Part shown: in pieces, positions 1-50,732 of the stretch | How the letters are laid out: each line of letters begins with the position of its first letter | How positions within the stretch are numbered: the stretch's first letter is position 1 | Source: Phycisphaerae bacterium | Lineage (GTDB): Bacteria > Planctomycetota > Phycisphaerae > Phycisphaerales > SM1A02 | NCBI GenBank assembly: GCA_002709295.1 | Contig: PAQL01000037.1 | Location: 1-50,732 of the forward strand | Direction of reading: 5' to 3' | Length of the DNA stretch: 50,732 bases | Made by a program: the position numbers and the translations under genes | Notes under the pieces: model-generated | The model's input: the letters and a program-made list of their open reading frames with translations, nothing else | Told to the model about the DNA's origin: nothing | Database searches by the model: none

Positions 1-340
<340 letters not shown>

Positions 341-374
341 GGCGGTCTCCAGCGCAGAAGGCTGAGCGCGTATG

Positions 375-1310
375 CTACCCGCTGTCACCAACCTCCAGCG
401 CGCCATCATCGAAGAACACCACCCTGTGGTGGTCACCTGCAGGCACCGTCACGCCGTCCCAGACCACACAGTCGGAGAGGCGGGCCGCCCGAGGAACCCG
501 CGCGCCCTCACCCACAATGCTGTGCCGCACTTCACCTTCGACACGGGCGTCTGCACCGATCCAGTGGCGTCCCTGTGCGCCCTCACCACGCTCCCAGATG
601 GGCAGGGCCGTGGCCAGATCGCCGTCGAGCACCGCCAGGTTGGCGTCGAGGTAGTCGGCGGGCGTGCCGATGTCGACCCAGCGTCCAGTGTGGCGGATGG
701 CGCGAATCCGCCGAGCGGGCAGGCGCACCGTGTAGGCCGACCGCACAATGCAGGCGAAGCCGTCGGGCACGTCCGCAAGCACGCTTCGATGCGCCGCGTG
801 AATACCGGTGAAGTGGGTGCCGGAGATGCCCACGCCCGGGGTGCCAGCGAACTCTCGCATTCGTACGACCACGTTGTCGGTGTCGGCGTCCACAGGCGCC
901 CGCTCACCGAGCACGGGATCCGCCCGCAGCGCCATGGCAGCCCCACCTTCGGTCACGGCATCGGCGAGCGCCGTCAGGTCGACGTCGCTGAGGATGTCTC
1001 CATTGACGACCACGAAGACGTCGGCAAGGCGATCCTCTGCGGCCTTCAAGCCGCCGCCAGTGCCGAGGATCTCCGGAAGCTCGACCTGAAGGGCCACTCC
1101 CCGGGTCTCCGCCCAGGCGGCGACTTGCTTCCACAGGTGGTGTGCATTCACCAGGACATCCGTGTGACCGTGCTGACGGACATGCGCGAGCACATGATCG
1201 AGCATGGGCGCCCCACACATCGGCAGCAGGGGCTTGGGACGTGCAAGGGTGAGCGGACGCAAGCGAGAGCCAAAGCCCGCAGCCAGGAGAAACGCAGACG
1301 CACGGGACAT
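375..1310 (-). CDS. Sugar-1-phosphate nucleotidyltransferase (NTP_transferase family)
   Basis: A 311-residue cytoplasmic enzyme expected to join a sugar-1-phosphate and an NTP into an NDP-sugar for surface polysaccharide or glycan synthesis. The N-terminus carries the family signature AAGFGSRLRPLT followed by ARPKPLLP (nucleotide binding), and VVVNGDIL near residue 100 matches the metal-binding Asp region. The C-terminal third (SIVGEGARVPR and following) looks like a short left-handed beta-helix, as in mannose-1-phosphate guanylyltransferases. I chose the ATG at 1310 over the GTG one codon upstream because GGAG lies five bases before it. It follows the spermidine-synthase-like gene by 52 bases and precedes the Asp-Thr lipoprotein by 34 bases, suggesting one transcript. 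The exact sugar cannot be told. Confidence 0.85.
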   Translation of the reverse strand: MSRASAFLLAAGFGSRLRPLTLARPKPLLPMCGAPMLDHVLAHVRQHGHTDVLVNAHHLWKQVAAWAETRGVALQVELPEILGTGGGLKAAEDRLADVFVVVNGDILSDVDLTALADAVTEGGAAMALRADPVLGERAPVDADTDNVVVRMREFAGTPGVGISGTHFTGIHAAHRSVLADVPDGFACIVRSAYTVRLPARRIRAIRHTGRWVDIGTPADYLDANLAVLDGDLATALPIWERGEGAQGRHWIGADARVEGEVRHSIVGEGARVPRAARLSDCVVWDGVTVPAGDHHRVVFFDDGALEVGDSG

Positions 1311-1362
1311 CACTGCTCCAGGAGAGGTCAGCCGCCTTATCGCGGCCGGGCGGGCTCAGCTG

Positions 1363-3588
1363 TCACCTCGAGGCCCGAGTCGGCACCAGCGCATCGGCCA
1401 CCTTTGGGTGTTCCACCAGCGGCCAGTCGTCGACAATCACAACGTTGGGAAGCGTGTCTGCGGACATGGGGCCGTCCCAGAGACCTTGGATGCCATCGCC
1501 GCCATCGCTCGACAGCGCGCGGTCCAGCTGCGACATCTGGGTGTAGAGGAGATCTTCACGCATCATGCGTTCCTCGATGCGCGCAGCGGTCACCTCAATG
1601 GGACTGTCCGACGCGATGGTGACGATGCCGTCATACCAGCTGGTCCGGTAGGCAAAGGCCTCGGCCAGAGTGGCTTGAACCAGCTGCGACTGAGCTCCAG
1701 GCCCCTCGTTGGAATAGACCGCCAGCACCCCCCCCTCAGCCATGCGCGACTTGACCAGCCTCAGATACTCCCGGCTGAGCAGCAGGCTCGAGCCCGCCTG
1801 GCGAAGGTGCAGAGGCGCAGACAGGATGATGTCGTAGCGGGTCTCATCGAGTGCAAGCCCAGTGCGTGCGTCCTGCCAGATCCACCTCAAGGAAGGATGG
1901 GTGAGCGCGTGGAGGGTCTGATCCGGCCGGTCCTCCAACACGCGCCGCAATGTCTGGTTGATCTCATAGCCGTCGACCTTTAGACCCTCGACCCCCGCCA
2001 GGGTGGCACCCGATACGCCCACCCCAGCCCCAATGACCAGAGCGCGCTTCGGATGAGGGTCGTCGTGCGCAAGAACGGCCGCTGCTGCCATGACCCAAGT
2101 GTAGGGGCGACCGACGTGTCCATCCGGTCCTTCGGTGAGGCGCGTGTGCCACAACCCATCCAGAAACACATCGCCATCGGGGTGGACAGCAACCACACCA
2201 TCTCGCCCCCAGTAGGTCACCGTACCATCCTCGGCCAGGGTAGGGTTCCACGACAGCCCCACCGACAGTGAGAAGACCGCACCGGCCACGGCCGCACTTG
2301 CAAACACACCGGCGTGCAATCGCTCTCGCTTGCTGCTGGCGCCCACACGCCACTCGACACACGCCACAGCCACCAACACGAGCGCCACGGTGGACGTGCC
2401 CGCGGCAAAAGGTGCCTCGTAGGCAACCAGCGTGAAGAAGAGCACGCCAAGGCACGACCCAACGGTGTTGAAGGCCGAATAGCGGCCGACATCACGCCCC
2501 CAGTCTTCCGCTCGCCGTGAGACAAGCTGCCCGTAGAGCAATCCAAACCCAATGACCGGGATCCCATAGAGGATGGCGGCCGGCAGCAGTGGGCCAAGCT
2601 CGCCGTAGTCGGCCCCCTCGCGGGCGGCGTCCCAATCGAGGACCAACGGAGCCAACGCCACCGCAGCTGCGGTGAGTCCCGCGGTGAGACCGCCCGAGCC
2701 ACCCACACGTCGCGACAGTGCCATTCCCAGCGCCCAACAGATGAGAAAGGCAGTCAGGCCAAGGGCGAAGGTGATCGGCAGGGGGCCATGACCAAGCGAG
2801 AGCGCCCGAAACAGAAGCATCTCGTAGCCCAGGGACACAAAGCCCAGGGCGGCCCCGAGCAGCTCTTCCACCCGGACTGGACGGGCAACATCGACCTTGG
2901 CAGCAGACACCGCTGGCTCGACCTGTCGCGCACGGCCCAACACACCGATGAGCAAGGCCGCGACTGCATTCAGAACGATGGCACCGAGCAGCGCCCGGCG
3001 CTGTCCCCACCAGGGCAACCACCACAAGCTGGCCGCAATGGCCCCCAAGGCTGCCCCAGCGGTGTTGACGAAGAAGAGCACAGGCACGAGGGCTGAATCT
3101 CGACCGCCGAGCTGCCGCTGGGCTGCCTCGGATGCCACCGGGATGGTCGCTCCCATGAGCAGGGTCGGTGGCAGCAAGGTCGCGCCGGCTCCCACCGCAT
3201 ACACCAGACGCAAGGGAATGCCCGCTCCCAATGCCACGCGCTGAACCGCATAGACCGTCTCGGAGATGTCGATCGCCAAGACCATCGCAACGACTGCATT
3301 GGTCAAGACCAGTCCAAGCTCAAGAGCAGCGAGCAACATCATCGGGTTGCGCGACCGGGAGGCGATCCGCGCCGCCACGGCCGCTCCCAGTCCGAGGCCA
3401 GCCAAGAAGACCAGCACGACAATCATGCTGGACAAGGTCTCGGATCCGCCAAGAACCACCTTCAGTGCCCGCTGCCACACCACCTGATTGACGATGCCAG
3501 CAACACCGCTGCACAGCAGTCCCAGCCCCAGGGCCAACCAAAGACGCGCCGGACCATTCGTCCAAGCTGCGGCGCGAAAAAACGACAT
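1363..3588 (-). CDS. Polytopic membrane protein fused to a spermidine-synthase-like domain
   Basis: A 741-residue fusion. Roughly residues 10-410 form many hydrophobic helices (for example LALGLGLLCSGVAGIVNQVV), resembling the membrane part of the MFS/spermidine synthase fusion family. The C-terminal part (about 470-690) has a Rossmann-type methyltransferase fold: RALVIGAGVGVSGATL matches the glycine-rich nucleotide loop, VDGYEIN the acidic residue after strand 2, and YDIILSAP then SREYLRLV match the spermidine synthase core, although the usual Asp of the catalytic loop is not obvious. The start is the ATG at 3588, preceded by GAGAGG; an upstream in-frame Met at 3639 has no matching site. Members of this family are often annotated as polyamine synthases, but activity is rarely shown. 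First gene of a probable operon running left. Confidence 0.75.
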   Translation of the reverse strand: MSFFRAAAWTNGPARLWLALGLGLLCSGVAGIVNQVVWQRALKVVLGGSETLSSMIVVLVFLAGLGLGAAVAARIASRSRNPMMLLAALELGLVLTNAVVAMVLAIDISETVYAVQRVALGAGIPLRLVYAVGAGATLLPPTLLMGATIPVASEAAQRQLGGRDSALVPVLFFVNTAGAALGAIAASLWWLPWWGQRRALLGAIVLNAVAALLIGVLGRARQVEPAVSAAKVDVARPVRVEELLGAALGFVSLGYEMLLFRALSLGHGPLPITFALGLTAFLICWALGMALSRRVGGSGGLTAGLTAAAVALAPLVLDWDAAREGADYGELGPLLPAAILYGIPVIGFGLLYGQLVSRRAEDWGRDVGRYSAFNTVGSCLGVLFFTLVAYEAPFAAGTSTVALVLVAVACVEWRVGASSKRERLHAGVFASAAVAGAVFSLSVGLSWNPTLAEDGTVTYWGRDGVVAVHPDGDVFLDGLWHTRLTEGPDGHVGRPYTWVMAAAAVLAHDDPHPKRALVIGAGVGVSGATLAGVEGLKVDGYEINQTLRRVLEDRPDQTLHALTHPSLRWIWQDARTGLALDETRYDIILSAPLHLRQAGSSLLLSREYLRLVKSRMAEGGVLAVYSNEGPGAQSQLVQATLAEAFAYRTSWYDGIVTIASDSPIEVTAARIEERMMREDLLYTQMSQLDRALSSDGGDGIQGLWDGPMSADTLPNVVIVDDWPLVEHPKVADALVPTRASR

Positions 3589-3759
3589 GAGACCTCTCAG
3601 CGGCCGGCGCCTGTATTGCACCAGCAAGGTCCGCGACACCCTGCAGAAGACATGACAGGATGCAGCATCCAGAGATCTGAAAAATGGTGCGCTTAATCAC
3701 CAAAAGCAATACGAATCTAACTGTGTCCAATAAACGCTACTCTCACGTGGAGAATTTGC

Positions 3760-4224
3760 ATGCCCTCTGATCCATCTGCAGATTTCCAGGCCCTGCTTGG
3801 TCAGATCAACCTCAAGAAGCTCGTCGGTACGGAAACCCCTGTCAGCGAACTTCAAAAACAAGAGTTCAAGAGTTCCAATGGGCGTGTCTTCAGCGCCGTG
3901 AAGCTACGCAATGCCCTCAAAGAAGGGCAGAAGGCTGGGTACGGGACCTTCACGATTGGTCGACGAGGATATGCAACCCGCATGGCTTGGGTCCAGCCCC
4001 CTGAGTCGAGCGCGCCAGCAGAGGACGCTTCCGCTCCCGCTCTGGCAGCGGCCACGCCGGCTGCAGTCGCCACCAGCGCAGACGAGTCAGACGCCTCTCA
4101 GACCGTTCGCCACAGCTTGCGCTTGCGTGCGGACCTGACGGTGCAGATTGAGCTGCCCATCAATCTCACCGACCGCGAGGCTGAGCGGCTCGCCCACTGG
4201 GTGCAGGCACTCCCCCTCGGCTGA
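3760..4224 (+). CDS. Hypothetical protein, 154 aa
   Basis: I do not recognise this protein. The first 80 residues are compact and mixed charged/aromatic, with GYGTFTIGRRGYATRMAWV near residues 61-79. Residues 80-115 are an Ala/Ser/Pro linker. The C-terminal 35 residues contain LPINLTDREAERLAHWVQAL, a helix pattern I associate with the C-terminal tails of several unrelated bacterial proteins. No signal peptide or membrane segment is seen. ATG at 3760 follows GTGGAGAATTTGC, a good ribosome site. It stands alone, divergent from the spermidine-synthase-like gene across an AT-richer gap (3589-3759), and is followed by a strong hairpin, so it is probably a one-gene transcript. Codon use looks like that of its neighbours. 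Confidence 0.7.
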   Translation: MPSDPSADFQALLGQINLKKLVGTETPVSELQKQEFKSSNGRVFSAVKLRNALKEGQKAGYGTFTIGRRGYATRMAWVQPPESSAPAEDASAPALAAATPAAVATSADESDASQTVRHSLRLRADLTVQIELPINLTDREAERLAHWVQALPLG

Positions 4225-4254
4225 ACCCGATTCTCGATGGTGACCGTCGATAGA

Positions 4255-4289
4255 TGCCCCAGGCCTCCTCCAACGCAGGCCCTGGGGCA
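4255..4289 (+). terminator. Hairpin after the 154-aa gene
   Basis: TGCCCCAGG-CCT pairs with AGG-C-CCTGGGGCA, a 12-base-pair stem with one bulged base, starting 30 bases after the stop codon. No long T run follows (TTCGTATG), so it is a stem-only terminator candidate. It lies between convergent genes. Confidence 0.55.
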
Positions 4290-4391
4290 TTCGTATGTGG
4301 GGGGCGGACACGGACAGTGAGGGTCTGTGGTGCCAAGACGCGGGCCAGCCAGGCTCGAGACGACGCGTGTCTCGGCGCGTGAGAGGGGGGC

Positions 4392-6293
4392 TTAGGTGTC
4401 TGTGTTGGCTTGAGTCATCAGCCGTGCGGAGTGTGCAACCACCACAAGCGCACTCAGATCGTGAAGCAGCGCACCCGTGAGCGGAGACAGGCTTCCCTGA
4501 ACTGCCGCGATCACAAGCACAAGCCCCACACCCAGTGAGATCGCAAGGTTGCCCCACAGCACACGCCGCGTCTTACGGGCGAGGGCGATCAGCTCAGGGA
4601 CACGACCCAGGGAATCTGTGAGCAGGGCCACGTCGGAGCCTCCAAGGGCCACCTCATTGATGCGTGCACCGATCGCCACACCCACATCGGCCTGGGCCAT
4701 CGCCAGCGCATCGTTGACCCCATCGCCAACCATCAGCACCTTGCGCCCAGCCGCCTGCTCCGCCTTCACAACATCCAGCTTCGCCTCAGGCAGCACCTCA
4801 GCGACAACCTCGTCGATGCCCAGCGCCACAGCCACCCGCACCGCCTCGAAGTGGCGGTCACCCGTGGCCAACACGATCCGTTGAATGCCAGCTGCTCGAA
4901 GGGCCTCGAGCGCCTCCTCTGCATCGGCTCGAATCGTGTCGCGCATTTGCAGAGTGCCCAACCAGCGGTCGCCCTCTGCCACTCCGGTGCCCTCCGCCTC
5001 GTCGGGTGCCGACACGCCACACTCCGCAAGCCAGCTGACCCGTCCAAACCGCAGCACGCGGTCTCCAAAGCGGGCCTCGGTGCCGCGACCATGGACTTCT
5101 TCCAAGGCATCGAGCTTCGTCAGGTCCACCAGCTCCAGACCGCGCTGCTCCGCCTCTGCGATCGCGGCCCGGGCCACCGGGTGCAAGGAGCCCTGTCCAC
5201 ACGCAGCCGCCACCCGCACCAGCTCGTCCTCGGAGACCCCAGCCGCCGGCTGCACTGCGGTCACCGCGAGCCGACCATCGGTGAGCGTGCCGGTCTTGTC
5301 GATCACCAGAGCGTCCACCTCGGTGGCTGCCTCCAGGAATGCCGCACCCTTGACCAGTATGTCTCGACGCGAGGCCGCCGACATGGCTGCCACCATCGCA
5401 GCGGGCCCCGCGACCACCAGAGCGGTCGGCACCGCCACCACCAGCACAGTGATGCCGCGCTCCACCGACTCGGTGAAGAACAAGGTCGTGACGGCCAGCG
5501 CCAACACGACAGGCACGTAGCCTGCCCCGAGACGCTCCAGCGTCCGCACCACCGGCGGACGGGCATCCACCACCTGTCGCAGCATGGTGGCCACACGTCC
5601 CAGCACCGTGTCCGCGCCTGCCCCGGTGACTTCGAGATCGACCAGACCAGACAAGTTGAGGGTTCCCGCAAAGACGTCCGTGCCGGCAGCGACCTCCTCG
5701 GGGCGACTCTCACCGGTGATGGGAGCCTGATCCACCACGGAGCTGCCGTGCAGTACGCGGCCGTCGATGCCGAACACCTGACCTGGTCGGACGCGCACGC
5801 GGTCGCCAACGCGCAGATCTGTGAGCGCCACCTCGGTCTCCTGACCGTCGGCATCGAGCCGTACCGCAGTGCGTACACGCTCCTGTAGCTGTCGCAGACC
5901 GGCGATGGCAGCGCGGGTTCCCAAGGAGGTGCGCTCTTCGAACAGGCGTCCGAGGTCGAGCACCAGGGGGACCAGGGTTGCGGTCGCAAAGCTGCCCTGG
6001 GCCATGGCAGCCAACACAGCGAGACTCACGAGCTGGTCTGTGGTGTCTCGCGGACGCAGTGCAACGAGCGCCGGCAGCCCGCGAATGAACACTGGTATTG
6101 CGACCACAAGCGCAGCAATCGCCTGGACAAGGGACGCCACCTGGGCTTGGTCGGGACGCCACACCGACAGGCCAAAGCCCACCGCCAACAGGCCCGCGCC
6201 CACTAAGTCGCCTCCCAGCCGCAGCGCGATCCGACGCCGCTCCGCAGCGTCGAGCACGACCTCCCAAGCCGCCGTCTGTGCAGGCTCAGTCAT
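4392..6293 (-). CDS. P-type ATPase, P1B-like, with VPT in place of the CPx motif
   Basis: A 633-residue membrane ATPase. The P-type signatures are intact: ITGES (about 192-196), DKTGTLT with the phosphorylated Asp at 332, HP at 371, and GDGVND at 523-528. The layout is P1B-like, with no room for the extra C-terminal helices of P2 pumps and an ending (HDLSALVVVAHSARLM) that resembles the last P1B helix. The membrane motif that normally reads Cys-Pro-Cys, Ser-Pro-Cys or Cys-Pro-His reads VVAVPTALVVAGPAAM (about 285-300), with no cysteine; the N-terminal heavy-metal-binding domain is absent too. Substrate is therefore uncertain. The ATG at 6293 overlaps the stop codon of the upstream HflK-like gene in ATGACTGA, so the two are translationally coupled. 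Last gene of the SPFH operon. Confidence 0.88.
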   Translation of the reverse strand: MTEPAQTAAWEVVLDAAERRRIALRLGGDLVGAGLLAVGFGLSVWRPDQAQVASLVQAIAALVVAIPVFIRGLPALVALRPRDTTDQLVSLAVLAAMAQGSFATATLVPLVLDLGRLFEERTSLGTRAAIAGLRQLQERVRTAVRLDADGQETEVALTDLRVGDRVRVRPGQVFGIDGRVLHGSSVVDQAPITGESRPEEVAAGTDVFAGTLNLSGLVDLEVTGAGADTVLGRVATMLRQVVDARPPVVRTLERLGAGYVPVVLALAVTTLFFTESVERGITVLVVAVPTALVVAGPAAMVAAMSAASRRDILVKGAAFLEAATEVDALVIDKTGTLTDGRLAVTAVQPAAGVSEDELVRVAAACGQGSLHPVARAAIAEAEQRGLELVDLTKLDALEEVHGRGTEARFGDRVLRFGRVSWLAECGVSAPDEAEGTGVAEGDRWLGTLQMRDTIRADAEEALEALRAAGIQRIVLATGDRHFEAVRVAVALGIDEVVAEVLPEAKLDVVKAEQAAGRKVLMVGDGVNDALAMAQADVGVAIGARINEVALGGSDVALLTDSLGRVPELIALARKTRRVLWGNLAISLGVGLVLVIAAVQGSLSPLTGALLHDLSALVVVAHSARLMTQANTDT

Positions 6294-7359
6294 CACGCCC
6301 CCCGACGCGAGGCTTGCGCACAATCTCTACGCTGATCCGCGTGCCATCGTAGCGGCCACCGCTGGCAGGCGGCGGCACGAAGTCGACAAGGCCAGCATCA
6401 TCGAGAACAGCCTCCACGCCTTCGCGGTACAGCCGCTCCCGTACCACCAACCGGTCACGCCGGTACTCCTCGAGCAAGACCAGGAAGGCTTCGGCCTCCG
6501 AGCGCGCCTGCTGCTTGAGGTCGAGCGCGACGGCTTCGGCCTCACGGGTCTGGCGGTCCGCATCCGTGCGGGCCTTGGGTAGCTGGAGCTCACGGTATTC
6601 CTGCGCCGCCTTTACCCGTGTCTCGGCCTCGATGGCCGCCGTCTGCACCTCTCGAAAGGCTTCTCGCACCTGCTGCGGCGGCCCAAGCTCGACCAGCTCC
6701 AAGGACACCAGCTGCAGCCCGGCTCCCCAGGCGTCGAGACGGGTCTGAGACCGACGCGTGATCTCTCCCACCAGCTCCTGGCGGCCATCCGCCAGAACCG
6801 AGTCAACAGAAAGGCCGCCCAGGGCGCTCACCGACGACGCCAACACAGCCGCTCGAAGCAGCTCCTCGGGACGCTCCACCGCTTGCACCCACGCGATGGG
6901 ATCACTCACCTGCCACCGAGCGACCATCGCCACATGCACGATGTTCTGGTCGCCGGTGAGCACGTAGCCAACGCGCTCGGGATCGAGGGTGGTGCGACTG
7001 GTGACCAGGTAGCGGGTGGCCTTGTCTTCGACCTGGGAAAAGTGCAGCTCACGCAGCTGAGACTCAAACACCTTGGCCGTCGGAACCCGCTCAACCCGAT
7101 CGATGGGACGCGGCAGAGCGATGAGCGCACCCGGTTGCCGAATCGCTCCGGCACCATCGCCAACCAGGCTGCCGAGGCGGTACACCACCGCGACCTCGTC
7201 GGGCTGCACAATGGTGATGCCGCTCGTGAGGTAGGCCGCCAAGAGCAGCAGCAGCCACCAGTGGAGACGCTCCACAAGCCACAACAAGCCGACCACCGCC
7301 GGCTGGAGCAAGCGCTTCAGCTCCGCACGGAGCCGACGGACATTGGCAGGTTCAGCCAC
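6286..7359 (-). CDS. hflK: HflK-like SPFH (band 7) membrane protein
   Basis: A 357-residue protein with one N-terminal membrane helix (WWLLLLLAAYLTSGITIV, about 35-52) followed by an SPFH domain starting QPDEVAVVYRLG. The HflK hallmark LTGDQNIVHVAMVARWQVSDP is present at about 133-153, and a charged helical stretch with Ala/Glu/Arg repeats follows (about 215-290). In the known family HflK pairs with HflC in the inner membrane and encloses the FtsH protease; ftsH is not in this window. It starts with GTG at 7359 directly after the stop of the HflC-like gene (TGA-GTG), with GAAGGA just upstream, and its stop overlaps the start of the P-type ATPase. The partner here may therefore be the ATPase; that is inference. 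Confidence 0.85.
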   Translation of the reverse strand: MAEPANVRRLRAELKRLLQPAVVGLLWLVERLHWWLLLLLAAYLTSGITIVQPDEVAVVYRLGSLVGDGAGAIRQPGALIALPRPIDRVERVPTAKVFESQLRELHFSQVEDKATRYLVTSRTTLDPERVGYVLTGDQNIVHVAMVARWQVSDPIAWVQAVERPEELLRAAVLASSVSALGGLSVDSVLADGRQELVGEITRRSQTRLDAWGAGLQLVSLELVELGPPQQVREAFREVQTAAIEAETRVKAAQEYRELQLPKARTDADRQTREAEAVALDLKQQARSEAEAFLVLLEEYRRDRLVVRERLYREGVEAVLDDAGLVDFVPPPASGGRYDGTRISVEIVRKPRVGGRDD

Positions 7360-8271
7360 TCAGCGTCCTTCACTCGTGAGCAAGCGAAATGGGGGACTGT
7401 CGGTACGAAGGATGACAGTGGTGTCCGAACCCACCACCTCGTCGAGCGCATCAAGCGACCGTACGAAACGGTAGAGGTCCGGGTCCTGTCGGTGTGCCTC
7501 CGCATAAATTCGGGCAGCCTCCGCCTCGGCCTCGCCCTTGATCCGGGCAGCCTCTTCGGTGCCACTGGCCCGGATTCGCGCAGCCTCGAGGTCGGTCTCG
7601 GCCCTGATCTTGGCAGCGGCCTCCGCGCCTTCGGCTTCGTAGCGTGCTGCATACTGCCTGCGCTCCGCGCGCATCTGCTTGAAGACAGCCGTGACATTGT
7701 CCTCGGGCAAGCTCAGTCGCTGAAAGCCCACGGCGAGAACCTCGATTCCATACTGGTCGCGCGCCACATCCACCACGGCCGCCAACAGCTCGGCTTCGAT
7801 CTCCGACGTGCGGAGCAGGCTGGGGTTGGTGGAGGTCAGTGACTGTAGGTCGAAGCGTCCCAGCACGCCGATCTGGGCGTTGGTGAGCAAGCCGTCGAGC
7901 TTGTCTTCCGCGTTGTCGATGGAGCCAATGCTGCGGTGAAAGGCGAGCGGATCGGACACACGCCAGATGGCGAATCCAACCAACACGACATTCTTGCGGT
8001 CCCGCGTGAGCATCTCGGCGTGGCCGGTCTCGAACGCCCGCCGGCGCAGGTCCAGAGACACCACCTGGTCGATGGGCCACGGCGCCTTCCAGTACAGGCC
8101 AGGTTCCTGAATCACGCGCGTGGGGTCGCCAAAGCGAACCACAATCGCCGACTCACCCGCAGGCACTGAAAACCCAGTGGCGGCGAGCAGGATCCCAACC
8201 ACCGACGCAAGGCCGATCACCACCCGAAGCCAGTCGAGTGCGCGGGGAACAGCAGTGTCAGGACCGGTCAT
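7360..8271 (-). CDS. hflC: HflC-like SPFH (band 7) membrane protein
   Basis: A 303-residue SPFH protein. Residues 10-35 form the membrane helix, followed by VPAGESAIVVRFGDPTRVI, GLYWKAPWPIDQVVSLDLR and LTRDRKNVVLVGFAIWRVSD, which are the standard HflC landmarks. A long Ala/Glu/Arg coiled stretch (about 205-265) leads into DPDLYRFVRSLDAL, the typical HflC end. The start is the ATG at 8271 with GGAGG four bases upstream; an in-frame codon 14 residues earlier lacks a ribosome site. It lies 78 bases after the polytopic SPFH gene and abuts the HflK-like gene. Expected to form hetero-oligomeric membrane rings with its neighbours. Confidence 0.87.
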   Translation of the reverse strand: MTGPDTAVPRALDWLRVVIGLASVVGILLAATGFSVPAGESAIVVRFGDPTRVIQEPGLYWKAPWPIDQVVSLDLRRRAFETGHAEMLTRDRKNVVLVGFAIWRVSDPLAFHRSIGSIDNAEDKLDGLLTNAQIGVLGRFDLQSLTSTNPSLLRTSEIEAELLAAVVDVARDQYGIEVLAVGFQRLSLPEDNVTAVFKQMRAERRQYAARYEAEGAEAAAKIRAETDLEAARIRASGTEEAARIKGEAEAEAARIYAEAHRQDPDLYRFVRSLDALDEVVGSDTTVILRTDSPPFRLLTSEGR

Positions 8272-8349
8272 GGGTCCTCCATGAAGGCGAATCCCAGGAC
8301 CTCTGGGATGCACGGGTGACCCGCGAAGGCAAGCGCCACGGGCAGGCAG

Positions 8350-10224
8350 CTATCGCCAGCCACGAACCACCTCGGGCTTGAGCCACAGCTGCGCGCCATC
8401 ACGCTCGATGCGTTCGTCGATGATCACCAGCGGTCGGTCATGCAGGTTTTCTTGCAGCGCATCCAGGCGACGTCGAAAGCGGTAGCGCTGTTCATCGGTG
8501 CGGACAGTCGCCCGCAAGCCCTCGAAGGCCGCGGCCTCCCCAACAGCAGCAGCACGACGCTGCGCCGCGGTGGCTTGCGCGGACGCAAGAGAGGACAGGC
8601 TCTCGGCGCGCGCATTGGACAAGCGACCGACGCGGTACGCCTCTGCCGACACCCGGTCGGTGTCCCGAGCTATCTGCGCCGACACCACAGCCTGGTAGTC
8701 CTCCGCCACCGAGACGGGCGGATGCAGCGCGCCCAGTGAGAAGTCCACCACTTCCACACCAAGCTCGTACAGGTCCGCCTCCGCCTGAATCTGTGATTCA
8801 AGGCTGGCCGACAGCTGGTGGAAGTCCTGGCCAAGGGCATCATCGAGTGTCTGCGAGATCACGCGAGACATCACCGCTCGGTAGGTCAGGCTGCGGAGGG
8901 CCGCCTCCGGGTTCTGCATTCCGTAGAGCCAGCGTTCAGGGTCGGCCACGCGGTAATACAGCAACGCATCGATGGTGACGAGGTCACGTCCATCGCCGAG
9001 CAGCAGCGTGTACTCCTCGTCGGCATGCTGACGGGCCCACAAGCGGCTCTCCGGTCCCTCTTCGCCAGCCTGCGCCTCAGCGAGGGCCCTCTCCAGGACC
9101 TCGTCGGACGCATCGCCGGGGTCGAGGGCTGCGGCGAGCTCAGCCGGAACCTCCTCCTCCTCCTCGTGGCCGATGGTGATGCGACGCACCTGCCCGGTCG
9201 ACACGCGTCGCAGCCGGTCGACAGGCCATGGGAACATCACATGCAAGCCAGGTCCGAGGGCATCCCCCGGGACCGGACGACCGAAGCGCTCCTTGACCGC
9301 CTGCTCATCCGCATGAACCATCGACAGACCGGTGGACAGCCATCCGGCCACCACCACAGCCACGGTCAGCGGGGCAAGAGAGCGGCGAACGAAGGCCAGG
9401 GCCCAGCTCGACCGGATGTCGATGCCCAAGAGGTCGTCGAGGACATCAAAGGCCGCCGCAACCGGGTTGAGCCGGGACGCCAGCACCCTTGGCAGCAGCG
9501 CGTTGACCGCGGGCAGCTGGGTGGGCAAGCCACCCGAGCGGAGGTTCCACCAGCTCCACAGCGCGGGGAGACAGCGGGCGAGCGGCTCCACACAGAGGCC
9601 TGCAATGACGGCGAACTGAAGGAGGCTGAGCTCCACCTCCAGCCACACCTGCCCGGCGGCCCGCAGAGCAAGCGATACCGCCCCCAGACCACTGCTCAGA
9701 GCAAGCGTACGCAGCCACGCACCCAAGCCAGAGGACTCTTGCGGTGTCAGTGCGGAGCGGAGCTCCCCCGAAGCAGCTGGCGCCTCCGCATAGCGGGCGA
9801 GCAGCACCGCGAGTGCTGCCCCGAAGAGCGCCAGACCCGCGAGGGCTGCAGACTCGGCCGGCGCCAGTTCGACCTCGGGCAGGATGTAGAGGATGCCCGC
9901 CAGTGAACCCAACAGGGCAAGGGTTCCAGCAGCCAGCACCCCAAAGACGGACCCTTCCAGTCGGGGCACCTTGCGCCGGGGCTCGCCAGGCTCCGCGGGC
10001 GGCTCCACCGGCGGCGGCTCGAACCGCGGGTCGCGCCGTGCGGCCACAACTGTGGTGGACCACAGGATGCCCGCCACCAACAGCGCGTGAAGCGCTGGCG
10101 CCAGCAGGACTCCCCGCCACTGCAGGCGCCCGGCCACCAAGGCAACCAAAGACCACAGCAGCAGCGCCCCTACGCCTACACGAAGCAGACTCAGTTGGGC
10201 CGATATCGGAGGAGAATTCTTCAC
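8350..10224 (-). CDS. Large HflK-type SPFH protein with polytopic N-terminal region
   Basis: A 624-residue protein, much longer than ordinary HflK. The first 300 residues contain about six hydrophobic segments interrupted by a Pro/Glu-rich loop (PPPVEPPAEPGEPRRKVP, about 70-88). A further helix (LTVAVVVAGWLSTGLSMV, about 285-303) precedes the SPFH domain, which starts ADEQAVKERFG and shows GPGLHVMFPWPVDRLRRV and LLGDGRDLVTIDALLYYRVA. An acidic insert (HEEEEEV and following, about 350-400) splits the early SPFH part. The C-terminus is a coiled region with many Ala and Arg. It starts at a GTG (10224) after AGGGGG, 24 bases after the redoxin gene. It appears to be a second HflK-type subunit with its own membrane module. 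Confidence 0.82.
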   Translation of the reverse strand: MKNSPPISAQLSLLRVGVGALLLWSLVALVAGRLQWRGVLLAPALHALLVAGILWSTTVVAARRDPRFEPPPVEPPAEPGEPRRKVPRLEGSVFGVLAAGTLALLGSLAGILYILPEVELAPAESAALAGLALFGAALAVLLARYAEAPAASGELRSALTPQESSGLGAWLRTLALSSGLGAVSLALRAAGQVWLEVELSLLQFAVIAGLCVEPLARCLPALWSWWNLRSGGLPTQLPAVNALLPRVLASRLNPVAAAFDVLDDLLGIDIRSSWALAFVRRSLAPLTVAVVVAGWLSTGLSMVHADEQAVKERFGRPVPGDALGPGLHVMFPWPVDRLRRVSTGQVRRITIGHEEEEEVPAELAAALDPGDASDEVLERALAEAQAGEEGPESRLWARQHADEEYTLLLGDGRDLVTIDALLYYRVADPERWLYGMQNPEAALRSLTYRAVMSRVISQTLDDALGQDFHQLSASLESQIQAEADLYELGVEVVDFSLGALHPPVSVAEDYQAVVSAQIARDTDRVSAEAYRVGRLSNARAESLSSLASAQATAAQRRAAAVGEAAAFEGLRATVRTDEQRYRFRRRLDALQENLHDRPLVIIDERIERDGAQLWLKPEVVRGWR

Positions 10225-10248
10225 CGGGGCCCCCTAACAGACCGACCC

Positions 10249-10890
10249 TCAGCCGTCGGCGTACTTCACCGAGCACCCGTAGGGCTTGGTCTGTGAAGGC
10301 GATGGGCTCTCGCCCGACTCGACCGCAGTGAGCGCTTGCTTCAACCACGGCTGCAGACCCGAAGACGGCGCCCGTCCACGCGGCGCATTGTCGAGGCCTC
10401 CCGCGTAGACCAGCGTTCCCTTGGCGTCGATCACGAACATCTGCGGCGTGGTGCGGGCGTTGTACATGCGCCCCACCTTGCCATCTTCATCGAGAAGAAC
10501 CGCTGTGGGCAGGCTGTACTCAGACTTCGCCTTGGTGTTGCGCTCCTGACCATGTCCCTGCTTTCCCGCCGCGTTGGAGTTGATGGTGAGCCACACGCCG
10601 CCGCGATCGACCCACTCCTTGGGCAGGGTCTCGAGCGGCCCGCCCTTGTGTGCCGACACGATGAAGGGACAGTCTGGGTTGAACCACTCGATGACAACGT
10701 TCTTTCCAAGCAGCTCAGACAGCTTGACCGTCTCACCATCGGCACCGGTCAGCGTGAAGCCTGGCGCGGGCTTGCCGACAACCGGCCCGGTCTCCGCAGC
10801 GGCCTGCGAAGGCGCCAGACCAGCGGCCGGCGAACAGCCCACAAGTGACTGGAGGGAAAAGGCGAGCAACAAGGACGCAAAACGGGACAT
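10249..10890 (-). CDS. Thioredoxin-fold (redoxin) lipoprotein
   Basis: A 213-residue exported lipoprotein. The signal peptide ends in Leu-Val-Gly-Cys (Cys19). An AhpC/TSA-type redoxin domain follows: PAPGFTLTGADGETVKLSEL, then VVIEWFNPDCPFIVSAHKGG with the single active-site Cys, and TTPQMFVIDAKGTLVYAGG, the cis-proline region. A second cysteine sits at the very end (PYGCSVKYADG), which in this redoxin subgroup is a plausible resolving or regulatory cysteine. Probable role: thiol peroxidase or reductase in the periplasm. ATG at 10890 is preceded by GGAGGTCGAC. It leads directly into the SPFH/P-type ATPase run with a 24-base gap. Confidence 0.82.
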   Translation of the reverse strand: MSRFASLLLAFSLQSLVGCSPAAGLAPSQAAAETGPVVGKPAPGFTLTGADGETVKLSELLGKNVVIEWFNPDCPFIVSAHKGGPLETLPKEWVDRGGVWLTINSNAAGKQGHGQERNTKAKSEYSLPTAVLLDEDGKVGRMYNARTTPQMFVIDAKGTLVYAGGLDNAPRGRAPSSGLQPWLKQALTAVESGESPSPSQTKPYGCSVKYADG

Positions 10891-10967
10891 GTCGACCTCC
10901 GACAGTGCCGTCTATTCCAGCGCTGCACGCGTGCGACCCACAGTCGTCTACAGCATCACCGTGACAA

Positions 10968-12515
10968 TCACTGCCTTTTTCCGCCACGCGGGGGCGGACC
11001 CGACCGTCCGGGCGGCCGCGGACCATCAATTCGCGGCATGGGCACCACACCCGGCAGCGGCTTGAGGGCAATCACCAGCCCCTCGGCGTCGGCAGTGGTC
11101 TCAACGGAGGACGCCAGCCGACCCACACCGCCCGACCCACTCGCTGGAACGCCCGGCTTGGGCGCACCAGCGTCGAGGGACGCAAACAACAGCACCGGCC
11201 CGGTGGCGGGCACCTCAAGTGCGAAGCCCTGCGTGCGCGACCCATTGGGCGTCAGGCGGACCTCAGCCATGGGACTGGCTCCTGGACGCACCTGCCCACC
11301 CTGGGCATCGCCGACCGCAAAGGCGGTCACGTAGAGCGCCTTGCCGGCGAGGGGCAGCTCGGCACTGCCATGCACCTCTCCACTCATGGTCACCATCTCA
11401 AGAGGCGTCACAAGGTCGTGCTTGGGCTCTACAAAGGACCGTGCGCAGCGCACTCCGATGGCAGAACCGGCCACCAGAACCGACATCCGGTTCGACACCC
11501 GCATGTTGGTGGTGAAGGTGTCGTAGCCACCGCCTCGGATCCCACGCGCACCCTCCCCCTTGGGGCCAGCAGGGTCGGTGCGGGCCGTCCCCTCGCCGTA
11601 GGTGTTGGGGTGCCACAGGTCGGACACCGGCTCCCAGACATTGCCCGCGAGGTGCACGTGCCCGTAGGGTCCCGCGCCGCCGGAAGCCGCGTCTGCGGCC
11701 ACAGGTCCGCCCACACAAGGACGCGGGCCCGTGGGGCTCACCTGGGCATGGTTGGCCCGGTCACAGCTCGGCGCTGCTGCCCCCCATGGATAGGCCCGCA
11801 GGTCGCCTGGATCACAGGCACTGGGGTCGTCTCCGAGCTCACAGCCACCGCGCGCGGCCTTCTCCCACTGCGCCTCCGTGGGCAGGATCTTGCCCTTGGC
11901 AGCACAATAGGCCTCCGCCTGCGCGTGGGTGAGGGGCAGGGCCGGCAGCCCCGGGCGCGCCGAAGAGGTGAAGTCGGTCACCACCTCGGTGACAGCGGCC
12001 CCCGTGGCCTCGGTGAGGTCGAGACAGAAGCCCGACAGCTCGACCACATGGACCGGCCCCTCATCACTGCCCGACTCCGTCCCCACACTGCCCATCAAGA
12101 AGGGACCGGGACGCACCCAGCGCTCTGTGGCTGGGGTGACCGCGGGGTCGGTGTCGTCGCAGTCGAGGCGAGCCACAGCGCCAGCCGGGCAGCTCCTCGC
12201 ATCGATGAAGCCGTCGCCATCGTCATCGCGCTCGGCGCAGGATGCGGCCGGCGGCACGGCGACCGCCCAGGCCCCTGACCAGGTCATGCCGCTTGCAGCG
12301 CGGTCCTGTCCGGGCGCAGGACCCGCCGGGGAGGGGGCGCTCGACGGCGAGGACGGACGACTGGGCGCCTGCGAAGACGTGGGCGCAGGCGTCGGCGACG
12401 ACGTGGGCGCAGGCGCCGGGCTGTCGCAGGCGCCGACCACACTCAGCGTCAACAGCAAGCCGGCCAGGCGCGAGCATGTTGCGCCGCGCACCTTTGAAGA
12501 CGGGGGGGTGAACAT
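10968..12515 (-). CDS. FGE-fold (sulfatase-modifying-factor-like) lipoprotein
   Basis: A 515-residue lipoprotein; the lipobox is Val-Gly-Ala-Cys near residue 30, after a long n-region. A Pro/Ser/Thr linker comes next, then a MopE-like metal-site segment (DDDGDGFIDARSCP ... DCDDTDPAV), then an FGE/C-type-lectin-like domain (GPFLMGSVGTESGSDEGPVH, LPTEAQWEKAARGGC, GNVWEPVSDLWHP, IRGGGYDTF, GVRCARS). The segment that carries the two catalytic cysteines of true FGEs has none here (GGGYDTFTTNMRVSNRMS), so formylglycine formation is unlikely. About 145 further residues form a beta-rich domain and a Pro/Gly/Arg tail. The ATG at 12515 is chosen because the signal peptide follows it. It stops 77 bases before the redoxin gene and may head that transcript. 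Confidence 0.8.
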   Translation of the reverse strand: MFTPPSSKVRGATCSRLAGLLLTLSVVGACDSPAPAPTSSPTPAPTSSQAPSRPSSPSSAPSPAGPAPGQDRAASGMTWSGAWAVAVPPAASCAERDDDGDGFIDARSCPAGAVARLDCDDTDPAVTPATERWVRPGPFLMGSVGTESGSDEGPVHVVELSGFCLDLTEATGAAVTEVVTDFTSSARPGLPALPLTHAQAEAYCAAKGKILPTEAQWEKAARGGCELGDDPSACDPGDLRAYPWGAAAPSCDRANHAQVSPTGPRPCVGGPVAADAASGGAGPYGHVHLAGNVWEPVSDLWHPNTYGEGTARTDPAGPKGEGARGIRGGGYDTFTTNMRVSNRMSVLVAGSAIGVRCARSFVEPKHDLVTPLEMVTMSGEVHGSAELPLAGKALYVTAFAVGDAQGGQVRPGASPMAEVRLTPNGSRTQGFALEVPATGPVLLFASLDAGAPKPGVPASGSGGVGRLASSVETTADAEGLVIALKPLPGVVPMPRIDGPRPPGRSGPPPRGGKRQ

Positions 12516-12642
12516 CGGGAGGCCTCGATCCGTACCGGGGAGTGAAGTCGGTCGCACGGTCTACCGCGACGCAGAGCTGCAGAGCTCGCCCGACGACCGA
12601 GACGTACTCAACAGCTCGACACAACGCACTCCAGAGGTTCCC

Positions 12643-12906
12643 ATGAACAGCACTCCAAGCGCCCAGATTCGCACCTTCATGAGCCGCGACCCCCTTGAGT
12701 TCGAGGCCGACACCCCAAGCGCCCTGCAGACGCATGGCCCAGAGCTCACACTCATTCTCACCGCGATCTCGGCAGTGGGTCTGGTCACAGGCGCCATGTC
12801 CCTGGACGCGGCAGGCGCGCTGCTGGCGATGTGCACGGGACTCGTGGTCGCCATCAGCGCCACGGCAGAGGTCTCGTCCTTGAAGCCGGATCGCCCGCTG
12901 GGATGA
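12643..12906 (+). CDS. Small two-helix membrane protein, 87 aa
   Basis: A short gene supported by a good ribosome site (AGAGGTTCCC before the ATG at 12643) and by its product: 30 polar residues, then two hydrophobic segments, LTLILTAISAVGLVTGAMSL and AAGALLAMCTGLVVAISATA, and a short polar tail (KPDRPLG). It lies alone in the gap between the FGE-fold lipoprotein (divergent) and the first giant kinase (convergent), with no competing gene on the other strand. Function unknown; a small inner-membrane protein is the likely class. A longer frame upstream in the same phase overlaps the lipoprotein gene and is rejected. Confidence 0.6.
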   Translation: MNSTPSAQIRTFMSRDPLEFEADTPSALQTHGPELTLILTAISAVGLVTGAMSLDAAGALLAMCTGLVVAISATAEVSSLKPDRPLG

Positions 12907-12969
12907 ACGGCGTGACGGGGCCCGCCAGACCGAGCCAAGCCTCGGCGTCAGGCCACCTCGCAGGAGGAC

Positions 12970-15900
12970 TCAGTGGCCAGCGCGGCGGGCGCGCGCCGGC
13001 CAGCCCAGCAGGCCCCACTGTCGGGCAGCGAAGCCAGCGGCTTCCGCAGCCAAGTCATCGGCCATCACCGCCCTTGCCCGCCGCGCCAGCGCTTCTGCCT
13101 GCTCCGCAGCTTCAGGATCTGAACCGCGCAGGGCTTGACTCAGCTCCATGATGGCGGCCGATTCGTTGCCCATGGCCAGCCACAAGCGCGCCCGCACCGC
13201 CGCCATGAAGCCGGCATCCACGGCGGCCGCACCCTCGATCAGCTGCTGAACAAGCGCGGGATCGGGCTCGGAGCGATCGAGCCGAGCTGCGGCTTCGCGC
13301 CACGGCAGGCGCGCAGGCCCCGGGTGCCCAATGTGCTGAAAGCGCTCCCTTGCAGCGGCATACCAGCGCACAGCCTCCGCCGTGCGACCTGCCAGACGCG
13401 CCACATCGCCCAGCGCGGCCTGCGTGTGAGCTGGCTCCTGCAGGGTCAAGCAGCGGCGCAGAGCCCGCCGAGCATGCCGGCACAGGTGCTCGACATCGCT
13501 GCTTCGCCGCTCGCGGTGGCGCACCACAGCACGTGCCCGCAAGCAGTCCGCCGCCCCAAACACCTCCCCTGTGGCCTCAAAGGTGGACTGGGCAGCTGCA
13601 AGGAGCCGATCGACCTCCCCCATGCGGGCGCCCGCCTGCACGCGGAGCAGCCCGTAGTCTCGCCGGCACCAAGCCAAGGCAACGGGGTCTTTCAGGGTGC
13701 GCGCGAGCGCCAGCGCCGCACGGGCGTGATCGATGGCCGCGTCATGCTCCCCGGCCAGCACGGCCAGTCGAGCTCCCTCTCGGTGCGCCTGACTGCCCAG
13801 AGCCGTCCACCGCGCAGCATGAGGACCCGCGTTCTGTGCCGGCGAGGCCGCCAACACCTGCTTCGTCGACTCTCTGGCAGTGGCGAGCTGACCGCGGCGG
13901 CGGGCCACCCGGGCCTGCATCACCCATCCCTCTCCCCAGCGGGGATCATCCGGCGCGGCGTCGATCGCCTCAAGTGCCGCCTGCCGCGCCCGCAGTCCCC
14001 GCTCCGCCTCGAGAAACTCACTGTCGCGAACCGCTGCCCAAGCCCCGTCTCCCAGGGGGGCAATGGCCTCGGACGGCCGGCCGAGGTTCAACAGCAGATG
14101 CCCGGTTCGCAGCGCCACCCGCTGCTCGTCGGACGCCCGTCGACGCAGCATTGCCAGCACCGCCTCGCGCAAGCCAACAAGCCGGTCCTGTGCCTTGGCA
14201 GCCCGCTGCAAGCTCTCGGCCAGCATGCCGTGCACGAAGCTGAAGCCGCGCTCGAGACCGAGGGGGTCGGGATGGGCAAGGCCAGCCGAGAGCAGATCGT
14301 CGAGCACCCGGTCACAGGATCCAAAGCCCGCCTCCAGACAGGCCATCTCCCACTCGGATCGGTCGACATGCGTTCCCAGAACAGCGGCGAGCTCCACCGC
14401 TTGCCGCTCGTGGGAGCTTCGGTGGCGCAGCGCCATGTCCACACGACGCTGCCAAAGGGCATGCAGGTCGGATGGCAGATCGACATCGGCCCCCGCGGTC
14501 AGGCGCAGCCCGTCGCGACCGACCTCGAGCAGACCGCGGGCCACCCAGTCACCGAGGAGCTGCACGGTGAACAGCGGATTGCCGCCCGCCCGGGTCTCCA
14601 CCAGCTCGGCCAGTGCCGGCTCGACGGGCGCGAGGGACTGGATGAGCGCCCCTCGCCAGCCCGGCGCCAGCAGACCCACCGGCACACGCTCGGAGCCCAC
14701 CGACTGCAGGATGCGTCGCAGGAAGGCATCGACAGGGCTCCCCGAGACAACGGGACGGGCCGTCATCAGGATCATCACACGCGGTCGCAGTGTCGGGGGG
14801 CGGTCGAGCAGCTGGGCCACGAAGTTCAGCGTGTCCGACCCCCAGTGAACATCGTCGAGACACAGCAGCAGCGGACGCGCCTCGCTGAGGCGATCGAGCA
14901 GGGCGCTCAGCAGGCTGTTGCGCTGAACGCCACCACGCCCCGACCGCCGCACCACACCCACCACAAGGAGCATCGCCATGAGCTCGACGCGCTCCGCCTG
15001 TCGAAGGCGCCAGCGGTCGGCGAGCGCATCGAGCCGCCGACGGGCAGCAGCCGAGTCACCCCCCACGAGACCCAGGTGTCGTCGCAAGGCTGGGATCAGA
15101 CCATCTCCACGACCGGGCTCTTCACCATGCCGCACATGCACCACTTCTGCGGATCCGGTCGCATGGGCGGTCTGCGCCAGCCAGCGCACGATGCGGCTCT
15201 TGCCGGCACCAGCAGGCCCCTCCAGGAGGACCACCCGCGCATCCCCGCGGTGCACGTCCCCCAGCGCCTCCCACAAGCGTTCCTGGGTGGCCAGACGACC
15301 GATCAGGGGCGGCTGGCGGAGCCCAAACAGCCGCAAGCCCGCCCCAAGCAGCTCCGGGGCACGATCGCGGCGACGGACAGGCTCAGGCCAGCGGACCTGC
15401 AGGGGCGCGGCCACGGGCGTGCGAGGCGGCTCCGCTGGGGGCTGGAAGGACGCCCACTCCACGGCACCCGTCGCGAGCTGGTTCAAGCCGTGCAGTGCAT
15501 CGGCCGCACAGCGGTAGCGATCGAGCGGATGCCGGGCCAGCAGTCGCCGCAGCCAGCCCTCAAAGCCCACCGGCACTGGCGAACGAGCCGTGAGGCGCGG
15601 CACCGGAAGGTTCAGGTGGGCATGCCGCAGCTCCCCCGCTGAGCGCCGCTGACCATGGGGCCCGGCACCCGTCACCAGCGCCCACACCAGACAGCCCAGT
15701 CCGTACAGATCGGTCCAGGGTCCGAAGCCGGCATCATCGGCCTCGAACTGCTCTGGTGACATGTAGGCCGGCGTGCCGACCACGAGGCCATCATGCGCCT
15801 CATCGGGATCCGCGTCGAGCTCACGGGCGAGCCCGAAGTCGACCAGCACGGCCCGATCGCCATCCACCAGCACATTGGCCGGCTTGAGATCTCGATGCAG

Positions 15901-16323
15901 CAGCCCACGGGCGTGCGCATGCCCCAAGCCCGCGAGCAGGCCCTGTAGCCATGGCAGCAGCCGCTTCCACGGGCAGCGCCCCTTGAAGCGCGTCATCGGG
16001 GTGCCGCTGAGGCGCTCCATTGCCAGCCAAGCACTCCCCACGCCAATGTCGGGCTCGTCCACCGGCAGCCCTGGCAGGTCCTCCATCGACAGGATGCCGT
16101 GGTCGAGGATGGTGACGATGTTCGGGTGGTCAAGGCGCGCAACCGCCCGCACCTCGGAGGCGAAGGATGTTCGAAACCAGGAGTCGTTGGCAAAGCGTGC
16201 ATGGAGCACCTTCACAGCAACCGGAACACCCCTGGGAACATGCTCGCCGCCCCACACCGAGCCCATTCCGCCTCGGCCCAGGCGTGTGTTCAGCACGAAC
16301 CGACCAATGGTGAACCTGGACAC
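12970..16323 (-). CDS. Giant Ser/Thr kinase with AAA-type ATPase and helical repeats
   Basis: A 1117-residue protein of the PknB/PknK type. The kinase domain (1-290) has GRGGMGSVWGGEH (Gly loop), Lys38 in VAVKVL, HRDLKPANVL (catalytic Asp145), DFGLARE (Asp162) and GTPAYMSPEQ. An AAA-type NTPase follows, with an intact Walker A (GPAGAGKS, 369-376) and Walker B (LLLCLDDVHW). The C-terminal 450 residues are Ala/Arg-rich helical repeats of TPR type, for example the stretch around LAAAQSTFEATGEVFGAADCL. No membrane helix is seen, so it is probably cytosolic. It starts at GTG 16323 after GGAGGAGCTCGC. It is embedded among exported-protein genes, which it may regulate; substrates are unknown. One of three such proteins in the window and the only one with a textbook Walker A. 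Confidence 0.88.
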   Translation of the reverse strand: MSRFTIGRFVLNTRLGRGGMGSVWGGEHVPRGVPVAVKVLHARFANDSWFRTSFASEVRAVARLDHPNIVTILDHGILSMEDLPGLPVDEPDIGVGSAWLAMERLSGTPMTRFKGRCPWKRLLPWLQGLLAGLGHAHARGLLHRDLKPANVLVDGDRAVLVDFGLARELDADPDEAHDGLVVGTPAYMSPEQFEADDAGFGPWTDLYGLGCLVWALVTGAGPHGQRRSAGELRHAHLNLPVPRLTARSPVPVGFEGWLRRLLARHPLDRYRCAADALHGLNQLATGAVEWASFQPPAEPPRTPVAAPLQVRWPEPVRRRDRAPELLGAGLRLFGLRQPPLIGRLATQERLWEALGDVHRGDARVVLLEGPAGAGKSRIVRWLAQTAHATGSAEVVHVRHGEEPGRGDGLIPALRRHLGLVGGDSAAARRRLDALADRWRLRQAERVELMAMLLVVGVVRRSGRGGVQRNSLLSALLDRLSEARPLLLCLDDVHWGSDTLNFVAQLLDRPPTLRPRVMILMTARPVVSGSPVDAFLRRILQSVGSERVPVGLLAPGWRGALIQSLAPVEPALAELVETRAGGNPLFTVQLLGDWVARGLLEVGRDGLRLTAGADVDLPSDLHALWQRRVDMALRHRSSHERQAVELAAVLGTHVDRSEWEMACLEAGFGSCDRVLDDLLSAGLAHPDPLGLERGFSFVHGMLAESLQRAAKAQDRLVGLREAVLAMLRRRASDEQRVALRTGHLLLNLGRPSEAIAPLGDGAWAAVRDSEFLEAERGLRARQAALEAIDAAPDDPRWGEGWVMQARVARRRGQLATARESTKQVLAASPAQNAGPHAARWTALGSQAHREGARLAVLAGEHDAAIDHARAALALARTLKDPVALAWCRRDYGLLRVQAGARMGEVDRLLAAAQSTFEATGEVFGAADCLRARAVVRHRERRSSDVEHLCRHARRALRRCLTLQEPAHTQAALGDVARLAGRTAEAVRWYAAARERFQHIGHPGPARLPWREAAARLDRSEPDPALVQQLIEGAAAVDAGFMAAVRARLWLAMGNESAAIMELSQALRGSDPEAAEQAEALARRARAVMADDLAAEAAGFAARQWGLLGWPARARRAGH

Positions 16324-16462
16324 GCGAGCTCCTCCGAGTGCCGGAGGCTACCTCAGCCGAGACCCGCGGGCGGACACCGGCTGTCCGCGAGACGCATGCG
16401 CGGTTGGCGGCCGCGGGCTTGACGGCCGGGGCTCACCGACACAGGGATCACTGGCGCGGGGC

Positions 16463-17986
16463 TCACTGACGCTGAGGGGGCGTGGGTGGGCTGGCTTTGT
16501 GCCGATGCCCGGGGGGGCGGCCGGGCGCCTTGCCGTGGGGCACGGGCGGGGCGGTGGGATCTCGGTAGCCCAGCGCCTCGAGCTGCGAGGCCTCCTCCGG
16601 CGACAGGTCGCGCACCGGGGCGGCCACCTGGGCATCTGCCCAGGACTCGATCGCCGCATCCCACCGCGCCCGCGCCTCCTCGCCCAGCTCGGACGCCCCA
16701 TCGGTTGTGGGCGCCAGCTCATCGGGGTCGGTCTCAAGCTGAAAGCGCTGCGCTGGAGCGTCCGGCCGCACGACGACCTTGTCGCCATCCAGGCGAGAAG
16801 CAAGCCAGGACGCCCCCGCCCAGGGATCGGTGATGGCCGCCTGGGCAACGGGCACGGAGGTCGGGTCCACCGAGCCCAGGTCGCGTCCACTCATGCGGCG
16901 ATCCGCGGGAAGTCCAGCCGCCGCCAGCACCGTGCGCGCAACGTCCACAAGGCCCACCGTCCCGTCCACAACAGCGCCAGGGGGCACGCCCTTGAGCCCG
17001 CGCATGAGCAAGGGCACCCGCATCACGTCGTCCCACAACACGCCACGGTGGTTGAACCAGTAGTCGTGCCCGAAGCTCTCACCATGGTCGGCGGTGACCA
17101 CCACCAGAACATCGTCCGGAATCGCCCTCAACAGGGGCGACAGGTCCGCGTCCAGTGCGCTCACCTCCCCCGCATACAGTGCCTTGATGTGCGCCACCTC
17201 CGCGGCGGTGGGCGTGCGCAGGCCGTCGCGCAGCGGTCGCAAGGCCGCGTCACTGCCATCGAGGGTGCCCTGGAAGTCGGGGTCGTAGCGGGTGTCCCAT
17301 GGCGGCGGCGGCGTGTAGGGAAAGTGCGCATCAAAGTAGTGCACAAACAGCAAGAAGGGCTGGGTCTGCTGTCCCATCCAGTCGACCGCCCGCCGGGTGA
17401 CCTCCTTGGCGGGCCGTCGCATGTCTTTGGGATCCAGCGGAAATTGATCGTCGTAGTGTGCAAAGCCACGGGACAGACCGCAGGCGCGATCCTGCAGAGT
17501 CACCCCGCCGATGACCGCTCCAGTGGCGTAGCCGTGCTTGCGGGCAATCTCAGCGAGCGTCGGGCCGGTGTAGCGGGAGCCCGCGTGGGCCGGTGCGTTT
17601 CCGTGGGCCTCTGGAAGCACACCCGTCATGAGCGTCCAGTGCGACAAGCAGGTCTCGGGAAAGTGGGTCACCGGATCCGAGAAGCGCACGCCGGCTTGCG
17701 CGAGCTGGCGGAGGTTCGGTGTCTGCGCCATGCCGCCATACAGAGCGAGAATGGGTGCAGAGACGGTGTCCAGGGACACGATGACGACACTGCGTGGCGC
17801 CTCAGCGACCTCACCCTCCAGCGAGAAAGTGGGCGTCGCATGAAAGGCCTTGGTCGGCGGCGGGCCATGCTGGAGCGGAGGCTCCTTGTCGGGGGACGGG
17901 GTGGTCGGCGTCTCCGGGGCGACCGGAGCTTGCGTGCCGCAGCCCGCGACCAAGGCCAGCGAGACGAAGAGCAACAGGAACCGCAT
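16463..17986 (-). CDS. Sulfatase-fold lipoprotein with Thr at the nucleophile position
   Basis: A 507-residue lipoprotein (lipobox Val-Ala-Gly-Cys, Cys16) with a Pro-rich linker to about residue 60 and an alkaline-phosphatase-superfamily domain. Metal and active-site landmarks are VVIVSLDTVSAP (Asp73), HYFDAHFPYTPPP, and VVTADHGESFGHD (Asp300, His301). The segment aligning with the Cys-x-Pro-Ser-Arg sulfatase signature reads TCLSHWTLMTG, which puts Thr112 at the nucleophile position and His in place of Arg, as in the TxPSH variant common in myxobacterial homologues. It is therefore more likely a phosphatase, phosphodiesterase or phospho-group transferase than a formylglycine sulfatase. Its ATG overlaps the stop of the propeller lipoprotein gene (TGATG), so both are co-translated. 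Confidence 0.82.
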   Translation of the reverse strand: MRFLLLFVSLALVAGCGTQAPVAPETPTTPSPDKEPPLQHGPPPTKAFHATPTFSLEGEVAEAPRSVVIVSLDTVSAPILALYGGMAQTPNLRQLAQAGVRFSDPVTHFPETCLSHWTLMTGVLPEAHGNAPAHAGSRYTGPTLAEIARKHGYATGAVIGGVTLQDRACGLSRGFAHYDDQFPLDPKDMRRPAKEVTRRAVDWMGQQTQPFLLFVHYFDAHFPYTPPPPWDTRYDPDFQGTLDGSDAALRPLRDGLRTPTAAEVAHIKALYAGEVSALDADLSPLLRAIPDDVLVVVTADHGESFGHDYWFNHRGVLWDDVMRVPLLMRGLKGVPPGAVVDGTVGLVDVARTVLAAAGLPADRRMSGRDLGSVDPTSVPVAQAAITDPWAGASWLASRLDGDKVVVRPDAPAQRFQLETDPDELAPTTDGASELGEEARARWDAAIESWADAQVAAPVRDLSPEEASQLEALGYRDPTAPPVPHGKAPGRPPGHRHKASPPTPPQRQ

Positions 17987-19488
17987 CAGCTCGCCCCCGG
18001 TGGCAGGTGCGCGTAGAACACCTCACTGCTGCCGCGCACGCCCTGGTTCCAGACCACGTGGAAGGCCCCGTCTGGGCCGGCCACAAGGCTTGCCAGCCCA
18101 GGCTTGCCACTCTTGAGCTCTGCGACACGCCGCGGCTGACTCCAGCGCCCATCCACCGAACGGATGGCGTAGACCAGCTCGGCTTGCCCACCGGAATCCC
18201 AGCCCCACACCAAGCACAGCCGCCCGTCTCCATCGACCGCCACTTCGGGGTCGAAGTGGAAGCCGCCGTAGCCCTTCGACGGCTCTTCGGGGGCTCCCCA
18301 GCGGCCGGGCCCGCCCGTGCGCGTGTAGACATGGATGGGCCTGCCGCCAACCTTGTGGAAGTAGGCCATGTGGTCTGTCCATGGGTCGTCTTCGGCGGCG
18401 CGCCAGGACGCGAAGTGGGGTCGCTCGCCCGCCGTTCCGGTCGCGGTGACATTCTCCAGCGGCGAAAAGGAGCCGCCGCTGCCTTCGGCCACGTACAAGG
18501 TGGTCTCCGCGCCCCCAAGTCCGATGTCGAAGCCCACCAGCAGGCTTCCATCGGGCCGGCGCTCCACGTTGGTGTGCCACGCGTCTGCGGCCCCATCAGA
18601 GAGGGCAACGGGCGCGCCCCAGCTGCCGTTGCTGAACCAGCGAGACCAGGCACGGAAGCGGTTTTCATGGCCCACTTTCTTGCCGATCCACACGTAGGCC
18701 AGGCTGTCGCCAACCCCATGCGCGACATGTCCGGAGCCCACTTCCTGCTCGGGCCCCCCCTCCGTCAGGGGCTCAGGCTTGGACCACTGCCCCGCCGACC
18801 ACTCGGTGTAGAAGCCCTGGCTCGCGGGGCCGGGATCGGCGAGGTCGAAGACCACTGCAACGCTCCCATTGTCTCGGACCACCAGATCCGGCCCCCAGTT
18901 TCGCCCCTTGTCAAAGCCGGGACGAGCGGGCGGTCCAAAGTCCTTGTCTTGGGGCCCCTTCACGCGGTGGACCATCAGATCACCGGCGTCTTTGCGACCG
19001 TAGAACAACACATGGAGGGTGCTGTCGGCCCCCACCGCAACCTGCGGCCGATAGCCTCCGCCCGCATCGGGTCCGGGAGACAAGCGCACCGGACTGCTCC
19101 AGCCCCCCAGACCGGTGATGGGCGGCCCAGACGGGGCCTGCCAGGAGTGGAACTCGGGAAAGCCGCTGGGATCCTGCAGAGCGGCCCCAGAGACACCCGC
19201 TGGAGCATGACCGTGGGCGCCTTTGGGAGGCGGCCCCTTGCCCCGGGAGGGCGGACCACTGCCTCGGGAGGGTGGACCACTGCCACGGGAGGGTGGACCA
19301 TTGCCACGGGCAGATGCCCCCTTGCCGCGACCCGGTGTCCCCGCGGGCCGTGGTGGCGTGGGCGCCGCCTCAGCTGCAGCGGTGGGATTGCCATCGGGGA
19401 CCGGCGCAGCGGCTTCGTTCCCACATCCCAAGGACAGGGCGATGGCGACAACCGACGCTGCGCGTGCGGGCAGACTCCAGCGGGACAT
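17986..19488 (-). CDS. Beta-propeller-like (BNR/sialidase-fold) lipoprotein
   Basis: A 500-residue lipoprotein (lipobox Leu-Ser-Leu-Gly-Cys near residue 22). Residues 30-100 are a low-complexity linker containing four Gly-x-Gly-Pro-Pro-x-Arg units. The rest has repeated blades of the form W-x-x-P-V-x-L ... D-x-x-G-x-L-x-V-x-W, for example RPQVAVGADSTLHVLFYG, GPDLVVRDNGSVAVVFDL, DPEVAVDGDGRLCLVWGW and ASLVAGPDGAFHVVWNQG, which fits a six-bladed BNR-type propeller. No sialidase Asp-box catalytic set could be assigned, so a binding role is as likely as an enzymatic one. The ATG at 19488 follows GGAGCACC. It overlaps the sulfatase-fold gene by one base and is divergent from the FGE operon across 87 bases. 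Confidence 0.75.
   Translation of the reverse strand: MSRWSLPARAASVVAIALSLGCGNEAAAPVPDGNPTAAAEAAPTPPRPAGTPGRGKGASARGNGPPSRGSGPPSRGSGPPSRGKGPPPKGAHGHAPAGVSGAALQDPSGFPEFHSWQAPSGPPITGLGGWSSPVRLSPGPDAGGGYRPQVAVGADSTLHVLFYGRKDAGDLMVHRVKGPQDKDFGPPARPGFDKGRNWGPDLVVRDNGSVAVVFDLADPGPASQGFYTEWSAGQWSKPEPLTEGGPEQEVGSGHVAHGVGDSLAYVWIGKKVGHENRFRAWSRWFSNGSWGAPVALSDGAADAWHTNVERRPDGSLLVGFDIGLGGAETTLYVAEGSGGSFSPLENVTATGTAGERPHFASWRAAEDDPWTDHMAYFHKVGGRPIHVYTRTGGPGRWGAPEEPSKGYGGFHFDPEVAVDGDGRLCLVWGWDSGGQAELVYAIRSVDGRWSQPRRVAELKSGKPGLASLVAGPDGAFHVVWNQGVRGSSEVFYAHLPPGAS
19231..19310. repeat. 21-base in-frame tandem repeat in the lipoprotein linker
   Basis: About four near-identical 21-base units (core gggagggtggaccactgcc on the plus strand) code for Gly-Ser-Gly-Pro-Pro-Ser-Arg on the minus strand. 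Length changes would be in frame. Confidence 0.75.
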
Positions 19489-19575
19489 GGTGCTCCAGGG
19501 TACAGAGGCATCAAAGCACAGGGCCCGACCTGCCCAGGCAGCCGGCCCCACCTCCACCAGATACCCCTTCTACCC

Positions 19576-20391
19576 ATGCCCGCACCGTGCAAACCGTCCG
19601 TCTTCCTGCTGTCGCCACTTCTATTCTTGTGCGTCACAGCGGCTCACAGCAGTCCTCCTGCGCGTGTCGTCATCCCCGCCGGTGCCTTCACCCAAGGCAG
19701 TGAAGCCGAGCCCGACGCGCCCGTGCGCACGGTGAAGCTCGCGGTCTACTCGATCGCGCAGCACGAGGTGACGGTCGACGAGTTCACCCGCTTTGTCGAT
19801 GAAGGTGGCTATCGGCGCACAGAGCTGTGGTCGGAAGACGGCCGGGCCTGGCTGGCCCAGCATCCCGGTGGCGCAGGAGCAGACCTTCGCGCAGCTGGCC
19901 GAGCCGGCGACCATCCCGTCGTCTCGGTGACCTGGTTCGAGGCCGATGCGTGGTGCCGCTGGGCCGGCGGACGACTGCCCACAGAGGCCGAGTGGGAGCG
20001 GGCCGCATGTGGCACCGATGGCCGGCGCTTCCCTTGGGGAGACGACGACTCGGTAGCGGCACAGTGGTACGCCGGCGGCAAGTTTGGAGATGTGAGCGCG
20101 GTGAGCACCGTGGCCGCGAGCCAACAGAAGAGCAGCCTCCAGACCCCCGACGGCCTCAAGCACATGTCCGGCAACGTGTGGGAGTGGACCGCCGACCGCT
20201 ACCACCGACGCGACTGGGGGGGCACGGGCAACACCGATCCCATCTCCAGCGCGAACACCCCCTGGCGCGTGCTGCGTGGCGGCTCCTACATGAACCTGCC
20301 CAGCTACTGCAGCTGTCGACACCGAGAGCCCGCCCGCCCCGACCGCGTCGCCCTCACCACGGGCTTTCGCTGTGTGTGGGAGGGACCATGA
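19576..20391 (+). CDS. Exported FGE-fold protein lacking one catalytic Cys
   Basis: A 271-residue protein with a cleavable-looking signal peptide (VFLLSPLLFLCVTAAHS) and an FGE/sulfatase-modifying-factor domain: VVIPAGAFTQGSEAEPD, QHEVTVDEFTRFV, VSVTWFEADAWCRWAG, RLPTEAEWERAA, MSGNVWEWTADRYH, RVLRGGSYMNLPSYCSCRHR and TGFRCVWEG. True prokaryotic FGEs have Cys at both ends of the LCxxSYC segment. Here the first is Asn240 and only Cys245 (plus a Cys247) remains, so standard Cu-dependent Cys oxidation is doubtful. Other functions of this fold include C-S bond chemistry and ligand binding. ATG 19576 is the only start that gives the signal peptide. First gene of a three-gene operon; its stop overlaps the next start as ATGA. 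Confidence 0.8.
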   Translation: MPAPCKPSVFLLSPLLFLCVTAAHSSPPARVVIPAGAFTQGSEAEPDAPVRTVKLAVYSIAQHEVTVDEFTRFVDEGGYRRTELWSEDGRAWLAQHPGGAGADLRAAGRAGDHPVVSVTWFEADAWCRWAGGRLPTEAEWERAACGTDGRRFPWGDDDSVAAQWYAGGKFGDVSAVSTVAASQQKSSLQTPDGLKHMSGNVWEWTADRYHRRDWGGTGNTDPISSANTPWRVLRGGSYMNLPSYCSCRHREPARPDRVALTTGFRCVWEGP

Positions 20392-21596
20392 GGCGGTGGC
20401 CCACAGCCTGTGCGGCCATGGCTCTGGTCGCCTGCACCGGCGGACAGGATCCCCCCGAAGACGCGCCCCTGCCGACGGCCTCCACCTCGTCTGAGTCGTC
20501 CCCCAGGGGTGCCCCCGCCCGCGCGAAGGCCAAGGGTCGGAGCGCGGGAAAAGCCAAGGGCAAGGCCAAGGGTCGGAGCAACGGCCAAGGCAAGCGCAAG
20601 CCATCGACACAGACGCCACCGCCCACCATTCACCGCGACAATGGCCTCGTGTACGTCACGGGCAGCTGGGTGGAGCTGGGCCCAAGGCGAGTTGCCCCAC
20701 TGGTGGAGGTCGCCCCACCTCCCCCTGCCGACGGCGGGGCAGCCCCCTCCGCCGCCATCGGACATCACGGTGAAGGGGGTTCCGCGCGCGGCGAGCAGGG
20801 CCCATCGGAGCGCCGTGGCCGCGTTCCCGGGCGGCCCCGCGCTGGCGAGGCAGAGAAGTGGACCTTTCGCGGCGGCCAAGATCTCTCCGTCATGGACGTC
20901 TGGGTGGATGCCTTCTGGATCGACGAGACCGAGGTGTCCCGAAGCCAGTACGCCCGCTTCATCGAAGCGTCGGGCTACCGACCACCCCATGTCGCCGAGG
21001 GGTGGGCTGCGGCGGGCTGGAACTGGGACGGCAGCACGCCACCGGATGGCACCCAAGACCACCCCGTGGTCCTCGTGAGCTGGTACGACGCCACCGAATA
21101 CTGCGCGTGGGCGGGCAAGCGACTCCCCACTGAAGCGGAGTGGCAGCTCGCTGCCCTGGGGCCATGGGGACATGGGCGCGACTACCCCTGGGGCAACACC
21201 TACGCAGCCGACAAGCTCAACCACGGTCGGATGGAGACCCCCAACTTCGACGACAGCGACGGCTACCGAACCACCTCGCCCGTGGGCGCCTTTCCCTCGG
21301 GCGAGAGCATCTACGGCGCCCGCGACATGTTCGGAAACGCGTGGGAGTTCACGTCTGACCACCGTGTCGACGACTGGTCCCACGTCAGCCTGACACCCGC
21401 CGCCACCACCGCACATCCCACCGGTGTGCGTCAGGTTCACGCAGCCGGCCCGGGCCTGTACGTGGCCGTGCGTGGAGGCAGCTACTTCTTCGACCTGCGG
21501 CCCAACCCAGGCGGCGAGCGGCACCGCTTTCTGACCGAGATCCGACGCAAGACCTCGGGCTTTCGCTGTGCCAAGGACGACGAGCGCACACCATGA
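20388..21596 (+). CDS. FGE-fold lipoprotein with Lys/Arg-rich linker, no catalytic Cys
   Basis: A 402-residue lipoprotein (lipobox Leu-Val-Ala-Cys, Cys16). A basic low-complexity linker (AKAKGRSAGKAKGKAKGRS, about 48-66) is unusual in an exported protein. A Pro/Gly-rich section follows, then an FGE-fold domain from about residue 165: FWIDETEVSRSQYARFIEA, VSWYDATEYCAWAGKRLPTE, YPWGNTYAADK, MFGNAWEFTSDH, VRGGSYFFDLRPNPGG and TSGFRCAKD. The catalytic segment has no cysteine, so it is a non-FGE member of the family, perhaps a ligand-binding or scaffold protein. It starts at the ATGA overlap with the previous gene and ends in another ATGA overlap with the next, so the three products are probably made in fixed ratio. 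Confidence 0.8.
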   Translation: MRRWPTACAAMALVACTGGQDPPEDAPLPTASTSSESSPRGAPARAKAKGRSAGKAKGKAKGRSNGQGKRKPSTQTPPPTIHRDNGLVYVTGSWVELGPRRVAPLVEVAPPPPADGGAAPSAAIGHHGEGGSARGEQGPSERRGRVPGRPRAGEAEKWTFRGGQDLSVMDVWVDAFWIDETEVSRSQYARFIEASGYRPPHVAEGWAAAGWNWDGSTPPDGTQDHPVVLVSWYDATEYCAWAGKRLPTEAEWQLAALGPWGHGRDYPWGNTYAADKLNHGRMETPNFDDSDGYRTTSPVGAFPSGESIYGARDMFGNAWEFTSDHRVDDWSHVSLTPAATTAHPTGVRQVHAAGPGLYVAVRGGSYFFDLRPNPGGERHRFLTEIRRKTSGFRCAKDDERTP

Positions 21597-23005
21597 AGAT
21601 GACCCGACGAACCGTTCTTGTGGGACTGGGCAGTGTGGCCGCGGTCGGCTGCGGCGGCGCATCCACCGACGGCCGCGCGCCAACCTCCAAGGACCCCACG
21701 GGCTTCGAATTCAACGCCGCCCGCCCCGGACTCGATCGCGGCCAGAAGGCCCCTCCCCTGCCCCCAGATCTCGACATCTGGACATGGGACGCCGGCGGCT
21801 TTGTGGGCGACCCCATCTGGTACGGCGAGCGCGACTGGGACGGTGTGCGCATGCGCTTGATGGGCCACTTGGCATGGCTCGGACGCGACCGCTGCCGACG
21901 GGCAGCCCAACGCGGCGCGCTGCCCGAGGCCAGAGCCGAGCTGGTGCAGGCCCAGCGCGATCTGTCTGCATGTGCGCCCCGCCGCCGCGGCACCGTGACA
22001 GCAGGCTTGCACGCCGCCCTTCAAAAGGTGCTGCAGCGCGATCTTGAGCTGCTCGATGGCATCGCCGGAAAGCCCATCAAGCCGGGGCTGGATGCTGCCG
22101 GGGTGATCGGACTCGCACTGTCTGGCGAAGACCCGAACCCTGTGCTCGAGCGCCTCGCCAGTCCGCCACAAGCACTGGATCTCGACAGCTTCACCAACTT
22201 TGATGACCGCCACCGCCTGCGGGTCCAGCAGTGGGTGGCCTGGGGCGTGATGGCCGACCCATTGGGACTCGTTCCAACCTGGGGACACTTCGACCGGCGT
22301 GCGTGGGTGCGTTGGCACCGCTCGCTGGTGGAGCGCCTGGGCGCCCTTCGCGGCGTCAGTGAACAAACGGGGCGCCTGCAGGCCCTCACCCGCATCGGTC
22401 CTGTCGAGACCGTGGACCCCACCGTGGCTGAGCTGGGCGCGCTGCCAACAGGAGACAGCCTCATCGACAGCGCCGGCGAGCCCGGCCCCCGCGCGATTGG
22501 CGAGCTGTGGTCAATGGGCGCCGATGACGCGGCCTACCAGGGATGGCTCGCCGGGCTGTCCGCCGAGCTGACCGAGCTGGTGAGCAGCGACCCCGATGGC
22601 TTCACCGCTCGCGTTCGAGCTGCGGTGCAGGCCGTCGACGCCCACTCCCACGGCAGTCGCTTCTACAACGTCAAGCAGCTGCGCAATGTGGGCATGCGGG
22701 CCCTGGCGGCACGCGGTCACTTCAAGCACGCCCGGACACTGCTCAAGGACCACCTGCCACTGCACAACCAGGACTGGGCCTGTCCCAACCGGCTGGGGAT
22801 CCTGCAAGCCATCGATGGTCGACTCGCACTCGTCGGTGGCCTTGACGATGCGGCCCAGCGACTGTCGGAAGCCAGCGAGTCCGCGCGAGCCTTCGTGGCC
22901 GACATCGCGCAGGCTGAACAGGACCCCACCCACGGGCTTCGTCCGCCAGGCTTCGGTCAGAAGGGCAAGGCGCGTCCCGGTAAGCCGGCCCCGAGCTCTC
23001 CTTAG
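21593..23005 (+). CDS. Tat-type lipoprotein of unknown function
   Basis: A 470-residue protein. The N-terminus has twin arginines and a lipobox (TRRTVLVGLGSVAAVGC), indicating export by the Tat system and lipidation at about Cys20. No known domain is recognised. The body is mostly helical, rich in Ala/Leu/Arg, with Trp/Asp-rich stretches such as DLDIWTWDAGGFVGDPIWYG and repeated helix pairs that may be TPR-like (ARGHFKHARTLLKDHLPLHN). The Tat route suggests folding or cofactor binding in the cytoplasm before export. It is translationally coupled to the upstream FGE-fold lipoprotein and converges on the Eis-like gene with a 4-base overlap of the two 3' ends. Confidence 0.75.
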   Translation: MKMTRRTVLVGLGSVAAVGCGGASTDGRAPTSKDPTGFEFNAARPGLDRGQKAPPLPPDLDIWTWDAGGFVGDPIWYGERDWDGVRMRLMGHLAWLGRDRCRRAAQRGALPEARAELVQAQRDLSACAPRRRGTVTAGLHAALQKVLQRDLELLDGIAGKPIKPGLDAAGVIGLALSGEDPNPVLERLASPPQALDLDSFTNFDDRHRLRVQQWVAWGVMADPLGLVPTWGHFDRRAWVRWHRSLVERLGALRGVSEQTGRLQALTRIGPVETVDPTVAELGALPTGDSLIDSAGEPGPRAIGELWSMGADDAAYQGWLAGLSAELTELVSSDPDGFTARVRAAVQAVDAHSHGSRFYNVKQLRNVGMRALAARGHFKHARTLLKDHLPLHNQDWACPNRLGILQAIDGRLALVGGLDDAAQRLSEASESARAFVADIAQAEQDPTHGLRPPGFGQKGKARPGKPAPSSP

Positions 23006-24192
23006 AAGCGGTCTCGCATCCACGCGTCTCGGCGAGCGAAGATGCCATCGAGAAGGGCGTCCTGCTCTTCACTCCACCGACCGGTGCCCGAGAGCCGGAG
23101 GGTGCGCGCGTTGGCCCGGCCGGTGAGCAGGGCGGCGAGCGGACGCGGCGACAAGGGCAGAGTGCCCGCCCCACCGGGCTGCCATCGGCCCCGGCCGCGG
23201 TCGACGACCAGCTCATGGTCGCCGTCGTCCTCGGGGAAGAGTGGATCCCGCCAACGAACGGAGAGCTGTCCGCTGATGCTCGACGAAAAGCCCCAGCTAG
23301 AGATGGCCCGAGCCGGGTCGAGAACACGCAGCAGCCAGGGCTGCGCCCGCAGTGGGGGCCCCAGCGGGTGGGTGAGTCCCCACCACAGCAGATCATCCGG
23401 CGAGGTGTTGAGTCGCACCTCGCTGACCAGGGGCCCCATCCGTGACACCACCGCTTGCAGAGTGGCCACCGCGTCCGCATCGGTGGCGACAAAGTCGGTG
23501 ATGGTCGCCCTGCGGTCTGGCCCCACGCCCGTCAGCCGGTAGCACAGGTAGCCCCGCAGCTCATTGTCCGGACCAGGAAGGGCGATCCACTCCGAGACGC
23601 TCTCGAGGTGCTCTCCGGCGATGGTCGCCCACCCTGCTTCACCCCGATCGAGCGCCCCGTCCTGATGCACCATGGACCGGTGGTACAGCCGACGCGCCGG
23701 CAGGGGATCCTTCAGTCGGACAACGGGCAGTCGCTCGACCTGCCCCGGGCGGGCAAAAGCCGCGGGTGGCGCCGACACCGTGAGACTCAAGCCCGCATGC
23801 TCGAAGCCCATGCTGCGGTACATGGCGTCGTTGGAGGCATACAGGACCGCCGTGGCCATCCCAGCCTCGCGCATGTCTGCCAGCGAGGAACGCAACAGGT
23901 GGCCCGCAAGCCCCTGGCGACGGGCATGCAAGCGCACCGCAACACCGCTGATCAGGGCAGTGGGGACCACCCGCTGGCCCCAGACCTGCCCCACGCGCTC
24001 CAGCATCAGACCCGCGACAAGCTCGCCTCGCTGAGCGATGACCCGAGTGTCTTCGGGACCGTGAAGGTCGAGCAAGGCCAAGGCCAGCTCGGACGGAAGG
24101 CCGAAGGTGTGGGCGAGCAGCTCAGAGAACTCCCACACTTCTGGAGCGATTGGAGGCCGCGGGGACTCCGAAGCAACACCTGGGTCAGCCAC
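23002..24192 (-). CDS. Eis-like GNAT N-acetyltransferase (GNAT plus SCP2-like C-terminus)
   Basis: A 396-residue protein, close to the roughly 400 residues of Eis enzymes. Residues about 20-150 form the GNAT acetyl-CoA domain: TALISGVAVRLHARRQGLAG is the CoA loop region, and TAVLYASNDAMYRSMGFEHAG places the conserved acid Tyr. A second GNAT-like part and an SCP2-like end (VRWRDPLFPEDDGDHELVV) follow. The chain ends in Phe (DRF), matching the C-terminal Phe carboxylate that Eis enzymes use as base. Eis proteins acetylate amines of aminoglycosides, polyamines or protein lysines; the target here is unknown. The start is the GTG at 24192, which overlaps the upstream lipoprotein stop as GTGGCTGA; longer upstream readings would run through that gene. 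Confidence 0.85.
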   Translation of the reverse strand: MADPGVASESPRPPIAPEVWEFSELLAHTFGLPSELALALLDLHGPEDTRVIAQRGELVAGLMLERVGQVWGQRVVPTALISGVAVRLHARRQGLAGHLLRSSLADMREAGMATAVLYASNDAMYRSMGFEHAGLSLTVSAPPAAFARPGQVERLPVVRLKDPLPARRLYHRSMVHQDGALDRGEAGWATIAGEHLESVSEWIALPGPDNELRGYLCYRLTGVGPDRRATITDFVATDADAVATLQAVVSRMGPLVSEVRLNTSPDDLLWWGLTHPLGPPLRAQPWLLRVLDPARAISSWGFSSSISGQLSVRWRDPLFPEDDGDHELVVDRGRGRWQPGGAGTLPLSPRPLAALLTGRANARTLRLSGTGRWSEEQDALLDGIFARRDAWMRDRF

Positions 24193-25048
24193 CGTCAGCT
24201 GGTGGCTCGGGGACGGGTGCCCCACCTTCTGCAGGCGCACCCGTGGGCGCCGCCCCATCCGCGCCACCCGGAACAGGACTATCTGGACCGCCCGCGCCAC
24301 CTGGCGGCGGACCCTCCGGCCCACCGGCTGGCAGGGCGCCATCACCCGGCACCGCACCCTCGGCGCCACCTGCCGGCGGCCCCGAACCATCGCCCATGGG
24401 CGCAGCACCCGTGGTTCCAGGCGCTTCGAGGGTCTGACCGACCCCGTCAATCGCGGGGGCCTCGGGGAAGACACCGACGATGAGCTCCACATCGGAGACG
24501 TTGCCAGCCACCTTGGTGGGTCCCGAGGTGGGGATCCCCATCGCCTCGGACATGCTCGGCTTGCCGTCTTCGTCTGCATCATCAACGACCTGAAGCACCA
24601 CGGTGGAGTAGCGCTTGGGGATCTTGATCTCGAACTCACCGGGCTCGTCGTAGGACTTGCGGGTGATCAGGTGGATCTCCTCGTCTGCGCCGCCTTGGTC
24701 GGGTGGCGGCGGCAGCACCCGGACCAGGATCGCGCCCGAGCAGCTCGAACAGGCCGTGGTGCCGCTGACAACCCATGCGTCGTCGATGTCGTCTTGCGCG
24801 TACCGCGGCTCAAGGTCGGCGTCGGGGGACGCTGACCCGAAGGTGCCCATTCCCGCACCGCCACCATCGACAGCGGGTGCGCCACCTGCGCCTCCATCGG
24901 TCGCAGGAGCGCCACCACCGCCCGCGGGAACAGGTGCAGTGGCCACCGACCCAGCGCCTCCGCCAGGCGACGACATCGCGCCATCCGTGGTGGCAACCGG
25001 CTCGGGACAGCCCGCAAGGAGGACGAAGAGAGGCAGGGCACGGCGCAT
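24185..25048 (-). CDS. Gly/Pro-rich lipoprotein
   Basis: A 287-residue lipoprotein (MRRALPLFVLLAGCPEP, lipobox Leu-Ala-Gly-Cys). Two low-complexity arms, Gly/Ala/Pro-rich (about 20-70) and Pro/Gly-rich (about 200-287), flank a compact central domain with CSSCSGAILVRV and FEIKIPKRYSTVVLQVVDDA. The pattern of a modified beta-sandwich followed by Asp-rich text resembles the C-terminal domain of the FGE-fold lipoprotein at 10968; that link is my inference. The start is the ATG at 25048 with AGGAG five bases upstream. The stop overlaps the Eis-like start by eight bases. No enzymatic motif is visible; a surface-exposed binding protein is the best guess. Confidence 0.72.
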   Translation of the reverse strand: MRRALPLFVLLAGCPEPVATTDGAMSSPGGGAGSVATAPVPAGGGGAPATDGGAGGAPAVDGGGAGMGTFGSASPDADLEPRYAQDDIDDAWVVSGTTACSSCSGAILVRVLPPPPDQGGADEEIHLITRKSYDEPGEFEIKIPKRYSTVVLQVVDDADEDGKPSMSEAMGIPTSGPTKVAGNVSDVELIVGVFPEAPAIDGVGQTLEAPGTTGAAPMGDGSGPPAGGAEGAVPGDGALPAGGPEGPPPGGAGGPDSPVPGGADGAAPTGAPAEGGAPVPEPPADGG

Positions 25049-25162
25049 CGCGACTCCTGAAGCGGCTGAACCATGACGGCCGCGCCACTGGATGGAAAAA
25101 TAGACGAAGCCCTCCTCTAGCATGCTCACCACACGAGATCACCCAGCAGTCAGCCGTTGGGC

Positions 25163-28100
25163 TCAGTCCGTGGCCATGCGCTTGAAGATCACCGTGGGCG
25201 CATCGGCGGGGTCCTCGGCAGGCTGCATGCGCACAACCGGCACGGGCTTTGGTTCCGGCTGGGGCATCGGCAGCTGAAGCTCACCTGCGAGCTCACGCGC
25301 ACGGGCCTCTAGGTAGGCCGCCCCCCGCTCCCTGGCTGCGTTGGCAAGGCGCGACAGCAGCACCCCTGCATCGGGCAGTGGCAGACGCGCGAGACCTGCT
25401 TCCACCGCATCCTGCAGCTGCGTACGTGCCAGCTCCATGCTGCCGGCCTCCGCAGACCAGCAGGCCGAGAACAAGGCCACGAAGATCCTCACCCAGTGGC
25501 TGTTGTCCCGACCGATCAGCTCAGCCGCGGCGGCGTGCTCGCGGCGTGCCGCCACATCGTCTTCTCCCAGGTACAGCATGGCCAGGTTCAGGTGCGCGAC
25601 CGCCGCCCGCGGCGCCCAGCCCAGGCGCCGGGCCACCCTCACCGCGTGCCGGTAGCGCGCCGCAGCCGCTTCTCGGTCACCCGCAAGCCGGGCGGTCTCT
25701 CCGAGCACGTTGTGGCACTCCATCTGCGTACGGTCATCGCCGAGGGTCGCAGCCAGGGCCAGCGCGGTGCGCAGGTGGCGCTCCGCCAGATGGTACTCGC
25801 CAAGGGTGAGCCGCAGCAGCCCCGTGACGAATGCCGCCCGCGCAATGTTGCGGGTGTCCAGACTCTGGCGCGCAACCTCCTGCAGCTCTCGGAGATCGGA
25901 GACCGCCTCAGCGACCCGGCCTGCAGCCACGAAGCACTCGATGCGTCCCGACAGTGCCTCGACGCGCATCTGAAGGTCACGCTCGCGCACAATGCGGAGC
26001 ATTCGTGAGTACCGCTCGACCGCCTTGAGCGGATGCCCGGAGACCCGAACCAGGCGGGCCTGCTCAAAGGCCGCCACCGCCATGCCCGAACGGTCGCGCG
26101 TGGCCTCGTAGCCAGCCGCAGCGCTGTCGAGCAGCCTCGCCGCAGAGTCGAGGGCCCCCGTGGCAATGGCAGCCCGAGCCCGCAAGACCGCGTCTCGGGC
26201 GCGTGACCGGCGGTCCATTCGCCAGTCTTGTCCCGAGGTGTGCAGCAGCTCGGCCGCTTCCTCGGCACGATGCAGCCCCAGCAGAGCCTCCGCCATCAGC
26301 TGACGGGCCTCTACACGGGCCATCTGACGATCGGCCCCCGTGGCCGCTTCCAGCGCGAGTCGCCCCGCTCGCAGTCCAAGCTCGACGCGACCTGACGCGA
26401 TGTTGCTGCGGGTGGCGCGGAGCAGGGGCACGACCGCCTCGGCGTGCTGCCCCGCACCAAGCCGATGCCTGCCAACGCTGAGGTCGACATCCGCACCAAC
26501 CCTGTCGCCCAGCTCAGCCCATGCGCTGGCGAGGCGTCCGTGGATCTGGCGTAGGTTGGCCTGCGCCATCGCGCGACGTACAACCACGTCGCGAATGCAG
26601 TGGGCCTCAAACACAAGCCGAAAGCCTCGCTGAGACACAAGCCCGGTGCCCAACAAGTGGTCCAGGGCCTCACCGCTGGCCTCACGCACGACCTGCGCTG
26701 GCGGCGCCTGTCCTGCAATGGCCGCCACAGCCAGCGCCTGGGCACAAAGGTTGGGGCTCTCGGTGACCGCGAGGGCACCATCCACCCGCCGCGCGGCGAG
26801 ATCGTCGATTGTGCGGGGAACGATGAGCTCCAGGTCGTCGCTGGCCATGCCATCACACAGCACGAAGCGACCATCACCACGACGCTGGATGAGGTGGCGC
26901 AGCCCCCAGTCTCGAATCAACAGAGTGGCGAAGGTGGGACTCCCCCCGCAGTGTGGCGCGATCGCATCGGCCAGCTCTTCCTCCACGGACAGAGCCCTCT
27001 GGAGAAAGTCCGACATGGCGGATGCCTCCAGCCGGTCGACGTCCACCCTCACCGCTCCGAGCTGCTGAAGCTGAGCGACCTCAGCCGCCAGCGGCTCAGA
27101 CTCCACCGCATCCCGAGACAGCGTGGCCACCGCCAGCACGGGCCGAACACCGACCGTCTCTTCGAGCAGTGCCCGGCAGATTCCCAAGCCGTCGGCGCGG
27201 GCCGAGGTGAAGTGCGCGTCCTGAAGCACAAGAGCAGCGCCCCCCCGCCAGCCGCGGGCATCGAGGTGCCGCAGCAGGTAGGTCAACCCCAAGGATGCGT
27301 TGATGGGTGGCTCGCGCTCTTCGCGGTAGCCGCACCAGCGAGCGAGCGCATGGGCCTCGTCGATGACTGCGTCGGTGCCGACACCTCGGTCGCGCGCCAG
27401 CCACCCCGCGATCCGCTCCTCCGCATCCGCACGGCCGTCGTTCCAGGGCGCGAGCAGCTCGAGGACGGCACCGCGGTAACCATCGTCTTCGGCAGGCGGG
27501 TCGTGGTAGCGCAGCGTGATGACCTCCATCCACGCGCCCTCATCGAGCACCTCAGCGACGGAGTCCGCGAGACGCCCTTTGCCGCTGCCATCTCGGCCAA
27601 CCAGCAAGATGACCTTCGGGCGCGCGCTCTGCACCACTTCGCGCGCCGCTTCCCACAGGATCCGCTGCTCCTCCGGGCGTGCCGGAGGCGGTGGCTGTCG
27701 CAAAGACACCACCTCGATCGCATGTGCCGGCGAGCCAAGGCCCACTGGCTCTGGCAGGGCGTCCGGAAGCGGCGAAGGCGCCACACGGTTCCAGCTTGGC
27801 GCATTTCCGTCCGAGGCAGAGTCCTTCGGGCTCAGGTTGGCCACCGCGACCAGCCCACGGCGGGTGAGCGGCACCGGGAAGATGGTGGACGAGGTGGGAA
27901 GCGCATCTGAAGAGACCGAGGCCGCAGCCACGTCGTCGGAGAGGTCTGCGCGCGCGGCGGCCAGGGCACGGCGGGCGTCGGCCGCACGGTCAAAGCGCTG
28001 CCGCGGGTCTGAGTGCAACAGCACATCGATGAGGCGCGCCAGTGCTGGCGCAACCTCACTCGGAAGACGCACGCGACTCGGCGTGAACCGGTCTCCACGG

Positions 28101-28753
28101 GCAGCGCGGGTCAGCCGCACAGGCGCTCCGCCCATGGCGACATTGAGCAACAGCCCCACGGCATACAGATCGCTCCAAGGCCCCAGCTCCTGGACTCGAC
28201 CGTCGGCCTGTTCTGGGGACATCCACTCGCGCGTGCCCGCCACCGACTCACCGGTGAATGCGACCTCGGTGCGGGCCCCAGCGAGGCCGAAGTCGGCCAC
28301 CCAAGCCCGCGGTCGACCCTCACCAACATCTGCCAACAAGACATTCTCAGGCTTGATGTCGCGGTGAACCAAACCACGGGCATGCAGGTGTGCGAGGGCC
28401 GCGAGGACGTCGTCGATCCAGTCCAGGATTCGCCCGAGGGGGACACCTGAGGCCAGCCGCTCAGCCAGACTGCCCTGGGTCGCAAGGTCCATCACAACGT
28501 AGGGCGAACCGTCGTCAAGGCGACCGAAGTCCCTCACCGGCACGATGTTGTCGTGGACGAGACGGGCCGACAGCGCCACCTCTCGAGCGAAGCGCGCTCG
28601 AAAGCGATCGAGAATGGCGAGGTGACGGCGCACAATCTTGATCGCCACCAGCTCATCGGCCAGCGTGTCCCGCGCCTGCCACACCACACCCGTCGCCCCC
28701 TCGCCAATGAACGACGGCTCGCGGTAGCGGGGTGGCAGCGTCGGAGCAGACAT
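25163..28753 (-). CDS. Giant Ser/Thr kinase with ATPase-like and helical repeat domains
   Basis: A 1196-residue protein of the same architecture as the other two giant kinases. The kinase domain (10-270) has GEGATGVVWQARD, Lys39 in VAIKI, HRDIKPENVLL (Asp132), DFGLAGA (Asp154) and GTREWMSPEQ. The NTPase part begins near 375 with VGRDGSGKGR (386-395), a Walker A whose final Ser/Thr is Gly, and has LVLQDAH at the Walker B position (one Asp only). The last 500 residues are TPR-like helices, for example YHLAERHLRTALALAATLGD. ATG at 28753 has no strong ribosome site. Cytosolic, substrates unknown. It is 114 bases from the Gly/Pro-rich lipoprotein gene and may be co-transcribed with it. Confidence 0.87.
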   Translation of the reverse strand: MSAPTLPPRYREPSFIGEGATGVVWQARDTLADELVAIKIVRRHLAILDRFRARFAREVALSARLVHDNIVPVRDFGRLDDGSPYVVMDLATQGSLAERLASGVPLGRILDWIDDVLAALAHLHARGLVHRDIKPENVLLADVGEGRPRAWVADFGLAGARTEVAFTGESVAGTREWMSPEQADGRVQELGPWSDLYAVGLLLNVAMGGAPVRLTRAARGDRFTPSRVRLPSEVAPALARLIDVLLHSDPRQRFDRAADARRALAAARADLSDDVAAASVSSDALPTSSTIFPVPLTRRGLVAVANLSPKDSASDGNAPSWNRVAPSPLPDALPEPVGLGSPAHAIEVVSLRQPPPPARPEEQRILWEAAREVVQSARPKVILLVGRDGSGKGRLADSVAEVLDEGAWMEVITLRYHDPPAEDDGYRGAVLELLAPWNDGRADAEERIAGWLARDRGVGTDAVIDEAHALARWCGYREEREPPINASLGLTYLLRHLDARGWRGGAALVLQDAHFTSARADGLGICRALLEETVGVRPVLAVATLSRDAVESEPLAAEVAQLQQLGAVRVDVDRLEASAMSDFLQRALSVEEELADAIAPHCGGSPTFATLLIRDWGLRHLIQRRGDGRFVLCDGMASDDLELIVPRTIDDLAARRVDGALAVTESPNLCAQALAVAAIAGQAPPAQVVREASGEALDHLLGTGLVSQRGFRLVFEAHCIRDVVVRRAMAQANLRQIHGRLASAWAELGDRVGADVDLSVGRHRLGAGQHAEAVVPLLRATRSNIASGRVELGLRAGRLALEAATGADRQMARVEARQLMAEALLGLHRAEEAAELLHTSGQDWRMDRRSRARDAVLRARAAIATGALDSAARLLDSAAAGYEATRDRSGMAVAAFEQARLVRVSGHPLKAVERYSRMLRIVRERDLQMRVEALSGRIECFVAAGRVAEAVSDLRELQEVARQSLDTRNIARAAFVTGLLRLTLGEYHLAERHLRTALALAATLGDDRTQMECHNVLGETARLAGDREAAAARYRHAVRVARRLGWAPRAAVAHLNLAMLYLGEDDVAARREHAAAAELIGRDNSHWVRIFVALFSACWSAEAGSMELARTQLQDAVEAGLARLPLPDAGVLLSRLANAARERGAAYLEARARELAGELQLPMPQPEPKPVPVVRMQPAEDPADAPTVIFKRMATD

Positions 28754-28868
28754 CGGGGCTCAGTTTCACCGGGACCGAGGGCAGGGCGGCCATTCCGCGC
28801 GTTGGGTCGATACTGTCGGAGAGCTGGGGGAGATTTCCACCCGGCCTACACCTCGGTATCTTTCCGCA

Positions 28869-29222
28869 TCAACCGTTCGCGCCGAAGACGATCTTCTCGC
28901 CCAGCTTGGCGCTGAACAAGCCAGCGAGCAACGACAGCATGTCCTCGCCAGAGTCGCGCTCGACCCAGCTTTGGCCATCGTAGAAGAAGTGCCACGCTGT
29001 CAGGTTGGCGGAGAGCCAGATCTCGTGGGTGGGCGTCTGCTGGGACAGCACAAAGGTACTGCCGTCGTCTTCGAACACGACCTGCAGGTTCCCGGGCTTG
29101 AGTCCTGGGTCGAGGTCGGCCTCGATCTCGTCGATCTCGTCGATCAACATCTCCAGCACTTCGTTGGTTGCTCGACGAAACGCGCCGTCATCACGAAACC
29201 GTCGATCCGAACCTGTCGCCAT
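28869..29222 (-). CDS. cyaY: Iron donor protein CyaY (bacterial frataxin)
   Basis: A 117-residue cytosolic protein matching the frataxin family in length and pattern: an acidic first helix (LEMLIDEIDEIEADLDPG), then strands with LQVVFEDDGSTFVLSQQTP, HEIWLSANLTAWHFFYDG, SWVERDSGEDMLSLLAGLFS and a C-terminal helix. The acidic ridge binds iron in known family members and CyaY tunes cysteine desulfurase IscS during iron-sulfur cluster assembly. The ISC operon lies about 14 kb downstream in this window. ATG at 29222 follows GGAGGCGAC. It is 57 bases after the aminotransferase gene and probably co-transcribed with it. Confidence 0.85.
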   Translation of the reverse strand: MATGSDRRFRDDGAFRRATNEVLEMLIDEIDEIEADLDPGLKPGNLQVVFEDDGSTFVLSQQTPTHEIWLSANLTAWHFFYDGQSWVERDSGEDMLSLLAGLFSAKLGEKIVFGANG

Positions 29223-29279
29223 GTCGCCTCCGCTATGACCGCAGCAGCATATCGCAGCGGCTGCCAGCGTCGAGCCGAC

Positions 29280-30575
29280 TCAGCCCAGGCTGCGCAGAGC
29301 AGACTCGAGACGCGCAAGCGCACCATCGATGTCGTCGAGGCCCACCGCTCCAACACTCATGCGGAACCAGCCCGAGTCCTCCACCATGTCGAAGGCCTGA
29401 AATGGAACCACCGCCACCCCTGCCGTGTCGAGCAGCCAGGTGCGGATCGCCTCGTTGGAGTCGAAGCCCCGCCCCACGAGGTTCACGCGGAAGCTCAGGT
29501 AGATGCCACCCTGAGGGGCAATCGCATCCACCGCAAGCCCATCGTCACGAAGCCGAGAGATGCCAGTGTACAGTCGTTCCAGACGAGCCGTCACCTGCTG
29601 GTTGAGCTCGTCGAACCAAGACGACAAGGCCGCTTCGTCGTCAATGAGCGCCGCCGCGGCGAGCTGCTCCGGTCGGGGTGCCCAAGCTCCCATGTGGCCA
29701 ATGAGTGCCTTCATGCGGCCCTGCAGGTACGGCGGCAACACGGCCCATCCGACGCGCAGACCTGTCGCGCACATCCACTTACTGATGGCGTCTACATGCA
29801 CGACGTAGGGGGTGCACTCGGGCACCAGCACACAAGGATTGGCATGGGCGCGGTCACCCGACGTGATGGCCCAGTAGACTTGGTCGAACAGCAGCATGCA
29901 CGGCCGCTCGCGACCCTCGTTTTCCTCGACCAGAGCCCGAGCGATCCCTTCGAGCACCTTGGGATCAATCATCGTGCCGGTGGGATTCAACGGCGTGTTG
30001 ATCACCACGAGCCGCGCTCCACGCATGGCTTGCCGGGCCTGCTCCACGGTGGGGAAGAAATCCGTGTCAGCGCTGGTGGGCACAAAGATGTGGTCGGACT
30101 CGAACAGGTGGGCGTAGTAGCCGACATTCCACATTGGCAGGAAGCTGACGGTACGATCGCCCGGCTCCACAAACAGCTGCCAAGAAGAGTAGATCGGCGG
30201 CCGCGCCCCACTGCCGACGCACACCCAGCTGGGGTCGATCTTCATTCCCCAGCTGCGCTCGACCAGGCGGGCGATCGCAGCCTTCAGCTCAGGCACGCCG
30301 TCGGCCGGTGGGTAGTTGGTCGCACCCGCATCAAGGCTGCGGCGAATGCCAGCAGACAGCTCACTCGGAACGTGAAACTGCTCAGGCCGAAAGTCACCCA
30401 CCGTGAAGTTCGCCACCACCCGACCTTGAGCGATGAGCTCTCTCACCTGCCCGGCGATCTTGAGGATCATCGACCCCTTCATGCCTGCTGCAATCGGGGT
30501 GACGGCCGCATCAGTGGCAGCTTTGGTGTTGGAAGGAAGGTAGCGTGCGGAGTCGATGGCTTGCATACCGGCCAT
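29280..30575 (-). CDS. PLP-dependent aminotransferase (class I/II)
   Basis: A 431-residue fold-type-I aminotransferase. Landmarks are NYPPADGVPELKAAIARLV (substrate/PLP entry region), VCVGSGARPPIYSSW (phosphate-binding loop), NTPLNPTGTMIDP (Asn binding PLP), LLFDQVYWAI (Asp pairing with the ring nitrogen), VDAISKWMCATGLRVGWAV with the Schiff-base Lys in SK, and FRMSVGAVGLDD with the carboxylate-binding Arg near the C-terminus. Amino-acid specificity cannot be assigned. The start is the ATG at 30575 after AGGTGGTAG; an internal ATG three codons later is an alternative. It precedes cyaY by 57 bases. Confidence 0.85.
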   Translation of the reverse strand: MAGMQAIDSARYLPSNTKAATDAAVTPIAAGMKGSMILKIAGQVRELIAQGRVVANFTVGDFRPEQFHVPSELSAGIRRSLDAGATNYPPADGVPELKAAIARLVERSWGMKIDPSWVCVGSGARPPIYSSWQLFVEPGDRTVSFLPMWNVGYYAHLFESDHIFVPTSADTDFFPTVEQARQAMRGARLVVINTPLNPTGTMIDPKVLEGIARALVEENEGRERPCMLLFDQVYWAITSGDRAHANPCVLVPECTPYVVHVDAISKWMCATGLRVGWAVLPPYLQGRMKALIGHMGAWAPRPEQLAAAALIDDEAALSSWFDELNQQVTARLERLYTGISRLRDDGLAVDAIAPQGGIYLSFRVNLVGRGFDSNEAIRTWLLDTAGVAVVPFQAFDMVEDSGWFRMSVGAVGLDDIDGALARLESALRSLG

Positions 30576-30641
30576 CTACCACCTGGAATCGCCCGGCGCA
30601 TCGTCAAGCAGCGGGGCTGTGCACTCTAAAATAGGACGCTG

Positions 30642-30657
30642 CCCCCCCCCTCCCCCC
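30642..30657. repeat. Homopolymer C9-T-C6 tract upstream of the aminotransferase
   Basis: Nine cytosines, one thymine and six cytosines, reading as G6-A-G9 on the minus strand, 67-82 bases before the aminotransferase start. Such tracts slip during replication and can form G-rich structures. Confidence 0.7.
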
Positions 30658-30751
30658 GGAAGGCACAGAAAAAACCACGCATTGCAGACTGTCGAGCGCC
30701 CCATCTGGACATACAGCCGCCAAGACTAGATGTGTCGAATCAGGCACCGCT

Positions 30752-30783
30752 AAAAAAAAACGCCCCGTATATCTACGAGACGT
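30752..30783 (-). terminator. Rho-independent terminator of the H1-like gene
   Basis: Reading the minus strand, ACGTCTCGT and ACGGGGCGT pair over nine positions (two G-U pairs in RNA) with loop AGATAT, followed directly by a run of about nine T. It lies 58-89 bases past the stop codon of the H1-like gene. Confidence 0.75.
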
Positions 30784-30804
30784 CCAACGGCTTTGGAGCC
30801 CAGA

Positions 30805-30832
30805 CCGGGTCAGCCGCACTGGGCTGACCCGG
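30805..30832 (-). terminator. 11-bp hairpin right after the H1-like stop codon
   Basis: CCGGGTCAGCC and GGCTGACCCGG pair perfectly around a 6-base loop, 8 bases past the stop. No T run follows, so it may protect the mRNA 3' end or back up the terminator at 30752. Confidence 0.6.
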
Positions 30833-30840
30833 GACCTTTC

Positions 30841-32253
30841 TCAGACCAGTGCGGCACCGAGGTGGTTGATGCTACCAATGCGACCGCCGGGGGAGAGGGT
30901 CTCCACCGCGGCACGCGCCTTGACAGCAGCTTCGGCGATGTCGCCGGCCAGGAGCACCCAGCTGGTCTCGGAGCCAGCCAAGGTGAATCGCCACGCCTGG
31001 GTATCGGGAAGGCGGTTCGACTCGACGGCGGCCGGGGTCTCGACAGCGACGGCCTCAACGACCGGAGCCTTTGCTGCTGCGACCGCGGCAGCCACTGGAG
31101 CGGCCGCGACCTTGGCGGTGGCCTTGCGGCGGCGATTCTGGCGGTAGTTTGCCTCGATGCCATGACGGGAGCGGTACGCACGAACGTTCTCGGGCGTCAC
31201 GCCGGCCCTCGCCGCAATCTCGGCGTCCGGCACCTTGCCAAGCTGGTCGAAGTACGGATCCAGCTTGGAGCGACGCCGCGACGGGCTGCGGGTCTTCTTC
31301 TTGGCCGCCTTCTTCTCGACCGAGAGAGGAATGTCCCGACGCCGCCGATACATGCGCACTGCCTCCGTCGAGACACCCGCAAGGGCTGCGACTTCCTTGT
31401 CGGGAACGCTACCAACCTTGTCGTGGAAGGGCGTGATCTTGGAACGACCCGCGGAGGACGCGTCGGCCGCCTTGGACATGGCAGGCGCCTTCGCCTTGGC
31501 GGGGGCCTTCGCCTTTGCCTTGGCGGGGGCCTTTGCCTTGGCGGGGGCCTTTGCCTTCGCCTTGGACTTGGCAGGCGCCTTCGACTTGGCCGCAGTCTTT
31601 GCCTTGGCAGGCGCCTTCGACTTGGCCGCAGTCTTTGCCTTGGCGGGGGCCTTCGTCTTCGCGGCGGCCTTCGACTTGGATGCCGCCTTTGCCTTGGCGG
31701 GGGCCTTTGTCTTCGCGGCGGCCTTCGACTTGGATGCCGTCTTTGCCTTGGCGGGGGCCTTTGCCTTCGCTGCGGCCTTCGACTTGGATGCCGTCTTTGC
31801 CTTGGCGGGAGCCTTCGTCTTCGCGGCGGCCTTTGACTTGGCTGGCGCCTTCGTCTTTGCGGCGGTCTTCGACTTGGCTGGCGCCTTCGCCTTCGCCTTC
31901 GCAGCGGTCTTCGACTTGGCGGGCGCCTTTGCCTTCGCAGCGGTCTTCGACTTGGCGGGCGCCTTTGCCTTCGCAGCGGTCTTCGACTTCGCGGGCGCCT
32001 TTGCTGTGGCTGCAGTCTTGGTCTTCGAGGAAGCCTTGGCCTTCGCTGGAGCCTTGGCTGCCTTGGGTGCAGCTTCAGCGCCCTTGGCCGAGAACTTGTA
32101 GCCCTCGTAGGCTTTGATTCCAAGCGAGCGCCGGTATCGGCCCACGATGGATGCCGTGGTGCCAGCGCGGGCGGCGACCTCGCCGTCTGCAACCTTGCCA
32201 AGCAAGTGACGCTGGGCTTCCAGTTCGGGGTAGGATTTGCGGGGGCGGGGCAT
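30841..32253 (-). CDS. Histone-H1-like protein with three helix-turn-helix-like modules
   Basis: A 470-residue basic protein. Residues about 55-265 are a Lys/Ala/Pro repeat of the AKAPAKSKTAAK type, like the tails of H1 and of bacterial H1-like proteins that coat DNA. Three copies of one short module flank it: residues about 8-47 (LGKVADGEVAARAGTTASIV, then GRYRRSLGI), about 270-310 (VGSVPDKEVAALAGVSTEAV, then RMYRRRRDI) and about 326-370 (LGKVPDAEIAARAGVTPENV, then RAYRSRHGI). The pattern Asp-x-Glu-[Val/Ile]-Ala-x-x-Ala-Gly-[Val/Thr]-[Thr/Ser] then Tyr-Arg fits a helix-turn-helix. A conserved-looking C-terminal domain (WRFTLAGSETSWVLLAGDIA) of about 75 residues is of unknown function. ATG at 32253 follows GGAGTCCGCG. 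Likely a nucleoid protein that combines sequence contact with charge neutralisation. Confidence 0.8.
   Translation of the reverse strand: MPRPRKSYPELEAQRHLLGKVADGEVAARAGTTASIVGRYRRSLGIKAYEGYKFSAKGAEAAPKAAKAPAKAKASSKTKTAATAKAPAKSKTAAKAKAPAKSKTAAKAKAPAKSKTAAKAKAKAPAKSKTAAKTKAPAKSKAAAKTKAPAKAKTASKSKAAAKAKAPAKAKTASKSKAAAKTKAPAKAKAASKSKAAAKTKAPAKAKTAAKSKAPAKAKTAAKSKAPAKSKAKAKAPAKAKAPAKAKAKAPAKAKAPAMSKAADASSAGRSKITPFHDKVGSVPDKEVAALAGVSTEAVRMYRRRRDIPLSVEKKAAKKKTRSPSRRRSKLDPYFDQLGKVPDAEIAARAGVTPENVRAYRSRHGIEANYRQNRRRKATAKVAAAPVAAAVAAAKAPVVEAVAVETPAAVESNRLPDTQAWRFTLAGSETSWVLLAGDIAEAAVKARAAVETLSPGGRIGSINHLGAALV
31480..32060. repeat. Degenerate tandem repeat coding for the Lys/Ala/Pro tail
   Basis: Repeated segments of the form gccttggcgggggcctt on the plus strand, with variable spacing, code for Lys-Ala-Pro-Ala-Lys-Ser/Ala-Lys units on the minus strand. 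The units are irregular and there are no spacers, which rules out a CRISPR array. Confidence 0.85.
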
Positions 32254-32429
32254 CGCGGACTCCAAAAACGGCTACCGGCTGTGAAAACGGCAGAAGAGAC
32301 AACTATGGCGACCAAGCCAGCAAGTTCCAGCTCGGCCATGCGGGACCAGAACAAATCAGACGGGACGAAGGCTCCGAGGGGTCGACCTCTTCCTGTTTTG
32401 GGCGGACTCTCCACAAAGAGACCGTTGAG

Positions 32430-32452
32430 AAACCCTCCCGGTGGGAGGGGTT
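32430..32452 (-). terminator. Leader hairpin or terminator
   Basis: Minus strand AACCCCTCCC pairs with GGGAGGGTT (one bulge, loop ACC), followed by TCTC. It sits about 55-75 bases past the predicted start of transcription, so it could end a small RNA, attenuate the H1-like mRNA, or only be a stable leader stem. Confidence 0.45.
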
Positions 32453-32510
32453 CAATATGCCCAAAACTGGATTGCAACCGACTTCACGAGCCGTCGCCTT
32501 CACAAACACC

Positions 32511-32539
32511 CTCTTACGCTAGCTACAAACCCATGTCAA
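32511..32539 (-). promoter_or_regulatory. Sigma-70-like promoter facing the H1-like gene
   Basis: On the minus strand TTGACA (consensus -35) is followed after exactly 17 bases by TAAGAG (weak -10). Transcription would start near 32504 and run toward the H1-like gene. Confidence 0.5.
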
Positions 32540-32693
32540 CATTTGCCAGCCAATTCAAGAGCACAAGACAGCCCTGATTCCACACCCAGGGAAGGTAGGG
32601 CGGACTCGCTCCATAGACCTCTTCGTCAGATTGCGTCGACTCGGACTTGATGCGGGCTGCACATGCGGCCGTAATCAACGCATTCATCGCGGT

Positions 32694-35600
32694 TCACCGC
32701 GACGGAGCCCGCTCTACTTCAACCCGCCAGGGGTGGATCTGCAGTGCCGCACGCTCCTCCGCGGCCAGGTTCGTCTCCAATGCGTCGAGGGCCGCTCGGG
32801 CTCTCTGGACTGCACGCCTCTGACGACTCGGATCATCATCGCGATGAATTCGAACAAGCCCCACACATGACCGCGCACGCATCACCGCACTGCCCCCAGA
32901 TGCAAGGCCTTCTGCTGCCGCGATGGCCGACCGCACAACGGCGCGTGGCGGCGCTCTCAGGCTTGCGAGCCCTTCCAAGCGACACAAAATGACATCTTCT
33001 GCGTGTCGCCCCCGATCCAAGGCAACCGCCTGCAACATGGCTTCATCCAGCGTTGCCAGACCTTCATCTATTCTGCCTGCCTCCAGCAACGCACGCCCCA
33101 GCCATCCACCCGCGTGACAGGCTTCGAGCAGCAATCCGTCGCGACGTGCTGCATCGCGCGCCCGCCCGAGCTGCTCGATGGCGGTGTCTGGTGCACCCGA
33201 CACAAGCTCCAGCTGTCCCAGCAGACGGAAACGACGCGTACGCCAGACAGGCGCACATGGCAGGCCCACAGCGCGGCTTTCGTCGAGCAGGTCACGCACC
33301 TCCCCAAGCTGAAAGAGCGCAAGGCGAGCCGAGGCTGCTGTGATCAGCAGGGGTACATGCGCCGCTGGACACCCCTGCAGACGAATCTCGCCGAGCAGCG
33401 GCCAGGTGGTTCCTCCGAGGGCATACGTCCAACGGCCCAGCGCCGTCGCAGCCGACGCGCGAACCACCCCCACCTGCGCACGACTGCACAGCGTATGCAG
33501 GTAGCGACCACCGATCCGATCGAGCGTGGCCAGGGCAGCTTCGGGATTGCCAGCGCACACGTCGATGGCAGCAGACTCAATGGCGAGCGCAGCATCAAAC
33601 TCGGGAACACGCAGCCGGCGTACCCGGGCGGCGACCTGTGACACCTGTTCACGTGCATCTTCAAAGTCACCGGACCAACGGGCATCTTGAGCGAGTGCGA
33701 GACCAGCCTCCAGGAACACATCCAGCTCGTCAGCATCCCCAGCAAGGGCACATGCCAGACGGGCTTGTTCCTTTGCACCCGCAAGCTCGGGACGCCATCG
33801 CAAGTGCCGGCTCTGCAGGTAGGCGACCTCCGCTGCAGAGACGTCCGCCCGCTCCTGAAGTCGGTCGAGGATCTGTGCTGTACGAGGACTTCCGGGCTGC
33901 AAGGCGACCGCTGCCCGGGCTTGCAGCGTCAACAAGGGTCCCGGACAACCTCTGCGAGAGTCGACGCCGCGCCATGCGTGCACAACACGTCCGAGAACAG
34001 GTGCCGCCTCAGCAGCCGCCCCATCCTCCAGCGCCCGCTCGGCCCACTGCACAGCGGTGCGGGTGGCTTCACCCACCTGCCCTCCCTCAAGCTGCAAGCG
34101 GACCACTGCCGGGCTCGGCAGCGAGTCCACCATTTCAAGGGCCAGTCGCTGCACAATGGCGGCCCTCTTCGCCGGCCGCAGGCGCGAACGTACCACCTCA
34201 GCAAGCAAGCCGTAGCTCACCTTCCAGGCCGCCCCCTCCGCGAGGCTCACGACGAGGTGGCGGTCCTCCAGCGCTGCCAGCAGCGACACAAGCTCGGGCC
34301 TCGGCAGGCCCACCAGTCCAGGGAGCAGCTCCGTGGGCACAGGGGTGTCAGCGACCGCAAGACACTGCAGCAAGTCATTGGCGGCCCCGTCGACATCCCG
34401 CAGCCCTGCGCGGGCGTGGGCCGCCACCGACTCCGGCAGGGGCACCACACCGCCAGACAGGTCTACCGGCCCACCGTCATTCGCCGATGCCAGACCAGAG
34501 CGCTGCATCTTTCGGAGAATGTCGACGACAAAGCCAGGCCGCCCCCCAGCAGCTTCATGCAGCCGTGCAACAAGACGCGGAGGCGGATTGCGCAGGCCCA
34601 GAAGGGATGAGACAAGCTGCCGAACCTCTGCCGCCGGCAAGGAGGTCAGTGTCAGCCAGTCGATGGCTCCAAAGTGCTGCGACAAGTGCGCCTGAACCCC
34701 GAGACGCTCCAACGACACGCTTCCCAACACGACAACAGGTCGGCCAGAAGCCACCAGCTGAGTCAGAACATCGAGGACCGTGGAAGAGGCACTCGCAAGG
34801 TCGCGAATCGCAAACAGAACCGGACCATTCCGAGCATCCACAGCCTCCACCAGGAGGCGCCCGACGAGCTCGATGTCTGTGGACATCCGACCGTCAGCAG
34901 GCCGGTTGACCGCTGTCAGTACCCGTCCCAGGTCCGGGTGCGAACGCACTCCGACCCACCTACAGATCGAACGCACGATTCCGGCCAGGCCACGCAGGCC
35001 GGCCACTCCCGTCATGCGATCGTCGACGACGGTCCATCCCAACTTGCGCGCGTCCGCGCAAGCTTGTCGCAACAAACGCGCAGCCCCCGTTCCAGCCGGA
35101 CCTGCGAGGACTGCCACCCGGGAGCGGACATCCTCCCCCTCAGACAGCATCGTCCGAAGGTAGGCAATGCGCTCGTGTCGACCGACAACATCGGGTTCGG
35201 GCAGGTTCATTCGATGGGGACGAGCGACCGCGTAGCGGGTCAAGGCACTCTCAACCTGGGCTGCAGACTCGGGCCGGTCATCGGGCGACTTCTGCAGCAA
35301 GCGCATCACAACAACGCCGACCTCATCGGGAATCCCTGGGACCATGCTGCACGGGTCGCGGGGTGTCACATCCTCGTGCAGCTGGCGCAGTTCCTCCGGA
35401 GAGTCGCTGTCAAAGGGACGGTGCCCGGTGAGCAAACGGTAGAACAGCACGCCCAGGGCATACAGGTCGGTGCGCGCGTCGACGTCGCCACCACTGAACT
35501 GCTCGGGCGCCGCATAAGCGTAGGTTCCCACGAACTCGCCATGTCGCGCGATGGCCTCTGCCGCATCCGCGAGCCTTGCCGTGCCGAAATCGAGCACCTT

Positions 35601-36056
35601 GACACGCCCATCTCGGAGCACAAGCACATTCGAAGACTTCAGGTCGCGGTGAACGATCCCTCGGCCGTGGAGGTATGTGAGGGCGCGGGCGACCTCCGCA
35701 ATGATCCGCACCGCCTCTCGGGTGCGTTCGGGAGCACCAGGCCGACCGCTGCGCTTGGCATGGACCTGAGCGGCGACACCATCGAGCAGCTCCATCGTCA
35801 GAAAGGGCGTGCCTTCGGCAGAGACACCGTACCGGTACACCCGCACGATGTTCGGATGGTCCAGACGTGTCAGGGCCCTGTATTCACGACCAAAGCGCGA
35901 CTGGCCACGGAACTGACGCTCCAGCAGCTTGAGAGCGAGCCGGCGCTCTGTACCTGGCTCGGCCACTTCGTAGACCGCAGCCATTCCCCCACGCGCGACA
36001 GGACGCAGCACCCTGTACGGGCCAATCTGCTCGGGAACGGTATCGGGTTCGTTCAC
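32694..36056 (-). CDS. Giant Ser/Thr kinase with degenerate ATPase and helical repeats
   Basis: About 1120 residues. The kinase domain begins IGPYRVLRPVARGGMAAVYE and has Lys43 in LALKLL, HRDLKSSNVLV (Asp138), DFGTARL (Asp156) and GTYAYAAPEQ, so it should be active. At the NTPase position the Walker A reads LAGPAGTGAARLL, with Ala for both the essential Lys and the Ser/Thr, and the Walker B place reads VLFAIRDL; ATP hydrolysis there is unlikely. The rest is TPR-like helices. Start choice is uncertain: a GTG at 36056 puts the kinase 10 residues from the N-terminus; the frame is open upstream to 36236 but that would overlap the divergent gene and has no ribosome site. Cytosolic; substrates unknown. 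Confidence 0.84.
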   Translation of the reverse strand: MNEPDTVPEQIGPYRVLRPVARGGMAAVYEVAEPGTERRLALKLLERQFRGQSRFGREYRALTRLDHPNIVRVYRYGVSAEGTPFLTMELLDGVAAQVHAKRSGRPGAPERTREAVRIIAEVARALTYLHGRGIVHRDLKSSNVLVLRDGRVKVLDFGTARLADAAEAIARHGEFVGTYAYAAPEQFSGGDVDARTDLYALGVLFYRLLTGHRPFDSDSPEELRQLHEDVTPRDPCSMVPGIPDEVGVVVMRLLQKSPDDRPESAAQVESALTRYAVARPHRMNLPEPDVVGRHERIAYLRTMLSEGEDVRSRVAVLAGPAGTGAARLLRQACADARKLGWTVVDDRMTGVAGLRGLAGIVRSICRWVGVRSHPDLGRVLTAVNRPADGRMSTDIELVGRLLVEAVDARNGPVLFAIRDLASASSTVLDVLTQLVASGRPVVVLGSVSLERLGVQAHLSQHFGAIDWLTLTSLPAAEVRQLVSSLLGLRNPPPRLVARLHEAAGGRPGFVVDILRKMQRSGLASANDGGPVDLSGGVVPLPESVAAHARAGLRDVDGAANDLLQCLAVADTPVPTELLPGLVGLPRPELVSLLAALEDRHLVVSLAEGAAWKVSYGLLAEVVRSRLRPAKRAAIVQRLALEMVDSLPSPAVVRLQLEGGQVGEATRTAVQWAERALEDGAAAEAAPVLGRVVHAWRGVDSRRGCPGPLLTLQARAAVALQPGSPRTAQILDRLQERADVSAAEVAYLQSRHLRWRPELAGAKEQARLACALAGDADELDVFLEAGLALAQDARWSGDFEDAREQVSQVAARVRRLRVPEFDAALAIESAAIDVCAGNPEAALATLDRIGGRYLHTLCSRAQVGVVRASAATALGRWTYALGGTTWPLLGEIRLQGCPAAHVPLLITAASARLALFQLGEVRDLLDESRAVGLPCAPVWRTRRFRLLGQLELVSGAPDTAIEQLGRARDAARRDGLLLEACHAGGWLGRALLEAGRIDEGLATLDEAMLQAVALDRGRHAEDVILCRLEGLASLRAPPRAVVRSAIAAAEGLASGGSAVMRARSCVGLVRIHRDDDPSRQRRAVQRARAALDALETNLAAEERAALQIHPWRVEVERAPSR

Positions 36057-36178
36057 GCCAGAATCATAGCCAGTGTCGGGGACGGGGTCATGTCGGATGA
36101 CCGTCGAGCCGATCCCGGAGACGAAGACGGACCCACGTGGTGCATGAAGCACCACCGACGGGACCCAAGAGAGGAAGC

Positions 36179-38242
36179 ATGTCTCCACGCCAAGCGCTCG
36201 TGTCCTTGCTGGCCACAGTTGGAATGGGGTTGCCAAGCGCAGCCATGGCCGCCACCGTCAAGGTGGGCAGCTCTTCAAGTGCCGACTACGCCGACGTTGA
36301 CGCCGCTATCGCCGCAGCCACTCCGGGTGAAGACCTCACCGTGGTACTCGAAGCCGGCGACTATTCCACAGCCAACATCAACCGCGCTGGCAAGACCGAC
36401 TTCAAGCTCGTGGGCTTCGGGAATGCCAGCCTCGCAGGCATCCGGGTCACCCACGCGGACGCCGAGGTGTCGGTGAGCCGCGTCGACATCGGTGCGGACG
36501 GCATCCAGGTTTTCCAAGGCGACCTCGTGTTGGAGGCGCTGGCCATTGAGCCCACGCCGGCCCGCCCGGTCGCTGGCCCCGCCCTCCAAGTCGGCACCGG
36601 CGCCACAGTCCGGGCCAACCAGGTTGTGGTCTCCCATTGGTACGGGGCTGAGGCACCGGTCGTACTTCAACCCGGTTCCACAGCCGAGCTTCAGACCTTC
36701 GGCATCTTCGCCTCCCAGGGCTCGCGAGCAGGCGCCATCTGGAGTCAGGACGCCACCCTGTCGGCCACCACCGTGTACGCCATCGACACGACCTCAAGCT
36801 CCGGCACCGGAGCACTCGAGCTCGACGGGGGCACCGCCATGCTGGCCGACTGTGACTTCGACACGGTCCGCGGCGTGGTGGCCGGCGGCATTCGCGTGCT
36901 GAATGAGGCCTCACTGGTCGGCTACGACCTCGTCTTCATGGACAACAGCGCCCGCAGCGGCGCGGCGATTCGCCTTGAGTCAGGTGACATCCGCCTCGTG
37001 CGCACCTTCGCGCGGGGCGGCGCCGCAGACCAGGGCGGTGTGCTGTGGATGGACGGCGGCACGGCCGACGTGCGCAACGCGGACTGGAGCAACAACCGCG
37101 CCATCAAGTCCGGCGGCACGGTGTACCAGTCGGGGGGCACGCTTGAGGTCGCCTATGCCACCTGGACCGAAGCCGTGGCCGCTCAGGGCGCAGGGCTCTA
37201 CTCCCGCGGTGGCAGCACCGCGCTGTCCGGGGTGCTCCTCACCCACACGGAAGGTTCCGCCATCACCGTGGAGGCGACCGGCACAGTGGACTTCTCCGAC
37301 GGACTGCTCTGGGGCATCGGCTCCAACACCACCATCGAAGGGACCGTGAACTACGAGGTCAACGAGGCCTACCGTGACCCGGCCTTCATCAACGCTCAGC
37401 TCGACGATTTTGCGCTCACCCTGGACTCGCCGGCCCTCGACCTCGGCATCGGCGGAGAGCTCGACCCCGACGGCAGCGCCTCTGACGCCGGCATGTACGG
37501 CGGGCCCGACGCTTGGCCGCTCGCAGACTCGGACGGCGACGGATTCGTCTACGGGCGTGACTGCGACGACACCCGCAACGACGTGCACGAAGGTGCCGTA
37601 GATGTCTTCTACGATGGCATCGACGCCAACTGTGACGGCAGCAGCGACTACGACCAGGATGGCGATGGCTTCGACGCGGCCTCTTTTTCGGGTGCAGACT
37701 GCGACGACACGGATGCAGGCGTGAACCCGGACGCCAGCGAGTCCGGTGGCGACGGCATCGACGCCAACTGCGATGGCTTCGATCACGCCGATGCCGATCG
37801 GGATGGCTGGCCCGCCGACCTCGACTGCGACGACAACGCCTCGGATGTGCACCCCGGCGCAGAGGACGCTTGGTACGACGGCGTGGACGCCGACTGCGCA
37901 GGCAACGACGACTTCGATCAAGACGGCGACGGTCACCGGGCAGAGTCCGCTGGTGGCGATGACTGCAACGACACCAACGCGCGCCAGTACCCCGGCTACC
38001 CCGACACCCCCGAAGACGGCATCGACCAGGACTGCGACGGCCGCGACCCCCAAAAGCAGGCCGAGCAGGAAGACGAGGTCACGACCCTGTCGCCCGCCTA
38101 CGAAGCCGAGACCCCCAGCGAGGCGAGCCCCACACTCTCCGCCCAGTCCACCGGAGGCTGCTCCACCATCGACCGCTCAGCGAGTGGCGCCTGGAGCCTT
38201 CTCCTCCTCGGACTGGTGGGCCTCGTCGGCCGCCGCCGCTGA
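36179..38242 (+). CDS. Surface protein: beta-helix, MopE-like Asp/Cys repeats, MYXO-CTERM tail
   Basis: A 687-residue exported protein. The signal peptide ends near Ala-Met-Ala at 28. Residues about 30-420 look like a right-handed parallel beta-helix with repeated short strands (for example GGTADVRNADWSNNRAI). Residues about 450-620 hold four MopE-like repeats of the pattern DxDGDGF ... DCDDT ... GxDANCDG, a known putative metal-binding repeat. The C-terminus is GGCSTIDRSASGAWSLLLLG followed by hydrophobic residues and a final Arg-Arg-Arg, a MYXO-CTERM sorting tail whose Cys is expected to be processed and anchored at the cell surface. ATG at 36179 follows GAGGAAGC. It is divergent from the third kinase. 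Confidence 0.85.
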   Translation: MSPRQALVSLLATVGMGLPSAAMAATVKVGSSSSADYADVDAAIAAATPGEDLTVVLEAGDYSTANINRAGKTDFKLVGFGNASLAGIRVTHADAEVSVSRVDIGADGIQVFQGDLVLEALAIEPTPARPVAGPALQVGTGATVRANQVVVSHWYGAEAPVVLQPGSTAELQTFGIFASQGSRAGAIWSQDATLSATTVYAIDTTSSSGTGALELDGGTAMLADCDFDTVRGVVAGGIRVLNEASLVGYDLVFMDNSARSGAAIRLESGDIRLVRTFARGGAADQGGVLWMDGGTADVRNADWSNNRAIKSGGTVYQSGGTLEVAYATWTEAVAAQGAGLYSRGGSTALSGVLLTHTEGSAITVEATGTVDFSDGLLWGIGSNTTIEGTVNYEVNEAYRDPAFINAQLDDFALTLDSPALDLGIGGELDPDGSASDAGMYGGPDAWPLADSDGDGFVYGRDCDDTRNDVHEGAVDVFYDGIDANCDGSSDYDQDGDGFDAASFSGADCDDTDAGVNPDASESGGDGIDANCDGFDHADADRDGWPADLDCDDNASDVHPGAEDAWYDGVDADCAGNDDFDQDGDGHRAESAGGDDCNDTNARQYPGYPDTPEDGIDQDCDGRDPQKQAEQEDEVTTLSPAYEAETPSEASPTLSAQSTGGCSTIDRSASGAWSLLLLGLVGLVGRRR

Positions 38243-38260
38243 GGTCGCTCAGCTCACGGT

Positions 38261-38309
38261 GGGTCTGTGAGGGCGTTCGAGCTCGGCATCGAGCTCCCCT
38301 CACAGACCC
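38261..38309. terminator. Bidirectional hairpin between convergent genes
   Basis: GGGTCTGTGAGGG (38261-38273) pairs with CCCTCACAGACCC (38297-38309), and an inner GAGCTCG/CGAGCTC stem extends it. The right arm covers the stop codon of the minus-strand membrane protein gene. It can stop transcription from both sides. Confidence 0.65.
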
Positions 38310-39796
38310 TCATACGCTCCGACGCCAGGCTTCATCGCCTTGACCCAGTCAAACGACCCCCCGCTCACAACCGGCGGGGTCGACGCGCTCTGGATCCACG
38401 CCCTCGCCTCGGCGAGCCCAACAAAGCGCACCACCCGGGTCCCAGGGACCGCCTCGCGCGCAATGCCATCCAGCTCACCATCGGTCGCCGGAAGGGGCAC
38501 GGGCAGCTCACCGGACGCGGGCCCATTGACCAACAACACCAGCGGCGCCGTCTCTTCAATGGTGAGCAGGTCGGTGGACAGACCGGCCTGCCGCGCAGCC
38601 AGCACCACGCCGGCCGGCTCCACACCAACCGGATCCTCAAACCACACCGCCTCGACCCGCACCGCCTCTCCTCCCTGCGCCAGGGCCGCGCCGAGGGCAT
38701 CCACCGCTGCGAGATCTCCAGCGGGACCATGGGGCGCTTCGAGTCGAATGCCGCCGAAAAACAGACACAGTCCAGCAACCCCCAGCGCCCAGGGCCGCAG
38801 CGAAAAGCCCACCGCGGCAGCCACCACAACCACCGGCATGGCAGCCCGCAGGTGGTACGGCCGAAGCCCCTGAATGCTCAGTCCCAGTGCCAGCACACCC
38901 AAGACAGCAAGGATGCCCGCCCACGCGAGTCGACGACCGTGTCGATGAGAGGCTGCCGCAACCAGTCCGGTGAGCACCGCAAGACTCGCTCCCAGCCCCA
39001 GCTCCACCACACCGCGGTCCCAGAAGGCCCGACGAAGCATGGTGATGGCACTCACGTCAGGCTCTGCACTGCCTGTGGCCACGGATCCGAGGCACTCCAC
39101 GAAGCCAGCACCACAGCTGCCAAGCTGCCAGATCCAGTGGAGCCGCGGGAGGGCACAGAGCGCGACCGCAGCGACGGCGAAGCCAAGCGCCGCGCGGTCA
39201 GCCTGGGCCCACATCAACACAGCCAGACCCAGGCCCACTCCGGCAGACATGGGATGCTGACCGGTGGCTGCCACAAAGGCCGCCCCCGCAACAACCGCAC
39301 CGGCACGGCCCCCCACAGAGATCCCCACCATCGCCACAGCGATGAATTCCGGTGCGCCGTATCCCCGAAAGGACACCACCAGCGTGTCCACCAGACCCGG
39401 ATCCCATGCCAGGAGCAGGCCGGCGAGAGCCCCTGCCAGCCAAGCCCAGCGGGTCGGGCTCGCGAGACGATGGGCCGCCCACGCTCCCAGCGGGGCCACC
39501 AGCGCGCCCAGCACAAATCGATGGGTGAACACCTGCTTGAGTGAGCTTGCCCCGATCACACACGGCAAGCCGAGCACCCACAGGCTGTGCCCTCCTTCTG
39601 GATTCGGCGGGACCGGAGTGCCCCCCTGGAGCACACTCCAGGCACCAAGGAATTGACCCAAGGAGTCGCTTCCCAGGGTCACTTCATCGATGTGTGCCAA
39701 GCGTACAGCAGCCGCCAGGCACAGCACAGCCAACAACGCAGTCGCGGCAAGAGCAGGTCGAAGCCAGAGGCCGCGTGATGGAGATGGGTGGGTCAC
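38300..39796 (-). CDS. Polytopic inner-membrane protein of unknown function
   Basis: A 498-residue protein with about ten hydrophobic helices, starting LRPALAATALLAVLCLAAAV, then a periplasmic loop with DEVTLGSDSLGQFLGAWSVL. This general layout (Asp-rich first loop, many helices, soluble end of about 120 residues) is seen in GT-C glycosyltransferases, but I cannot confirm the catalytic Asp-Glu or Asp-Asp pair. The start is a GTG at 39796, 34 bases after hscA, so it may be the last gene of the ISC transcript. The stop lies in a bidirectional hairpin. Confidence 0.72.
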   Translation of the reverse strand: MTHPSPSRGLWLRPALAATALLAVLCLAAAVRLAHIDEVTLGSDSLGQFLGAWSVLQGGTPVPPNPEGGHSLWVLGLPCVIGASSLKQVFTHRFVLGALVAPLGAWAAHRLASPTRWAWLAGALAGLLLAWDPGLVDTLVVSFRGYGAPEFIAVAMVGISVGGRAGAVVAGAAFVAATGQHPMSAGVGLGLAVLMWAQADRAALGFAVAAVALCALPRLHWIWQLGSCGAGFVECLGSVATGSAEPDVSAITMLRRAFWDRGVVELGLGASLAVLTGLVAAASHRHGRRLAWAGILAVLGVLALGLSIQGLRPYHLRAAMPVVVVAAAVGFSLRPWALGVAGLCLFFGGIRLEAPHGPAGDLAAVDALGAALAQGGEAVRVEAVWFEDPVGVEPAGVVLAARQAGLSTDLLTIEETAPLVLLVNGPASGELPVPLPATDGELDGIAREAVPGTRVVRFVGLAEARAWIQSASTPPVVSGGSFDWVKAMKPGVGAYEGL

Positions 39797-39830
39797 AGCA
39801 CCACGAGCCTACCAGGGATGCCCCGCCCCT

Positions 39831-41660
39831 CTACTGAAGCACCTCGGCGACATTGTCTGCCATGCGGCCATGGATGGCCCGGGCGAGATCGCGCTCGATC
39901 CGACGCTGTGCAAACGGAGCCGTCAGCTGGTCGAGCTTCTCGCCAAGACTCTGGATCCGCCGACGGTCGGTCCCCCCGAGGGCAGCCTCGAGGTCGTCGG
40001 CCAAGGCCACGAACGCATCCCCCTCCCCGCTGTCGAGCAGGTCAGCGTCGACGGTGAGCGCCTTGCGCAGGGAATGAAGGATCTGTTCGCCCTCCACCCG
40101 AGCGTCGATGAGCAGTCTCTCGTCGATGTCCTCTTCGGCATTGTCGATGGCGTCGTCGAGCATCTGCTCCACTTCGTCATCAGACAGACCGTAGGTGGGG
40201 CGGACGTCGACGGTGGCCGTGGCCCCAGTGTGCTCCTCGACAGCACTCACCGTGAGGATGCCGTCGGCATCGACATCGAACTCCACCTTCACGCGCGGCA
40301 TCCCCGCCGGCATGGGCGGAATGCCGAGCTTGAAGCGCGCGAGCGAGCGATTGTGGCGCGCCATCTCCCGCTCCCCCTGCACCACATGCAGCTCCACATG
40401 GGTCTGGTCATCCACGTGGGTGGTGAAGGTCTGCGACGCAGTCGCCGGAATGCTGGAGGTGCGCGGAATGATCCGCTCCGTGGTCCCCCCCATCATCTCT
40501 ACACCCAGCGACAGGGGCACCACATCGACCAGGAGAAGGTCATCGGACAGCTCGCTGTGCCCGGTGAGCAGGTCGGCCTGAATGGCCGCACCCAGGGCCA
40601 CCACCTTGTCGGGATCGAGGTCGCAGTGCGGCGTGCGCCCAAAGAGCTCACCCACGAAGTGACGGACCAGGGGAACGCGGGTGGAACCGCCGACCAGGAC
40701 CACCTCATCGACGTCGGCTGCGGTGAGCTCGGCATCGGACAAGGCCTGCAGACAGGCCGCCCGGGTGCGCTCGACAATGGGCTTGATGAGCTGCTCGAAG
40801 GTGCTCCGGTCGATCCCGGCTTCGACGGCCTGACCCGCGAGCTCCACCTCGATGAGTGTGCTCTCGGCGTCTGTGAGGGCGCGCTTTGCCCGCTCCGCGG
40901 CCATGACTGCCGCCCGGAAGGTGGGGCCGTCTGCATCGGTGACGCCCGCCTGCTGGAGCAACAGCGCGGCCAGCGCCTGGTCGAAGTCGTCGCCACCCAG
41001 CTGGGTGTCGCCTGCCGTGCTCAGAACCTGAAAGAAGCCGTCGGAGAGCTCGAGAATGCTGATGTCGAAGGTGCCGCCCCCGAGGTCGTAGACCGCCACC
41101 CGCTGTCCGTCTTGCGCGGTGTTCAGCCCGTAGGCCAGCGCCGCCGCGGTGGGTTCATTGAGCAGCCGGAGCACCTCGATGCCTGCCACTCGCGCAGCAT
41201 CCCGCGTCGCCTGACGCTGGGCATCATCAAAGTAGGCGGGCACCGTGATGACGGCGCCAGCGGGCCGCGCAAACAAGCACTCCTCGGCCCGGGCGTGCAG
41301 CAGTCGCAGCACGAAGCTCGACAGCTCCAGCGGATTGATGGTGCGTGGGCCGACGCGAAAGCGGACCATGCCGTCGTCATCATCAACCAGGTCGTAGCGA
41401 TACAGCGCGGCTTCCTCGGCCACATCCGACGCCCCGCGCCCCATGAAGCGCTTGAAGCTCGTGAAGGTCGTGCCACCCGCCTCACCGGCCGCTGCGATTG
41501 CGGGGTAGCCCACCGACTTTGGGACCCCGTCATCGCCCACGCGAACGGCCGAAGGCAACAGAGCGCGCTCGTCGTCATCGAGAAGCACCCGAGGTTTGCC
41601 GCCGAGGACCACCGCCACGAGAGAGTGGGTGGTGCCGAGGTCAATGCCGATGTTGGCCAT
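39831..41660 (-). CDS. hscA: Hsp70-type chaperone HscA for Fe-S cluster transfer
   Basis: A 609-residue DnaK-family protein. The ATPase domain has [14 protein letters not shown] at the start, [31 protein letters not shown], and [17 protein letters not shown]. The substrate-binding domain starts near 385 ([17 protein letters not shown]). Its position after hscB in an ISC operon and length similar to HscA (about 615) separate it from housekeeping DnaK (about 640). HscA releases clusters from IscU by binding the LPPVK motif, which IscU here carries. ATG at 41660, 8 bases after the hscB stop. Confidence 0.9.
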
Positions 41661-41668
41661 GTCTTTGT

Positions 41669-42244
41669 CTACTCCGACGCGGGGCTCGCGAGCTTCCGTG
41701 CAGTGCGCAGGTAGCGCTGTCGAGCGATGAGCGCCGGTATCTGCTCAAGCCCCTCCCCGCTGTCATCGTACCTGCGCATGATGGTTGCGATCTGCTCCAG
41801 GTTGGCTGCATCGAGGGCCTCGACCTGCGCCGCCACGCTGTCGTCTCCCATGCGGGCTGCCATCTGGAGCTCGAACATGCACTCAAGAAAGTCGTCTCCG
41901 ACTTCAGGCCCACCTTGCTCAGGGAGGTCGGTCTGGCCGGTCGCAAGGTACAGGGCCCGCCGACTCGGCTCGCGCAGCACGGCGCGGGCGTCCATCGCCC
42001 GTGCTGTCCACTGCTGGGCCATTCGCTTCTCGACCGCGCGGGCACGGGTGAAGCGGTCTGGGTGGGTCTGCCGCGTCAGCTTCCGCCACGCCTTGTCCAC
42101 TGCGCGCACGTCAACGTCCCACTTGCGTGGCAAGCCGAGAAGACTGAAGAAGTCGCTCTCTTTCAGCGGCGGCGGTGGCTGGAGCTTCCCGCATCCAGGA
42201 CACACGGCTCCACCCACAGGCTCGCGGCAATTCCAGCAGATCAT
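41669..42244 (-). CDS. hscB: J-domain co-chaperone HscB with N-terminal zinc ribbon
   Basis: A 191-residue protein. The N-terminus [20 protein letters not shown] has a CX2C ... CX2C zinc ribbon, as in some bacterial and mitochondrial HscB proteins. The J domain (about 30-95) starts [20 protein letters not shown] and has HPDRF for stimulation of HscA. The C-terminal three-helix part (about 110-185) normally binds IscU. I chose the ATG at 42244 over an upstream start at 42307 because the upstream residues overlap iscA by 23 bases and lack family similarity. Confidence 0.88.
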
Positions 42245-42284
42245 GGATGGACGTCCAGGGGCGAGCACCACACCGCCGAGGCGG

Positions 42285-42617
42285 TCACAGGGTGAAGGAG
42301 TCCCCACACGAGCACGACCGATTCGACAGCGGGTTGCGGAACAGGAAGCCTGTCTTCACCATTGTCTTTTCAAAGTCGAGCTCGGACCCGTTGATGAACA
42401 GGTAGCTCTTGCGGTCGACTGCGACCGTGACCTCCTGGTCGGCGAACTCGAAGATCTTGTCCTTCGGCTCCGGCGAATCGACCAGGTCCATGAAGTAGGT
42501 CAGTCCCGAGCAGCCACCACCGCGCACCCCCACCCGCAGCACAGCTTCGGGCGTCTGACGCTTCTTCTTGATGGTCCGCACACGGAGTGCGGCTGCCTCG
42601 CTGATGGTGATGGCCAT
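42285..42617 (-). CDS. iscA: A-type Fe-S carrier protein IscA
   Basis: A 110-residue protein with the A-type pattern: VRGGGCSGLTYFMDLVDSP (first Cys), acidic middle, and NPLSNRSCSCGDSF at the end, where the last two cysteines read CSCG instead of the usual CGCG. All three cluster-binding cysteines are kept. It holds or delivers 2Fe-2S/4Fe-4S clusters or iron. ATG 42617 follows GGAGGCCACC. It is 27 bases after iscU and 40 before hscB. Confidence 0.9.
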   Translation of the reverse strand: MAITISEAAALRVRTIKKKRQTPEAVLRVGVRGGGCSGLTYFMDLVDSPEPKDKIFEFADQEVTVAVDRKSYLFINGSELDFEKTMVKTGFLFRNPLSNRSCSCGDSFTL

Positions 42618-42644
42618 GGTGGCCTCCAGGACGAAGTGCGTGCT

Positions 42645-43031
42645 TCAGCCTTCGGTGCGCTTCTGCCGGTAGTCCGCAATGGCGGCCTTGATGGCATCTT
42701 CAGCCAGCACAGAGCAGTGAATCTTCACGGGGGGAAGCGCCAGCTCACGGGCGATCTCGGCATTGGAGACCTGCTCCGCTTCGACCACTGACTTGCCCTT
42801 CACCATTGTGGTGACAAGCGAGCTGGACGCAATCGCGGAACCACAGCCGAAGGTCTTGAACTTGGCGTCTTCGATGATGCCGTCGTCGTTGATCTTGAGC
42901 TGAAGCTTCATGACGTCGCCACATGCAGGCGCGCCGACGAGGCCGGTCCCGACCATGGGGTCAGCCTTGTCGAGGCTTCCCACGTTCTGGGGGTTTTCGT
43001 AGTGGTCGATGACCTTTTGGCTGTATCCCAC
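42645..43031 (-). CDS. iscU: Fe-S cluster scaffold IscU
   Basis: A 128-residue scaffold with all three cluster-ligand cysteines: VGAPACGDVMKLQL, FKTFGCGSAIASSS and LPPVKIHCSVLAEDAI, plus the Asp of GD next to the first Cys that eases cluster release. LPPVK is the site bound by HscA. The start is a GTG at 43031 with GGAG six bases upstream. It follows iscS by 34 bases. Confidence 0.93.
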   Translation of the reverse strand: MGYSQKVIDHYENPQNVGSLDKADPMVGTGLVGAPACGDVMKLQLKINDDGIIEDAKFKTFGCGSAIASSSLVTTMVKGKSVVEAEQVSNAEIARELALPPVKIHCSVLAEDAIKAAIADYRQKRTEG

Positions 43032-43065
43032 AGGATTCTCCGGGGCTAGCTTGAAAGAGGGAGTG

Positions 43066-44295
43066 TCAGTGCGCGGTCCACTGGATGGACTTGAGGTCGA
43101 TGCCTTCCTGGACCATCTCGTACAGCGGACTCATCTCGCGCAGGAAGCGGACTTTTCTCGTGATGAGCTCAACGGCATAGTCTACCTCGGCTTCGGTGTT
43201 GAAGCGACCCAAGCCAAAGCGGATCGAGGTGTGTGCCAGCTCGACGTCGACGCCGAGGGCGCGCAGCACGTATGAGGGCTCCAGACTCGCAGACGTGCAC
43301 GCAGATCCCGACGAGCAGGCGATCTCCTTGATGCCCATCATCATGGCCTCGCCCTCAACGTACGCAAAGCTCACGTTGAGGTTGTTCGGCAGACGGTGTT
43401 CCCAGGAGCCGTTGATGTAGAGTTCATCGAGGTTGGCGCGAAGGCCGTCCCACAGTCGGTCGCGCAAGGCGCGCACCTTGTCGACGCCACCAGACGCGAT
43501 GGACTCTGCGGCGAGCTCGGCGGCCTTGCCCATGCCCACAATCTGGTGAGTGGGCAGGGTGCCCGAGCGCATTCCGCGTTCGTGGCCACCGCCGTCGATG
43601 ATGGGCTGAACCCGGACGCGCGGCCGGCCGCGGCGAACAAACAGCGCGCCGATGCCCTTCGGGCCGTACATCTTGTGGGCCGACATGCTCAGCAGGTCGA
43701 TCTTCATGGCCCGCACGTCGATCGGCATCCACGCCAGTGCCTGCACACCGTCGCAGTGGAAGAGGACACCATTCTCGCGGCAGATGGCGCCGATCTCAGC
43801 AATGGGCTGGACCACACCGATCTCGTTGTTGGCGAACATCACGCTGACCAGGGTGGTGTCATCGCGGATGGCGGCCCTGAGCGCGTCGAGGGAGATGAGA
43901 CCTTCCGAGTCGACCTCGAGGTAGGTCACCTCGAAGCCCTCTCGCTCCAGTGCATGGCAGGAGTCGAGGATGGCCTTGTGCTCGGTCGACACCGTGACGA
44001 TGTGCTTGCCTTTCCGAGCGAGGTAGCGGGCCGCACCCTTGAGCGCGAGGTTGTTGGACTCCGTGGCACCAGAGGTGAACACGATCTCCTTCGGCTGTGC
44101 GCCGATGAGCGACGCGACCTGCTGGCGTGCAGTCGCCACGGCATCCCGCGCCACCCAGCCGTAGGCGTGCGCACGGCTGGCCGGGTTGCCGTAGTGCTCG
44201 AAGAGGTAGGGCACCATGGCATCGACCACCCGCGGATCACACGGGGTGGTCGCGTTGTTGTCGAAGTACAGTGGGAGCTTCAGCTCAGTGGTCAT
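43066..44295 (-). CDS. iscS: Cysteine desulfurase IscS
   Basis: A 409-residue PLP enzyme that takes sulfur from cysteine to build clusters on IscU. Landmarks: [18 protein letters not shown] at the start, [14 protein letters not shown] (PLP phosphate loop), [10 protein letters not shown] (PLP-stacking His), [20 protein letters not shown] (Schiff-base Lys) and [20 protein letters not shown] with the persulfide Cys in SSGSACTS, typical of group I IscS/NifS. ATG 44295 follows GGAGTCCCC. It is 33 bases after the merR-type gene. The cyaY product encoded at 28869 is its likely regulator. Confidence 0.93.
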
Positions 44296-44328
44296 GGGGA
44301 CTCCAGCGTCGCGAGCGACGCGCAGCTG

Positions 44329-44868
44329 TCAGCCGTGGGCGTGGACAGCCGCAACAAGTACGGGCTGTGGACCGTCGCCGTGGGCTGCAGCCTCACAAGT
44401 TCGGCAAGCGCTGCGATGGGTATCTGGCGAGCAGGATGAGCACGCCGACAGGTAGTGCAAACTTTCTTGCAGCTCAGATTCAAGAGCCTGCATCCGCTGC
44501 AAGAGTTCTTGTGTAACCAAGAGCTTGCTGGCGTAAAAGGCCCGAAGCTCATCCATCGCTGCAGGGCCGTTGTCCTGCTCGTGCAGCGCTGCGAGGAATT
44601 TGCCGATTTCCGGTAACGAAAAGCCCAGCTCCTGGAGCCGGTCAATCCAGTGAATGCGCACCAGCGCGGAGGCATCGTATTGACGAAAGCCCCCCTTGGT
44701 GCGACGAGCAGGGACCAGCAGCCCCAGCTCTTCATAGAAACGGATGGCCCGACGGGTCTTCCCCGTCTTTTCAGCGAGCTCACCCACGCGCAGCAGCTTC
44801 TCCTCTCCCTTTGGGGGATCAGCTGCCGACGCTTCGGCGCGAGGCTGTGGTGTTGTGGCCGTCGTCAT
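44329..44868 (-). CDS. MerR-family regulator with CX2C-X8-CX2C tail, head of ISC operon
   Basis: A 179-residue regulator. The winged-helix DNA-binding part (about 25-95) has LLRVGELAEKTGKTRRAIRF, then YEELGLLVPARRTKGGFRQY, and LVRIHWIDRLQELGFSLPEI, a clear MerR signature. A dimerisation helix (about 100-138) is followed by four cysteines, C143, C146, C155 and C158, giving CX2C-X8-CX2C, then a short His-containing tail. SoxR has CX2CXCX5C for its 2Fe-2S cluster at the same relative place; metal sensors such as ZntR and CueR have only two or three. Position directly before iscS, with no Rrf2-type IscR in the operon, suggests it senses Fe-S status or iron/zinc and controls the operon. That is inference. 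Confidence 0.88.
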   Translation of the reverse strand: MTTATTPQPRAEASAADPPKGEEKLLRVGELAEKTGKTRRAIRFYEELGLLVPARRTKGGFRQYDASALVRIHWIDRLQELGFSLPEIGKFLAALHEQDNGPAAMDELRAFYASKLLVTQELLQRMQALESELQESLHYLSACSSCSPDTHRSACRTCEAAAHGDGPQPVLVAAVHAHG

Positions 44869-44884
44869 GTCTCGACGGTAACCG

Positions 44885-44908
44885 AACCTTTACGTACACG
44901 TAAGGGTT
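44885..44908. promoter_or_regulatory. Dyad operator upstream of the merR-type gene
   Basis: AACCTTTACGT and ACGTAAGGGTT are inverted repeats of 11 bases with one mismatch, separated by two bases, 16 bases before the merR-type start codon. MerR regulators bind dyads of this sort between the -35 and -10 of their own promoter. It is AT-richer than its surroundings. Confidence 0.65.
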
Positions 44909-44970
44909 TATTGAGAAAAACCAGCCTGCCGCTCAATCAGTCGATGCTCAGCTCACAACGGCGAACCGAA

Positions 44971-47271
44971 TCACGACCCGGACCGGTGCAATGGAAGCCC
45001 TCGCGGCAGCAGCGGACGCCATGGTCGACGGGACAGCGGCACCCAGCCCCAGTGATGGACCCAGCGCTCCACCCGGACGCCATGGCGACTCAGGCGCACC
45101 CTCACCGTCCCATCTCGGTCGGTCCGAACCACCTGACGCCCACGCCAGCTGGCCAGCACAGCGGCGTGCGGATGACCAAAGCGGTTGTCTTGTCCGCAAG
45201 AGATCACCACCCAGTCGGGGTCGGTTGCGGCAACAAGCCCGGCTGTCGATGATGTTCGGCTGCCATGATGCGGCGCTTGAAGAACCTCCACAGATGGCAG
45301 CTGTGGCGCCAGCCACCGCTCCGCGACCGCCTCGATGTCTCCAGTCAGCAAGATCCCCTTCTCACCATGCTCAAGGTGCAGAACCAGTGAGTCATCGTTG
45401 TCTTTTGGACGACGCATGGCCGCCGCCCCCACCGCGGAACGCCAGCCCGGCATGGGGTGCAAGATCGGCACGCCTGTGACGGGACCATCTCGAGCGAGGG
45501 CGACCGGTATGCGCCTCGCAGCGAGCGTGCGCCAGACCCTCCGGTAGGCGGACTCTTCGCCGACCGGCGGCCGCGCGGCCACGAATCGTCCCACATCGAG
45601 CTTGGCGATGACTGCCTCCAGACCGCCGAGATGGTCGCTGTCAGGGTGGGTGAGAAGAACCGCATCGAGCTCGGTGTGGCCCTCCGTGCGCAACCATCGG
45701 AGCACCCGTTCGGAGGGCGGTCCCCCGTCCACCAGCCACCGTCGACCATCGGGAAAGCGCACGAAGACCGCGTCGCCCTGGCCGACACTGAGAAAGGTCA
45801 CCTGCAGCTCGTCGTGTTGCAGCGGACAGCTGCGTGCGCCAAGGATCACCATCGCGAGCGGTATGGCTGCCCAGGCCTGCCGACGGAGCGCCACTGCAAC
45901 GGCGAGACACAGGGCGCCCAAGGGACCCACCGCAGGGTTCCAGGGCGCCACGTCAAGCGTCTCCAGAAAGAGCAGCGACAGCTCGACGGCCTGGTCTCCC
46001 ATCCAGAGCGCCGCGGGCTGGAGCAAGGCCGGGCCATGCAGCGCAACGAGCGCAGCTGGCACCACCACGGTGCCAAAGATGGGACCGACAACCGCGTTGG
46101 CCAGAGGACTCAGAGGCGACAGCTCTTGGAACCACAAGGCCGTCAGGGGGAGTGTCCCCGCCATCGCGCCGAGGGTGACCGCCAGCCCCTCCAGCCCTCT
46201 GGCAACCGGCCATGGCAGATCTGGTGGAAGCCACCGGCTAATCCGAGGTGAGACAGCGAGAATCCCCATCACCGCACCAAAGCTGAGACCGAAGCCGAGC
46301 TCCTCGACCACACTTGCGTCGACCAGCACCACGGCGATGGCGGCCGCCGCGAGCAGTGACCAGGGCGTCACCGCCCGTCCCACGGCGCGGGCCAGGACCC
46401 CACCCGTCACCATCACCACAGCCCGCTGGGTCGATACCGGCCAGCCCACCTGCTGGGCATACAAGGCCGCGGCACCAACCGTCAACACCGCCTGAAGCGC
46501 CCGCAGCCATGGCGCCGCCGAGGGTCGCGCCAGCCTCGCCAGCAGCCTCGTACCCAGGCTGCCGACCACGAGGTACACAAGCCCCGCCACAAGGCCGATG
46601 TGTAGCCCGCTGATTGCGAGCAGATGGGCCGTCCCAGTGCGCTGCAGCAGGGCCCGCAGCCCGGGGTCGATGCCGGACTTGCGACCGGTGGCCAGAGCGA
46701 CGAGCACATCCCCATGGCGTGCCCTTCCGAGCCCCAGTGGAGCGCTAGGCGCCTCGCCACCCAGCTCGATCCACCGCACAACCCGGCGTCCACGGCGACC
46801 GGCGCGGCGGTCTGCAGCCGTGGGATGGGGCGCGTGAGGCAGTCGTACGGCGGGTCTCGACGGGCGTGTCTGCGCCGACAATCGGGTGCCCACAGCAGGT
46901 GCGGGGTCTGGGTAGAAGGACAAGCGCCAGGAGCCTCGGGGGGTCTCCACCACAGCCGAGCGACCTGAAGACTGCGTGACCGTTCCCTGAACCACACCAT
47001 GGTCAGCAATCGCTGGAGTCGGCTCCTGCGGACGCCCCAAGGCGAGGCCAAGCATCATCGCGGACAGTCCCACCGCAAGGCACGCACTCCACCTGGGTCT
47101 GCACACGGCCCCAAGGAGCGCCAGGGCCAGCGAAGCCAGCCATGCCAGCTCCGGCAAGGGGGCATACCGACCCAACACCGCACCCAGGACCATGAGCAGG
47201 GCGATGGTCGGCAGTGGTGCCTGCGACCATCGGGGCCACCCACCCCGCACCTTGTTGCGCCTGTCCCTCAT
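44971..47271 (-). CDS. comEC: ComEC/Rec2 DNA uptake channel protein
   Basis: A 766-residue polytopic protein for moving single-stranded DNA across the inner membrane. An N-terminal helical pair and a small soluble domain (about 40-190) precede the Competence channel domain, whose signature LLQRTGTAHLLAISGLHIGL is present. The C-terminal metallo-beta-lactamase-like domain begins VTFLSVGQGDAVFVRF and has the metal motif LLTHPDSDHLGG and the later LLTGDIEAVAE and APHHGSRTSS, so nuclease activity is plausible. The start is the ATG at 47271; a longer reading upstream to 47352 has no ribosome site. It stops 102 bases upstream of the merR-type gene start, reading toward it. Confidence 0.88.
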   Translation of the reverse strand: MRDRRNKVRGGWPRWSQAPLPTIALLMVLGAVLGRYAPLPELAWLASLALALLGAVCRPRWSACLAVGLSAMMLGLALGRPQEPTPAIADHGVVQGTVTQSSGRSAVVETPRGSWRLSFYPDPAPAVGTRLSAQTRPSRPAVRLPHAPHPTAADRRAGRRGRRVVRWIELGGEAPSAPLGLGRARHGDVLVALATGRKSGIDPGLRALLQRTGTAHLLAISGLHIGLVAGLVYLVVGSLGTRLLARLARPSAAPWLRALQAVLTVGAAALYAQQVGWPVSTQRAVVMVTGGVLARAVGRAVTPWSLLAAAAIAVVLVDASVVEELGFGLSFGAVMGILAVSPRISRWLPPDLPWPVARGLEGLAVTLGAMAGTLPLTALWFQELSPLSPLANAVVGPIFGTVVVPAALVALHGPALLQPAALWMGDQAVELSLLFLETLDVAPWNPAVGPLGALCLAVAVALRRQAWAAIPLAMVILGARSCPLQHDELQVTFLSVGQGDAVFVRFPDGRRWLVDGGPPSERVLRWLRTEGHTELDAVLLTHPDSDHLGGLEAVIAKLDVGRFVAARPPVGEESAYRRVWRTLAARRIPVALARDGPVTGVPILHPMPGWRSAVGAAAMRRPKDNDDSLVLHLEHGEKGILLTGDIEAVAERWLAPQLPSVEVLQAPHHGSRTSSTAGLVAATDPDWVVISCGQDNRFGHPHAAVLASWRGRQVVRTDRDGTVRVRLSRHGVRVERWVHHWGWVPLSRRPWRPLLPRGLPLHRSGS

Positions 47272-47426
47272 CTCAAGCCCACCTGCCGACCAAACCACCA
47301 GCGGGTCTCGCCAGGGTCCTCCCGCTCTCAAGCACAGCCCGTACCAGCGCAAGCGACGGCGGATTGGGAAGGGGGGGTGGAGACGTCACTCGCCAGCGCC
47401 GACCGACTCGCCAGCGTCCCTGGGGC

Positions 47427-50400
47427 TCAGATGGGCTCTCCCCAGCCACCGCCCCCGGGTGTCTCCACGCGCAGTCGGTCACCGGGCCGTGCAGACCACG
47501 CGCGCGGGGCCGGCTCCCAGCCCGCTCCTCTGTCTCGCAGGTCGCGACCCGGCGCGCCAGGGCGCCCCCCCGCAAGCCCAGGCGCCCCCTTGTCTCGCCG
47601 GCCCGCGAGCATGGCGACCTCCGCAGGAGCCAAGAAGCGCCACACCTTGATGACACCATCCCCACCGTCATGGCGACCGCGTCCACCGCTGCCCCGCCGC
47701 ACTGCGAAGCGCTCGAGTCGAACGGGAAAGCGCGCTTCAAGACGCTCCACATCCGTGGCACGGGTGTTGGTCATGTGCACCTGCACCGCGGTGGCCCCAG
47801 GGGCGTCGGCCGTGGCCCCAGTGCCGCCCGCAATGGTCTCGTACCAGGCCCCAGCGGGCGTTCCAATGGTGAGGTTGTTCATCGTGCCCTGGCCGGCCGC
47901 CGACACCTGAAGGGCTTGCAGCAGGGCGTCCACCAGTCGCTGCGAGGTCTCGACATTGCCGCCGGCGACAGCACGGGGCCAGCTGGGGTCGAACAGCCCT
48001 CCTGGCTCGACCGACACCTCCACGCTGTCCAGCACACCCTCGTTGAGCGGAATGGGCAGCCCCACCAGACACCGCAGCACATACAGGGTGGCGGCGCGGG
48101 CCACTGCAGTCGGCGCGTTGAGGTTGCCAGGATGGGCAGGTGCATCAATCACCACCCGGGTGTGGTCCTTCGACACCTCCAGCCGCACGCGCAGGTGGGT
48201 GCCATCGTCGAAGGTCTCCTCGCCAGTCCACACCCCGACGCGCTCTGCGAGCACCTCAGCCACCGCACGGGCTGCAGTGCTCTGCACGTGCGCAAGCTGA
48301 GCACGGACCACCGCTGGCCCCAGAACATCGAGCAGTCGGACCATCCCGCGGCCGCCCTCCGCACACGCGGCCGCCTGCGCTGCGAGATCCGCGATGACCT
48401 CCGCGGGCTGCCGACAGTCACCCAGCTCGGGCACCCGAAGCCGGCCATCCTCTCCGCGCAGCAGGCTGTGGGGGATCACCACCCCCTCCTCGCGAATGTG
48501 GACCGCATCCGGCGGCATCGATCCCGGGCGCGATCCACCGACATCGACGTGGTGCCCGCGACAGGCAACGAAGGCCTGAACCGCATCGGAATGCACATCG
48601 AAGATCGGCTCGATGACGGTGATGTCAGGCAGGTGAGAGCCGCCGTCGTAGGGGTCGTTGGTCACCCAGCACTGTCCGGGGCGCAGAGCGTCTCCCCGTG
48701 CCGCGATCAAGGCCCGCACCGTCTGTCCCATCGCGCCCAAGTGCACGGGAACATGCGGCGCATTGACCACCAGACAGCCGTGGGCGTCGAAGATGGCGCA
48801 CGAGAAGTCCCGCCGGTCTCGAATGCTCACGGAGCGCGCCAGGCGGGCAAGGGTCTCGCCCATGGCTTCAGCGATGCCACCCAGCCGCGCAGCAAAGACA
48901 GCCGTGTGGGTGGGATGAGCGGCGGCACCCAGCGACGGCAGCGTCGACTGCTGGTCGCGCAGGACCACGTGATCGTCCTCGAGGTGGGCCTGCCAGCCGG
49001 GCTCAACCACGGCCGTGGCCCCAGGCAGGACGAGGATGCATGGCCCCTCCCAGCACACCGGCTCGTCCGAGCTGCCCACCCCGAAGACCGGCACCTCACG
49101 CCACTCCCCGTCGAACCAGGCGCGACAGCTCGGCGCAGGTACCGCGGGGGCGTCCACCGCCAGCTCCGGGACAGGTCTCGGCGCCTCGAGCCAGACCCCC
49201 TTCACCGCGACCGCCTCCACCGGCAGCTCTGGTCGTTCAAAGCCAAAGTGGCGCCGGTGAAGAGCATGAAAGTCGTTCAGCAGCGCACCGGTCAGCCGCA
49301 AGACCGACACCCCGGCTGCGGACTGCAGCAGGACCAGGTCTTTGGCGGCGGCTGGCACTGCGAGGGGCAGCTCAAGCACACCGGCCGTGCCCACATGACG
49401 CGCCAACAAGAAGACCTGCTCTTTGCCGGGCGGCAGCCCAGCCCGCATGGCCTCCCAGGCGGCGCGCAGCAGCGCGGCCGCCTCACCTTGACCAACGATG
49501 GGCGCAGTGTGCTCCACCCGTCGCCGAGCGGCCCCGATGCCCACCGCCGAAAAGACGCCGGCCAGCAGCGGAACACGCACTTCGAGGATGCCCAGCGCCC
49601 GCGCCACACCACAGGCATGCGCCGGCCCGGCCCCTCCAAAGGCCACCAGCACGTGCTCCGCTGGATCGGCGGCGTCCACCGCACAGACCCGGCGCACGGC
49701 CTGCGCCAGCTTTTCGTGGGCCACCTCGCGAAAGCCAGCCGCAGCGACTTCCAGCTCACCCGTCACCATGGCGCGCAGAGCGCCCCGGGCAGACTCCAGC
49801 GCGAGCGGCTCATCTCGCTGCGGCCCCGCGACCGAGGGAAAGGTCGGCAGTCGGCCCAGGACCGCTTCCACATCGGTGAGCGCGAGCGGTCCACCGCGCC
49901 CATAGCAAGCGGGCCCCGGATCCGATCCAGCGCTGCGCGGCCCAACGGTGAACACCCCACCCTGCATCCCGAGACAGCTGCCGCCACCCGCCGCGATGGT
50001 CTCCAGACGAACCGCCGGCGTGGCGAGCGTCAGATCACCGACGGTGATGTGATCAACGGTGCGAACACCAACCGCGCCATCGATGCGGCAGACGTCGGTG
50101 CTGGTGCCGCCCATGTCCAGGCCGATGACGCTGCGGCCACCACAGCTCCGACGCGCGAGCATGCCCGTGGCCACCACCCCGCCCGCCGGTCCCGACAAGA
50201 CCGCCCGGGACCCCCGCCACTCGTCCGCGTCATGAGGGGCGAGGCCACCGTCCGAACACATCCAGCCACCCGGAGCCCGCGGCAACAGGGGTGACAGGGA
50301 CGCATCGGCAATGGTCGTGTGCAGGCGACGAAGAAAATCCGCAGCAGGCGCCACCGACACCCCGGCCACCACGCGGGGCACCCCCAGACGTCGAAGGTGG

Positions 50401-50732
50401 TCCGCTACCCGCTGCACCTCCGCCGGCGATCGGGGGCCATGAACCAGCACCACTGCAGCATCTTCAATGCCGCCTGCAAGTGCCGCCCGCACCCCTGCAT
50501 CGAGGCTGTCGAGCCGATGACATGCGACCACGTCACCATCGGCACCGATCCGTCCGGGAACGCCCAGGACCTCGATTCCAAGAGGCGCCGCGCGGCGCAC
50601 AGCCAGCTCGAACAGCTCGGGTCGCACCTGCTCCCCGAAGTCCGCCACATCTTCAAAGCCAGCGGTCGTCACGAGCAGCACGCGTCGGCCGGTTCGCTCC
50701 AGCAGGGCATTGGTGGCAACAGTGGTGCCACG
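47427..50732 (-). CDS. Fused hydantoinase A/B-type (5-oxoprolinase-like) enzyme, 5' end missing
   Basis: Open to the right edge; about 1101 residues are visible, and the first roughly 100, including the first ATP-binding Asp-Gly-Gly motif, lie outside. The visible part starts RGTTVATNALLERTG and continues VLLVTTAGFEDVADFGE (HyuA type). DMGGTSTDVCRIDG is the second ATP-binding loop and VAFGGAGPAHACGVARALG the end of HyuA. The HyuB part begins about residue 590 (ARSVSIRDRRDFSCAIFD) and has VTNDPYDGGSHLPDITVIEP. The end is VETPGGGGWGEPI. Fusion of A and B matches eukaryotic-type and bacterial 5-oxoprolinases, which open 5-oxoproline with ATP; hydantoin or acetone-type substrates are possible alternatives. 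The stop is 155 bases before the comEC start. Confidence 0.85.
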   Translation of the reverse strand, partial: RGTTVATNALLERTGRRVLLVTTAGFEDVADFGEQVRPELFELAVRRAAPLGIEVLGVPGRIGADGDVVACHRLDSLDAGVRAALAGGIEDAAVVLVHGPRSPAEVQRVADHLRRLGVPRVVAGVSVAPAADFLRRLHTTIADASLSPLLPRAPGGWMCSDGGLAPHDADEWRGSRAVLSGPAGGVVATGMLARRSCGGRSVIGLDMGGTSTDVCRIDGAVGVRTVDHITVGDLTLATPAVRLETIAAGGGSCLGMQGGVFTVGPRSAGSDPGPACYGRGGPLALTDVEAVLGRLPTFPSVAGPQRDEPLALESARGALRAMVTGELEVAAAGFREVAHEKLAQAVRRVCAVDAADPAEHVLVAFGGAGPAHACGVARALGILEVRVPLLAGVFSAVGIGAARRRVEHTAPIVGQGEAAALLRAAWEAMRAGLPPGKEQVFLLARHVGTAGVLELPLAVPAAAKDLVLLQSAAGVSVLRLTGALLNDFHALHRRHFGFERPELPVEAVAVKGVWLEAPRPVPELAVDAPAVPAPSCRAWFDGEWREVPVFGVGSSDEPVCWEGPCILVLPGATAVVEPGWQAHLEDDHVVLRDQQSTLPSLGAAAHPTHTAVFAARLGGIAEAMGETLARLARSVSIRDRRDFSCAIFDAHGCLVVNAPHVPVHLGAMGQTVRALIAARGDALRPGQCWVTNDPYDGGSHLPDITVIEPIFDVHSDAVQAFVACRGHHVDVGGSRPGSMPPDAVHIREEGVVIPHSLLRGEDGRLRVPELGDCRQPAEVIADLAAQAAACAEGGRGMVRLLDVLGPAVVRAQLAHVQSTAARAVAEVLAERVGVWTGEETFDDGTHLRVRLEVSKDHTRVVIDAPAHPGNLNAPTAVARAATLYVLRCLVGLPIPLNEGVLDSVEVSVEPGGLFDPSWPRAVAGGNVETSQRLVDALLQALQVSAAGQGTMNNLTIGTPAGAWYETIAGGTGATADAPGATAVQVHMTNTRATDVERLEARFPVRLERFAVRRGSGGRGRHDGGDGVIKVWRFLAPAEVAMLAGRRDKGAPGLAGGRPGAPGRDLRDRGAGWEPAPRAWSARPGDRLRVETPGGGGWGEPI

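Follow-up and report, generated by a model that had tools for sequence, protein, structure and literature searches.

Organization of the ISC operon

The window, the whole stretch of 50,732 nucleotides analysed here, is contig C37 of the 3.68-Mb genome G000. On its minus strand it carries an operon of the ISC system for iron-sulfur (Fe-S) cluster assembly, the first gene of which, P0001 (44329..44868), encodes a MerR-family regulator of 179 amino acids. The cysteine desulfurase gene iscS follows in the same direction (43066..44295; 666 bits with NF010611, cut-off 548, and just short of TIGR02006 at 643.0 against 643.2). Next come the scaffold gene iscU (42645..43031; TIGR01999, 223 bits, cut-off 192), a gene for an IscA-like A-type carrier (42285..42617; TIGR00049 only, 109 bits, cut-off 59), the J-protein gene hscB (41669..42307; best model NF002935, 80 bits, below the cut-off of 198) and hscA for the Hsp70 of the system (39831..41660; TIGR01991, 740 bits, cut-off 709). 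An earlier sequence-only reading had given the same order after iscS, which is confirmed here, with hscB recognized by sub-cut-off HscB matches; it had also placed merR 33 bases before iscS in the same direction, and the gap from 44296 to 44328, up to the iscS start at 44295, agrees with this. The listed start of hscB is a GTG that overlaps iscA, so the gene may begin further in. Both the window HscB (41669-42307, minus strand) and that of the related locus L023 (3178-3741, plus strand) have a CX2C...CX2C pattern at the N-terminus, which we take to resemble that of eukaryotic HSC20. The next open reading frame 3' of hscA on the same strand has 498 residues in the window list, and no ferredoxin gene was seen by eye among the open reading frames listed for that stretch. 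Upstream of merR, and on the same strand, lies comEC, which ends at 44971 and leaves a gap of 102 bases (44869-44970). Transcription of the operon would start either from a promoter inside these 102 bases or from further upstream.

The regulator matches PF13411 (E 3e-17), PF00376 and PF09278, all over cut-off. As the sequence-only reading had described, this MerR protein carries four cysteines, C143, C146, C155 and C158, in a CX2C-X8-CX2C motif (codons 143-158; 44395..44442, minus strand). It has the winged helix-turn-helix, the MerR signature and the long dimerisation helix of the MerR superfamily. A structure model built from three sequences predicts a helix at residues 101-140, and its PDB matches include MerR proteins; with a mean pLDDT of 78.8, and of 72-76 for the blocks around the cysteines, the model describes the overall fold only. 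The best NCBIfam models, MerR(Hg), CueR and ZntR, give at most 66.2 bits and none reaches its cut-off (at least 143). In SoxR, a MerR protein with a [2Fe-2S] cluster, four C-terminal cysteines follow the dimerisation helix in the spacing CX2CXCX5C. The window protein shares the MerR fold and the four C-terminal cysteines with SoxR, which stands at rank 18 of the Foldseek matches (2zhg), and differs from it in the spacing of these cysteines. A SoxR identity was rejected because TIGR01950 stays below cut-off (49.6 bits against 116.9) and because CX2C-X8-CX2C and its variants depart from the SoxR pattern. An IscR identity was rejected as well, since the domain and family matches of the window protein are all of MerR type, with no Rrf2 model among them.

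Origin of the contig

In 100 related genomes, two of them from the same genus, the best match to the window MerR has an E value of 1.8e-15 and 34% identity. The tetranucleotide usage of the window correlates at 0.75-0.83 with 11 other stretches of G000, which correlate among themselves at 0.94-0.98. On the grounds of the weak matches and the deviant tetranucleotide use, an origin in the main organism of the bin was judged unlikely, and the contig is probably mis-binned. Closer relatives of the regulator were found at L022, from an uncultured proteobacterium that NCBI files under Pseudomonadota (70% identity to the window MerR), and at L023, from Deltaproteobacteria bacterium BH17, a member of the Myxococcota according to NCBI (62%). 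Both loci have comEC upstream of merR and iscS next. The window correlates with L022 at 0.89-0.91 and with the shorter L023 at only 0.71-0.72, so tetranucleotide composition alone names no lineage. The genome of L022 falls among genomes drawn from the phylum of the L023 genome, and the phylum of the 282 genomes compared below is probably the Myxococcota. Elsewhere in the window, a 701-residue protein (36137-38242, plus strand) ends in a MYXO-CTERM-like tail (TIGR03382, 15.6 bits, cut-off 15.85). All matches from a plasmid search were below 60% identity.

Linkage to cysteine desulfurase genes

The association of this regulator with ISC genes is wider than a single locus and characterizes a family spread across the phylum (probably Myxococcota). 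Some match to the window MerR at E 1e-12 occurs in at least 131 of the 282 phylum genomes; at most 12 candidates per genome were scored, so that these counts are lower bounds, and the loci taken were all MerR matches of at least 93 bits plus 12 weaker ones. At least 85 of the 282 genomes encode a MerR protein at 93 bits or more; 83 of these have a gene for cysteine desulfurase directly downstream. Together with the window these make 84 linked rows, 82 of which have an estimated gap of at most 80 nt between merR and the desulfurase gene, and genes for IscU, IscA and the chaperones come next in most linked loci. Of the two unlinked genomes, G327 has its merR at a contig end and its iscS-iscU at the start of another contig, and G209 has only a paralogue, which adjoins a deoxynucleoside kinase (dNK) gene. 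The objection foreseen at the outset, that homologues might mostly be unlinked to Fe-S genes, thus fails for the close family. Rows for L026 and L028 (duplicates of L022 and L023) and for L141 (an in-frame stop, too short after extraction) were left out, and L076, whose upstream region is cut by a contig end, was left out of the operator count.

Three genomes (G228, G271 and G304) have merR followed only by a more distant desulfurase gene, with no other ISC gene following. At L181, L182 and L183 the MerR gene stands with a lone distant cysteine desulfurase gene, and neither the rest of ISC nor an operator was seen there; a nitrilase-like gene lies downstream in L181 and L183 (by eye).

Operator and promoter geometry

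A 24-bp dyad, AACCCTTACGTGTACGTAAAGGTT in minus-strand reading, lies upstream of merR at 44885..44908. Its arms (44885-44895 and 44898-44908) pair at 10 of 11 positions around a 2-nt centre, and 16 bases (44869-44884) separate it from the ATG, which is where the sequence-only reading had put an 11-base inverted repeat. The core of the dyad resembles, as we assume, the site of the MerR protein LiuR. Across relatives the operator has the consensus AAC[CT]CTNACG[TC]NN[AG]CGTNAG[GA]GTT. When upstream regions were compared, as had been proposed, a matching operator was found in 80 of 83 (82 loci and the window), scored by a dyad-seeded matrix and exceeding the 99% level set by 1660 shuffles. The lowest score among these 80, 7.7 at L094, is under that of the highest shuffle (12.3). 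Because the seeded matrix was trained on the same sequences, the regions were rescored with held-out matrices trained only on rows less than 50% identical (less than 60% where these were too few). Again 80 of the 83 regions, the same ones as before, score higher than any of 81 control stretches taken from the iscS coding sequence, and the place of the site is unchanged in 79 of the 83; the window dyad scores 31.0 with a held-out matrix from distant relatives (maximum of those controls, 3.4). The three regions that lack the operator are those of the lone-desulfurase genomes.

A genome-wide search for a strict 22-base pattern, with one mismatch permitted, covered 80 genomes that have the MerR gene (G000 and 79 of the 84 from the phylum) and 80 that lack it (the first 80 by handle of 198). 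The pattern is present in 55 of the former and in none of the latter, and the reversed-pattern control matched in 1 and 3 of the 80 genomes. Only one site was found in 47 of the 55, and in 54 a site lies immediately before merR; the exception, G337, has its site (L189) near a contig end, and this is probably the isc site itself. A chance dyad was rejected on its conservation, the held-out scores and the absence of the pattern from the 80 control genomes.

Of the 80 regions with an operator, 60 have a TTGAC that lies 10-45 nt ahead of the dyad (mean of 200 rounds of shuffling 2.4, maximum 8). With spacers of 16-19 bp considered, 55 of 61 cases have their best -10 element at 17 bp, and the dyad starts between three bases inside the -10 element and 16 bases after it in 57 of the 61. 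Classical MerR activators have their operator within a promoter spacer of 19-20 bp, although this is not a trait of every MerR protein, and SoxR activates through a long spacer; here the spacer is mostly 17 bp, and the dyad lies downstream of it. A dyad at or after the -10 element is in the place of a polymerase blocker, not in that of a classical MerR activator. This repressor layout is not universal, as TTGAC stands from six bases inside the end of the dyad to 15 bases after it in 14 of 80 regions (four of which have both layouts), and 8 of 80, the window included, have no TTGAC near the dyad. By eye, following the layout in relatives, a weak candidate promoter of the window can be placed at 44907..44936 (minus strand), with TTGAGC (44931-44936), 18 nt and AATAAA (44907-44912), where the candidate -10 overlaps the dyad by two bases; a consensus promoter scan gave no promoter at this place.

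The four cysteines and their paralogues

All 84 linked rows have C143, C146 and C158, and G136 alone lacks C155, so that 83 rows, at 36-70% identity to the window protein, keep all four cysteines. Their spacing is 2-8-2 in 56 rows, 2-9-2 in 14, 3-8-2 in 11, and 2-7-2 and 2-10-2 once each, besides the row that lacks C155. Of the 20 rows without a scored linkage, 19 also keep the four cysteines, namely 18 paralogues and L108, the linked gene of G327 that is cut by the contig end. In a quick midpoint-rooted tree, ISC-linked, dNK-type and lone-desulfurase rows share one side of a branch with 98% support, and twelve unlinked rows form an outgroup. Seven paralogue rows make up one clade, which falls within the ISC-linked rows at a fork that the tree does not resolve. 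A dNK gene adjoins four of these seven (by eye, one Pfam-checked), at L135, L136, L138 and L139, and the operator matrix finds altered versions at all seven, with 14-29 bits. A QueG gene lies near the dNK-type paralogue of L138. In the outgroup, folE, the gene for GTP cyclohydrolase I, adjoins five rows (L148 and L152, Pfam-checked; L145, L147 and L149, by eye), with the four-cysteine (C4) MerR gene just before it; the ISC-type operator was not found upstream of any of the twelve outgroup rows (matrix scores at most 0.2).

The expectation that a MerR gene with this motif would stand next to iscS therefore holds within the close family, in 83 of 85 genomes, and fails for the C4 paralogues beside folE and dNK genes. 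As these paralogues keep the motif, it is no mark of Fe-S control by itself; judged by its gene neighbourhoods, the C4 motif reaches beyond the ISC role.

Further operator sites

In G189, G295 and G272 an additional operator site lies before the gene for a cysteine synthase of the PALP family, and JAB, ThiS and ThiF-rhodanese genes come next. We take these to be parts of a sulfur-carrier route to cysteine, comparable to CysM-Mec-CysO-MoeZ. A cysteine synthase match is present in 58 of the 80 genomes searched, and the best 30 matches were taken as loci. Seven of these best 30 have sites of 27-36 bits (G295, G324, G272, G189, G193, G347 and G267), and JAB/ThiS and ThiF genes follow in all seven; the other 23 score at most 3.6 bits, while 600 shuffles reach at most 7.6. 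In larger genomes (G173, G204, G279, G359, G382 and others) an Rrf2 gene lies 2-4 kb before the cysteine synthase gene on the same strand and is possibly a separate cysteine regulator. Other extra sites were found in G102 before a gene whose product has the C-terminal domain of NifU (Nfu), before a dNK-type paralogue in G159 (L191), and in ambiguous surroundings in G243 (L187) and G335 (L190).

A candidate feedback repressor of ISC

With its gene and its operator both at the assembly operon, this MerR family has the arrangement expected of feedback regulators of Fe-S assembly. From these comparisons of sequence, a role of the MerR protein as a regulator of ISC is well supported and highly probable. 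An Fe-S cofactor on the four cysteines is likely, with zinc as its main rival, and we consider it rather probable that the protein is a dedicated, autoregulating feedback repressor of ISC that carries such a cluster and is analogous to IscR and RisR. The sequence-only reading had proposed a separate Fe-S or metal sensor of the MerR family that regulates its own operon; the position at the head of ISC across the phylum and the conserved operator favour this, whereas the cysteine motif that had suggested the cluster is not diagnostic.

The proposed repressor would work as follows. A MerR dimer would bind the conserved dyad, which covers the -10 and start region in most relatives, and once bound would keep RNA polymerase off the promoter. 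The four C-terminal cysteines that follow the dimerisation helix would hold an Fe-S cluster supplied by the same machinery. By analogy with RisR and IscR, the holo-protein would repress the ISC operon when clusters are plentiful; under iron shortage or cluster damage, the apo-protein would release the operator, and ISC, together with cysteine synthesis and Nfu in some species, would be derepressed. On balance, and slightly less firmly, we favour the wider reading in which a MerR-fold Fe-S sensor that covers the -10 and start region, rather than activating across a lengthened spacer, is the dedicated repressor of ISC, probably the main assembly system, over a large part of the phylum. A third protein family, after Rrf2 (IscR and RisR) and SufR, would then have been recruited as a feedback regulator of Fe-S supply, and in some species it would also tie cluster assembly to sulfur-carrier cysteine synthesis. 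That 19 of the 20 rows with no scored linkage retain the same cysteines speaks against the Fe-S part of this reading, and the lack of an operator at 23 of the best 30 synthase loci speaks against shared control of cysteine synthesis.

The same autorepressor might instead use its C4 site for structural or sensory zinc and respond to zinc, to another metal or to some other ligand, an alternative that deserves attention although we think it unlikely. CX2C-Xn-CX2C is a common zinc-binding pattern, the paralogues, whose spacing is identical or close to it, stand beside dNK genes and beside folE, whose product is a zinc enzyme, and the best NCBIfam models of the window protein, MerR(Hg), CueR and ZntR, all stay below cut-off. 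However, the close family is tied to Fe-S assembly, an Rrf2 gene occupies the same place in some other genomes, and the further operator sites, as far as they are open to interpretation, are found at genes for cysteine synthesis and Nfu rather than at those for metal transporters. Less probable still is a sensor of sulfur supply, which would react to cysteine, sulfide or persulfide on its thiols and couple desulfurase to cysteine synthesis as a MerR counterpart of CymR. Such a sensor would fit a desulfurase partner even in the three genomes in which no other ISC gene follows, and the operators before the cysteine synthase-JAB/ThiS-ThiF operon, but these occur at just seven of the best 30 synthase loci, and no target is as widespread as the ISC operon, chaperone genes included. 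That merR is merely a neighbour with an unrelated target of its own is very improbable: MerR genes are common and C4 paralogues occur in some of the same genomes, but the linkage persists across diverged genomes and the operator occurs once in 47 of the 55 positive genomes and at this gene in 54.

Comparison with known regulators of Fe-S assembly

Bacterial sensing of the cell's own Fe-S supply is known mainly for Rrf2 proteins and SufR. In E. coli, iscR is the first gene of the isc operon, and IscR is a feedback repressor of isc. The MerR gene here holds the same first place and its product would have the same role; unlike it, IscR belongs to the Rrf2 family, and IscR was found over cut-off in none of the 282 genomes (best match 130 bits, cut-off 207.55). 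A MerR protein in the seat of IscR, in some genomes with no detected Rrf2 protein, would if correct be an independent invention of Fe-S supply control, and the comparison suggests that bacteria have invented such feedback more than once. The MerR-ISC system would then be a natural experiment on what an Fe-S supply sensor needs. The operator is defined well enough for additional targets to be predicted in individual genomes, and the four cysteines would allow a direct test of the mechanism on a single purified protein.

The nearest experimental parallel is RisR of Myxococcus xanthus. RisR is an Rrf2 protein with an Fe-S cluster; in its holo form it represses both isc and suf, and at the isc promoter its footprint covers the -10 element and the start site (PMC9973013). 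The isc operon of M. xanthus is iscSUA-hscBA-fdx-tRNA, without an iscR orthologue (PMC9973013). Both RisR and the MerR protein would be myxobacterial repressors of Fe-S assembly with a palindromic site over the -10 and start of isc, a cysteine-bound cluster (putative for MerR) and an action on the supply machinery itself. RisR differs in being an Rrf2 protein with three cysteines, encoded in the suf operon, with the motif GAC-N7-GTC (PMC9973013), whereas here a MerR protein with four cysteines is encoded at the head of isc, its motif is different, and 76 of 80 genomes have no SufB. SufR (PMC8593673) is likewise a cluster-binding repressor outside the Rrf2 family that acts through a conserved palindrome on an Fe-S assembly operon and on itself, but it is of DeoR type, has its cysteines in the spacing C-X12-C-X13-C-X14-C and acts on a suf operon. 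The word MerR is absent from the main text of PMC9973013 and from that of PMC8593673, and no description of a MerR regulator of isc was found by title or abstract start in the open-access literature, a body that leaves subscription papers mostly outside.

The general statement that ISC operons are usually under IscR, which the sequence-only reading had given as background, needs qualifying in this phylum: no IscR match is over cut-off, M. xanthus relies on RisR, a distant Rrf2 protein, and Rrf2 genes precede iscS in some genomes that lack the MerR linkage. Sub-cut-off matches to the IscR model occur in 88 of the 282 genomes, 19 of them among the 84 MerR genomes, so another Rrf2 protein may exert control in those 19. 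An Rrf2 match is absent from 26 of the 84 genomes with the MerR gene, versus 7 of the 198 without it (compared by a Fisher test that ignores relatedness). IscU is over cut-off in 99 of the 282 genomes, 74 of which have the MerR-desulfurase pair. The remaining 25 comprise 11 with an Rrf2 gene just before iscS (one Pfam-checked), 9 with neither MerR nor Rrf2 (tblastn, one query each) and 5 cut by contig ends. As SUF is missing from most of the MerR-bearing genomes (SufB in only 4 of 80), ISC is probably their main assembly system. Three of the four genomes with SufB, G139, G169 and G346, have operons of iscS, iscA and chaperone genes, with IscU not found at E 1e-30.
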